This document shows positions 1 to 54,526 of a stretch of 54,526 nucleotides of DNA, piece by piece. Below the pieces are notes generated by a model. It saw nothing but the letters and a program-made list of their open reading frames with translations. It was not told where the DNA came from and ran no database searches. Both the position numbers and the translations under genes were made by a program. Position 1 is the first letter of the stretch, and each line of letters starts with the position of its first letter. The stretch spans positions 1-54,526 of the forward strand of contig JAPLPS010000074.1 in the NCBI GenBank assembly GCA_026400075.1, written 5' to 3'. Source of the stretch: Polaromonas sp. (lineage in GTDB: Bacteria > Pseudomonadota > Gammaproteobacteria > Burkholderiales > Burkholderiaceae_C).

Positions 1-90
1 GCGGACGCTGTAATTTTGCTGCTTCAGGCTGGCCAGCGTCACGCGCTCTTCGGGCTGGAGCTGGCTGTAGTTCTTGGGCTTGCTGTGCAT
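1..90 (-). mobile_element. N-terminus of an IS30-family-like transposase, truncated by the window edge
   Basis: Minus-strand translation from the ATG at 90: MHSKPKNYSQLQPEERVTLASLKQQNYSVR, resembling IS30-family transposase N-termini. Probable IS end sequence follows at about 112-148 (tggcaggtgttgcacttcagttttgaatccgcc). Confidence 0.65.
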
Positions 91-292
91 CTGCGTACCT
101 TACTGGATGGCAGGTGTTGCACTTCAGTTTTGAATCCGCCCTATGTTTCTTGACTTTGCCAACACCAGACGCATCGGATGAATTCTCGGGTGGCCGCTAG
201 AGAGACTCTGCGGCTGACCGTAAAATCAACGGTTCTGGCTGGCTGCAGGCTCAATCCATAACATTTTTACAACACTCATTACAGGATCAAAC

Positions 293-1234
293 ATGTCCCT
301 AGCAACCCCCTCGATGGCAGACCGCGACGGCAAAATCTGGATGGACGGCCAGATGGTTGACTGGCGCGACGCCAAAATCCATGTGCTGAGCCACACCCTG
401 CACTACGGCTGCGGCGCTTTTGAAGGCGTGCGCGCCTACAAAATGCCCGACGGCGGCACGGCGATTTTTCGGCTTGAAGAGCACACCGAGCGCCTGTTCA
501 ACAGCGCCAAAATCCTGCGCATGAAAATCCCGTTCACGCCGCAGGAAGTCATGGCCGCCCAGATTGCCGTGGTGCGCGAGAACAAATTAGAGAGCGGCTA
601 CATCCGTCCGCTGACCTGGATCGGCTCGGAAAAGCTCGGCGTCAGCCCCAAGGGCAACACGATTCACCTGATGGTCGCCGCCTGGACCTGGGGCGCGTAC
701 CTGGGCGAAGAAGGCATGAAGCGCGGCATCCGCGTCAAGACCAGCAGCTTCACGCGCCACCATGTCAACATCACGATGATCCACGCCAAGGCGGTGAGCA
801 ACTACACCAATTCGATCCTGGCCAACATGGAAGCGACCGACGAGGGCTACGACGAGGCGCTGCTGCTCGACCCGCAGGGCTTTGCCTCCGAGGGCGCGGG
901 CGAGAACCTGTTCATCGTGCGCAAGGGCGTGGTTTACACGCCGGATTCGAGCGCAGGCGCGCTCAACGGCAACACGCGCAACACGATTTTCAGTATCTGC
1001 AAAGACCTTGGCATCGAGATCAAGGAAAAGCCCATCACCCGCGACGAAATCTATATTTCAGACGAAGCCTTCTTCTCCGGCACCGCCGCTGAAGTCACGC
1101 CGATCCGCGAACTCGACCGCATCGAAATCGGCAGCGGCTCGCGCGGCCCGATTACCGAGAAAATCCAGGCGGCGTTCTTTGACATCGTCAACGGCCGCAA
1201 TCCCGCGTATGCCTCCTGGCTGACCCGCGTCTGA
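293..1234 (+). CDS. ilvE: Branched-chain amino acid aminotransferase
   Basis: 313 aa, class IV aminotransferase pattern (LHYGCGAFEGVRAY, ASEGAGENLFIV). Confidence 0.95.
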   Translation: MSLATPSMADRDGKIWMDGQMVDWRDAKIHVLSHTLHYGCGAFEGVRAYKMPDGGTAIFRLEEHTERLFNSAKILRMKIPFTPQEVMAAQIAVVRENKLESGYIRPLTWIGSEKLGVSPKGNTIHLMVAAWTWGAYLGEEGMKRGIRVKTSSFTRHHVNITMIHAKAVSNYTNSILANMEATDEGYDEALLLDPQGFASEGAGENLFIVRKGVVYTPDSSAGALNGNTRNTIFSICKDLGIEIKEKPITRDEIYISDEAFFSGTAAEVTPIRELDRIEIGSGSRGPITEKIQAAFFDIVNGRNPAYASWLTRV

Positions 1235-1288
1235 ACCTGTCAACCTTCCCGCGCTTGCCGCTTCGACATCCTGATTGAGTCAAAAATT

Positions 1289-1498
1289 ATGAGCAAATCT
1301 TCCACCATCGAGCTGCTGGCCAGCGACCTCAACCACCAGGGCGGCGTGTTCTGCCCCAATCCCAAGGCCGATATGGCGCTGTGGAATAGCCACCCGAAGG
1401 TGTATCTGGACGTAGCCCGCAGCGGCGAAGCCAAATGCCCGTACTGCGGCACGCTGTACAAGCTCAAGCCGGGCGAGCATTTCGGCGGCGGACATTAA
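1289..1498 (+). CDS. Small zinc-finger (zf-CHCC-type) protein
   Basis: 69 aa, FCPNPKADMALWNSHPKVYLD...CPYCGTLYKL; His/Cys ligands. Confidence 0.85.
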   Translation: MSKSSTIELLASDLNHQGGVFCPNPKADMALWNSHPKVYLDVARSGEAKCPYCGTLYKLKPGEHFGGGH

Positions 1499-1514
1499 AC
1501 GTGACGGTGTCGGC

Positions 1515-2570
1515 TTGAAAACGGGCGCGCAGGCTGCTGCCGTCAACTCGCTCATCATTGCCCCGCAGTGGATTGGCGACGCCGTCATGACCGAGCCGCT
1601 GCTGCGCCGCCTGCACGCGCGCGGCGAGCGCCTGACTGTCGGCGCGCTGCCGTGGGTGGCGCCGGTGTACCGCGCCATGCCGCAGGTCGCCGAGGTGATC
1701 GAGTTTCCGTTTGCCCACGGCGGCCTGCAGTTCAGGGCGCGGCGCAGCATTGCCAAACGGATTGAAGGCCAGTTCGACAAGGCCTATGTGTTGCCGAACT
1801 CGCTGAAAAGCGCGCTGCTGCCGTTCATGGCCAGCATTCCGCAGCGCATCGGCTACCTGGGCGAAACCCGCGTCGGCCTGCTGACGCACCGGCTGACGAA
1901 TCCGAAAAACAAGCCGCCAATGGTGGCGTTTTATTCGGCGCTGAGCGGCGAGGGCGGCCTGAGCGCCGACCGGCCGCAATTACACATCAACGCGGCAGAC
2001 ATCAGCGCCACGCTGGACGCGCTCGGCCTGCAGCGCGGCGGCTACGTCGTGTTCGCACCGGGCGCCGAATTCGGCCCGGCCAAGCGCTGGCCAGCGGCGC
2101 ATTTTTCTGAACTCGCGGCCAAGCTGACGGTGCCGGTGGTGCTGCTCGGCTCAGGCAAAGAAGCGGCGCTGTGCGACGACATCGCCGCGCCGGTCAACGC
2201 CGCGCAGCCCGGCAAATGCGTCAATCTGGCCGGAAAAACCTCGCTGCCGCAGGCGCTCGCCCTGATTGCCGCGAGCAAAAGCACCGTCAGCAACGACTCG
2301 GGGCTGATGCATGTGGCCGCCGCACTGGGCGTGCCGCAGGTGGCGGTGTTTGGCTCGTCGAGTCCGCTGCACACGCCGCCGTTGAACGACAAAGCCGCCG
2401 TGCTCTGGCTCAAAAGCGACCCGGCTTACCAGCCGCCGCTGGACTGCGCGCCCTGTTTTGAGCGCGATTGCCCGCTGGGCCACACGCGTTGTTTGAACGA
2501 CATCAGCGCGGCGCGGGTGCTGCAGGCGCTCGAAGAAATGGCGCCAGCCGGACGGCAAACGGTAGAATAA
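1515..2570 (+). CDS. waaF: Lipopolysaccharide heptosyltransferase II
   Basis: GT9 family features: [60 protein letters not shown]. Confidence 0.93.
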
Positions 2571-2691
2571 AGGCCCGGCTTACCACGTAGTTACCACGCG
2601 GTTACGGCGCACGTCAGGTGGGCTGTACGCAGCAGGTTCCCGTCAAATAGCCCCCGTTTTCACCGCTTTTTTAACTTTCAGGATTTCCACT

Positions 2692-3756
2692 ATGGCACTC
2701 GTTTCGATGCGCGAGCTGCTGGACCACGCCGCCGCCAATGGCTACGGCATTCCAGCTTTCAACGTCAACAACCTGGAACAGGTTCAGGCCGTGATGGCCG
2801 CCGCCGCCGAGGTGGGCGCCCCCGTCATCCTGCAGGCCAGCGCAGGCGCCCGCAAATACGCCGGTGAAGCCTTCATCAAGCACCTGATTCTGGCCGCCGT
2901 TGAAGCCTACCCGCACATTCCGCTGGTGATGCACCAGGATCACGGCCAAAGCCCGGCCATCTGCCAGGGCGCGATTGACCTGGGCTTTAGCTCGGTGATG
3001 ATGGACGGCTCGCTGCACGAAGACGGCAAGACCCCGGCCTCGTTCGAGTACAACACCGAAGTGACGCGCAAGGTCGTCGAAATGGCCCACGCCACCGGCG
3101 TGTCGGTCGAAGGCGAACTCGGCTGCCTGGGCAACCTGGAAACCGGCGAAGCCGGTGAAGAAGACGGCATCGGCGCCGTCGGCAAGCTCGACCACAGCCA
3201 GATGCTGACAGACCCCGAAGAAGCCGCCCAGTTCGTCAAGGCCACCGGCCTGGACGCGCTGGCGATTGCCATCGGCACCAGCCACGGCGCTTACAAATTC
3301 AGCCGCAAGCCCACCGGCGACATCCTGGCGATCTCCCGCGTCAAGGAAATCCACGCCCGCATCCCGAACACCCATTTGGTGATGCACGGCTCGTCGTCGG
3401 TGCCGCAAGACCTGCTGGCCATCATAAACCAGTACGGCGGCCAAATGAAAGAAACCTACGGCGTGCCCGTGGAAGAAATCCAGGAAGCCATCAAGTTCGG
3501 CGTGCGCAAGATCAACATCGACACCGACATCCGCCTGGCGATGACCGGCGCGGTGCGCAAGTTCCTCGCTGAGAACCCAGACAAGTTCGACGCCCGTGAA
3601 TGGCTCAAGCCTGCCCGTGAAGCCGCCAAGGCGATTTGCAAGCAGCGTTACATCGAGTTCGGCTGCGAAGGTCAGGCCGCCACGATCAAGGGCCGCAGCC
3701 TGTCCGTCGTCGCCGCCCAGTACGCCAATGGCGAACTGGCGCAAGTCGTCCAGTAA
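2692..3756 (+). CDS. fba: Class II fructose-bisphosphate aldolase
   Basis: [65 protein letters not shown]. Confidence 0.96.
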
Positions 3757-3796
3757 TCTGCCCGTGCCATCCGCTGCGCCGGATTGGCGATAATTC

Positions 3797-3835
3797 AAAG
3801 CCCGTGGACTCTGCCCGAGTCGCACGGGCTTTTTT
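3797..3835 (+). terminator. Rho-independent terminator after fba
   Basis: AAAGCCCGTG...CACGGGCTTTTTT stem-loop plus T tract. Confidence 0.85.
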
Positions 3836-3860
3836 ACTTTTCCCTACCTGCATCACCTGC

Positions 3861-4778
3861 ATGACCACCATGACCACAGCACTTCACACCTCGGCCCTGA
3901 CTTCCCTGCCACTGCTCGCGCGCGGCAAGGTGCGCGACAACTACGCCGTCGGCCAGGACCGGCTGCTGATGGTGGCCAGCGACCGCCTGAGCGCGTTTGA
4001 CGTGATTCTGGGCGAGCCGATTCCCGGCAAGGGCGCGCTGCTGACGCAGATGGCGCTGTTCTGGTTCGGCAAGCTCGGCCACATCTGCCCGAATCACCTG
4101 ACCGGCGACGCGCCCGAAAGCGTGGTCAGCGCCGCAGAAATCCCGCAAGTGACGGCCCGCGCTATGCTGGTCAAGCGCCTGAAACCGATTCCGGTCGAAG
4201 CCGTGGTGCGTGGCTATCTGGCGGGCAGCGGCTGGGCCGAATACCAGCAAAGCCAGTCGGTCTGCGGCGTGGCTCTGCCTGCCGGACTGCAAAACGCCAG
4301 CAAGCTGCCCGAGCCGATTTTCACGCCCGCCGCCAAGGCCGAAGTCGGCGAGCATGACGAAAACATCGACTACGCCCAGGTCGAAAAAGTCGTCGGCCCC
4401 GAACTGGCCGCGCAGATCAAAAAGCTCAGCATCGAGATTTACCAGACCGCCGCCGCGTTTGCGCTGACCAAGGGCATCATCATTGCCGACACCAAATTCG
4501 AGTTCGGCCTGGACGACAACGGCACGCTGACGCTGATGGACGAGGTGCTGACGCCCGATTCGTCGCGCTACTGGCCGGTTGAAGGCTACGAAGCGGCGTT
4601 TGCCGCTGGCCAGAACCCGCCCAGCTACGACAAGCAGTTCGTGCGCGACTGGCTCGAAGCCGTGCGCATCAACGGCAAGCCGTGGGACAAAACCGCACCG
4701 TCGCCGCACCTGCCGCCCGACGTGATCGCCAAAACCGCCGCCAAGTACCAAGAAGCGATGACGCGGCTGACGGCCTGA
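3861..4778 (+). CDS. purC: Phosphoribosylaminoimidazole-succinocarboxamide synthase
   Basis: Start [60 protein letters not shown] synthase family. Confidence 0.95.
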
Positions 4779-4811
4779 GGCGGGGCGGGGGGGGGCACCC
4801 TCCCAGTCCAG

Positions 4812-5114
4812 CTAGACCACCTCCAGCTCCCGCGTCGCCTCATCCAGCACCGACTGCGGAACACCGTGCTTTTTCAGCGCCTCAATCAGCCGCGCCTGTG
4901 CGCTGAACATGAACTGCGCCTCATCGCGGCGCAGGCCCTCGCTCAGGTATGCCTTGAGCAGCGTCTGGTATCCGGCAAAGCCGCGTTTCGGGGCAATGCT
5001 CTTCATAGAGTCCACCACATCCACCGGGATGCGCAACGTGATGGAGGTCATGGGCCGGTCTTTGGTCAGCCGGGTTTTGATGCGTTCAGAAATGCTCATG
5101 GTCTTGCCTTTCAT
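4812..5114 (-). CDS. BrnA-like/CopG-type antitoxin
   Basis: M(KGKTM)SISERIKTRLTKDRPMTSITLRIPVDVVDSMKSIAPKRGFAGYQTLLKAYLSEGLRRDE; ribbon-helix-helix. Overlaps the end of the upstream toxin ORF. Confidence 0.8.
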   Translation of the reverse strand: MKGKTMSISERIKTRLTKDRPMTSITLRIPVDVVDSMKSIAPKRGFAGYQTLLKAYLSEGLRRDEAQFMFSAQARLIEALKKHGVPQSVLDEATRELEVV

Positions 5115-5385
5115 GGGAGGTTGCCCGGCGGGCGGAAATGATGCGGATGAGCGCATTGTCAAGCTCGATATGCACCACAAACAGCAGGCGCGAGGAGGCG
5201 TCAAAGCCAATGATGGCGTCTCGCGCCTCCTGGTTGCGCCCGGCGTCCACCAAGCGAAACAAGGGGTCAAAGAACACCGTGGCTGCCTGCTCGAATGTCA
5301 CGCCGTCATGCTTACCCGGATTGCTTGCCGACTTGCGCTCATTCCACACGAAATCGCATCCATTGAGCTGATAGTGAATATCCAT
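5086..5385 (-). CDS. BrnT-like toxin
   Basis: 99 aa, FVWNERKSASNPGKHDGVTFEQAATVFFDPL...RLLFVVHIELDNALIRIISARRATSHERQDHE; classic BrnT layout. Confidence 0.88.
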   Translation of the reverse strand: MDIHYQLNGCDFVWNERKSASNPGKHDGVTFEQAATVFFDPLFRLVDAGRNQEARDAIIGFDASSRLLFVVHIELDNALIRIISARRATSHERQDHEHF

Positions 5386-5618
5386 GCCCTGAAGTCTAAA
5401 GAGTGTATTGTCTTTGTCAATACAATTTTTGATGAAAATTGATTTAGCTTCGTTACGCTTTCTCGGCAGGTCATGCCTCGCGCACGGGCGGCCTGTGGGA
5501 ATTTAGCTGTTGTTATTGAGGGATAGGCCCAACAAGGCACTGATTTTCAGGAAGATCTGCCGAAGTTTGCTTTATAAAGGCTTGGTTTTCCTCAACCTGG
5601 CCTCAGGCTTCAGCCCTC

Positions 5619-6197
5619 ATGAACGATCTGTCCAATCTGAACGAACCCGCCGCCATTGCCGGTATCTGGGCCGACTCGCGGGCCTGCGGCTTCACGATGG
5701 CGTCCGAGCCGCTGACCTGCTCGCTGCTGCGCACGCTGGCCGCGACCAAGCCTGCGGCGCGGTTTCTGGAGCTGGGTTCGGGTTCGGGCCTGTCCACCGC
5801 CTGGCTGCTCGACGGCATGGACGCGGCGTCCAGCTTGAGCACGGTGGACAACGACGAGGCGCTGCTGGCCATCCTGAAAAAGCACCTCGGCGCCGACCCG
5901 CGCCTGACGGTGGCTTGCGCCGATGGCGATGATTTCCTGCGCTCGCTGCAAGGGCAGCGCTTTGACTTCATTTTTGCCGACACCTGGGCGGGCAAATACC
6001 GCCTGCTCGACGAGGCGCTGGCGCTGCTGAACCCCGGCGGCCTGTACGTCATCGACGACATGCTGCCCCAGCCGAACTGGCCCGAAGGCCACGCCGAAAA
6101 AGTCGCCCATCTGGTTGCCACGCTGGAGCAGCGGGAGGATTTTCGGCTTACCAAGCTGTCCTGGGCGAGTGGTGTGATGTTGGTGAGCAGGCGCTGA
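5619..6197 (+). CDS. Class I SAM-dependent (O-)methyltransferase
   Basis: FLELGSGSGLSTAWLLDGM, VDNDEALLAILK, DFIFADTWAGKY, GGLYVIDDML. Confidence 0.85.
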   Translation: MNDLSNLNEPAAIAGIWADSRACGFTMASEPLTCSLLRTLAATKPAARFLELGSGSGLSTAWLLDGMDAASSLSTVDNDEALLAILKKHLGADPRLTVACADGDDFLRSLQGQRFDFIFADTWAGKYRLLDEALALLNPGGLYVIDDMLPQPNWPEGHAEKVAHLVATLEQREDFRLTKLSWASGVMLVSRR

Positions 6198-6260
6198 GTT
6201 GGGGAATTTTTGAGGGCCAGTTAGGCGGCGACTTCGGCGGCTGATGTTATTCGTAAATTC

Positions 6261-7067
6261 CTATTTTAAAAACTTTTGTTCGATTTTTGGAATGGTTTTG
6301 GCGATTGCTTCCGACAATTTTCGTCTTTTGAATATGTGTAATGCAGCTTCAAATATTTCAAAGGAATGTAGTAAGTCGGTTTCGTCAACTCCATCTGAAT
6401 GGGTGGCTTCATTGCCAACAAGCTTTAAAGCTGTCAACCAAGCTGCTTCTTCAGGATATTTTACAGCCATTGCCTGAATACTTTTGTGAAGCGTATTTTC
6501 ACAAAATTCTAGTTCGGTACACATTTTCTCCATAGCCCTCCTTAATTTCCCACCCGATGCAGGTAGATCGCTGTGAAAATAGTTAAAAGCATACAGGAGT
6601 TCTTCTGCGATTGATCTTGGAATAAAATTTTCTATCGGGAAAATTGGAAGTGGCGGGCTAAAGTATTCAGCCTTTATCTGAATAAATGATTTTTCATTAG
6701 AAAGACTGTTGGGTATTAGTGCAGATCCAGTTGCGGAAACAGTATGAAAGCAATTTTCACATTGAAAAAATGTGATGAATTTTCCAGGATTATATTTTAT
6801 ACCATCATATGCCATTACTCCATAGCACAAAATATCAAAGAAGCTATCCCCTTTAAGTGCAGTTTTAAGCCCAGAAGTTGCTACGGACTTATGACGATTG
6901 ACACTAAAATTTCCAAAATTTGATGGAACTCCTCGACACTCAAAGGTGTCGGGTTGCAACTTTAACTTGAGTGAGTTGCAGTATGGGCAAGGTAATACCG
7001 GATAATTATCTGGCGAGATAAAAGTTTTTACACTTTCCCATAGATATTTTGAAAACAAAATAGACAT
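6261..7067 (-). CDS. DUF4145-like domain protein
   Basis: CPYCNS zinc ribbon-like N-terminus; C-terminal IPRSIAEELLYAFNYFHSDLPASGGKLRRAMEKMC...LVGNEATHSDG resembles DUF4145. Markedly AT-rich against its flanks. Confidence 0.65.
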   Translation of the reverse strand: MSILFSKYLWESVKTFISPDNYPVLPCPYCNSLKLKLQPDTFECRGVPSNFGNFSVNRHKSVATSGLKTALKGDSFFDILCYGVMAYDGIKYNPGKFITFFQCENCFHTVSATGSALIPNSLSNEKSFIQIKAEYFSPPLPIFPIENFIPRSIAEELLYAFNYFHSDLPASGGKLRRAMEKMCTELEFCENTLHKSIQAMAVKYPEEAAWLTALKLVGNEATHSDGVDETDLLHSFEIFEAALHIFKRRKLSEAIAKTIPKIEQKFLK

Positions 7068-7259
7068 CGTTTTTTACTTATTCAAATGTTTAGATAGATT
7101 CACAATGAACATTGTGCCATGCTAATTTTTCTAGCTATTGCCTATTCGTTGAGGGGATAGTCTTTGGATGGCTCCGGTTGATGAAAAGTGTCGGTATTTC
7201 TCATGTTCAGTGAGCGCCATCCGTTTGACCCGCTGAAATTTCGGAAGCTATACTCCCCG

Positions 7260-7511
7260 CCAAGCCCACATCAAAAAAAGGTGTGGCCGGGTTTGGAAGC
7301 CCGAGTCACTTCTGCGACGTAAGCCGCAGTTTCACCGCAGAACCTGCGGCTTCATCATTTCTGCCTCCAGTTTTTGGCGGCTCGGATGGGGGAGCCTCGG
7401 CTCCGCCGGTTTTCGCAAGAAGTGCCCGGTCTTCCAACCTGTTCGAGCTGCCGCCCTCATTTGGAAGTGAGTGCGTCAGTTTTTGCAAACTGCACTTCTT
7501 GGAGGCCATTC
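7260..7511 (+). promoter_or_regulatory. Structured leader region upstream of the HTH gene
   Basis: Several inverted repeats: GGGTTTGGAAGCCC, GCCGCAG..CTGCGGC, GGCGG..CCGCC. No convincing protein in it. Confidence 0.4.
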
Positions 7512-7604
7512 ATGGCTGAATTCGTCACGGGCGCGTGCGCCCTCATTCCCGTCTTCACGGGCAAATTCTCCGATTCCTGCGCCCTGAACGGCGGTGCCGC
7601 ATGA
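7512..7604 (+). CDS. 30-aa leader ORF translationally coupled (ATGA) to the downstream HTH gene
   Basis: GGAGG 8 nt upstream of the ATG; MAEFVTGACALIPVFTGKFSDSCALNGGAA; stop TGA overlaps the ATG of the next ORF (GCATGAGCC). Confidence 0.45.
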   Translation: MAEFVTGACALIPVFTGKFSDSCALNGGAA

Positions 7605-8722
7605 GCCGCCCCGACCTCGACATGGCCGCCAAAATCTGGCGCTGCGCCCTGCCGCCGGGCGTCAACAAGCTGGTGCTGCAATGTTTCGTCCACCACCTCA
7701 ACGCCAGGGAGGGCGCGGCCTATTTTGGCCTGAGCTGGCCCAGCATCAGCCGCGTGGCGCGCATGTGCGGCATCAGCGAGCGCACGGTGCAGGGCCACAT
7801 CCGCGCCCTGGAGCGCGCTGGCATCCTGCGCGCCCGGCTGCGCACGGGCCGCACCACGCGCTACAGCATCCACACCGACACCCTGGCGCCGCTGGTGTTC
7901 AGCACCGACACCGTGGTGCTGGATGCGCTGGCGCCGACCCCCGCAGTTTTTGCCGAAAAACCTGCAGCCAACGACACGCAAGCCGCAGAAAACGACACAA
8001 AACCTGTCGAAATCTGCACCCTAACAGGAGATAGATCGTCTAAAAACGCAGCAGTAACAGCCGCCCCGGCGCTGCCGGACGCGCTGCTGCTGGCCGATGG
8101 CGTTCCGCCGCAAGTCCTGGCCGACTTCGCGGCGATACGGGCCAAAAAGAAGCTGGGCGCGCTCAACGCCACCGCGCTGGACGCGCTGCGCAGCCAAGCC
8201 GCCATCGCGGGCCTGACGCTGGCGCAAGTCTTGGCACTCTGCTGCACCCGCAACTGGGGCCGCTTCGAGGCCGCCTGGCTGACGGACACCCGCCGCAGCC
8301 CGGCTGGCAGCGCCAACCCGGCCAGCGCAGCCAGCGCCAGCACGGCCAACGTCACCCCACCCGCGCCGCCCGCAGGCCCGCCGCCCGCACCGCCCGCGCC
8401 GCCCAAACGGGCAGCGCCCGAAGTCGTCGCCGCTGGCTGTCAGCGCCTGCAGGAAATCCGCCAAACCATGCGCGGCGCCCCGGCCATGCCCGCCATGCCG
8501 CCCGGCGCCCGCGAAATCCGCATCACCCCCGATGCCCCCGGCTGGGCCGTCGCCATCGTCAACAAACAGCGCACCGGCCAGCACGTCAACCGCAGCGCGC
8601 TGGACAACGCCTGCGCTGTCCTCAAGCTCGACCCGGCGGGCCTGCGCCGCGCCGTTCCGCATGACGCCTGCACTGCGCGCAAGCCGAATCCGGCGGGCTT
8701 GGCGGCGGGGCGGATGCATTGA
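7601..8722 (+). CDS. Helix-turn-helix (HTH_36-like) protein, plasmid/phage-accessory type
   Basis: AYFGLSWPSISRVARMCGISERTVQGHIRALERAGILRARLRTGRTTRYSI winged-HTH; Pro/Ala-rich linker. Confidence 0.65.
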   Translation: MSRPDLDMAAKIWRCALPPGVNKLVLQCFVHHLNAREGAAYFGLSWPSISRVARMCGISERTVQGHIRALERAGILRARLRTGRTTRYSIHTDTLAPLVFSTDTVVLDALAPTPAVFAEKPAANDTQAAENDTKPVEICTLTGDRSSKNAAVTAAPALPDALLLADGVPPQVLADFAAIRAKKKLGALNATALDALRSQAAIAGLTLAQVLALCCTRNWGRFEAAWLTDTRRSPAGSANPASAASASTANVTPPAPPAGPPPAPPAPPKRAAPEVVAAGCQRLQEIRQTMRGAPAMPAMPPGAREIRITPDAPGWAVAIVNKQRTGQHVNRSALDNACAVLKLDPAGLRRAVPHDACTARKPNPAGLAAGRMH

Positions 8723-8821
8723 GGCGGCACACGGCGTTTGGCTCTGTGGCATCAAGCGTTTTGTCATCAAATCGCATTGATTTCATTGAAGATTTTTCGG
8801 CGTGATTTCACGCTCTCCTCA

Positions 8822-9112
8822 TCAGACGGCCAGCCTGAGCGCCTCCGGCGTGCGCGCCGCAATGCGCAGCAGCGTCTTGGCCGCGCCGGATGGCTCACGC
8901 CTGCCTTGCTCCCAGTCCTGCAAGGTGCGTACCGAAACGCCCAGCAGTGCTGCAAATGCGGACTGCGAAACCCCGACCTTCGCCCTGGCTTCGGCAGCAG
9001 CTGTCAGGGTGACAACAGTCGTGCGTGCCGCCTTGCCCGCCTTCATTTGCCGGACGGACGCCAGCAGGTCATTTTGGAATTGTTCCATTTCCGCGTCGAT
9101 TGGTTTAGCCAT
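8822..9112 (-). CDS. Xre/NadS-like HTH antitoxin
   Basis: MAKPIDAEMEQFQNDLLASVRQMKAGKAARTTVVT...RAKVGVSQSAFAALLGVSVRTLQDWEQGRREPSGAAKTLL. Confidence 0.85.
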   Translation of the reverse strand: MAKPIDAEMEQFQNDLLASVRQMKAGKAARTTVVTLTAAAEARAKVGVSQSAFAALLGVSVRTLQDWEQGRREPSGAAKTLLRIAARTPEALRLAV

Positions 9113-9416
9113 GTTCCACCTCGTGTTTAAGTTTTGCCAAAAATTCAGCGGGCAGGTTGTCGAATTTTGCTTTCGCATAGACGATCAGCAGCCAGATGCG
9201 CCCCTCAAGCTCGTTGAAATAAATCACCCGCGCACCGCCGCGCTTGCCCATGCCGGCGCGGCTCCAGCGCACCTTGCGGCAGCCGTTGGAGCCCGGCACC
9301 ACATCGCCAGCCAGCGGGTTGGCTGCAATCCAGTTGATGAACTCGACTCGTTCAGCCTCAAGCCAAACGCCTTGCGCGTACTTTTGAAAAATCTCGGTTT
9401 CAGAAACTGTATGCAT
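9105..9416 (-). CDS. RelE/HigB-type toxin partner
   Basis: MHTVSETEIFQKYAQGVWLEAERVEFINWIAANPLAGDVVPGSNGCRKVRWSRAGMGKRGGARVIYFNELEGRIWLLIVYAKAKFDNLPAEFLAKLK; overlaps the antitoxin start. Confidence 0.87.
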   Translation of the reverse strand: MHTVSETEIFQKYAQGVWLEAERVEFINWIAANPLAGDVVPGSNGCRKVRWSRAGMGKRGGARVIYFNELEGRIWLLIVYAKAKFDNLPAEFLAKLKHEVEHG

Positions 9417-9710
9417 GGCTTTAATCATACGGCATTGCCGTACTAAATCAATAAAGCAAGCCATGTTGATGATGGGAATTCTTTCGGCGTAGTTACGCTT
9501 TCGCCGTAGGGGTAGAAGTTGGCAAAATAGTTGGCAAAAGTATAGAAAAACCCAATGAAATCAAATAGTTATTTTGAATTCAATCTTGGCAAGATGAAGG
9601 CATCTCTCCCTGTAGTCCGCTTTGTCTCCGATGTCACAGCCCGCTAACACCACGGGCGGGCCGCTTTGGCCAAGAATCAAGCCTCAACCCCAACCCCCCA
9701 GGAGACAGAC

Positions 9711-10292
9711 ATGGCAGCGAAAAAGATTCTGATGATTTGCGGCGACTACTGCGAGGACTACGAAACGATGGTGCCTTTTCAGGCGCTGCTGGCCGTCGGG
9801 CACACGGTGCATGCGGTGTGCCCGGACAAAAAAGCCGGTGATTCCATCAAGACCGCCATCCACGACTTTGAAGGCGCGCAGACCTACAGCGAAAAGCCCG
9901 GCCACAACTTTGCGCTGAACGCCACGTTCGCCGACATCGCGGTCGAAAGCTACGACGCGCTGGTCGTGCCCGGTGGCCGAGGCCCGGAGTATCTGCGCAC
10001 CTATCCGGCGGTGGTGGCAATGGTCAAGCACTTTTTTGACGCGAATAAGCCGGTCGCCGCCGTCTGCCACGGCGCGCAGCTGCTGGCGGGCGCGGGCGTG
10101 CTGAAAGGGCGCACCTGCTCGGCTTACCCGGCCTGCCGTTTCGAGGTCGAGCAGGCGGGCGGCACCTACGCCGACATCGCCATCGACGCGGCTCACACCG
10201 ACGGCAACCTGGTGTCGGCGCCCGCCTGGCCTGCGCATCCGGCTTGGATCGCCCAGTTCCTGGTGCTGCTGGGCACGCAGATCACGCATTGA
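9711..10292 (+). CDS. DJ-1/PfpI family protein
   Basis: KILMICGDYCEDYETMVPFQ, YDALVVPGGRGPEYLR, PVAAVCHGAQLLAGAGVLKGR. Confidence 0.92.
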   Translation: MAAKKILMICGDYCEDYETMVPFQALLAVGHTVHAVCPDKKAGDSIKTAIHDFEGAQTYSEKPGHNFALNATFADIAVESYDALVVPGGRGPEYLRTYPAVVAMVKHFFDANKPVAAVCHGAQLLAGAGVLKGRTCSAYPACRFEVEQAGGTYADIAIDAAHTDGNLVSAPAWPAHPAWIAQFLVLLGTQITH

Positions 10293-10374
10293 CGCCGCCC
10301 AGCCGCTGCTGCATGATTCCGGCTGGCCCGCAGGGGCCGTCCGACAACGCAAGCAAGCAAGCTGGAGATGCAAC

Positions 10375-10767
10375 ATGTGTCAGGTGTTTATTGGCGCTGA
10401 TCCGGCGCTGTACGAAAGCCGGGTGCGCTCGGTGCGGCTGCACGGCATGGCCACCAGCATCCGGCTGGAAAACATGTTCTGGAATGTGCTCGACGACATC
10501 GCCCGCCGTGACCGCCTGAGCGTGCCCCAGCTCTGCACCCGGCTGCACGACGAGCTGATGGCCGAGCGCGCCGACATCGAAAATTTCGCGTCGTTTTTGC
10601 GCGTGTGCTGTGGCCGCTATCTGACGCTGCAGCTGTCCGGCGGCATTCCGCGCGATGCGTCGATTCCCATTGCCAGCCTCAACGCCCAGCGCGTGCTGGC
10701 CGCCGAGCAGCGACCGTTTGCGCGCTTTGATGCGGCGGGCTGCGCGCAGCAAGCGCAGGCGGCTTGA
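10375..10767 (+). CDS. Ribbon-helix-helix domain protein
   Basis: VRLHGMATSIRLENMFWNVLDDIARRDRLSVPQLCTRLHDEL resembles RHH_4 proteins. Confidence 0.75.
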   Translation: MCQVFIGADPALYESRVRSVRLHGMATSIRLENMFWNVLDDIARRDRLSVPQLCTRLHDELMAERADIENFASFLRVCCGRYLTLQLSGGIPRDASIPIASLNAQRVLAAEQRPFARFDAAGCAQQAQAA

Positions 10768-10809
10768 TTTGCGCCTGGCTGGCGTTCCCGCTCAGGCGCT
10801 GGCGCGGGC

Positions 10810-11700
10810 TTAACTCAACACCACGCTGCTCAAACGCCGCCGGTAGGTGGCGATGGTCGCGTCTTCCGGCGGAATCTGGCCGTCGGCGACCTTGGGCTTG
10901 GGCATCTCCATGATGTCGAGAATGGCGATATAGGTTTTGCGCGCCAGACCGTCATTCCACACCTTGTCGCGCATCAAAATGTCGAGCAGTTCGTCGAGCG
11001 CCTCGGTCCAGCGCTGCTGGGCCATCAGCCAGCGCGCCTTGCCGAAGCGAGCGTCAAAATCGCGCTTGTTGGCGGCGATGCTGGCGTCAAAAGCGGCGCC
11101 CGCGTCCTCGCCCAGCGCGTTGATGGTGACGAAATCGAGCGCGTCCATCCAGCGTTTCAGCGAATCAAAGCGGCGCACCACGCCGGTCTGGGCAATCACC
11201 GGCGCAAAGGCGACTTTGGCCTCGTCTTCCAGGCCCTGCAGCAGCAGCTGCCGGACGTAGTCGAAGCGGGCGTTGTCGTCGGTGGGCGCGGCGGTGACGG
11301 CGTCCTGCAGCTTTTGCAGAACCGCTTGCGGGTCGGTATCGTCGAAGGTTTCCAGCGCCAGTTCCTCTTCGGCGGCGGGCGGCACGTAGCGTTCGAGGAA
11401 AGCGCGGATGTCGCTCTCGGGCAGCACGCCGGCAAAGCTGTCCACCGGCTGGCCGTTGACCAGCATGATGCAGGTCGGCACGCTCTGGATGCCAAAGGCG
11501 GCGCTGAGTTTTTCCTGGCCGATGGCATCGACTCGCACCAGTTTGAAGCTGCCGCCGTAAGCGGTTTCCAGCTGCTCCAGCAGCGGGCCAAGCAGCCCGT
11601 CGGGGTCGCCGCCGGGCGCCCAGAACTCAAGCAGCACGGGCAGGGTTTGCGAAGCGGTCAGCACTTCGTTTCTGAAATTGGCGAGGGTGGCGTCGATCAT
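10810..11700 (-). CDS. Thioredoxin-fold co-chaperone (YbbN/CnoX-like) lacking the CXXC motif
   Basis: [45 protein letters not shown]...[21 protein letters not shown] plus C-terminal TPR-like region. Confidence 0.85.
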
Positions 11701-11907
11701 GGGTGTGGAGGAAAATAAGGTGTGGATACGGGCTTTTGAGGCGGTGCGGCGCGGTGGGCGCGCTGCCTGTCTGCTGCAGGCACGACGATAGCATGCAGGC
11801 ACGCGAAACGGCCCGTGTTGCTTCAGCGCAAGGCGGACGACCCCAGCACCTTAAAATCCCCGATTCCAGGCGCACCGCCGGCAATCCATACGACTTGAAA
11901 CTTCTTT

Positions 11908-12335
11908 ATGACGACAACCAACAACCCGGCAAGCCCTCTCGTGGGCGTGGTGATGGGCTCCAGCAGCGACTGGGACACGATGCAGCACGCGGTGCAAATC
12001 CTGCAGCATTTCGCGGCCTGCAAGCCATCATCGCGGGCGCGGGCGGCGCGGCGCATTTGCCCGGCATGCTGGCGGCAAAAACCATTGTTCCCGTCCTCGG
12101 CGTGCCGGTGGCGAGCAAGCATTTGCAGGGCGTCGATTCGCTGCACAGCATCGTGCAAATGCCCAAAGGCATTCCGGTGGCGACGTTTGCGATTGGCGTG
12201 GCCGGTGCGGCGAATGCGGCGCTGTTTGCCGTCGCGATGCTGGCGCTGCACGACAAGGAACTGGCCGAAAAACTGCAGGTTTTCCGCGCCGAGCAAACCG
12301 CCGCTGCCCGCGCCATGACGCTGCCCCCGCTATGA
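11908..12335 (+). pseudogene. purE: N5-carboxyaminoimidazole ribonucleotide mutase, disrupted by a frameshifting internal deletion
   Basis: Frame 1 gives [35 protein letters not shown], then the PurE reading switches to another frame: [62 protein letters not shown]. The SAHR-containing segment is absent. Confidence 0.92.
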
Positions 12336-13591
12336 GCGCGTTGTCCTCTCTTTCTCCGGGCGAGGGCGCGGCCAGCAGTGCCAGCGCCCCCGCCGTGAAG
12401 CCCTTGATTCTTCCCGGCGCGACGCTGGGCGTGATGGGCGGCGGCCAGCTTGGGCGCATGTTTGTCCACGCCGCGCAGCGCCTCGGTTACTTCACCGCCG
12501 TGCTCGACCCGGACGCCGACAGCCCGGCCGGGCGCGTCAGCCATCACCACATTCAGACCGGCTACAGCGACGCCGCTGGCCTGGCGCAACTGGCCACGCT
12601 GTGCGCCGCCGTCACCACCGAGTTTGAAAACGTCCCCGCCAGCGCCCTGCAGACGCTGGCCGCGACGCTGCCGGTCGCGCCCGGCGCCGCCGCCGTCGCC
12701 ATCGCGCAGAACCGGATTGAAGAAAAATCGCACTTCACCGCCAGCGCCGGTGTCGCAGGCGTGACCTGCGCGCCGCATGCCGTCATCACGACGCAGGCGC
12801 AGCTCGATGCGGTGCCTGCCGACCTGCTGCCCGGCATCCTGAAAACCGCCCGCATGGGCTACGACGGCAAAGGCCAGGTGCGCGTCAAAAACGCCGCCGA
12901 ACTCGCCGCCGCCTGGGCCAATCTGGCGCAAGTGCCCTGCGTGCTGGAAAAGCTGTTGCCACTGAAGGCTGAATGCTCGGTCATCGTGGCGCGCGGCTGG
13001 GACGGCGCCATCGTCGGCTTTGCGCCGCAGCACAACGTGCATGTGGACGGCATTCTGGCCATCACCGAGTCGTTTGACGGCGCAATGGCGCCCGCGCTGG
13101 CCGAGCGCGCCCAGGCCGCCGCCCGCGCCATTGCGGCGCACATTGAGTACGTCGGCGTGCTGTGCGTGGAATTTTTCGTGATCGACGATGGCAGTGAACA
13201 CGGCGCGCTGGTGGTCAACGAGATGGCGCCGCGCCCGCACAACAGCGGCCACTACACGATTGACGCCTGCGACATGTCGCAGTTCGATTTGCAGGTGCAT
13301 GCGATGGCCGGTCTGCCGCTGCCCGTGCCGCGCCAGCATTCGCCCGCGATCATGCTCAACCTGCTGGGCGATATCTGGTTTGACGCGCAAGGCCAAGCCC
13401 GCACGCCCGATTGGGCGGCGGTGCTGGCGCTGCCCGGCGCGCATTTGCACCTGTATGGCAAAAGTGACGCCCGCTCGGCCCGCAAAATGGGCCATTTGAC
13501 CATCACCAGTGCCGATGTCGCCAGCGTGAAAGCCACGGCGCGCCAGGCGATGCAGATTCTGGGCCTGCCCGGCCTGGACGCCTTGTCATGA
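12332..13591 (+). CDS. purK: 5-(carboxyamino)imidazole ribonucleotide synthase
   Basis: [22 protein letters not shown]...[11 protein letters not shown]...[17 protein letters not shown]. Confidence 0.95.
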
Positions 13592-13622
13592 AGATGGCGC
13601 GCTTGCGCGTGGGCGCTCCATC

Positions 13623-14609
13623 ATGATTTTGTCCGGCACCGACCCGCAGGCGATTCTTGCCGCTGCCGCCCGCATTCAGGCGGGCGAACTGGTGGGTTTT
13701 CCGACCGAGACGGTTTATGGCCTGGGCGCGGACGCGTCCAGCGACGCCGCCGTGGCCGGGATTTTTTCTGCCAAAGGCCGCCCGTCCGACCACCCGCTGA
13801 TCGTGCATCTGGCCGACGCGGCGCAGGTCAGCGACTACGCCAGCAGCGTGCCGCCGTTTGCCGCCCGCCTGATGGCGGCGTTCTGGCCCGGCCCGCTGAC
13901 GGTGATCCTGCCGCGCCGCGACGGCGTGGCCGCTGCGGCGGCGGGCGGGCAGAACTCGATTGGCCTGCGCTGCCCGGATCATCCGGTAGCGCTGGCATTT
14001 TTAAAGGCCTGCGCCACCGGCGTGGCTGGGCCGAGTGCGAACCGCTTTGGCCGCGTCAGCCCGACGACGGCGGCGCATGTGGCGCAGGAGTTTGGCGACG
14101 ATTTAATGGTGCTGGACGGCGGGCCGTGCGAAGTCGGCATTGAGTCCAGCATCGTCGATTGCACACGCAGCCGCCCGGTGCTGCTGCGCCCCGGCGTGCT
14201 CACTCGCGCCGAGCTCGAAGCCGCTTGCGGCGAGCCGGTGCTGGCCAAAGATGAATTGCTGCAAGAAGCGGGCGGCGCGCCGCGCGCCTCCGGCACGCTG
14301 GAAGCGCATTACGCGCCCAACGCCAAAGTGCGGCTGATGGACGCGGGCGCGATTCAAACTGCGCTCGACCTGCTCGGCGCCGACGCCGCCCACATTGCGG
14401 TGTACGCCCGCGACGTGCTGCGCATCAAGTCTGAAAAAGTGCTGTTCCGGCGCATGCCCGGCGACGCGCTGGCCACAGCCCAGCAGCTGTTTGCCGTGCT
14501 GCGCAGTTTTGACGACCAGGGCGCCCGGCTGATCTGGATCGAAAACCCGCCCGCCAGCCCCGAGTGGGACGGCGTGCGCGACCGGCTGGGCCGGGCGGCG
14601 GCGAGTTAA
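13623..14609 (+). CDS. L-threonylcarbamoyladenylate synthase (Sua5/YrdC family)
   Basis: GELVGFPTETVYGLGADAS, FSAKGRPSDHPLIVHL, PSANRFGRVSPTTAAHV; long form with Sua5 C-terminal domain. Confidence 0.92.
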   Translation: MILSGTDPQAILAAAARIQAGELVGFPTETVYGLGADASSDAAVAGIFSAKGRPSDHPLIVHLADAAQVSDYASSVPPFAARLMAAFWPGPLTVILPRRDGVAAAAAGGQNSIGLRCPDHPVALAFLKACATGVAGPSANRFGRVSPTTAAHVAQEFGDDLMVLDGGPCEVGIESSIVDCTRSRPVLLRPGVLTRAELEAACGEPVLAKDELLQEAGGAPRASGTLEAHYAPNAKVRLMDAGAIQTALDLLGADAAHIAVYARDVLRIKSEKVLFRRMPGDALATAQQLFAVLRSFDDQGARLIWIENPPASPEWDGVRDRLGRAAAS

Positions 14610-14623
14610 AGCGCTGCCCGCGC

Positions 14624-15766
14624 TCAGTTCATTGGGGTGCGCGCGTAGTTCTTGTAGGTGTAGAGCGTGACGGCGGGCTTGGTCAGCTCGCCATTGGCGG
14701 TGAAGGCGATGCTCGCGGTCACGCCCTTGAACTGCGTCTTGCCGATGAAGGGCAGGTAGGCTTTGGGCTCGACCGAGTTGGCGCGCTTCATCGCGTCCAC
14801 CAGCACGAAGGTCGCGTCATAGGCGTAAGGGCTGTACATCTGGAACTGGCCGGGGAAGCGGGCGTCGTATTTTTTCTTCCAGTCCGCGCCGCCCTGCATT
14901 TTTTCGATAGAGGCGCCGCCGGTGGCGCAGGTCACGTTGTGAACCGTCCCCGCCTTGCTGGCCAGCTCGGGCAGTTTTTCGGTACACAGCGCATCGCCGC
15001 CAAAGAGCTTCACATTGGCCAGGCCGAGCTGCTGCAGCTGGCGCAGCATCGGGCCAGCCTGCGCGTCCAGGCCGCCGAAGAAAATGGCGTCGGGCTTTTT
15101 GCTCTTGATGCTGGTCAGGATGGCCATGAAATCGGTGGCCTTGTCGGTGGTGAACTCTTCGCCGACGACTTCCATGCCTTTTTGTTTTGCCGTCGCCTTG
15201 AACACATCGGCCAGGCCCTGGCCGTAAGCGGTGCGGTCGTCAATGATGGCCACTTTTTTGATGCGCAGGGCATCGCTGGCATACACCGCCAGCGCCGCGC
15301 CGAGCGCGTTGTCGTTGGCAATCAGCCGAAAAGTGGTCGGGTAGCCGGGCTTGGTCAGGCCGGGGTTGCTGGCCGAGGCGGTGATGTGCGGAATGCCGCA
15401 TTTGTTGTACACGCTGGACGCCGGAATCGTGGTGCCCGACTGCAGATGCCCGATCACGCCTGCGACTTTGGTGTCGCACAGCTTTTGCGCCACGGCGGTG
15501 GCCTGGCGCGGATCGCCCGCGTCGTCTTCGGCGACCAGCTCGAACTTGATCTTCTTGCCGCCGATGACCAGGTTCTGGGTGTTCAGCTCGTCAATGGCCA
15601 GGCGCACGCCGTTTTCGGTGTCCTTGCCGATATGGGCGATGCCGCCGGAAGTCGGGCCAGCGTGGGCGATTTTGACGGTTTGCAGCTCCTGGGCCTGGGC
15701 GCTGCCCAGTGTCAGCAGGGCCAGGGTCAGACCGGATGTGAGGCTTAACAAGGCGGATGGGGACAT
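14624..15766 (-). CDS. Branched-chain amino acid ABC transporter substrate-binding protein
   Basis: Signal peptide; VKIAHAGPTSGGIAHIGKDTENGVRLAIDELN; LivK-like. Confidence 0.9.
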   Translation of the reverse strand: MSPSALLSLTSGLTLALLTLGSAQAQELQTVKIAHAGPTSGGIAHIGKDTENGVRLAIDELNTQNLVIGGKKIKFELVAEDDAGDPRQATAVAQKLCDTKVAGVIGHLQSGTTIPASSVYNKCGIPHITASASNPGLTKPGYPTTFRLIANDNALGAALAVYASDALRIKKVAIIDDRTAYGQGLADVFKATAKQKGMEVVGEEFTTDKATDFMAILTSIKSKKPDAIFFGGLDAQAGPMLRQLQQLGLANVKLFGGDALCTEKLPELASKAGTVHNVTCATGGASIEKMQGGADWKKKYDARFPGQFQMYSPYAYDATFVLVDAMKRANSVEPKAYLPFIGKTQFKGVTASIAFTANGELTKPAVTLYTYKNYARTPMN

Positions 15767-15830
15767 GAAAAAACCTCTTCAGAAAAAGGAAAAAATTATA
15801 GGCCGCCGCTGATTCGTGTCCAATAGCGCG

Positions 15831-16049
15831 ATGCATATCCCCGACGCCATCGACCACCGCCTGACCGAACTCGAAATCAAGGCCAGCTTCAGCGAAGACC
15901 TGCTGGAGCAGCTCAACCAGGTCATCATCCGCCAGCAGCAGCAAATCGACGCGCTGCTGCGCGAAGTCACCCAGCTGCGCCAGCAAATGCCCGAACCCGG
16001 CCCGACGGGCTTTAGCCGCGCGGGCGACGACCTGCCGCCGCATTATTGA
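15831..16049 (+). CDS. slyX: SlyX family protein
   Basis: HRLTELEIKASFSEDLLEQLNQVIIRQQQQIDALLREV...DDLPPHY. Confidence 0.9.
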   Translation: MHIPDAIDHRLTELEIKASFSEDLLEQLNQVIIRQQQQIDALLREVTQLRQQMPEPGPTGFSRAGDDLPPHY

Positions 16050-16086
16050 AAAATAGTTATTTACCATCCACTTGGATGGTGATAGG

Positions 16087-16518
16087 ATGGCTTTCATGCC
16101 ACCTAAAACCGCATCTTCCGTCGCCGCCGCCAAGCCGGCCGACGAAAAAATCACCATCAACCTCGGCTACGTCGATCTGGGCCAGATCGACTTGCTGGTG
16201 CAGGAAGGCTTTTACGCCAACCGCACCGACCTGATCCGCACCGCCATCCGCAACCAGCTCGCCGTTCATGCCGATGCGGTGAAACAGGTGGTGGCGCGCA
16301 AAACGCTGGTGCTGGGCATCCAGCATTTCAGCGCCGCCGACCTGCGCGCCGTGCAGGCCTCCGGCGAGACGCTGCAAATTCGCATTCTGGGTCTGGCCAG
16401 CATCGCGCTTGATGTCAGCCCGGAGCTGGCGCTGGCGGCGATTGATTCGGTCGTCGTGCTCGGCGCGCTGCATGCCAGCGCGGCGGTCAAGGCGGCGCTG
16501 GCGGGCCGCATCCGCTGA
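16087..16518 (+). CDS. CopG/RHH-type transcriptional regulator
   Basis: KITINLGYVDLGQIDLLVQEGFYANRTDLIRTAIRNQLAVH; adjacent to a PHB-depolymerase-like esterase. Confidence 0.8.
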   Translation: MAFMPPKTASSVAAAKPADEKITINLGYVDLGQIDLLVQEGFYANRTDLIRTAIRNQLAVHADAVKQVVARKTLVLGIQHFSAADLRAVQASGETLQIRILGLASIALDVSPELALAAIDSVVVLGALHASAAVKAALAGRIR

Positions 16519-16556
16519 TTTTTCCCCCTGTTCTTTTGAAACCGAAAGGAAATGCC

Positions 16557-17894
16557 ATGAACGCCACTTTTCAACGCCTGATGCGCGAGGCCGCCCGGCT
16601 GGCGCAGGCCGCCAGCCAGTCCGGCCAGACGGGTTTGCCCGGCGGATTTCCCGCTGTGTCCCTGCCCGAGGCGCTGCAGGGCCATCCGGCGAGCGCGTCC
16701 TTTCAGCAGCTGATGGCCGAGGCGACCCGGCTGACCCAGAGCGGCGACCTGCAGGCGGCGACAGCGGCGATTCAGTCCGCGCTCAGCGGCGCGGCCGCCG
16801 CCGTGCCCACTGCTTTTACCGCGCCGACGACTTTTGCCATGCGCGACGTGATTGACGTGCAGGCGCGTGAAGTCTGGCGCGAAGCGTGGCCGCAACAGTC
16901 GCCCGCAGCGGCGGCGCCAGCATCGAACGCGGCTGGCGGGGAGTCAGCGCCAGCATCGAACGCGGCGGCCGGGGAGGCGGCGCCAGCGTCCAGCGCGGCG
17001 GGCGGCGCCAGCGCGCCAGTTGCGCCAGTTGCGCCGTTGAACCCCGGCCCGGCGGGCCAGTTCATCACCGGCAGTCACAGCGACGCCAGCGCGGGCAAGC
17101 GCGACTACAAGCTCTACATTCCGCCAGCCGCCGCCGACGGCCAGCCGCTGCCGCTGGTGGTGATGCTACACGGCTGCACGCAAAACCCGGACGATTTCGC
17201 CGCAGGCACCGGCATGAACGAGGCGGCGCGCCTGCGCGGCTTTTACGTGCTGTACCCGGCGCAGACGCAGCGCGCCAACGCGTCCAGCTGCTGGAACTGG
17301 TTCAAGCACAACCACCAAAAGCGCGGCCGGGGCGAACCTGCCTTGCTGGCGGGCATGACGCGGGCGGTGATGGCCAGCCACGCCATCGACCCGCAGCGCG
17401 TTTATGTCGCTGGGCTGTCGGCGGGCGGCGCGATGGCGGCGATTCTGGGCGACGCCTACCCCGAGCTGTTTGCCGCCGTCGGCGTGCATTCCGGCCTGGC
17501 GACCGGCGCGGCGACGGACATGCCCTCGGCCTTCGGCGCGATGAAAAACGGCGCCGCCGCCGCCAGTCCGCGCAGCAAGGCCAGCCCGCCGACCATCGTC
17601 TTTCACGGTGACGAGGATGCGGTTGTTCATCCGTCTAACGGCCAGCATGTTGTGGCCGCCAGCGCTGGCGCCTTGAAGTCAGAGCACCAGCGCAAGCGCA
17701 GCCGCAACGGGCGCGAGTACAGCCAGCACCGCTACCAGCACGCCGACGGGCGCGTGGTGGCCGAGCACTGGGTGGTGCATGGCGCGGGCCACGCCTGGTC
17801 GGGCGGCAGCGCGCAAGGCTCGTACACCGACGCGCAGGGGCCGGACGCGACCGAGGAGATGCTGCGCTTTTTCCTGGAGAAGCGGCTGCCCTAA
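16557..17894 (+). CDS. PHB depolymerase family esterase
   Basis: RDYKLYIPPAAADGQPLPLVVMLHGCTQNPDDFAAGTGMN; nucleophile elbow GLSAGGAMA; GAGHAWSGG. Confidence 0.9.
   Translation: MNATFQRLMREAARLAQAASQSGQTGLPGGFPAVSLPEALQGHPASASFQQLMAEATRLTQSGDLQAATAAIQSALSGAAAAVPTAFTAPTTFAMRDVIDVQAREVWREAWPQQSPAAAAPASNAAGGESAPASNAAAGEAAPASSAAGGASAPVAPVAPLNPGPAGQFITGSHSDASAGKRDYKLYIPPAAADGQPLPLVVMLHGCTQNPDDFAAGTGMNEAARLRGFYVLYPAQTQRANASSCWNWFKHNHQKRGRGEPALLAGMTRAVMASHAIDPQRVYVAGLSAGGAMAAILGDAYPELFAAVGVHSGLATGAATDMPSAFGAMKNGAAAASPRSKASPPTIVFHGDEDAVVHPSNGQHVVAASAGALKSEHQRKRSRNGREYSQHRYQHADGRVVAEHWVVHGAGHAWSGGSAQGSYTDAQGPDATEEMLRFFLEKRLP
16914..17012 (+). repeat. 33-bp (11-aa) degenerate tandem repeat x3 in the esterase linker
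   Basis: gcgccagcatcgaacgcggc... encodes APASNAAGGES/APASNAAAGEA/APASSAAGGAS. Confidence 0.85.
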
Positions 17895-18040
17895 AAAGCC
17901 GCGTTGGCCGATAAAAATCGGCAAATGCTTTGCCGAATTCAGGTTTTCAGAGCGCCTGCGTCGGGCGCTCTGCAGGAAAAGGTACAGTGGCTCGCAGTTT
18001 TTCGACAGTTCTTTGCTTCAACCCTAAAGGCGCTACTTTC

Positions 18041-18448
18041 ATGACATCACCTCGGCTGGCACTCATTGCCCACGATGGCAAAAAAACCGACATCATCACG
18101 CTGGCCAAGGAATTCCTCAGCTATCTTTCAACCTGCGAGCTCTGCGCCACCGGCACCACCGGGCAGCGACTGATGGACGAGACCGGCCTGCAGGTTGAGC
18201 GTTTGCTAAGCGGCCCGTTCGGCGGCGATTTGCAAATAGGGTCGCGCATCGCCATGCGTCAGGTCGATGCGATCATTTTTCTTCGCGATCCGATGACTTC
18301 GCAGCCGCACGAGCCCGATATCAACGCGCTGGTGCGGGCCTGTGACGTCCACAACCTGCCGTGCGCGACCAATCTTGCCACCGCCCGCCTGGTGTTGCAG
18401 CAGCTGCAGGCGCTCAAACCTTCTTCGGAAAGCGCGCTTTCAGCCTAA
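18041..18448 (+). CDS. mgsA: Methylglyoxal synthase
   Basis: [20 protein letters not shown]...ATGTTGQRL...[12 protein letters not shown]...[15 protein letters not shown]. Confidence 0.93.
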
Positions 18449-18615
18449 AGCGCCCGCTGACCCGGCTTGATACCGCCTTTTTCCTTTTTTGAGCAGCACT
18501 TGCCGCTTCAGTTTCGGCCGCCTGCCGCATGACCTGAATCAAGCGCTTGGCGCTGGCCTGGGCCGATAGTGCATCGGCGCAGGTCAGTGAATCAAACGTC
18601 AAAAAGGAAAATTCC

Positions 18616-18906
18616 GGTCAACCACCCCAGCCTAAAGGCCGGAGCTTGAAGTCCAAAAACAACGAGCCAGGTTGAAACAGGGAAAGCGGTAACCAGCCCG
18701 CTACGTTAGCAATGGGTCGTTAAGACGCACCAGCAAATGCTTCCTCAGTTTGCTGCTCTGCAAGGCTTTAATCATGCAGACCAAGGGTAAAGGGTTGAAG
18801 GTTTTAGTCGCTACTCGCAAGGGTAGGAGCCGGTTGCTGACAGTCCCGAGGGGAGATTTGCCGAAAGGCTTACGTCACAAGGCCCGTAAGGGCAGAAGGT
18901 TTTGAA
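18616..18906 (+). ncRNA. HEARO/omega-RNA-like region upstream of iscB (5' boundary approximate)
   Basis: Non-coding block directly abutting the iscB ATG. Starts ggtcaaccaccccagcctaaaggccggagcttgaag and ends ...aaggcccgtaagggcagaaggttttgaa, the characteristic arrangement of HEARO RNAs with IscB ORFs. Confidence 0.8.
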
Positions 18907-20271
18907 ATGGCAGCATTTGTTTTGGATAGAGGAGGCAGGCCACTGATGCCCTGCACCGAAAAGCGGGCCAGATTGCTGCTGGAACGCGGTCGCGCCAGAG
19001 TACACAAGATGTTGCCGTTCACGATTCGCGTCGTTGACCGCTTTGCTGAATCTGGCGAGTTTCAGGCTCTGCGCTTCAAGCTTGACCCCGGCAGCAAGAC
19101 CACCGGCATGGCTTTGGTGCGGGAAACCGCAGAGTACGGCGTGGCCGTCATCAACCTGTTTGAGCTGGTACACCGTGGCAAACAGATCAGCGAAGCACTC
19201 ACGGCACGGCGTGGGCATCGCAGGCAGCGGCGCAGTCACTTGCGCTACCGTGCGCCCCGGTTCTTGAACAGGGGCAACAAAAAGTCAGGCTGGCTGGCGC
19301 CAAGCCTGCAACACCGGGTTGATACCAGCATGGCTTGGGTGAACCGCATCCAGCGGTATGCCCCGGTGTCAAGCATCAGTACCGAACTGGTGCGCTTTGA
19401 CATGCAGGCACTGGAGAATCCGGAAATTGAAGGCGTGCAGTACCAGCAGGGCACCTTGACGGGCTACGAAGTCCGCGAGTATCTGCTGGAAAAGTGGGGC
19501 CGCACTTGCGCCTACTGCGGCGCCAAGAACGTGCCGCTGCAAATTGAGCACATCCAGCCCAGGTCTAAGGGCGGTTCAAACCGCATCAGCAATCTGGCGC
19601 TGGCTTGTCAATGCTGCAATCAGCAAAAAGGGGCCACAAGTATTGAAGACTTTTTGAGGAAACAGCCCGAGCGTTTGAAACGTATTCAGGCCCAAGCCAA
19701 GCGTCCGCTCAAGGATGCTGCTGCCGTCAATGCAACTCGCTGGGCGCTGGTCAACGCCCTCAAGGCGACGGGTCTTGCTGTTGAAACCGCCTCCGGCGGC
19801 AGAACAAAATTCAATCGGAGCCAGTTCAACATTCCTAAAACCCATGCGCTCGATGCTGCCTGTGTCGGCTATGTGAACGCAATGACCGGCTGGCGCAAGC
19901 CGACGCTGTGCATCAAGGCAATGGGGCGCGGCAGTTATCAGCGCACCCGGCTGGACAAGTTTGGCTGCGTGCGCGGCTATCTGACCCGTTCAAAAAGCAT
20001 CCAGGGTTTTCAGACGGGCGATATGGTGAAAGCCGAAGTCACTCAAGGCAAGAGGGCAGGCAGCTACACCGGACGGGTTGCAATCAGGGCATCGGGCAAC
20101 TTCAATATTCAAACCTGTCATGGTTTGGTTCAAGGTGTATCCCACAGCTATTGCACCGTCGTGCAGCGCGGCGATGGATACGGTTATCAACTGGTGGCAA
20201 AAACGGACGCGACAGGTACGCCACCGCAGCAAGGAACACTTCGTGTTCCGCGCTCTACCTCCCCGGCCTGA
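18907..20271 (+). CDS. iscB: IscB RNA-guided nuclease (RuvC split by HNH)
   Basis: PLMP-type N-terminus (RGGRPLMPCTEKRARLLLERGRARVHKM), RuvC-I LDPGSKTTG, Arg-rich bridge helix RRGHRRQRRSHLRYR, HNH CAYCGAKNVPLQIEHIQPRSKGGSNRISNLALACQCCNQQKG, RuvC-III HALDAACVG. Confidence 0.93.
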   Translation: MAAFVLDRGGRPLMPCTEKRARLLLERGRARVHKMLPFTIRVVDRFAESGEFQALRFKLDPGSKTTGMALVRETAEYGVAVINLFELVHRGKQISEALTARRGHRRQRRSHLRYRAPRFLNRGNKKSGWLAPSLQHRVDTSMAWVNRIQRYAPVSSISTELVRFDMQALENPEIEGVQYQQGTLTGYEVREYLLEKWGRTCAYCGAKNVPLQIEHIQPRSKGGSNRISNLALACQCCNQQKGATSIEDFLRKQPERLKRIQAQAKRPLKDAAAVNATRWALVNALKATGLAVETASGGRTKFNRSQFNIPKTHALDAACVGYVNAMTGWRKPTLCIKAMGRGSYQRTRLDKFGCVRGYLTRSKSIQGFQTGDMVKAEVTQGKRAGSYTGRVAIRASGNFNIQTCHGLVQGVSHSYCTVVQRGDGYGYQLVAKTDATGTPPQQGTLRVPRSTSPA

Positions 20272-20296
20272 AGGCCGAGGTTTCACGCGCAAACTG

Positions 20297-20812
20297 ATGA
20301 AACTCACACGCAGAAACTGCTTGGTCGTGGCTGGCGGATTCGCTGCCGCCTTGTCGGTTGCGCCGGTATGGGCTGGCAGCCGCGTCATCAAGGTCTCACT
20401 CTGGGACAAGGGCGCGAGCGCCATGAGCATGCCGGGTCATGACGGAATGATGGGCATGGGCATGGGGCACAGGGGTGGCGCCACGCCGATGGCGCCGGTG
20501 GGGATCCGCCTGTCATCTGAGAAAGTTCCGGCGGGCAAGCTTACTTTTGAGGTGAGCAACACGTCCACCCAGATGCCGCACGAGATGGTCATTTCGTCCA
20601 TCAAGGATAGCCAGACACCTTTGCCGTATGACAAGGACGGCAACAAGGTCGATGAAGACGCTGCTGGCCATCTGGGCGAAGTGGCCGAGCTGGAACCCGG
20701 CAAAAAAGGCTCTCTTACCTTGACCCTGAAGCCGGGCCGCTACATCCTGTATTGCAATATTCCCGGCCACTACGCGCGGGGCATGTGGACGCTGCTGACC
20801 GTGACGCCCTAG
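20297..20812 (+). CDS. Cupredoxin-domain copper-binding protein
   Basis: Signal peptide; Met/His-rich SMPGHDGMMGMGMGHRGG; MPHEMVISS; YILYCNIPGHYARGMWTLLTV copper-ligand loop. Confidence 0.88.
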   Translation: MKLTRRNCLVVAGGFAAALSVAPVWAGSRVIKVSLWDKGASAMSMPGHDGMMGMGMGHRGGATPMAPVGIRLSSEKVPAGKLTFEVSNTSTQMPHEMVISSIKDSQTPLPYDKDGNKVDEDAAGHLGEVAELEPGKKGSLTLTLKPGRYILYCNIPGHYARGMWTLLTVTP

Positions 20813-20827
20813 CGGTTTTGTTCAGCT

Positions 20828-21169
20828 TCACACCTTCTTCAGAAAGCACGCCTTCAGCATAAAGCTGCCCGCGTCCATCTTGCAGTCCACCTCGTGGTCG
20901 CCGCCGACGAGGCGGATGCTCTTGACCTTGGTGCCCATCTTCAGCGTCGTCGATGAGCCTTTGACTTTCAGATCCTTGATCAGCACCACGCTGTCGCCGT
21001 CGGCCAGCACGTTGCCGTTCGAGTCCTTGACGACGGCGTCGGCGTCGTCTTCGGTGTCCGGGGCGGCGGCCATTGGCCACTCGTGGCCGCAGTCGGCGCA
21101 GACGTAGTTGGCACCGTCGGGGTAGGTGTTTTCAAGCGTGCATTGGGGGCAGGCGATGGCTTGGGTCAT
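20828..21169 (-). CDS. PhnA/YjdM family zinc-ribbon protein
   Basis: [26 protein letters not shown]...[27 protein letters not shown]. Confidence 0.93.
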
Positions 21170-21188
21170 GGTGTTTTTTAGGGGCTGG

Positions 21189-21226
21189 AAAAAAAGAAAG
21201 CCGCCACAGGCGCTGCGGGCCTGGCG
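21189..21226 (-). terminator. Probable Rho-independent terminator downstream of the semiSWEET gene
   Basis: Minus strand GCCGCCAGGCCCGCAGCGCCTGTGGCGGC followed by TTTCTTTTTTT. Confidence 0.6.
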
Positions 21227-21317
21227 GCGGGTCGGACTGTCAATTATCGGTGTCTGACGATGCGGGGCTTGATGGCTGGCGCCTGAAAAGAGCGGGCCGA
21301 CGGCGGGCGGCCCCGGC

Positions 21318-21653
21318 TCATTTGCCGCAGGCCCGGCACGCTGGCGCCGGGGCGCCGGGGGCAGCGGCTGCGCCCGGCTTGTTGCCGTATTTGAGCTTCA
21401 TGGCCAGAATCAGCAGCGCCAGCACCAGCGTGATGACGTTGGCAATCACCACCGGCCAGGCGTCCAGCAGCAGGCCGTAAGCCAGCCACAGCGCCACGCC
21501 GACGGTGAACACGCTGTACATGCTCAGCGACACGCCGCTGACATCGCGGGTCTTGAAGCTGAGCCAGACCTGCGGCAAAAAGCTGGCCGTGGTCAGGCAG
21601 GCGGCCAGCGTGCCGATCACGTCGGTCAGGCTGGAAAACATCGAAAAACTCAT
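21318..21653 (-). CDS. SemiSWEET/PQ-loop family transporter
   Basis: [48 protein letters not shown]. Confidence 0.88.
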
Positions 21654-23203
21654 TTGTTACCTTGTTGGATGGCCCAGTCCACCAGCGCTTCGAGGGCGGG
21701 GCGGGCGGCGGGCGCGTTCGGATGGTTGATCAGGCCGACGACGATCAGCCGCCGTCCGCCGGGGGCGTCGATATAGCCCGCCAGCGCGGTGGCGTCGCGC
21801 AGCGTGCCGCTTTTGAGGTGTGCGCCGCCTTGTGAAATGGGCGACTTGCTGCGCTTCAAGGTGCCATCAACGCCGGAAATCGGCAGTGAGGCCATCAGCT
21901 CGGGCATCGCGCCGGAGGCGTAGGCCGCCTGCAGCATGCGCGCCAGCGCCTGCGGCGAGATGCGCTCCTGGCGCGACAGGCCGGAGCCGTTGTCCAGCAC
22001 CGGCGCCGGTTCCTGCGCCCCAAAACGTGCCTGCCACCAGGCGCGCACCGCTTCGCGCGAGCCTTCGTTGCTGGCGCCGCCGGGGCGCTGCAGGCTCAGC
22101 GTCAAAAACAGCTGCTGGGCCATCAGGTTGTTGCTGTATTTGTTGATGTCGCGGATCACCTCGGCCAGCGGCGGCGACTCCAGTTCAAACAGCGGCTTCA
22201 GGCCGGGCGGCGCCAAACCGTCGCGCACGCGCCCGCCCAGCTTGCCGCCCATTTCCTGCCACAGCCCGGCAATGGCGCGCGGCGCGAAGCTGGCTGGATC
22301 CGGGTAGGCGACAGACCAGACTTTTTCGCCGCAGGCGGCCGGGTAGCTGCCCTTGAAGGCAATGCGCAGCGGGTCGGCCACATCGGCTTTCAGCTGCGCC
22401 CGGAAGTCGCCGCAACCGGCTGGGCTGGCCGCCGACAGCGGCACGCTGGCCTGCATCTGCACGCCTGCCAGCGGCGGGTCGTAGCTGACGCTGGCGCTGG
22501 CGCCGCCGGGCAGCGGCACCAGCGTCATCACCACCGACTTGAAGTTGACCAGCAGCGCGTCCGGCAGGGCGTTGTAGGGGCGCAGCGCCTCGCCATCGAA
22601 ATCTCCGGGGCTTTGGGGCGCGCTTGAAAAGGCGCTGCGGTCGAGCAGGATGTCGCCGCTGATGCTCTTGATGCCCAGCCCCTGCACGCGGCGCAGCAGC
22701 AGCCACAGGCGCTCCATCACCAGCTTGGGGTCGCCCTGGCCCTGGATGATCAGGTTGCCCTTGAGCACGCCGTTGGCTATCGGCCCGTCGGCATAGACCG
22801 GGGTTTTCCAGCTGTAGGCCGGGCCGAGCAGCTCCAGCGCGGCGTAAGTGGTGACCAGCTTCATCACCGAGGCCGGGCTCATGGCGCTGCTGGCGCGCCA
22901 GTTCAGCAGCGGCGCGGCCTTGTTGCCGGGGGCGCTCTGGCCGCCGGGCGCGGGCGTGGCGTCGATGACCAGGGCGGCGAGCGCGTCGGGCGGCACTTTG
23001 GCGCGGGCCAGCTGGGTCTGGACTTCGGGCGGCAGGCTCTGGGCGCGGGCGGGCAGGGCGCCGAGTCCGGCCAGCGCCATCAGCGCGCTGGCGGCCAGGC
23101 GCAGCGTGGGCCGGGCGCTAAAACCGCTGCCGGGCCGAACGCAAAGGGAGGTAAAAAGCATGGGCTGATTATCGGTGCCACGGGGATTTTCTGGCGCTGA
23201 CAC
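21650..23203 (-). CDS. dacB: D-alanyl-D-alanine carboxypeptidase/endopeptidase (PBP4)
   Basis: SVMK (SXXK), YSNN (SXN), KSGT motifs; signal peptide region. Exact start uncertain (23203 or 23161). Confidence 0.9.
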   Translation of the reverse strand: MSAPENPRGTDNQPMLFTSLCVRPGSGFSARPTLRLAASALMALAGLGALPARAQSLPPEVQTQLARAKVPPDALAALVIDATPAPGGQSAPGNKAAPLLNWRASSAMSPASVMKLVTTYAALELLGPAYSWKTPVYADGPIANGVLKGNLIIQGQGDPKLVMERLWLLLRRVQGLGIKSISGDILLDRSAFSSAPQSPGDFDGEALRPYNALPDALLVNFKSVVMTLVPLPGGASASVSYDPPLAGVQMQASVPLSAASPAGCGDFRAQLKADVADPLRIAFKGSYPAACGEKVWSVAYPDPASFAPRAIAGLWQEMGGKLGGRVRDGLAPPGLKPLFELESPPLAEVIRDINKYSNNLMAQQLFLTLSLQRPGGASNEGSREAVRAWWQARFGAQEPAPVLDNGSGLSRQERISPQALARMLQAAYASGAMPELMASLPISGVDGTLKRSKSPISQGGAHLKSGTLRDATALAGYIDAPGGRRLIVVGLINHPNAPAARPALEALVDWAIQQGNK

Positions 23204-23291
23204 GGTGTTTTGGCGCGTGTTGCGGCGCCAGACGGGATAATCAGCCGTTTTGCAGCCTGCGCCCGTCTGTTATGCGAAAGCGCCTTATTTG

Positions 23292-24152
23292 ATGTCCCAT
23301 CCCCTGAAATTTCTTGCCTTTGACACCAGCACCGACCGTCTGTCGGTGGCGCTGACCGACGGCGCCCGCGTCTGGCAGCACAACGGCCCCGGCGGCGCGC
23401 TGGCTTCGACCACCCTGATCCCGGCGATTCTGGCGCTGCTGGACGAGGCCGGTTTGACGCTGGGCGAGCTCGACGCGATTGCCTTTGGCCGGGGGCCGGG
23501 CTCGTTCACCGGCCTGCGCACGGCCTGTGCGGTGGCGCAGGGACTGGCCTTTGGCGCGAACCAGGGCGCCGGAATCGCCGTGCTGCCCATCGATACGCTG
23601 ATGGCGGTGGCCGAAGAGGCGCGCTTTGCCCGGTTCGGCCCGGCTGGCGATGGTGATGTTGCTGTTGCTGTTGCTGTTGCTAGCGCGGCCGCCGCTGCGG
23701 GCGCCAGCGCGCCGCCATCCTTCACCGTGACGGCGCTGCTTGATGCGCGCATGGACGAGATGTACGTGCAGCGCTATGAATTCAGCGGCGGCGGCTGGCA
23801 GTCGCTGGGCGATTGCGCGCTGATCAGGCCCGAGAATCTGCAGCCCGAGGCCGCCGACCGGCTGCTGGCGGGCAATGTGTTCGGCGTCTATGCGGCGCGC
23901 CTGCCTGCGGGCGTGACTGCGTTTGAATGCGTTCAGGCGCTGCCGACAGCCACCGCAATGCTGCGCCTGGCGCCCGCGCTGGCCGCTGCCGGTCACTGCG
24001 TCGAAGCGGCGCTGGCGCTGCCGCTGTACGTGCGCGACAAGGTGGCGCTGACCACCGACGAGCGCGCCCAGGTCAAGCTTGATGCCGCGCAGGCCGCGCT
24101 GCTGGCGCTGGCAGCAGCGCCGATTCCCTCCACTCCCGACCAGGCGGGCTGA
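23292..24152 (+). CDS. tsaB: tRNA threonylcarbamoyladenosine biosynthesis protein TsaB
   Basis: MSHPLKFLAFDTSTDRLSVAL; GRGPGSFTGLRTACAVAQGLAFG. Confidence 0.93.
   Translation: MSHPLKFLAFDTSTDRLSVALTDGARVWQHNGPGGALASTTLIPAILALLDEAGLTLGELDAIAFGRGPGSFTGLRTACAVAQGLAFGANQGAGIAVLPIDTLMAVAEEARFARFGPAGDGDVAVAVAVASAAAAAGASAPPSFTVTALLDARMDEMYVQRYEFSGGGWQSLGDCALIRPENLQPEAADRLLAGNVFGVYAARLPAGVTAFECVQALPTATAMLRLAPALAAAGHCVEAALALPLYVRDKVALTTDERAQVKLDAAQAALLALAAAPIPSTPDQAG
23658..23681 (+). repeat. Hexanucleotide (GTTGCT)x4 microsatellite within tsaB
   Basis: gttgctgttgctgttgctgttgct encoding VAVAVAVA. Confidence 0.9.
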
Positions 24153-24169
24153 AGCCGCCATTTTTTGCC

Positions 24170-24661
24170 ATGAACGCAGTCCTGCACCCCGTTGAAGTCC
24201 AGTTTGAAGCCATGACGCCCGCCTGGCTGGCGGCGGTGCTGCAGGTCGAGCGCAGCGCTTACGAGCAGCCGTGGAGCGAAGCCAATTTCACCGACTCGCT
24301 CAGCGCCGGTTATCAGGCGCAGTTGCTGGTGGCCCATACGCCGCAAGGCCCCGAAGTGCTGGGCTATTTTGTCGCGATGAAGGGCGTCGATGAGGTGCAT
24401 CTGCTCAACATCACCGTGGCCCCGGCGCATCAGGGCGAAGGCTGGGCGCGGGTGATGCTGGACGCGCTGGACATCTGGGCGCGCGGTCAGGGCGCCGAGT
24501 GGCTGTGGCTGGAAGTGCGCGTCGGCAACACCCGCGCCCGCAAGGTCTATGAAAGCCACGGCTTTGGCCATGTCGGCACGCGCCCGCGCTACTACCCGGC
24601 CAGCGCGTCCCACCCGCAGGGCGAAGACGCGCTGGTGATGAGCCTGGCGCTGACGCCGTGA
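24170..24661 (+). CDS. rimI: Ribosomal protein S18-alanine N-acetyltransferase
   Basis: GNAT fold: VEVQFEAMTPAWLAAVLQVERSAYEQPWSEANFTDSL; AWLEVRVGNTRARKVYESHGF-type motif. Confidence 0.92.
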   Translation: MNAVLHPVEVQFEAMTPAWLAAVLQVERSAYEQPWSEANFTDSLSAGYQAQLLVAHTPQGPEVLGYFVAMKGVDEVHLLNITVAPAHQGEGWARVMLDALDIWARGQGAEWLWLEVRVGNTRARKVYESHGFGHVGTRPRYYPASASHPQGEDALVMSLALTP

Positions 24662-25617
24662 CGGGCGCCCATCCGATGACGCCGCTGTCGTCCTCTTTGA
24701 TGAATCCTGCTGCGATGAATCCTGCCAGCCTGAATCTGGATACGCGCCAGCGCGCCATGCTGCTGGAAATGGGCGTGCATGTCTGGCTGCCCGAAGCGCC
24801 GCTGGCCGAATTGCCGCCTGCGCGGGAGAGTTTTGCGGCGCAGGACGAGGCGGCCCGTGCCGCCGGGTTGCGGGCGCCTGCTCAGGCAATTCAAGCGCCG
24901 GTTTCGCCGCTGCCGCCGGTTTCCCGTCCGGCTGCGCAGCGGCCCGTGACCCCGACGCCAGCCGCCAGCGCGCCGGATGGCCGCCAGTCCGCCGGTTTGC
25001 CAGCCGCTCCGGCTTCCGGCGCTGGCGCTGCTTCCGCCCTTTCCGTGCGCCCCGAAACGCCGGGCGTTCAGCCCGCCGCCTGGCTGCTCGGCGAGGCCCA
25101 GCCGCTGTACGCCAAAACCGCCGCAACCCAGCCGGGCGCCGAAATTACCCAGAGCGCCCAGACCAGCGGCGGCGCCCGCTGGCTGGTGCTGGCCGAAACG
25201 CCGCCGACGGCGCTGCCGGACGGCGCGCTGGCTTCTTTTTCCGCGTTTGACGGCGACGCGGGCCAGCTGCTCGACAACATGCTGCGCGCCGCCCGGCTCC
25301 CGCATGCCGCGCTGGCGCTGCTGGCGCCGCTGGTGCGTCAGGGCGCGGGCGCCGTCACGCCGGAATTTTCCGCCGCGCTGGCCGCGCTGGTGGCGCAGAC
25401 GCAGCCCGACATCGTGCTCATCATGGGCCGACTGGCCGCGCTGGCCCTGCTGCCGACCGGCGAGCCGTTCGGCAAGCTGCGCGGCAAGGTTCATGCGCTG
25501 CACGGCGCCCGCGCCATCGTCACCTACGACGCGCCCTACCTGCTGCGCAAATCCGAAGACAAGGCCAAAGCCTGGGCCGACCTGTGCCTGGCGATGAGCC
25601 TGACAGAGGCACCGTAG
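24658..25617 (+). CDS. Uracil-DNA-glycosylase-like protein lacking canonical catalytic/Fe-S motifs
   Basis: C-terminal GQLLDNMLRAARL...IMGRLAALALLPTGEPFGKLRGKVHALHGARAIVTYDAPYLLRKSEDKAKAWADLCLA matches UDG family 4/5; no N-terminal CxxC or GExPG motif seen. Confidence 0.75.
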   Translation: MTGAHPMTPLSSSLMNPAAMNPASLNLDTRQRAMLLEMGVHVWLPEAPLAELPPARESFAAQDEAARAAGLRAPAQAIQAPVSPLPPVSRPAAQRPVTPTPAASAPDGRQSAGLPAAPASGAGAASALSVRPETPGVQPAAWLLGEAQPLYAKTAATQPGAEITQSAQTSGGARWLVLAETPPTALPDGALASFSAFDGDAGQLLDNMLRAARLPHAALALLAPLVRQGAGAVTPEFSAALAALVAQTQPDIVLIMGRLAALALLPTGEPFGKLRGKVHALHGARAIVTYDAPYLLRKSEDKAKAWADLCLAMSLTEAP

Positions 25618-25650
25618 CCAGGCTGCGGCCGGACTTCTTACAATCGGCGC

Positions 25651-26478
25651 ATGACTTTTCTCGACATGCTGGGCGCCGCAGAGCGCCAAAACAACTCCAT
25701 GCTGTGCGTCGGCCTGGATCCTGAACCGGCCAAATTTCCCGGCCAATTGAACGGCGACGCCAGCAAAATCTACGATTTCTGCGCCGCCATCGTCGATGCG
25801 ACGGCTGATCTGGTCAGCGCCTTCAAGCCGCAAATCGCCTACTTCGCCGCGCACCGCGCCGAAGAGCAATTGGAACGCCTGATCGCCCACATGCGCCGAG
25901 CCGCGCCGCTGGTGCCGGTCATCCTGGACGCCAAGCGCGGCGACATCGGCAGCACCGCCGCCCAGTACGCGATTGAAGCCTTCGAGCGCTACGGCGCCGA
26001 CGCGGTCACGCTCTCGCCCTTCATGGGTTTTGACTCGGTCACGCCGTATTTGAAATACCACGGCAAGGGCGCTTTTCTGCTCTGCCGCACGTCGAACCCC
26101 GGCGGCGACGATTTTCAAAATCAGCGCCTGGCTTCGGTGGACGGCGAGCCGCTGCTGTACGAGCACATTGCCCGGCTGGCGCAAGGCCCGTGGAATTTGA
26201 ACGGCCAGTTGGGGCTGGTCGTTGGTGCGACCTACCCGGCGGAAATCGAGCGCGTGCGCGCCGTCGCGCCGACCGTGCCGCTCTTGATTCCTGGCGTCGG
26301 CGCGCAGGGCGGCGACGCGGTGGCGACGGTGAAGGCGGGCTGGCGTCCCGGCGCGCCCATCATCGTCAACTCGTCGCGGGCGATTCTGTACGCCTCGCAA
26401 GGGGCGGATTTTGCCGGTGCCGCGCGCCGCGAAGCCGTGAAGACCCGCGACGCGCTGCAGGCGGCGCGTCCGTCATAA
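25651..26478 (+). CDS. pyrF: Orotidine-5'-phosphate decarboxylase
   Basis: [15 protein letters not shown]...[18 protein letters not shown]...[12 protein letters not shown]. Confidence 0.95.
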
Positions 26479-26647
26479 AACCCGCCAGCTGCTTGACGCT
26501 CAGCGCGCTGGCCGGCATTCCACATACGGCCGCTGACTGCTGAGCCGATTCATTTTTGCCCAAAAAATACATGGTGATGCATGTATATCGCGCACTGCTA
26601 CATGGGCAATCTGATAGGCTTGAGTTTTTATTTTTGAAAGTTTCACC

Positions 26648-26962
26648 ATGCTGAACTGCGGCCTCGAATCCCAAGAAAAACTCGTCTCGAATATCAAGGG
26701 CGTGATCTCTGATGCAGAAGAAGTGCTTTCGGCCACGGCCGGGCAGGCGGGCGACAAAATCGCCGACCTGCGCACCCGCGCCCAGATCCGCCTGAGCGAC
26801 GCCAAAGAGCGCCTGGCCGATGCTGAATCCGTACTCAGGGACAAAACCCGTGCCGCCGCCCAGGCCACCGATGACTACGTGCATGAGTCGCCCTGGACGG
26901 CCATCGGCATCGCCGCTGGCGTGGGCGTGCTGGTCGGTCTGCTCGCCGGGCGCCGTTATTGA
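26648..26962 (+). CDS. DUF883 (ElaB/YqjD) family protein
   Basis: KLVSNIKGVISDAEEVLSATAGQAGDKIADLRTRA...DDYVHESPWTAIGIAAGVGVLVGLLAGRRY. Confidence 0.92.
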   Translation: MLNCGLESQEKLVSNIKGVISDAEEVLSATAGQAGDKIADLRTRAQIRLSDAKERLADAESVLRDKTRAAAQATDDYVHESPWTAIGIAAGVGVLVGLLAGRRY

Positions 26963-27264
26963 CCTTTGCGTTGATTTTCTGGCCGGTCTGCCGCGTCGGC
27001 GGGCCTTAAAGTGATTTCCGGCAACGCGCGCAACGGCGGAATTCGCGCCACCTTCCATTGCGCCAGATTGCTGGCCCGATGGGCCTCCCGCGCCATCAGT
27101 TCGCCCAGTCGCCACGGGTAGCTCGGCGCCACCTGAAATCTCCACTTGCAGGGCGTCGGCGCTATCGCTGCGCGTGGCGATTTGGCCCAGCTGCCAGGAT
27201 TTTTTAGCGCCTTCTTCGCGTAATATGCTTTCCACCTGCTTGGATGTCAGTGTGCGCGAGACCA

Positions 27265-27351
27265 CATTGTTCAAGGCGCGCAGCGCGGGAAAACCTGCAG
27301 CGCCTGGATCAAGATCTGGGCGCGCTGATCGCGCTGCTCAAGGTGGGTTGA
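27265..27351 (+). pseudogene. Possible decayed coding remnant
   Basis: One frame reads RAARENLQRLDQDLGALIALLKVG* with no upstream start or continuous frame. Confidence 0.3.
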
Positions 27352-27429
27352 GCAGGCTGGTGGTATTCCGCTGGGGAGTCCAGCCGGGGCGGCGGGGCGT
27401 AGCCGTTCACAGGAGCGGCGCGAGCACTA

Positions 27430-27462
27430 CAGCAGCCGCGCCAGATACCGCCCCGTAAAACT
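27430..27462 (+). repeat. 33-bp perfect direct repeat, distal copy (uvrA 3'-end duplicate)
   Basis: cagcagccgcgccagataccgccccgtaaaact; minus-strand reads [11 protein letters not shown]. Confidence 0.97.
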
Positions 27463-28142
27463 TAAGATGGGCTTGCCAAACCTCTCAAAGCATCCATCCA
27501 GGTTTTAAAGTGCCTGCATTCTCTTTCGATGACTTCCAGTGAAATTCGCTCGGCAGCCCTTGGGCCATGCGTGGTCTTTTTGTACTTTGGATGCAGCAAG
27601 CCTTCTAGCCGCCGGGACGGTGCCGTGGCGTAGCCGTCGTTGATATGTTCAGGCGTATCGGCTGAGGCACGCATGGTTGTTAGAGCGTTGAGGCTCTTGC
27701 CCCAGGTCGGCTCCACGGCGCTCAAGGCCTGCACATCGGAGAACAGCAAGCCCTCAAATTCGTAAGGCTGAATATGCGGAACAAAGCGTTCAGGCCGACA
27801 TTGAACCTGTGCCACGATGGCCGCATTCAGCGCCCGCTGGAGACAGGCAACGCGGGCGTAAACGTCCCGCTGCTTCTTCGCTTCTTCAAAGGCAGGGAAA
27901 TCCTTGTCCAGCGCGTACAGGTCTAAAAAGGTGCTCAGCACCGCATTCGGGTGTTGCCTCAGCGTGTTTCTGGCGTTGAATTTCAAGCGGTCAAATGTGA
28001 CCGCTCCGCCTTTGGTGGTCTGCGAGGTGTTCAAGGTTTGCGGCTTCACAAATACCTGCAAATGACGCAGTGCGGGTGCCACCACTTGCTTGATGAACTT
28101 TTCTTCGGTCTGCCCTTCGGCGAAGACGATGACTTCCACCAT
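27462..28142 (-). CDS. DUF4276-like (TOPRIM-like) protein, putative defence effector
   Basis: MVEVIVFAEGQTEEKFIKQVVAPALRHLQ...VLSTFLDLYALDKDFPAFE...IQPYEFEGLLFSDVQAL. ATG separated from the upstream ATPase TGA by 1 nt. Confidence 0.8.
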   Translation of the reverse strand: MVEVIVFAEGQTEEKFIKQVVAPALRHLQVFVKPQTLNTSQTTKGGAVTFDRLKFNARNTLRQHPNAVLSTFLDLYALDKDFPAFEEAKKQRDVYARVACLQRALNAAIVAQVQCRPERFVPHIQPYEFEGLLFSDVQALSAVEPTWGKSLNALTTMRASADTPEHINDGYATAPSRRLEGLLHPKYKKTTHGPRAAERISLEVIERECRHFKTWMDALRGLASPS

Positions 28143-28143
28143 G

Positions 28144-29229
28144 TCATGGTCTCCCGCCGAGAATGTTGCGTTTCCATATTTCGCCCATCGAATACTCTTG
28201 CAGCCAGCCCGACAGTTCCTCTTCGGTGTAGCGCCGAAATGTTGAAGCCCCATCTTCCTGGTCAACCACCACCACGTCTTGCGGTGACAACTCATTCACC
28301 AGCTCGACGGACTGGGTGGAGACAATCAGTTGCCTGTCTTCGGCCACCTGTTTGAAGATGTCCACCAGCACGGTGATGGCGTAGGGATGCAGGCCGAGTT
28401 CGGGTTCGTCAATCAGGATGGTGTCTGGCAGCAGTGACACCGGTTGCAACAGCAAAGTGGCCAGGCAAATGAAGCGCAGGCTGCCGTCCGACAGCATGTG
28501 CGCCTTGAACGGGGTATCTGGCTTGCCTTTTTGCCGCCATTCCAGTTCCACATACTCCGGGTCGCCGGGTCTATGCACAAAGTCATCGAAAAAGGGCATG
28601 ACCAGCCGGATGGTTTCGATGATGCGCTGGTATTCCGCAGCGTGCTTTTCTTGGAGCATGCGCAGATAGGCGGCCAGATTGGCGGCGTCGGGTTTTAGCC
28701 GCAGGTTGTCATTGGCTGCATGGCGCTGCTTGACTTTGGCGGTCTCGCTGGTGTCGTGGAAGTGATAAACGCGCCAGTTGCTGACTGATCCACGGACATA
28801 ATGTGAGTATCTGTCTTTTGCATCTTTCAACTTTGATTCGGTATGGCCTATTCCCAATGTTGAACTTGACGCAGTTTTGTAAAAAACCCCTCCGAACCAG
28901 CTTTGTTCAAGTTCAAAAACTAAACGGTTATCTGAAGTGGGCACTAAATCAAACTTGTATCCATTCGCTGAAAAATAGAACTCAGCATGCAGTCGCTCAC
29001 TCGTGCCTCGCCCAAAGTGCAGAAGCGCATCCGGCCCGCCCTGCTTTTGTACGTAGAGTTGTAATTGCTGCTCGTACATTTCATTAAGCAGGCGAAACAG
29101 ATTGATGAAGTTACTTTTGCCCGCCCCGTTGGCGCCGACCAGTACGTTCAGGGAGTTGAGCGGGAAATTTTTTAGTTCGCGGATGGACTTGTAGCCAGAT
29201 ACTGTCAGTGACTTAACCCTGGACATCAC
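28144..29229 (-). CDS. RecF/SMC-like AAA family ATPase, putative defence component
   Basis: MSRVKSLTVSGYKSIRELKNFPLNSLNVLVGANGAGKSNFINLF (Walker A), DTILIDEPELGLHPYAI (Walker B), QLIVSTQSVELVN. Confidence 0.9.
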   Translation of the reverse strand: MMSRVKSLTVSGYKSIRELKNFPLNSLNVLVGANGAGKSNFINLFRLLNEMYEQQLQLYVQKQGGPDALLHFGRGTSERLHAEFYFSANGYKFDLVPTSDNRLVFELEQSWFGGVFYKTASSSTLGIGHTESKLKDAKDRYSHYVRGSVSNWRVYHFHDTSETAKVKQRHAANDNLRLKPDAANLAAYLRMLQEKHAAEYQRIIETIRLVMPFFDDFVHRPGDPEYVELEWRQKGKPDTPFKAHMLSDGSLRFICLATLLLQPVSLLPDTILIDEPELGLHPYAITVLVDIFKQVAEDRQLIVSTQSVELVNELSPQDVVVVDQEDGASTFRRYTEEELSGWLQEYSMGEIWKRNILGGRP

Positions 29230-29281
29230 AAGCTCCTTTGAAATTCAAAACGACTGTACAGGAAATGGACGAATTCATAGT

Positions 29282-32413
<3,132 letters not shown>

Positions 32414-32643
32414 TGTGGGATACGGCGTTGCAAACTTTCCATCATAGACCTGCCGGGCGCGCCGCGCTGCCGGTTCTGGTACTTTCAAGCACAATACGGG
32501 GCTACGCACCAGCCGGTGCGGGCGGTCTGGGCGCATGCTTGAGTCCGCCCTTGAGCCCGTCTGGCCACGGCTGTCGGCCTTGTGTATTTCCCTTGAGAGA
32601 CTGTCTGACTGTGTCTTCTGTTTCCGCTGCCCCCTCATTTCCG

Positions 32644-33828
32644 ATGACCGCCACCGAGCGGCGCGCCAGCTTTTCGCTGGCCTCGATTTTTGCCCTGCGC
32701 ATGCTCGGGCTGTTTCTGGTGCTGCCGGTGTTTGCGCTGGAAGCGGCGCGCTACCCCGGCGGCGATGATCCGGCGCGAGTCGGCCTGGCGATGGGCATTT
32801 ACGGCTTGACGCAGGCTTTTCTGCAGATTCCGTTCGGGCTGGCCTCGGACTGGTGGGGGCGCAAGCCGGTCATCGTGGCCGGGCTGGTGATGTTTGCGCT
32901 GGGCAGTTTCGTTTCGGCCTGGGCGCCGGATTTGCACTGGCTGATCGCCGGGCGCGCCATTCAGGGCGCGGGCGCGATTTCTGCCGCCGTCACGGCGCTG
33001 CTGGCCGACACCACCCGCGACGAAGTCCGCACCAAAGCGATGGCGCTGATTGGCGGCAGCATTGCGCTGATGTTTGCGCTGTCGCTGGTGGTTTCGCCCT
33101 GGCTGGCGGGTCACATCGGGCTGCACGGGCTGTTTGCGCTGACCGGGGGTTTGGCGCTGACCGGCATTGCCATCGTGCTGTGGTGGGTGCCCGCTGAACC
33201 GAAAATTCATGCCAGCGCCGAGCGTGGCAGTGTGCTCGAAGTGCTGAAGGAGCCGGCGCTGCTGCGGCTCAATTTTGGCGTCTTTGTGCTGCACGCGGTG
33301 CAACTGGCGATGTGGGTCGCGCTGCCCGCGCTGCTGGTGGCCGCCGGGCTGGAAAAATCGCGCCACTGGGAGGTTTATCTGCCCGCCGTGCTGGCGTCCT
33401 TTCTGGTGATGGGCATGACGCTGTTTCCGCTGGAAAAGCGCGGCTACTTGCGCGCGGTGTTTCTCAGCGCCGTGGGGCTGATTTTTCTGGTGCAAATCGG
33501 CTTGCTGTGGACGGTCTGGTCTTCGGGCGCGGGCGCGCCGGGCCTGGGTTGGCTGGCGGCGCTGTTGGTGCTGTTTTTCTGCGGTTTTAATGTGCTGGAA
33601 GCGAGTCAGCCGAGTCTGGCGTCGCGGGTGGCACCGGCGCATGCGCGGGGCGCCGCGCTGGGGGTTTACAACACGCTGCAGTCGCTGGGCTTTTTTGCCG
33701 GTGGCGCCGTCGGCGGCTGGCTGACCAAGGCGCATGGCCCGCAGGGCTTGTTCATGGCCTGCGGCGCACTGATGCTGCTGTGGCTGGGCGTGGCCTGGCC
33801 GATGAAAGCGCCGGGCCGCCCGGCGTGA
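32644..33828 (+). CDS. MFS transporter
   Basis: [24 protein letters not shown]...[24 protein letters not shown]; between uvrA and ssb as in many Burkholderiales. Confidence 0.9.
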
Positions 33829-33929
33829 ATTTCTGTGGCCGAGGCTGACCCGCAGTGCTGCCCGGCCAGTTAAACTCCGGGCCAGCACTTCGGGGATTTC
33901 GCTCCGGGGAATTTTGAAAGAAGAGCACT

Positions 33930-34478
33930 ATGGCATCGGTCAACAAAGTCATCATCGTCGGCAATCTGGGTAAAGACCCGGAAATGCGCGCCTTTCCCAG
34001 CGGCGATCAGGTCGCCAACGTCACCATCGCCACCACCGACCGGTGGAAGGACAAGCAGACCGGCGAGATGAAGGAAGCCACCGAATGGCACCGCGTGGTG
34101 TTCAACGGCCGTCTGGCGGAAATCGTCGGCCAGTACCTGCGCAAAGGCTCGCAGGTCTATGTCGAAGGCAGCCTGCGCACGCGCAAGTGGACCGACCAGA
34201 GCGGCGCCGAAAAATACACCACCGAAATCCGCGCCGACCAGATGCAAATGCTGGGCAGCCGCCAGGGCATGGGCGCGCCCGGCCCGGCCGCCGGTGAAGG
34301 CAGCTATGGCGGCGGCTACGAGCAGCAGCCCCAGCAGTCGCAGCAGCCGCGCCAGTACGCAGCGCCTGCCGCCGCCCGTCCCGCTGCGCCCGCTCCGGCA
34401 CCGCGCCCCGCACCAGCGCCCGCACAGCCCCGGGCTTCGAGCGGTTTTGACGACATGGATGACGACATTCCGTTTTGA
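33930..34478 (+). CDS. ssb: Single-stranded DNA-binding protein
   Basis: [46 protein letters not shown]...DDMDDDIPF tail. Confidence 0.97.
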
Positions 34479-34533
34479 TTTGCCGCAGTCAGTCGCTGGG
34501 CAGTCGCTGACGCTCCAACGACTGACGCACAAA

Positions 34534-34571
34534 CAAAACCCCGGCCAGCCCATCGCTGCCGGGGTTTTTTT
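34534..34571. terminator. Terminator between convergent ssb and mnmA
   Basis: AAAACCCCGGC...GCCGGGGTTTTTTT. Confidence 0.85.
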
Positions 34572-34590
34572 CTGCCTGGCTCAGCCCGCT

Positions 34591-35760
34591 TCAGGCGCCG
34601 GGCTGGTTCTGCACATTGCTGGCCGCAATCACGCCGCCGCCCAGGCAGACTTCGCCTTGATACAGCACCGCCGACTGGCCGGGCGTGACCGCCCATTGCG
34701 CCTCTGAAAAAATCAATTCGCAGCCGCCCGCCGTGGCGCTGGCCAGTTCGCAGGCGGCGTCGGCCTGGCGGTAGCGGGCTTTGGCGGCCATGCTGCCCAG
34801 CGCGGGCGCGTGGCCCGCGACCCAGCTGCAGTCCTGCGCGCTCAATTGGGTCGATTGCAGCCACGGATGATCGTGGCCCTGCACCACCCACAGCGTGTTG
34901 GTATCGAGGTCTTTGCGCGCGACAAACCACGGCTCATGCTCGCCGACGCCGCGCTGGCCGCGTGCCTGCGCCGCTTTCAGATCCGCCCCCTTGGCCTTGA
35001 CGCCGCCAATGCCCAAGCCCTGGCGCTGGCCCAGCGTGTAAAAGGACAGGCCGACATGCTCGCCCAGAATCCGGCCTCTGTCGTTCTTGATCGGCCCCGG
35101 CGCCTTGGCGATGTAGCGGTTTAAAAAGTCGCGGAAAGGCCGCTCGCCGATAAAGCAGATGCCGGTGGAGTCTTTTTTCTTCGCGTTCGGCAGGCCGATG
35201 TCGTCGGCAATGCGGCGCACTTCGGTTTTGTGCAACTCGCCGACCGGGAACAGCGTTTTCGACAGCTGCGCCTGGTTGAGCCGGTGCAGGAAATAACTCT
35301 GGTCTTTGGCCGGGTCCAGTCCCTTGAGCAACTCATGCAGGCCGGTTGCGTCGTTTTGGCGCACTCTGGCGTAATGGCCGGTGGCGATTTTCTCGGCGCC
35401 CAGGCGTATCGCGTGGTCTAAAAACGCCTTGAATTTGATCTCGGCGTTGCACAAAATATCCGGGTTCGGCGTGCGCCCGGCCTGGTATTCGCGCAGGAAC
35501 TCGGCGAAGACGCGGTCTTTGTAATTGGCGGCGAAGTTGACGTGCTCAATCTCGATGCCGATCACGTCGGCCACCGCCGCCGCATCGACAAAGTCGATGT
35601 TTGACGAGCAGAACTCGCTGTCGTCATCGTCTTCCCAGTTTTTCATGAAGATGCCGATGACCTCGTGGCCCTGTTGCTTGAGCAGGTAAGCCGTGACGGC
35701 CGAATCGACGCCACCGCTCAAACCCACCACGATCCGTTGCTTGCTGTGTTGCTTGTCCAT
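34591..35760 (-). CDS. mnmA: tRNA 2-thiouridine(34) synthase
   Basis: [63 protein letters not shown]. Confidence 0.96.
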
Positions 35761-35857
35761 AGGGGTGCGATTATCCCGCGATGACCCGTTGGCGTTTTTG
35801 ATCAACAACACAGTCAGGGTGTTTGAATCTCTCGGCACCGGGCCAGCTGGAAGCCTC

Positions 35858-36817
35858 TCAGACCGGAACGAACAGCCCTTGCGGATCAAGGCTCAACGGA
35901 ATAGGGTCCATGATTTTCCCGATAAATTTTCCATTTTCATCGTCATGCAGAAACGCCATCAGCGCCAGGCCCTCGCCCGTATCGACGATCTTGCCCGCGT
36001 AGCGTTGCGCTGGCAAACGCCCTGTCAGGAACGGACCGGGCGCCACCCGCCAGGGGCCGAGGTGATGGTCGGCCACCAGGTAATGCACCCCGGTGACCGG
36101 CGTGCCGGGGTAGCTGGCGGCATAGCCTTTTGACCAGTGGTTCGCTGCGTTGCAGAACACGCAGTACCAGCGCTCCCCGACCTGAAACACCTGCGGAACT
36201 TCCAGCTGGCCAAAGTCACCCTGGAATACCGGTGCCTGCTGCGTCCAATGCACCAGGTCGCTGGAGCGCGCCAGACCGATGGCACCGCCAGCGTTGGCTT
36301 CCGTCACACCGGCAACGCGCGCCGTGAAGTACATCAGCCATCCGTCGCCCTCCGGGTCGCGCATGACCCAGGGGTCGCGCATGGCACGGTCATGCCAGTG
36401 GCCGGGGGCGTATTCCTCGTAATGCTTCACATCCAGGTCCAGCGCCAGGCCGTTTCCGACGCGTGCCCAATGGTGCATGTCGGTGCTGGTGGCGTGGCCG
36501 ATGCGCTGCTTCAGGCCATCTTCGGCGCGGCAGGTGCCGGTGTAGAACAGGTGCCAGAGCTTGGCGTCATCCTGCACGACTGACCCCGTCCAGGTCGTGT
36601 AGTCATCCCAGGCGGGGCTGGCCTGCGGCCGCAGGCTGGTGCCCAGCAGCTCCCAGTTGACCAGGTCGCGGCTGGTGGCGTGGCCCTGGCTGACGTTCCA
36701 GTGACGCAGATCCGGATTGCCCAGTGATTTGTCCGCCTGCAAAAAGTAGATGTGCCACAGGCCATCCGATTGCGTCAGCCAGAAGTCCCAAACCCATTGA
36801 TTGTGAAGACTCAGCAT
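35858..36817 (-). CDS. Five-bladed beta-propeller glycoside hydrolase (GH32/GH43/GH68-like)
   Basis: [41 protein letters not shown] (RDP), [16 protein letters not shown]. No signal peptide seen. Confidence 0.75.
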
Positions 36818-37896
36818 GTTGAACGTATTCCTTGAAAGAGGTGAAGGGTTGGCGACAAGTCGGGTGTCGAGTCGCGTTCCACGACCTCACCGGCGATGAG
36901 TTGAGGCCCGGCGCTGGCGGGCGCTTCGCCCTGGATAAGGGTCAACAAGGTTTCAACAGCGGCACGGCCCATCGCAAAGTAGGGCAGCGTGACCGTGCTG
37001 AGCCGTGGCCGCAGAAGCTGACAAATCATGGGGTCGTTGTCGAAGCCCATCAGCGCCAATTCTTCCGGCATGCGAATGCCCAGCTGTTCCAGAATGCGCG
37101 CGGCATGGGCGGCCATGATGTCGTTGCCCAGGCACAGGGCGCTGGGGCGGTTTGGCGCCCCCATGACGTCCCGCAGGATGCCTGGCAAAGGGGCCAGCGG
37201 GTCTTGCTTGTCCGCGCCGTCGAGTACGCCAATGCGCACGGGGCAATCCTGCGCCTGGAGCCCGGCCCGCGCGCAGGCTTCGATGAAAGCCGCCTTGCGC
37301 AGCCGGCCCGCGACCGTCGCCTCGTTCAGGCCAATATAGGCAATGCGCCGGTGTCCGCGTTGCACCAGATGGTTCACCGCCAAAGTCTGGCCCAGGGTGT
37401 CATCGGGCACCACGGCGGGAGTCCGGTTCTGATCAAAACAGTTGACCAGCACCAGCGGCGTTTTGCCGTGTTTTGGCAGCCAGACCTGCTGATGGAATGG
37501 CGCGGCATAGATGACGCCCTCGACCCGGTGCGAAATAAAGGTTTGCATCAACTCGGCGGCCGTATCCGGGTTGCCCGCCATGTCGCCAATCAGCAACGTC
37601 TTGCTGGCGCCGCTGCACACCTCCTGGGCGCCGCGCAGCAGGTGGATGTCAGACAGACCTTCGGTGATGAACGGGCTGTTGCTGGCTGAAATCAGCCCGG
37701 TGATCAAGCCGATCAGTCCGGATTTGGAGGAGCGCATCATGCGCGCGCCGCGATGCGGCTCGTAGCCGAGCATCTCAATCGCCGCGCTTACTTTTGTGCG
37801 TGTTTCGGGGCGGATAGAGGTCTCATTGTTGACCACGCGGGAGACGGTTTTGATGGACACGCCTGCGAGTTTGGCCACGTCGAAGATGGTCGCCAT
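36811..37896 (-). CDS. LacI family transcriptional regulator
   Basis: MATIFDVAKLAGVSIKTVSRVVNNETSIRPETRTKVSAAIEMLGYEPHRGARMM. Confidence 0.95.
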   Translation of the reverse strand: MATIFDVAKLAGVSIKTVSRVVNNETSIRPETRTKVSAAIEMLGYEPHRGARMMRSSKSGLIGLITGLISASNSPFITEGLSDIHLLRGAQEVCSGASKTLLIGDMAGNPDTAAELMQTFISHRVEGVIYAAPFHQQVWLPKHGKTPLVLVNCFDQNRTPAVVPDDTLGQTLAVNHLVQRGHRRIAYIGLNEATVAGRLRKAAFIEACARAGLQAQDCPVRIGVLDGADKQDPLAPLPGILRDVMGAPNRPSALCLGNDIMAAHAARILEQLGIRMPEELALMGFDNDPMICQLLRPRLSTVTLPYFAMGRAAVETLLTLIQGEAPASAGPQLIAGEVVERDSTPDLSPTLHLFQGIRSTC

Positions 37897-37928
37897 AAGT
37901 GGATTTTTTTGAGATCTTGAAGTGGAAA

Positions 37929-37942
37929 TGACAACGTTATTT
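37929..37942. promoter_or_regulatory. Candidate LacI-family operator (imperfect)
   Basis: TGACAACGTTATTT, same left half as the palindrome at 38124-38141. Confidence 0.5.
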
Positions 37943-38123
37943 TAATCACATTTTTTCAGGATCATCGTGCTGAAAAGCAGGGTATTGAATAATGAAGTGA
38001 TGTTGATAAGTTTATAAGTCATTGAAAATAAACAAATTTTATGAAATATTTTTCTGAAAAAGAAAAACATAGGGTTTTCACTGGGTTGACTATTTCAGCC
38101 AAAATTTTAACAATTCCAGCCTA

Positions 38124-38141
38124 AATGACAACATTGTCATT
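38124..38141. promoter_or_regulatory. Candidate LacI-family operator (perfect-arm palindrome)
   Basis: AATGACAA-CA-TTGTCATT, 8-bp arms exactly complementary; 36 bp upstream of the SBP start. Confidence 0.75.
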
Positions 38142-38177
38142 GAGCTAAAACCCGTGCAATACAACCAGGAGATTTTT

Positions 38178-39446
38178 ATGAACGTCCAACTTTCGGTTTT
38201 GTGCCGTCGTCTTGCCGTGGCAGGTCTTGTCACCCTCAGCGCCAGCGCCGCGTATGCCCAAACCAGCCTGAGCATGTGGTATCACGGTGCCGGCAACAAG
38301 GCTGAAAAAGACATTCTTGCCAGCATCATCAAGGACTTCAATGCCAGCCAGAAAAGCTGGAAGGTTCAACTGGAGGAGTTTCCGCAGGAGTCCTACAACA
38401 CGTCCGTGGTGGCCGCTGCCACGGCTGGCAAGTTGCCCGACATCATGGATATCGACGGCCCCATCATGCCGAACTGGGCCTGGTCCAAGTACCTGCAGCC
38501 CCTGAGCCTGCCAGCTGGCGCCATCGACAAATTTTTGCCTGGCACGATTGGCCACTACAACGGCCGGGTGTACTCGGTCGGTCTGTGGGATGCGGCCTGC
38601 GCCATCTTCGCGCGCAAATCCGTCTTGCAGGAACACGGCATCCGCATCCCGACGCTGGACAAGCCCTGGACCAAGAGTGAGTTCGACGGCGCCTTGGTGA
38701 CCTTGCAAAAGAGTGGCAAATTCCAGTACCCCATCGATCTTGGCATGGCCTGGAAGGGGGAGTGGTATTCCTATGGCTTTGGTCCGTTCCTGCAGAGCCA
38801 CGGTGGCGACCTGCTCAATGCCGCCACGCCCACGGCCAATGGCACGCTCAACAGCAAGGCTGGCATGGCGTTTGGCGATTGGTGGCAAAGTGTCTTTACC
38901 CGCAAGATGACGCCGGGCACCTCGCAGGACGGTGCTGACCGTGAGACCGGCTTCATCAACGGCAAATATGCCATGCAATGGAATGGCAACTGGGCGGCAC
39001 TGCCAGCGCTGAAGAAGTACGGCAGCGACATGCTGTTCCTGCCAGCGCCAGATTTTGGCAAAGGCGGCAAGATTGGCGGGGCCTCCTGGCAATTTGGCGT
39101 CTCCGCGACTTCCAAAAATGCCAAAGGCGCCAATGCGTTCATCGCGTTTTCTTTGCAGGACAAATATATGGCCGCGTTCTCCGACGCCATCGGCCTGATC
39201 CCGTCCACGGCAGCGGCGGCGGCCATGACCAAAAACTACGCCAAGGGCGGTCAGATGGAGGTGTTCTTCAGCCTGGCGGCCAAGCAGGCCACGCTGCGTG
39301 CCATCACCCCGGCCTATCCGGTGGCGACGCGCGAGTTTGAGAAGGCTCTCGCAGACATCGCCAACGGTGCCAAAGTGGCTGATGCGCTGGATACCGCCGC
39401 CGACGCCATCGACACCGACCTGAAGAAAAACAACAACTACCGCTGA
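38178..39446 (+). CDS. Sugar ABC transporter substrate-binding protein (family 1)
   Basis: Signal peptide ...SASAAYAQ; SLSMWYHGAGNKAEKDILASIIKDFNASQ. Confidence 0.93.
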   Translation: MNVQLSVLCRRLAVAGLVTLSASAAYAQTSLSMWYHGAGNKAEKDILASIIKDFNASQKSWKVQLEEFPQESYNTSVVAAATAGKLPDIMDIDGPIMPNWAWSKYLQPLSLPAGAIDKFLPGTIGHYNGRVYSVGLWDAACAIFARKSVLQEHGIRIPTLDKPWTKSEFDGALVTLQKSGKFQYPIDLGMAWKGEWYSYGFGPFLQSHGGDLLNAATPTANGTLNSKAGMAFGDWWQSVFTRKMTPGTSQDGADRETGFINGKYAMQWNGNWAALPALKKYGSDMLFLPAPDFGKGGKIGGASWQFGVSATSKNAKGANAFIAFSLQDKYMAAFSDAIGLIPSTAAAAAMTKNYAKGGQMEVFFSLAAKQATLRAITPAYPVATREFEKALADIANGAKVADALDTAADAIDTDLKKNNNYR

Positions 39447-39454
39447 GATGTCGC

Positions 39455-40549
39455 ATGAACAATAAATCAGGTTTGGCGCCCGGCGCGGCCGGTGCAAGGC
39501 GCGCGGGATGGATGATGGTCTCACCGGCCATGGCCTTGATGGGCTTGTTCCTGATCGCGCCGTTTTTGCTGGCGTTTGTTATCTCGTTCACCAACCAGCG
39601 CCTGGTGTCCCCCAACCCGACAGAGTTCGTCGGCCTGGAGAACTACCGGCAGATGCTGGGGGTCGGCGTTTTGACTTTGACGCCGCAGCGCGACGACAAA
39701 AACGCCATCGTCCGGCAGGCCGATGGCCAGCCCCAGTACTCCGACGTGCGCCAATTCACGCGGGATCATCCGGACCACCCGCAGCTCAACCGCATGCGCG
39801 AGTGGTTCCAGTTGCCTTGGCCTGGCGAGACCCGCGTCCTTGTGCTGGCGAAGGACGTGATTTTCATGAAGGCCCTCGTCAACACCGTGCTGTTTGCGGC
39901 GGTGGTGGCGCCGGTGCAGGCCATGCTGGCCTTGTTGCTGGCCATGCTGATCAATCAGCCCTTGCGCGGCATCAACGTTTTCCGCGCGATTTACTTCATG
40001 CCGGTGGTGATCTCCATGGTGGTGGTCGCTTTTCTTTGGCGCTTCATCTACAGCGGCAACGCGGGCTTGCTGAACTCCTTGCTGGTGCAGCTGAGTTTCG
40101 GCTACTTTCAGCCGGTGGACTGGCTCGGCCAACCTAGCACCGCCCTGGGCGCCATCATGGCCATGTCGATCTGGCAGGGCGTGGGCTTTCACATGGTGAT
40201 CTGGCTGTCCGGCCTGCAGACGATATCGGTGTCGCTGTACGAAGCGGCGGCCCTGGAGGGCGCCTCGCACTGGCAGCGCTTTCGCTACGTGACCTGGCCC
40301 GGCCTGCGCAACACCGCCGTATTGATCATGGTGGTGATCACCATGCAGGCCTTCACCCTGTACCCGCAAATTGACGTGATGACGCGCGGCGGCCCGCTCG
40401 ACTCAACCCAGTCGCTGGTCTTTCAGGCGGTCGAGCGTGGCTATGGCAAACAGGATATTGCCGGCGGCTCCGCGATCAGCGTCTTCCTGTTCCTTTTCGT
40501 TCTGGCTGTGTCCCTGGGCCAGCGTTACCTGACCCGAGAGAAAGACTGA
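39455..40549 (+). CDS. Sugar ABC transporter permease (MalF-type)
   Basis: Multi-TM; EAAALEGASHWQRFRYVTWPGLRNT EAA motif. Confidence 0.93.
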   Translation: MNNKSGLAPGAAGARRAGWMMVSPAMALMGLFLIAPFLLAFVISFTNQRLVSPNPTEFVGLENYRQMLGVGVLTLTPQRDDKNAIVRQADGQPQYSDVRQFTRDHPDHPQLNRMREWFQLPWPGETRVLVLAKDVIFMKALVNTVLFAAVVAPVQAMLALLLAMLINQPLRGINVFRAIYFMPVVISMVVVAFLWRFIYSGNAGLLNSLLVQLSFGYFQPVDWLGQPSTALGAIMAMSIWQGVGFHMVIWLSGLQTISVSLYEAAALEGASHWQRFRYVTWPGLRNTAVLIMVVITMQAFTLYPQIDVMTRGGPLDSTQSLVFQAVERGYGKQDIAGGSAISVFLFLFVLAVSLGQRYLTREKD

Positions 40550-40550
40550 C

Positions 40551-41426
40551 ATGCCCCAATCCATCTGGCCCGACATCGCCCGGCGCCTGCTCAACTACCT
40601 TGTGTTGAGCTGGATCGCGCTGGTCTTCATTTTTCCGATTGTCTTCATGGTCGTGTCGTCCCTGAAACCCGACCTGCAGCTGCTGCAGGACGCGCGTTCC
40701 TTGCGGGCCTTCCTGCCCGTCGGCGACATCTCCCTGGACAACTACCGCATGGCGTTCGAGCGCGCGCCCATCGCGCATTTCATTTTTAATTCCGTGCTGG
40801 TCACGGCCGTCACCCTGGTGCTGTCGCTGGCGGTGTGTTCGATGGCCGCCTTTGCTTTTGTGTTCCTGGAGTTTCCGGGGCGCAACGCGATGCTGGCCGT
40901 GGTCATCGCGACCTTCATCGTTCCCTTCGAGGCGATTGCGATTCCCTTGCTGCTGGTGGTTAACAACCTGCCCTGGATCGGGGCTGGAGGGGTGGAAATC
41001 GGCTGGCTCAACTCCTACCATGTGCAGATCATTCCGTTCATTGCGGACGCGCTCACCATCTTTTTGTTTGTCCAGTACTTTCGGGATCTGCCCAAGGAAT
41101 TGGTCGAAGCCGCCCGGGTCGATGGCGCCCGCTATTTCGAGATCTACCGGCGCGTGATATTGCCGCTGTCGGGGCCGGTTTTTGCCACGGCCGCCATTCT
41201 TAAATTCCTGGCCATGTACAACCAATACCTGTGGCCCGTCATGGTCGCGCAAAAGGAAGAATACCGCCCGGTCATGGTCGGCCTGCAGTACTTCTTTCAG
41301 CTCAATATTGCCTGGGGCGAAATGATGGCCTATCTCACCATCATCACGGTGCCGGTGCTGCTCTTTTACCTGAGCCTGCAGCGCGCCTTCATTGCCTCCA
41401 TCGCATCGACCGGCATCAAGGGCTGA
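40551..41426 (+). CDS. Sugar ABC transporter permease (MalG-type)
   Basis: Multi-TM; LVEAARVDGARYFEIYRRVILPLSGP EAA motif. Confidence 0.93.
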   Translation: MPQSIWPDIARRLLNYLVLSWIALVFIFPIVFMVVSSLKPDLQLLQDARSLRAFLPVGDISLDNYRMAFERAPIAHFIFNSVLVTAVTLVLSLAVCSMAAFAFVFLEFPGRNAMLAVVIATFIVPFEAIAIPLLLVVNNLPWIGAGGVEIGWLNSYHVQIIPFIADALTIFLFVQYFRDLPKELVEAARVDGARYFEIYRRVILPLSGPVFATAAILKFLAMYNQYLWPVMVAQKEEYRPVMVGLQYFFQLNIAWGEMMAYLTIITVPVLLFYLSLQRAFIASIASTGIKG

Positions 41427-41469
41427 CCCTTTTTACGGCCTCACCTCAAATTATCAGAGAACCACTGAC

Positions 41470-42480
<1,011 letters not shown>

Positions 42481-42588
42481 CCATGCGCGGCAGCGCAAAC
42501 CATCGAGGACAACAAGAGTTACCCGATCAAGGGATCCTGTTGATAGCGCAGCCGTTCATCATCAAAACCATTTCACCGGAGTCCCCCC

Positions 42589-43950
42589 ATGAAAAATCCC
42601 CTCGAACTCACCGCAGGTGTGAGGGCTCAGCGTGCGCAGATGGCGTTTCTGGTGTTCGGGCTGGCCTGTTCGCTGCCAGTTGCGGGCCAGACGCTGGATG
42701 TCTGGGTTCACGCCGGGCAGGGGCCGGAGCGCGATGTTTACACGGCATCGATCAAGGCGTTCAACGAGGCGGTGCGCAATCTCGGCGGCAAGGGGCAGGC
42801 TGTCCTGGTTCCAGTGCCTGAAGTGAGTTACAACGAGGCGGTGGCGAAGGCGGCGGCTGACAGGCGGCTGCCTTGTGTGCTTGAGTTCGATGGCCCGAAT
42901 GTCGCAGCCTACGCTGCGGCGGGACACCTGCTGCCGCTGGAAAACGTGCAGTCGCTGGCCAGGATTCGCAATTCGATGCTTGGGTCGCTGGTGCGTCAGG
43001 GAACGGTCAATGGGCGGCTGTACAGCGTGGCTCAATACGACTCAGGTCTGGCGCTATGGGGAAATCGGAACATGCTGAATGCCGTCGGTGTGCGAATTCC
43101 AGCCAGAGCGGGCGACGGCTGGACGCTGACCGAGTTTGACGACGTGCTCAAGCGGCTGAAGAACGCTGGCGTGCCTTCGCCGCTGGACATGAAGTTCAAC
43201 TATGGCGCTGGAGAATGGTTCACTTATGGGTTTGCCCCGATTGTTCAGGGCTTCGGCGGCGACCTGATCGAGCGCCGCAGCATGCGCAGTGCCCAGGGTG
43301 TCCTCAACGGCCCGGGCGCCGTCAAGGCCATGAGCGCCTTGCAGGGCTGGATCAAGGCCGGTTACGTGGATGTCATGCCGAAGGATGATCTCGCATTCGT
43401 CGAAGGTCGCTCGGCCCTGTCTTGGGTGGGGCATTGGGTTTACAAGGACTACAAGCAAGCGCTTGGAGACAAGCTGGTGCTGATGCCCCTGCCGCGCTTC
43501 GGTGTGCGGCCCGTGGTTGGCTCCGGGTCGTGGAACTTCGGTATCGCGGCGTCGTGCAAGGAGCCCCAGCTCGCCATTCGTTTTATTGAACACCTGATGA
43601 GTAGCGCTGAGGTGCTGCGCGTCACGGAGGTAAACGGCGCGGTACCCGGCACTGGCGCCGCGATGGCATTTAGCCGTCACTATGGGCCCACTGGAGAGCT
43701 GCGCCTGTACGCCGACCAGCTGCTGTCGGGCCAGGCTCAGGTGCGTCCGGCTTCACCGAATTACCCTGTGATTACGGCCGAGTTTTCAAATGCCGTGAAT
43801 CGCATCGCTCGCGGTGCAGACCCTCAGCAGACACTCAACCAGGCGGTGATCAACATAGACCGAAAAATAGAGAAAGCGCAAAGTTCACCCGCCAGCGTTC
43901 AAGGCGAAGGTGGGGCTGGAGGCCTTGCGCGGGGTCAGGAAGGTCAATGA
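42589..43950 (+). CDS. Second, paralogous substrate-binding protein; C-terminus runs into IS-derived sequence
   Basis: TLDVWVHAGQGPERDVYTASIKAFNEAVRNLGGK...; paralogous to 38178-39446; last about 24 aa overlap an IS3 OrfA-like fragment in another frame. Confidence 0.88.
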   Translation: MKNPLELTAGVRAQRAQMAFLVFGLACSLPVAGQTLDVWVHAGQGPERDVYTASIKAFNEAVRNLGGKGQAVLVPVPEVSYNEAVAKAAADRRLPCVLEFDGPNVAAYAAAGHLLPLENVQSLARIRNSMLGSLVRQGTVNGRLYSVAQYDSGLALWGNRNMLNAVGVRIPARAGDGWTLTEFDDVLKRLKNAGVPSPLDMKFNYGAGEWFTYGFAPIVQGFGGDLIERRSMRSAQGVLNGPGAVKAMSALQGWIKAGYVDVMPKDDLAFVEGRSALSWVGHWVYKDYKQALGDKLVLMPLPRFGVRPVVGSGSWNFGIAASCKEPQLAIRFIEHLMSSAEVLRVTEVNGAVPGTGAAMAFSRHYGPTGELRLYADQLLSGQAQVRPASPNYPVITAEFSNAVNRIARGADPQQTLNQAVINIDRKIEKAQSSPASVQGEGGAGGLARGQEGQ

Positions 43951-44013
43951 GATCGGTCAGGCGTTTGGCGTCCACCCGGTGCAGGTAAACCCGTGGAAAA
44001 AGGATATTCCGGG
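43871..44013 (+). mobile_element. Truncated IS3-family OrfA remnant
   Basis: Frame reads HPPAFKAKVGLEALRGVRKVNEIGQAFGVHPVQVNPWKKDIP, N-terminal HTH of IS3-type OrfA. Confidence 0.8.
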
Positions 44014-44102
44014 TAAGCGCCCAGTCCACTTTAGTTCGGACGTGAAAGAAAACTCCTTTCACTCGGGCGATTCCAGTTTTCTTTTTCCAGAAAAATTTTT
44101 CC

Positions 44103-44130
44103 AAGGTGCTCGCAAGAGCACCTTTTTTTT
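44103..44130 (+). terminator. Rho-independent terminator ending the ABC operon
   Basis: AAGGTGCT-CGCAAG-AGCACCTTTTTTTT. Confidence 0.9.
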
Positions 44131-44496
44131 GGGCAAAAATTATTGGAGTACACACCATGAATTGAGTTGATTTTTCTCAATTTGCGGCGAGATTGAAGTG
44201 AAGAACAAGGTATTTAACCCTGTTTTGTGGTGTAACCGAGACATCAAAATGCCTGGATTAGCACAGGGCATTCCCTAGGTTAATAAACCAAAATTAATTA
44301 ACTTAACGGCTTTTTGAGAGAGAAAACCACTGCAACGCAGTGCTGCGTAACGCGCTGGTAACTGATCTCGGTGTTTTCCCTGTGTAATAAATAAATGAAT
44401 GTGATTTAGAAAATAATTGCATCGCTCCTCCCTGCAGGAGCTGCATTGGCAGCGTTTAGATCTGCCGTTTTTAAACTTTCATCACTGGCAATTTTC

Positions 44497-45450
44497 ATGA
44501 ATCACACTGTCAATTCTTCCGTTCGCACTGCTGCTGCCGCTGCCATCCTGTCGCTGGGTGGCGCAGCCTTTGCCGCCCCCGTGTTTGATGCCAACATAGA
44601 GTTTGATAACACCTACCGCAGCGGCAACGCTGTCGCCGCAGCTGACAAGGGTCTGGGCCAGAGCGGGCGGGTTGAATTGAACGCCTCCGGCAAGGCCGGC
44701 ACCAACCTTTTCGTGGCCGCCAAAGCCTCCTACCTGGCCAAGAAAGACGGCACGGTCGCTGCTGACGATATGTGGATTCAACTCGGTTCGGCGGGCGGTG
44801 ATGTCAAGCTCGGGCGTTTTGAAGCGGCTGACCTGTTCCCCCTGGCGCAAGATACCCTGGTCAATCATGCTGGCAACGTTTACGGCACCAACACCTTGCG
44901 CGGCCGCAAGGACGGTTCCCAGTTTCACGCGGCAGGCACCCTGAACCTGAGTGCGGGCCTGAGCCTGGAGTTCGGCGTGGTGGAGAACAAGACCACCGCC
45001 AAGGGTGTGCGTCCGGTGCTGTCCTACGTGAACGGCCCTTTGACGGCGCGTCTGGGCTTTGAAGCGGGCAAGTACGCAGCGGTTGGCGGCGCTTCGGCCA
45101 ATGACGTGCGCGGCGTGGGCGCCACCGTGGGCTACGACTTTGGCGGCTTCAAGCTGACGGGCAATATTGCCAGCGGCAAAACCGATGCGGCGACCCGCAA
45201 CACCCAGAGCGCCGTCGGGGTGACCGCTGCCGCAGGCGGCCTGGTGGTGGGCCTGATTGCGGCCAAGACCGAACAGGCTGTCGGCGAGAGCAAGGTGCAA
45301 ACCGCATATGCGTCCTACAGCATGCCCTTGTTTGACATCAAGGGCGCCACCTGGACGCCAGCGCTCTCGACTTCGACCGCGAAGAACAGCGCCACCGGTT
45401 CTGATGTGAAAGAAAACTCCTTGCGCATCCGCTTTAACTACGCCTTCTGA
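44497..45450 (+). CDS. Outer-membrane porin
   Basis: Signal peptide ...GGAAFAAPVFDANIEFDNTYRSG; C-terminal LRIRFNYAF. Confidence 0.85.
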   Translation: MNHTVNSSVRTAAAAAILSLGGAAFAAPVFDANIEFDNTYRSGNAVAAADKGLGQSGRVELNASGKAGTNLFVAAKASYLAKKDGTVAADDMWIQLGSAGGDVKLGRFEAADLFPLAQDTLVNHAGNVYGTNTLRGRKDGSQFHAAGTLNLSAGLSLEFGVVENKTTAKGVRPVLSYVNGPLTARLGFEAGKYAAVGGASANDVRGVGATVGYDFGGFKLTGNIASGKTDAATRNTQSAVGVTAAAGGLVVGLIAAKTEQAVGESKVQTAYASYSMPLFDIKGATWTPALSTSTAKNSATGSDVKENSLRIRFNYAF

Positions 45451-45596
45451 TTGACCGGATGGTTCGCGAACGGAATATATTGGCTGAGTGAGATTCGCCG
45501 CCAGGCTGGCCCTGGCGCTTAAAAACTATGCACGACACCTGCCGAAACACCGGACGCGCGGCTCTTGACGAATTTGCACTCCCAGACTCAAGCTAT

Positions 45597-46103
45597 TTAT
45601 TTTGGTAGCAGAACGGAAGGGTCTGTGTTGATCAAGTCCAGCGGGTAGCGCTTGCCGGCCAGGTAGTCTTCCAGGCAGCTCAGCAGCAGCGGGCTGCGGT
45701 GCATCGGCGTGGTGGCGCGGATTTCATCCATGCTCAGCCACAGCGCGCGCACGATGCCTACGTCCAGCACCCGCTCCGTCTCATGCGCGCCGAGTTCGCC
45801 GCAAAAAGTAAAGCGCAGGTAAGTCACGTCCAGCGGCTCGGCATGGCCGGGCTGGATCCGCTCAAAGCGCGACAGATACACGCCGACCAGCGCCGTCGGG
45901 GTGAAGTGAAAAGCGGTTTCCTCCAGCGTTTCGCGCACGCAGCCCTGCAGCGGGCTTTCGCCGGGATCCAGGTGACCGGCCGGGTTGTTCAGCCGCAGGC
46001 CGTCCCGGGTTTGCTCCTCGACCAGCAGAAATTTGCGCACGCCGTCAAAGTCCCGTTCAATGACCGCAGCCACCGTGACGTTGGGTTTCCATCGTTTATT
46101 CAT
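45597..46103 (-). CDS. NUDIX hydrolase
   Basis: GHLDPGESPLQGCVRETLEETAFHF NUDIX box. Confidence 0.94.
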   Translation of the reverse strand: MNKRWKPNVTVAAVIERDFDGVRKFLLVEEQTRDGLRLNNPAGHLDPGESPLQGCVRETLEETAFHFTPTALVGVYLSRFERIQPGHAEPLDVTYLRFTFCGELGAHETERVLDVGIVRALWLSMDEIRATTPMHRSPLLLSCLEDYLAGKRYPLDLINTDPSVLLPK

Positions 46104-46393
46104 GGCGCCAGATTATCCAGTTCCTTTTTGACACAAACCTTAAGTTTCCAGCCGCTTGGGCTGCGCGAAGGGGAATCGGCCCGTAAAGCGCAGGGGGAAG
46201 TGTTGCGTTGTGGCGGCTGGCATTTTTCTTGCTGCCTGTGCTTGTCTGCAGCAGACTGAAGGGGGTTTTCGCCGGGGTTCTGTATCCTGGCCTTGATTGT
46301 CAAAAAACTCCTGTAAGCTGTGAGACAGTTAAATGTTACGTTCTGGAACAATCCGGTAACGCCAAGAAAAACGAAAGCACTGAGGAGACACCC

Positions 46394-47509
46394 ATGCTCA
46401 TTGGGATACCTGCCGAAATCACGGCTGGCGAAACACGCGTTGCCATCACGCCCGAAACGGCTAAAAAACTGAAGGCGCAGGGCCACACGATCCGCATCCA
46501 GTCGGGCGCGGGCGTGGCCGCCAGTGTGCCGGACGACGCCTATGCGGCGGTCGGCGCCGAGATCACCTATGCAGCGGGCGCTTACGCCGCCGACATCGTG
46601 CTCAAGGTGCGCTGCCCGCTGGACAGTGAAATGGCGCTGGCGAAAGCAGGCGGTGTCATCGTCGGCATGCTGAACCCGTTTGACGCCGCTGGTCTGCAGC
46701 GGCTGGCTGGCGCCGGGCTGACGGCGTTTGCGCTGGAAGCGGCGCCGCGCACCAGCCGCGCCCAGAGCATGGACGTGCTCTCGTCGCAGGCCAACATCGC
46801 CGGTTACAAGGCGGTGATGATGGCCGCCGACAGCTACCAGCGTTTTTTCCCGATGCTGATGACCGCCGCTGGCACCGTCAAGGCGGCGCGTGTGGTGATT
46901 CTGGGCGTGGGCGTGGCCGGGCTGCAGGCGATTGCCACGGCGCGGCGTCTGGGCGCGGTGATTGAAGCCAGCGATGTGCGCCCGGCCGTCAAAGAGCAGG
47001 TCGAATCGCTGGGCGCGAAGTTCATCGACGTGGCCTACGAAACCGACGAGGAGCGCGAAGCCGCCGTCGGCGTCGGCGGCTACGCCAAGCCCATGCCCGC
47101 CAGCTGGATGGCGCGGCAAAAAGTCGAAGTCGCCAAGCGCGTCGCGCAGGCCGATGTGGTCATCACCACCGCGCTGATTCCGGGTCGCGCCGCGCCGGTG
47201 CTGGTGACCGAAGAAATGGTCAAGGCGATGAAGCCGGGCAGCGTGATCGTCGATCTGGCCGCTTCGCACGGCGGCAACTGCCCGCTGACCGAGCCGGGCC
47301 AAACCGTCGTCAAACACGGCGTGACGCTGATTGGTGCGACCAACGTGCCCGCGCTCGTGGCGGCCGACGCCAGCGCGCTGTATGCGCGCAACCTGCTCGA
47401 CTTCCTCAAGCTCATCATCACCAAAGAGGGTGCGCTGAAGATCGACCTGGAAGACGACATCGTCGCGGCCTGCCTGATGACGCAGGGCGGCGAAGTCAAG
47501 CGCAAGTAA
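46394..47509 (+). CDS. pntAA: NAD(P) transhydrogenase subunit alpha part 1
   Basis: MLIGIPAEITAGETRVAITPETAKKL...GVGVAGLQAIATARRLGA. Confidence 0.95.
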   Translation: MLIGIPAEITAGETRVAITPETAKKLKAQGHTIRIQSGAGVAASVPDDAYAAVGAEITYAAGAYAADIVLKVRCPLDSEMALAKAGGVIVGMLNPFDAAGLQRLAGAGLTAFALEAAPRTSRAQSMDVLSSQANIAGYKAVMMAADSYQRFFPMLMTAAGTVKAARVVILGVGVAGLQAIATARRLGAVIEASDVRPAVKEQVESLGAKFIDVAYETDEEREAAVGVGGYAKPMPASWMARQKVEVAKRVAQADVVITTALIPGRAAPVLVTEEMVKAMKPGSVIVDLAASHGGNCPLTEPGQTVVKHGVTLIGATNVPALVAADASALYARNLLDFLKLIITKEGALKIDLEDDIVAACLMTQGGEVKRK

Positions 47510-47596
47510 GCGGCTGCGGCCTTTCACCCCCAATCAGGCCCGTTTGCCCCTTCAGGCCAGCGCGCCGCCCCTGTTTCCGTTTTAGGAGAAAAGAGC

Positions 47597-47932
47597 ATGG
47601 ATCCCGTCTCGCACACCATCATCAACCTGATTATTTTTGTCCTGGCGATTTACGTCGGCTACCACGTCGTCTGGACGGTTACGCCCGCGCTGCACACGCC
47701 GCTGATGGCGGTGACCAACGCCATTTCCGCCATCGTCATCGTCGGCGCCATGCTGGCCGCCGCGCTGACCGAAACCGCGCTCGGCCAGACGATGGGCTGG
47801 CTGGCCGTCGCGCTGGCCGCTGTCAACGTCTTTGGCGGCTTTCTGGTCACGCGCCGAATGCTGGAAATGTTCCGCAAGAAAGAAAAGAAAGCCCCGGCCG
47901 TGGCCGCGCTGGATGCAGGAGCCGCCAAATGA
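47597..47932 (+). CDS. pntAB: NAD(P) transhydrogenase subunit alpha part 2
   Basis: Three TM; TPLMAVTNAISAIVIVGAM; FGGFLVTRRMLEMF. Confidence 0.95.
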   Translation: MDPVSHTIINLIIFVLAIYVGYHVVWTVTPALHTPLMAVTNAISAIVIVGAMLAAALTETALGQTMGWLAVALAAVNVFGGFLVTRRMLEMFRKKEKKAPAVAALDAGAAK

Positions 47933-49353
47933 GCATGAACATCGTTACGCTGCTGTATTTAGTAGCTTCCGTTTTCTTCATTCAGGCGCTTAAAGGCCTG
48001 TCACACCCGACGACTTCGCTGCGTGGCAACCTGTTCGGCATGGTCGGCATGACGATTGCCGTGCTGACCACCGGCGCGCTGATTGTCCAGACCGCCAGCA
48101 GCGCCGCTGGCGGCATCGGCTATGTGCTGAGCGCGCTGCTAGTCGGCGGCGCGGCGGGCACCTTGATGGCCAAGCGCGTCGAGATGACCAAGATGCCCGA
48201 GCTGGTCGCTTTCATGCACAGCATGATCGGCCTGGCGGCGGTGTTTATCGCCGTCGCGGCGGTGGCCGAGCCTTATGCGTTTGGCATTGCTGCCAAGGGC
48301 GTCGAGATTCCGGCGGGCAACCGGCTGGAATTGTTCCTCGGCGCGGCGATTGGCGCGATCACCTTCAGCGGCTCGGTGATTGCGTTTGGCAAGCTCTCGG
48401 GCAAATATAAATTCCGCCTGTTTCAGGGCGCGCCGGTGTCCTTTCCCGGCCAGCACATGATCAATCTGGTGCTGGGCCTGCTGACGCTGGGGCTGGGGCT
48501 GACCTTCATGCTGACCGGCAGCTGGAGCGCGTTTTTCGCCATGCTGGCGCTGGCCTTTGTGATGGGCGTGCTGATCATCATCCCGATTGGCGGCGCTGAC
48601 ATGCCGGTGGTGGTGTCGATGCTGAACAGCTACTCGGGCTGGGCGGCGGCGGGTATCGGCTTTTCGCTGAACAACTCGATGCTGATCATTGCCGGTTCGC
48701 TGGTCGGCTCGTCGGGCGCGATTCTGTCCTACATCATGTGCAAGGCGATGAACCGCTCGTTTTTCAGCGTGATTTTGGGCGGCTTCGGCGGCGAGGCGAC
48801 GACGGCGGTGGCCGGTTCATCGGAACAGCGCCCGGTCAAATCCGGCTCGGCTGACGATGCCGCCTACATTTTGAGCAACGCCGAAACCGTCATCATCGTG
48901 CCGGGCTACGGCCTGGCCGTGGCGCGCGCCCAGCATGCCGTCAACGAACTGGCCGAAAAGCTGATTCACAAGGGCGTGAAGGTCAAATACGCGATTCACC
49001 CGGTCGCCGGGCGCATGCCGGGCCACATGAACGTGCTGCTGGCCGAGGCCGAAGTGCCCTACGACCAGGTGTTTGAGATGGAAGACATCAACGCCGAATT
49101 CGGCCAGGCCGATGTCGCCATCATTCTGGGCGCCAACGACGTGGTGAACCCGGCCGCGCTGGTCAAGGGCAGCTCGATTTACGGCATGCCGATTCTCGAA
49201 GCGTTCAAGGCGAAAACCGTCATTGTCAACAAACGCTCAATGGCGGCGGGCTACGCCGGTCTGGACAACGAGCTGTTCTACATGGACAAAACCATGATGG
49301 TGTTCGGCGACGCGAAAAAGGTCATCGAGGACATGGGCAAAGCCATCGAATGA
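47929..49353 (+). CDS. pntB: NAD(P) transhydrogenase subunit beta
   Basis: Multi-TM plus VIIVPGYGLAVARAQHAV, GRMPGHMNVLLAEAEVPYD. Confidence 0.96.
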   Translation: MSMNIVTLLYLVASVFFIQALKGLSHPTTSLRGNLFGMVGMTIAVLTTGALIVQTASSAAGGIGYVLSALLVGGAAGTLMAKRVEMTKMPELVAFMHSMIGLAAVFIAVAAVAEPYAFGIAAKGVEIPAGNRLELFLGAAIGAITFSGSVIAFGKLSGKYKFRLFQGAPVSFPGQHMINLVLGLLTLGLGLTFMLTGSWSAFFAMLALAFVMGVLIIIPIGGADMPVVVSMLNSYSGWAAAGIGFSLNNSMLIIAGSLVGSSGAILSYIMCKAMNRSFFSVILGGFGGEATTAVAGSSEQRPVKSGSADDAAYILSNAETVIIVPGYGLAVARAQHAVNELAEKLIHKGVKVKYAIHPVAGRMPGHMNVLLAEAEVPYDQVFEMEDINAEFGQADVAIILGANDVVNPAALVKGSSIYGMPILEAFKAKTVIVNKRSMAAGYAGLDNELFYMDKTMMVFGDAKKVIEDMGKAIE

Positions 49354-49358
49354 TGGCT

Positions 49359-49405
49359 ATGGGCCGCTGCCGCAGGCCTTGCCCTGCGGTGGCGGCCCAT
49401 TTTGG
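49359..49405 (+). terminator. Hairpin terminator after pntB
   Basis: ATGGGCCGCTGCCGCAGG...CCTGCGGTGGCGGCCCAT followed by TTT. Confidence 0.7.
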
Positions 49406-49499
49406 CTGTTTTTCGACCCTAGGGAAAACGCAATAGCCCGACAGAAAGGCTAGACTGGAGAATTCCGAACTGTCAGCAAACTGTCATGGAGACCAGCGA

Positions 49500-51188
49500 A
49501 TGAATGAAGCGACCCTTGAGCGCCCGTGGCTCAAAGCCTATCCAGCCGGTGTGCCTGCCGACATCGACGCCGCGCAGTATGCGTCGCTGGGGGCGCTGAT
49601 GGAGGAGAGCTTTAAAAAGTATGGCGAGCGGGTCGCTTACAGCTTCATGGGCCGGGATTTCACTTTTGCCCAGGTTGACAGGCGCTCGCAGGCGCTGGCG
49701 GCTTATCTGCAGGGGCTGGGTCTGGTTAAGGGCGAGCGCGTCGCGCTGATGATGCCCAATGTGCCGCAGTACCCGATGGCCGTCGCCGCCATCCTGCGCG
49801 CCGGTTATGTGGTGGTCAACGTCAATCCGCTATACACGCCGCGCGAGCTGGAGCACCAGCTCAAGGATTCAGGCGCCCGGGCCATCGTCATCATCGAAAA
49901 CTTCGCCCATACGCTGGAGCAGTGCATCGCCAGCACGCCGATCAAGCATGTGGTGCTGTGCGCAATGGGCGACCAGCTTGGGCTGCTGAAGGGCTGGCTG
50001 GTCAACTACGTGGTGCGCCATGTCAAGAAGCTCGTCCCGCCTTTCAATTTGCCCAACACGGTGCGTTTCAACGACGCGCTGGCGCAGGGGCGGCGCGCCA
50101 GCTTCAGGCGCGTGGACATCAAGCCCGACGACATTGCCGTGCTGCAATACACCGGCGGCACGACTGGCGTGTCCAAAGGCGCGGTGCTGCTGCACCGCAA
50201 CGTGGTGGCCAATGTGTTGCAGGCCGAAGCCTGGAACCGCCCGGCAATGGACAAGGTGCCTGCCGACGTGCAGCCGGTGTTTGTCTGCGCGCTGCCGCTC
50301 TACCATGTGTTTGCGTTCACCATCAACATGATGCTGGCCATGCGCACCGGCGCGAAAAACATCCTGATTCCGAACCCGCGCGACCTGGCCGCCGTGCTCA
50401 AGGAGCTGACCCACCACAAGGTTCACACCTTCCCGGCGGTCAACACCCTGTTCAACGGCCTGGCCCGGCACCCGGATTTTGGCAAGGTGGACTGGTCGCA
50501 GCTGAAAATCTCGGTCGGCGGCGGCTCGGCGGTGCAGGGAGCCGTCGCCAAGCTGTGGCTGGAGAAAACCGGCTGCGCCATCTGCGAAGGCTACGGCCTG
50601 TCGGAAACCTCGCCATCAGTCAGCTGCAACCCGACCGACAGCCAGGTGTTTACTGGCAGCATCGGCCTGCCGATTTCCAGCACCTGGTTCAAGCTGCTCG
50701 ACGACGAGGGCCGCGAAGTGGCGCCCGGCCAGCCGGGCGAAATCGCCATCAAGGGGCCGCAGGTGATGGCTGGCTACTGGCAGCGCCCGGACGAGACCAG
50801 CAAGGTCATGACGCCCGACGGCTATTTGAAGTCGGGTGACATTGGCGTGATGGACGAGAAGGGTTTTTTCCGCATCGTGGATCGCAAGAAGGACATGGTG
50901 CTGGTCAGCGGCTTTAACGTCTATCCGAACGAGGTCGAAGACGTGGTCAGCAAGATGGACGGCGTACACGAATGCGCCTGCGTCGGCGTGCCGGACGAAA
51001 AAACCAGCGAGGCCGTCAAGCTGGTCATCGTCAAGCGCAACCCTGACTTGAGCGAAGCCCAGGTGCGTGCCTACTGCAAGGAAAACCTGACCGGGTACAA
51101 GCAGCCGAAGGTGGTGGAGTTCCGCGCCGATCTGCCGAAGTCGCCAGTAGGGAAAATTTTGCGCCGCGAACTGCGGGACAAGAAGTAG
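49500..51188 (+). CDS. fadD: Long-chain fatty acid--CoA ligase
   Basis: YTGGTTGVSKGAVLLHRN AMP-binding motif; GYGLSETSP; VDRKKDMVLVSGFNVYPNEVE. Confidence 0.93.
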   Translation: MNEATLERPWLKAYPAGVPADIDAAQYASLGALMEESFKKYGERVAYSFMGRDFTFAQVDRRSQALAAYLQGLGLVKGERVALMMPNVPQYPMAVAAILRAGYVVVNVNPLYTPRELEHQLKDSGARAIVIIENFAHTLEQCIASTPIKHVVLCAMGDQLGLLKGWLVNYVVRHVKKLVPPFNLPNTVRFNDALAQGRRASFRRVDIKPDDIAVLQYTGGTTGVSKGAVLLHRNVVANVLQAEAWNRPAMDKVPADVQPVFVCALPLYHVFAFTINMMLAMRTGAKNILIPNPRDLAAVLKELTHHKVHTFPAVNTLFNGLARHPDFGKVDWSQLKISVGGGSAVQGAVAKLWLEKTGCAICEGYGLSETSPSVSCNPTDSQVFTGSIGLPISSTWFKLLDDEGREVAPGQPGEIAIKGPQVMAGYWQRPDETSKVMTPDGYLKSGDIGVMDEKGFFRIVDRKKDMVLVSGFNVYPNEVEDVVSKMDGVHECACVGVPDEKTSEAVKLVIVKRNPDLSEAQVRAYCKENLTGYKQPKVVEFRADLPKSPVGKILRRELRDKK

Positions 51189-51216
51189 GCTGAACTTTGC
51201 CTGCAAAATCCCGCCT

Positions 51217-52083
51217 ATGACCTTTCCCCAAGACACCGCCAAACCCACCGCCATCCTCAGCGCCCTGCTGGAGGAGCAGCGCGGCCTGATGGAGCTGCTG
51301 GAGCAGCCGCACCAAGTCCGCCATGCCGGGCGCGATTTCTGGTGCGGCACGCTGCACGGCCAGCGCGTCGTGCTGGCGCTGTCAAAAATCGGCAAGGTGG
51401 CCGCCGCGACGACTGCGACGGCGCTGATCGAGCGTTTTGGCGTGCAGCGCATCGTCTTCACCGGCGTGGCGGGCGGGCTGGGCGCGGCGGTGAATGTCGG
51501 CGACGTGGTGGTGGCCAGCGATTTTTTGCAGCACGATATGAACGCGTCGCCGCTGTTTTCCCGCTACGAAGTGCCGCTGTACGGCCAAACCCGCTTTGAC
51601 GGCGATGCGGCGCTGACCGAGCTGCTGTTCAACGCCGCCTGCGCGGCTCTGCGGGCGCGTGGACAAGCCGCTGGCGCCGCCGAAGCAGCGTCCGCTGACG
51701 GCGGGGGCGGGCGTGTACGGGCCATCAATGGCGCCCAGGCCGGGCAGACACCTTGTGCCACGCTGCGCTTTCCCGAGGCACGCGTGCATCGCGGCCTGAT
51801 TGCCAGCGGCGACCGCTTTGTCAGCGGCGCCGACGAGTCGCGTCTGCTCAAGGACGCCTTGAACGGCGCAGGCCACGCGGTGCTGGCCGTCTAGATGGAA
51901 GGCGCGGCGGTGGCCCAAGTCTGTCTGGACTACGGCGTGCCCTTTGCCGCTGTGCGCACGATTTCCGATCGGGCCGACGACAGCGCCCATGTCGATTTCC
52001 CGCGCTTTGTCGATGAAGTGGCCAGCCGCTACGCGCATTTGATTATTCAGCGGCTACTCGAATCCCTCCCGGCCAGCGCCTGA
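51217..52083 (+). pseudogene. mtn: 5'-methylthioadenosine/S-adenosylhomocysteine nucleosidase with an in-frame TAG (51892-51894)
   Basis: ...LKDALNGAGHAVLAV*MEGAAVAQVCLDYGVPFAAVRTISDRADDSAHVDFPRF...; same frame continues to 52083; stop at the conserved Glu before Met-Glu. Confidence 0.92.
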
Positions 52084-52111
52084 AACGGCCGCCCGGCTGG
52101 AGGCAGTGGGT

Positions 52112-53101
52112 TTACTGCAGCCAGCCGCGCTTTCTGAAATACCACATCGGCACCAGCGCGCTGGCCACCATCAGGCTGACCGTGTACGGGTAGTTCCAGG
52201 CGCCGAGAAACTCCAGCTCCGGGAACTTCAGGTTCATGCCATAGACGCTGGCGATCAGCGTCGGCGGCAGCAGCGCGACGCTGGCGACCGAGAAAATCTT
52301 GATGATCTTGTTCTGGTTGATGTTGATGAAACCGACCGTCGCATCCATCAAAAAGTTGATCTTGTCAAACAAAAAAGCCGTGTGCGAGTCCAGCGAGTCG
52401 ATGTCGCGCTGAATCTGCCTGGCCTCCTCGAACTGCTCGGCGTTGAGCATCTTGCTGCGCATCATGAAGCTGACGGCGCGGCGCGTGTCCATCATGTTGC
52501 GCCGGATGCGGCCATTCAAATCCTCGTGGCGGGCAATGGCGCCCAGCACCTCGCTGGCCAGCACGTCGGTCATGTCGCCCGACAGCACCTTGGCGCTGAC
52601 TTTTTCCAGATCGACATAAATGCCTTCGAGCGTGTCGGCCGAGTATTCGGCGTCCGCGTCGAACAGCTTGAGCAGCACTTCCTTGGCGTCCTCGATCAGG
52701 CCGGGGGCGCGGCGCGCACGCATGCGCAGCAGCCGAAAGACCGGCACATCCTCGTCGTGGATCGAAAACAAAACGCCCTTGCTTTTCAGATCGTCGTTGA
52801 CCAGATTCAGGATGAACGCCACGCGCACCGTGCGCGGATCGACATCGTCGGCAATCAAAAAGTCAGAGCGGATATGCAGCTCGCCGTTGTCTTCCTCGTA
52901 AAAGCGGGCGGATTCCTCAATGTCCTCGTCCATCGCGTCTTCGGGAATGGACAGGCCGTAATACTGCTTGATCCAGCGTTTTTCTTCGAGCGTGGGCGAC
53001 TCCAGATCGACCCAGATGGGCTGGAATTTGGAGAGTTCTTCCAGCGATTCGATTTCTTCCTGGAACAGCCGGCCATTGGCGAGCGTAAAAATATTGAGCA
53101 T
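52112..53101 (-). CDS. corA: Magnesium/cobalt transporter CorA
   Basis: C-terminal YGMNLKFPELEFLGAWNYPYTVSLMVASALVPMWYFRKRGWL (GMN motif). Confidence 0.96.
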   Translation of the reverse strand: MLNIFTLANGRLFQEEIESLEELSKFQPIWVDLESPTLEEKRWIKQYYGLSIPEDAMDEDIEESARFYEEDNGELHIRSDFLIADDVDPRTVRVAFILNLVNDDLKSKGVLFSIHDEDVPVFRLLRMRARRAPGLIEDAKEVLLKLFDADAEYSADTLEGIYVDLEKVSAKVLSGDMTDVLASEVLGAIARHEDLNGRIRRNMMDTRRAVSFMMRSKMLNAEQFEEARQIQRDIDSLDSHTAFLFDKINFLMDATVGFININQNKIIKIFSVASVALLPPTLIASVYGMNLKFPELEFLGAWNYPYTVSLMVASALVPMWYFRKRGWLQ

Positions 53102-53729
53102 GACAGGCGGGCTTAACGGGTTTCCAAGCGCCTGCGCAAGGCCGAAATTCAGCCTTGGCGCAAGAACGCGGGTTGTGGGGATGGTGGCATCGCTTTCAAC
53201 CCGCTGCTGACGTCAGGGGGCGTCTGTCTGCGGCGTTGAAAGCGGGCAACTGGGGCTGCTTTCCAAGGATTTCTCCGTCATTCAAGAGCCGCGATTATGG
53301 CATTGAGACCGGCATTTAGCTACCGCAAGCCCGGCTCTTTCGGGCGGCAGAAATGGCTTTAACCGTGGCAGCCATCGAGCCACTGTTGTCGCCGTTAAAA
53401 CGCCAGACCCGCCCGCCGATTGGTAAATTCAAGTTACAGAAAATAACAATCAGTCCGGCTGGAAAGTAAGCTGCTGAGCTTGATGAAGCTGATGAATAGA
53501 TTGTTTTAAAAGAAGTTATTGCGTAATAAATCTTGAAGTTTGGCGAAGTAGTTACCTTTTTGCTGCGCCTGTTGTTGAAATAGACCCCATATTTGTTACA
53601 ACAATATCTTGCAATTGGACGGCGTCGAGGGCATAGTGAAGCCAAGAGAGTGTCCCGTCGGCCGCTTGAGCACCCAGGGTGGGGCGGCGTTTTCAACCCA
53701 GTTCCAATTTGTGGAAAAGGAGTCTCTGT

Positions 53730-54062
53730 ATGAACTTGACGATTAGCGGTCATCACCTTGAAGTTACCCCCGCGCTGCGCGGTTATGTGACCAGCAAGCT
53801 CGATCGTATTACCCGGCATTTTGACCAGGTAGTCGATGTGAGAGTTCTGTTGACCGTGGACAATATGAAGGAAAAAGAGCTGCGCCAGCGAGCCGAGTGC
53901 AATCTGCACGTCAAGGGGCGAGATCTGTTTGCCGAAAGTTCGCATTCCGATCTGTACGCTGCTGTGGATGATCTGGCCGACAAGCTGGATCGGCAGGTAG
54001 GCCGCCACAAGACCAAGGTTCAGGATCACGGTCATGTGAGTGTCAAGCGTCTGGACGCTTGA
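53730..54062 (+). CDS. hpf: Ribosome hibernation-promoting factor
   Basis: [44 protein letters not shown]...[21 protein letters not shown]. Confidence 0.96.
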
Positions 54063-54164
54063 GCCGCAGCCTGCGTTTGAATTCTTTGCCTTGTTTGCCA
54101 TCGCCGCCTGCGGGACGCTTGGTTTACAGGGCAGTTTTTTGGGCACTTGGTTTGTCGATTCACC

Positions 54165-54197
54165 AAAGCCGTTTGTTGTAACAAGCGGCTTTTTTCT
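54165..54197 (+). terminator. Terminator-like hairpin between hpf and ptsN
   Basis: AAAGCCGTTTGT-TGTA-ACAAGCGGCTTTTTT. Confidence 0.75.
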
Positions 54198-54254
54198 GTT
54201 TTTTTCTATTTCCCTTCACGCTAAAGTGCATAATTCGGCGAATTAAAGATCGTT

Positions 54255-54526
54255 ATGAACCATCTTTCGCAAATTCTGCCCCCCTCCCAAGTCCTTGTCT
54301 GTGTTGAAGCGACGAGCAAGAAACGTGCGTTTGAAGAAGCCGGTCTCTTGTTTGAAAATCTGCACGGGCTGAACCGCGCCCTGATCACCGACAGCCTGTT
54401 CGCCCGTGAGCGCCTGGGCTCGACCGGGCTCGGTCATGGTGTGGCCATTCCGCACGGCCGTATCAAGGGCCTGAAGGCGCCGATGGCCGCCGTGTTCCAG
54501 TTGCAGGCGCCGATTGGCTTTGATGC
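54255..54526 (+). CDS. ptsN: PTS IIA-like nitrogen regulatory protein (EIIA-Ntr), truncated at the window end
   Basis: MNHLSQILPPSQVLVCVEATSKKRAFEEAGLLFENLHGLNRALITDSLFARERLGSTGLGHGVAIPHGRIKGLKAPMAAVFQLQAPIGFD; open to the end (not in the ORF track). Confidence 0.93.
   Translation, partial: MNHLSQILPPSQVLVCVEATSKKRAFEEAGLLFENLHGLNRALITDSLFARERLGSTGLGHGVAIPHGRIKGLKAPMAAVFQLQAPIGFD

What the first reader, a model, noticed from the sequence alone, without database searches (positions are those of the whole stretch)
18600..20296. Intact-looking IscB with HEARO/omega-RNA in a TnpA-less ISC element
All RuvC (LDPGSKTTG, STELVRFD, HALDAACVG) and HNH (IEHIQPRSKGGSN) motifs, the bridge helix and the PLMP-type N-terminus are present, and the upstream non-coding block abuts the ATG as HEARO RNAs do. 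No Y1 transposase is in the window, so the element is either mobilised in trans or domesticated. IscB is the established ancestor-like relative of Cas9. This copy is about 454 aa and appears catalytically complete.
Basis: partly seen in the sequence, partly recalled or inferred. Interest (0 to 1): 0.75.

Follow-up and report, generated by a model that had tools for sequence, protein, structure and literature searches.

The report
IscB element inserted at start codons
The window holds a genuine, intact-looking member of a known kind of mobile DNA that carries an RNA-guided DNA cutter (IscB, a relative of Cas9); what is less expected is that it and its relatives sit almost always exactly in front of the start codon of a host gene.

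Summary
HEARO RNA (RF02033, 90.8 bits) lies at 18617-18861, followed by a 454-aa IscB (NCBIfam equivalog, 454 bits) under purifying selection (dN/dS about 0.1-0.2 between copies). Comparing copies gives exact ends: 18617-20296. The own genome holds four iscB copies and three ~430-bp omega-RNA-only copies, so this is a mobile family, not a domesticated gene. No TnpA is linked; the genome has one separate IS605-type TnpA. The new point is the target. In this genome, five genus relatives and more distant Burkholderiales, 39 of 40 readable right ends abut ATGA and one ATGG. At 33 of 39 distinct sites this starts an ORF of at least 60 codons (26 of 31 scanned have a Pfam domain); local background is 4-19% (P about 1e-18). 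Uninterrupted homologous loci show the window copy split the ribosome-binding site from the ATG of a cupredoxin gene; two other sites behave alike. ATGA fits the published NTGA TAM of IsrB; the left flank would be the guide. In 17 elements the IscB stop codon is completed by the target ATGA, overlapping the host start. RNA-guided retention is inferred. A new member of a known kind, with an apparently unreported start-codon preference.

The parts
18597..18616 (+). Host DNA left of the element (CGTCAAAAAGGAAAATTCCG): ribosome-binding site of the interrupted gene and presumed guide of the omega RNA
   Evidence: Ends defined by comparing copies; matches the leader of the uninterrupted cupredoxin gene in G267. 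Use as guide is inferred from known IscB systems.
18617..20296 (+). Whole ISC element, GTCAA... to ...GCGCAAACTG
   Evidence: Similarity of copies stops at these bases; right-end pattern found at six places in the genome, none for the reversed control
18617..18861 (+). HEARO / omega RNA scaffold
   Evidence: Rfam RF02033, 90.8 bits, full model; 32 of 52 pairs with compensatory changes over 36 copies
18894..18899 (+). AGAAGG, presumed ribosome-binding site of iscB, 7 nt before the ATG
   Evidence: Read from the sequence; inference
18907..20271 (+). iscB, 454 aa; D60, E160, H313, D316 (RuvC) and H215 (HNH) present
   Evidence: dN/dS 0.09-0.20 between copies
20261..20280 (+). Right-end hairpin CCCCGGCC-TGAA-GGCCGAGG; the stop codon of this iscB copy lies in its loop
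   Evidence: conserved in all copies
20297..20300 (+). Target ATGA: presumed TAM and start codon of the host gene
   Evidence: 39 of 40 right ends abut ATGA; matches the NTGA TAM published for IsrB (PMC9581776)
20297..20812 (+). Interrupted host gene, cupredoxin-like protein, 171 aa, coding sequence intact
   Evidence: Pfam Cupredoxin_1; 67% identical homologue in G267 without the element

Best explanation
Positions 18617-20296 are a non-autonomous ISC element (IS200/IS605 group, no TnpA of its own) carrying an omega (HEARO) RNA and an intact-looking IscB. It sits exactly between the ribosome-binding site and the ATGA start of a cupredoxin gene. Shown: family membership, exact ends, many copies, uninterrupted homologous sites, start-codon placement, purifying selection on IscB, conserved RNA structure in full and omega-RNA-only copies. 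Inferred: the RNA is transcribed with about 16-20 nt of upstream host DNA as guide; IscB cuts the unoccupied site (guide sequence followed by ATGA), so that repair from an occupied copy restores the element; a Y1 transposase elsewhere moves it; omega-RNA-only copies borrow IscB. The start-codon preference is most simply a filter: ATGA is the required target, and insertions just before a start codon leave the protein intact and place the RNA in a transcribed leader. In many copies the IscB stop overlaps the host start (TG|ATGA or ATGA), which may let ribosomes leaving iscB restart on the host gene.
For: HEARO and IscB hits; copies with identical ends at unrelated sites; ATGA at 39 of 40 right ends, an ORF start at 33 of 39 distinct sites, 26 of 31 scanned with a Pfam domain; background 13/355 or 13/70, P about 7e-19; uninterrupted homologous loci for the window site, C348 and C321; stronger anti-Shine-Dalgarno pairing at the junction than upstream; dN/dS 0.09-0.20; covariation; stop/start overlap in 17 elements; IsrB TAM NTGA; retention role of TnpB.
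Against: No activity or expression data. Two iscB-bearing genomes, G242 and G241, show only weak or partial Y1 hits, so trans mobilisation is not shown. The window copy and six others end 25 nt before the host start, and omega-RNA-only copies have no iscB, so translational coupling cannot be the general way in which the host gene stays expressed. Several left flanks have no visible ribosome-binding site. No sigma-70-like promoter was found upstream by consensus. Copies outside Burkholderiales were hardly sampled.
Confidence: 0.8

Rival explanations
1. Domesticated IscB: the nuclease and RNA are kept at this locus for a host function, for example control of the cupredoxin gene, and no longer move.
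For: No linked TnpA; low dN/dS; position in the leader of a host gene.
Against: Several copies per genome at unrelated sites, omega-RNA-only copies, presence in only 6 of 87 genus genomes, and the homologous locus in G267 lacks the element.
Confidence: 0.07
2. The element is actively steered to start codons (by the omega RNA complex, by the transposase seeing open DNA at translated leaders, or otherwise), instead of start codons being enriched by selection.
For: Enrichment remains (33 of 39 against 13 of 70) when only ATGA sites that spare coding sequence are counted.
Against: Selection for sites with a transcribed leader could give the same pattern; the background gene calls are crude; six sites are not gene starts.
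Confidence: 0.2
3. Host-gene translation continues through an N-terminal extension started inside the element (AAGGA and GTG near the right end, in frame with the cupredoxin), not by reinitiation at the junction.
For: The frame is open from the element into the host gene: ORF 20078-20812 reads ...HFVFRALPPRPEGRGFTRKLMKLTRRN, and this frame is open for at least 20 codons upstream in the copies examined.
Against: AAGGA lies in the hairpin GGAACACTTCGTGTTCC, and the GTG is not kept in copies such as C348. No expression data.
Confidence: 0.2
4. Relic: IscB looks intact but is inactive, and the element is a dead insertion.
For: The C-terminal tail of this copy differs from the commonest form: it ends ...RVPRSTSPA 25 nt before the junction.
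Against: The same tail occurs in copies from other genomes; catalytic motifs intact; dN/dS 0.09-0.20; HEARO above the gathering score.
Confidence: 0.15

Closest known systems
ISC elements with IscB and HEARO/omega RNA (IS200/IS605 group)
   Same: Omega RNA directly upstream of IscB; IscB equivalog; hairpin at each end; single-site insertion without duplication; linked TnpA usually absent (PMC9755519, reports TnpA next to only a few HEARO nucleases)
   Different: Nothing that excludes membership. Start-codon placement and stop/start overlap were not found in the papers searchable here; the main older papers are not held
IsrB (OMEGA nickase)
   Same: About 300-nt omega RNA and a 3' NTGA target-adjacent motif, with ATGA cleaved (PMC9581776); the target here is ATGA
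   Different: IsrB lacks the HNH domain; this protein has it
TnpB in IS200/IS605 elements
   Same: RNA-guided nuclease thought to keep the element after excision (PMC11870625)
   Different: TnpB is Cas12-like and unrelated in fold arrangement; its guide is taken from the other flank (own knowledge)
IS605-type elements (tnpA with divergent tnpB) of the same genus
   Same: In G223 and G262 the DNA just downstream of tnpA resembles the ISC right end (74-76% over 70-77 bp, best E 6e-11)
   Different: They carry their own TnpA and lack HEARO/IscB; the ISC right-end pattern was not found near the TnpA of this genome

Membership tests
IscB | Sequence match to the IscB family over its length | tested here: met
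   NF040563 equivalog, 454 bits, cut-off 175, model 2-314 of 314
IscB | Split RuvC with HNH insert and catalytic residues | tested here: met
   RRXRR and HNH Pfam hits; D60, E160, H215, H313, D316 by alignment with solved IscB chains
IscB | RNA-guided DNA cleavage | not testable with these tools
   Needs biochemistry
HEARO / omega RNA | Covariance-model match above the gathering score next to the nuclease gene | tested here: met
   90.8 bits, gathering score 83, 45 nt before the ATG
HEARO / omega RNA | Transcribed with a guide from the flank | not testable with these tools
   No RNA data; the left flank differs between copies as expected of a guide
ISC transposable element | Defined ends, several copies, uninterrupted homologous sites | tested here: met
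ISC transposable element | Fixed short target next to one end | tested here: met
   ATGA after 39 of 40 right ends, ATGG after one
ISC transposable element | Mobilised by a Y1 (TnpA-type) transposase | tested here: inconclusive
   No linked TnpA. Strong Y1 hits (129-151 bits) in 4 of 6 iscB-bearing genomes and in none of 6 iscB-free controls, but G242 has only a weak hit and G241 only weak or partial ones

The most novel reading that the evidence does not exclude
A class of RNA-guided mobile elements that specialises in start codons: ATGA serves at once as transposition target, TAM, host start codon and last base(s) of the IscB stop codon, so that the guide is the host gene's own ribosome-binding site, the host promoter expresses the omega RNA, and iscB translation feeds the host gene.
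Probability: 0.35. Interest if true: 0.7.

Novelty: new member of a known kind. Interest (0 to 1): 0.45.

Why it matters
IscB is the accepted close relative of the Cas9 ancestor, and how its elements persist without a linked transposase is poorly known. A family with exact ends, full and omega-RNA-only copies, uninterrupted homologous sites and a sharply defined target is a ready natural test of guide, TAM and use of IscB in trans. The start-codon placement, if general, would explain how an omega RNA whose guide lies outside the element gets transcribed, and how an element can sit in front of genes such as atpC or pth without killing its host.

Tried and rejected
Domestication: rejected because of copy number, patchy distribution and an unoccupied homologous locus. 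A cognate TnpA with the same right end in the own genome: the right-end pattern was found only at the six known copies. A single origin of the omega-RNA-only copies: the tree needs five changes and no bootstrap tree makes them one group, so one origin is not shown. The stop/start overlap as proof of coupling: not accepted, because two of three frames close at the junction anyway and seven copies, the window's included, end 25 nt earlier. Wide sampling of the phylum for distant IscB: only one further genome in 399, so generality beyond Burkholderiales is not shown. Weinberg 2009, Kapitonov 2016 and Altae-Tran 2021 are not held; I recall that HEARO elements were said to insert next to ATGA or GTGA, but could not check this or whether start codons were noted. 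Searches of the open library found no report of start-codon placement. Structure prediction was not used.

Full report
WHAT IS THERE. The window has an ORF at 18907-20271 (454 aa) that matches the NCBIfam equivalog for IscB with 454 bits against a cut-off of 175, and Pfam RRXRR and HNH. Its closest solved relatives are IscB chains. The residues expected for RuvC (D60, E160, H313, D316) and HNH (H215) are present. Directly upstream, 18617-18861 matches Rfam HEARO with 90.8 bits (gathering score 83), over the whole model.

EXACT ENDS. The own genome (452 contigs, contamination estimate 5.18%) has four iscB places, one cut by a contig end, and six HEARO places. Similarity between copies stops abruptly at the same bases on both sides. 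The element starts at 18617 (GTCAA...) and ends at 20296 (...CACGCGCAAACTG). Bases 18600-18616 are host DNA. The right-end pattern occurs six times in the genome and the reversed control never.

OMEGA-RNA-ONLY COPIES. Three HEARO places in the genome (C321, C379, C211) have both ends and the RNA but no iscB and are about 430 bp long. With the genus relatives there are thirteen such copies in four genomes; the twelve with both ends are 426-432 bp long and one (L128) lacks a recognisable right end. HEARO and iscB occur in the same 6 of 87 same-genus genomes. An alignment of 36 RNAs, full and short copies together, gives 52 pairs of which 32 show compensatory changes. iscB copies have dN/dS of 0.09-0.20. 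These are signs of function in the recent past.

TARGET. I read the right flank of 40 elements from this genome, five genus relatives and more distant Burkholderiales. In 39 the element is followed by ATGA, in one (L037) by ATGG. One site, sspA, is occupied in two species, leaving 39 distinct sites. At 33 of these the ATG opens an ORF of at least 60 codons. Of 31 downstream proteins scanned, 26 have a Pfam domain, often from near residue 1: ATP synthase epsilon, peptidyl-tRNA hydrolase, RmlD, dodecin, ThiF/MoeB, pyrroline-5-carboxylate reductase, phosphomannomutase and others. In the window 13 of 355 ATGA sites could be a gene start, or 13 of 70 counting only those and sites outside coding stretches (gene calls are crude). 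Against 13 of 70 the chance of 33 of 39 is 7e-19. Sites are distinct, but the set is not a random sample and many elements are related.

UNINTERRUPTED HOMOLOGOUS SITES. The cupredoxin gene after the window copy has a homologue in G267 (67% identity) whose leader and start read ACATCCACAAGGAAATCACC|ATGAATCTGACACG. The window flanks joined read ACGTCAAAAAGGAAAATTCCG|ATGAAACTCACACG. The element therefore lies between the ribosome-binding site and the start codon. The C348 site is unoccupied in G241, and the C321 (sspA) site is unoccupied in many genomes, with clean junctions and no duplication. Over 39 left flanks, pairing with the anti-Shine-Dalgarno is stronger at the junction than further upstream (mean -3.9 against -2.3 kcal/mol, P 0.005). 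The effect is moderate and several flanks have no visible site.

STOP AND START. In 14 elements the IscB reading frame runs to the element's last two bases and is stopped by TG|A, the A being the first base of the target ATGA. In 3 it is stopped by the TGA of the ATGA itself. In 7, the window copy included, it ends 25 nt earlier, in the hairpin loop. Overlaps of this type allow reinitiation in other operons (own knowledge). Here it is a suggestion only, since two of three frames are closed at the junction by the sequence itself.

TRANSPOSASE. No TnpA lies in the element. The genome has one good IS605-type TnpA, on contig C372 near a tnpB, and one weak hit. Four of six iscB-bearing genomes have strong TnpA hits and six iscB-free controls have none, but G242 and G241 do not fit well. 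In G223 and G262 the DNA after tnpA resembles the ISC right end. Mobilisation in trans is plausible, not shown.

HOW IT MOST LIKELY WORKS. By analogy with IscB, IsrB and TnpB: the omega RNA is made from the host leader, its first 16-20 nt being the host sequence before 18617; IscB with this RNA recognises that sequence followed by ATGA, which exists only where the element is absent; the cut is repaired from an occupied copy, so the element is kept after excision. The NTGA TAM of IsrB (PMC9581776) and the retention role of TnpB (PMC11870625) are published; for this protein the steps are inferred. The start-codon preference is best explained by the ATGA requirement plus selection: such insertions spare the coding sequence and put the RNA in a transcribed leader. 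Active targeting is not excluded.

NOVELTY. The element fits ISC/IscB/HEARO on every defining feature that gave a clear test. The start-codon placement and the stop/start overlap were not found in the papers searchable here, but the key older papers were not available, and from memory insertion next to ATGA or GTGA was noted for HEARO. I therefore class it as a new member of a known kind, with a feature worth following.

Noticed in passing
window 7370-7458: Rfam C4 antisense RNA (RF01695), 62.1 bits against a gathering score of 45, just upstream of an ORF (7535-8722) that begins like a helix-turn-helix replication or phage-type protein; C4 is known from phage P4/P1-like immunity regions.
   Followed up: no
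G000 contig C321 and G241 contig C749 (L143): The same site, before sspA, holds an omega-RNA-only copy in two species; in G241 the HEARO has decayed (39.5 bits), in this genome it is above the gathering score.
   Followed up: partly
L131 (G223 C1:240000-249000): Two different IscB elements lie about 1.5 kb apart, and the second has two in-frame TAA in its iscB.
   Followed up: no
G000 contig C372 (L020) 3289-6983: An IS605-type TnpB (406 aa) and a TnpA (139 aa) on one contig, separated by about 2 kb that holds cyclophilin-like genes, so perhaps two separate insertions.
   Followed up: no
L041 (Acidithiobacillus marinus), about 5430-5500: A distant (50% identical) IscB locus has a hairpin-bearing right side followed by GTGA at what looks like the start of an exported protein, in keeping with GTG start codons as targets too.
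   Followed up: no
G242 contig C3 (L133-L135): All three IscB elements of this genome lie on one 338-kb contig, and the genome has no strong Y1 transposase hit, so they may have arrived with a plasmid or chromid.
   Followed up: no
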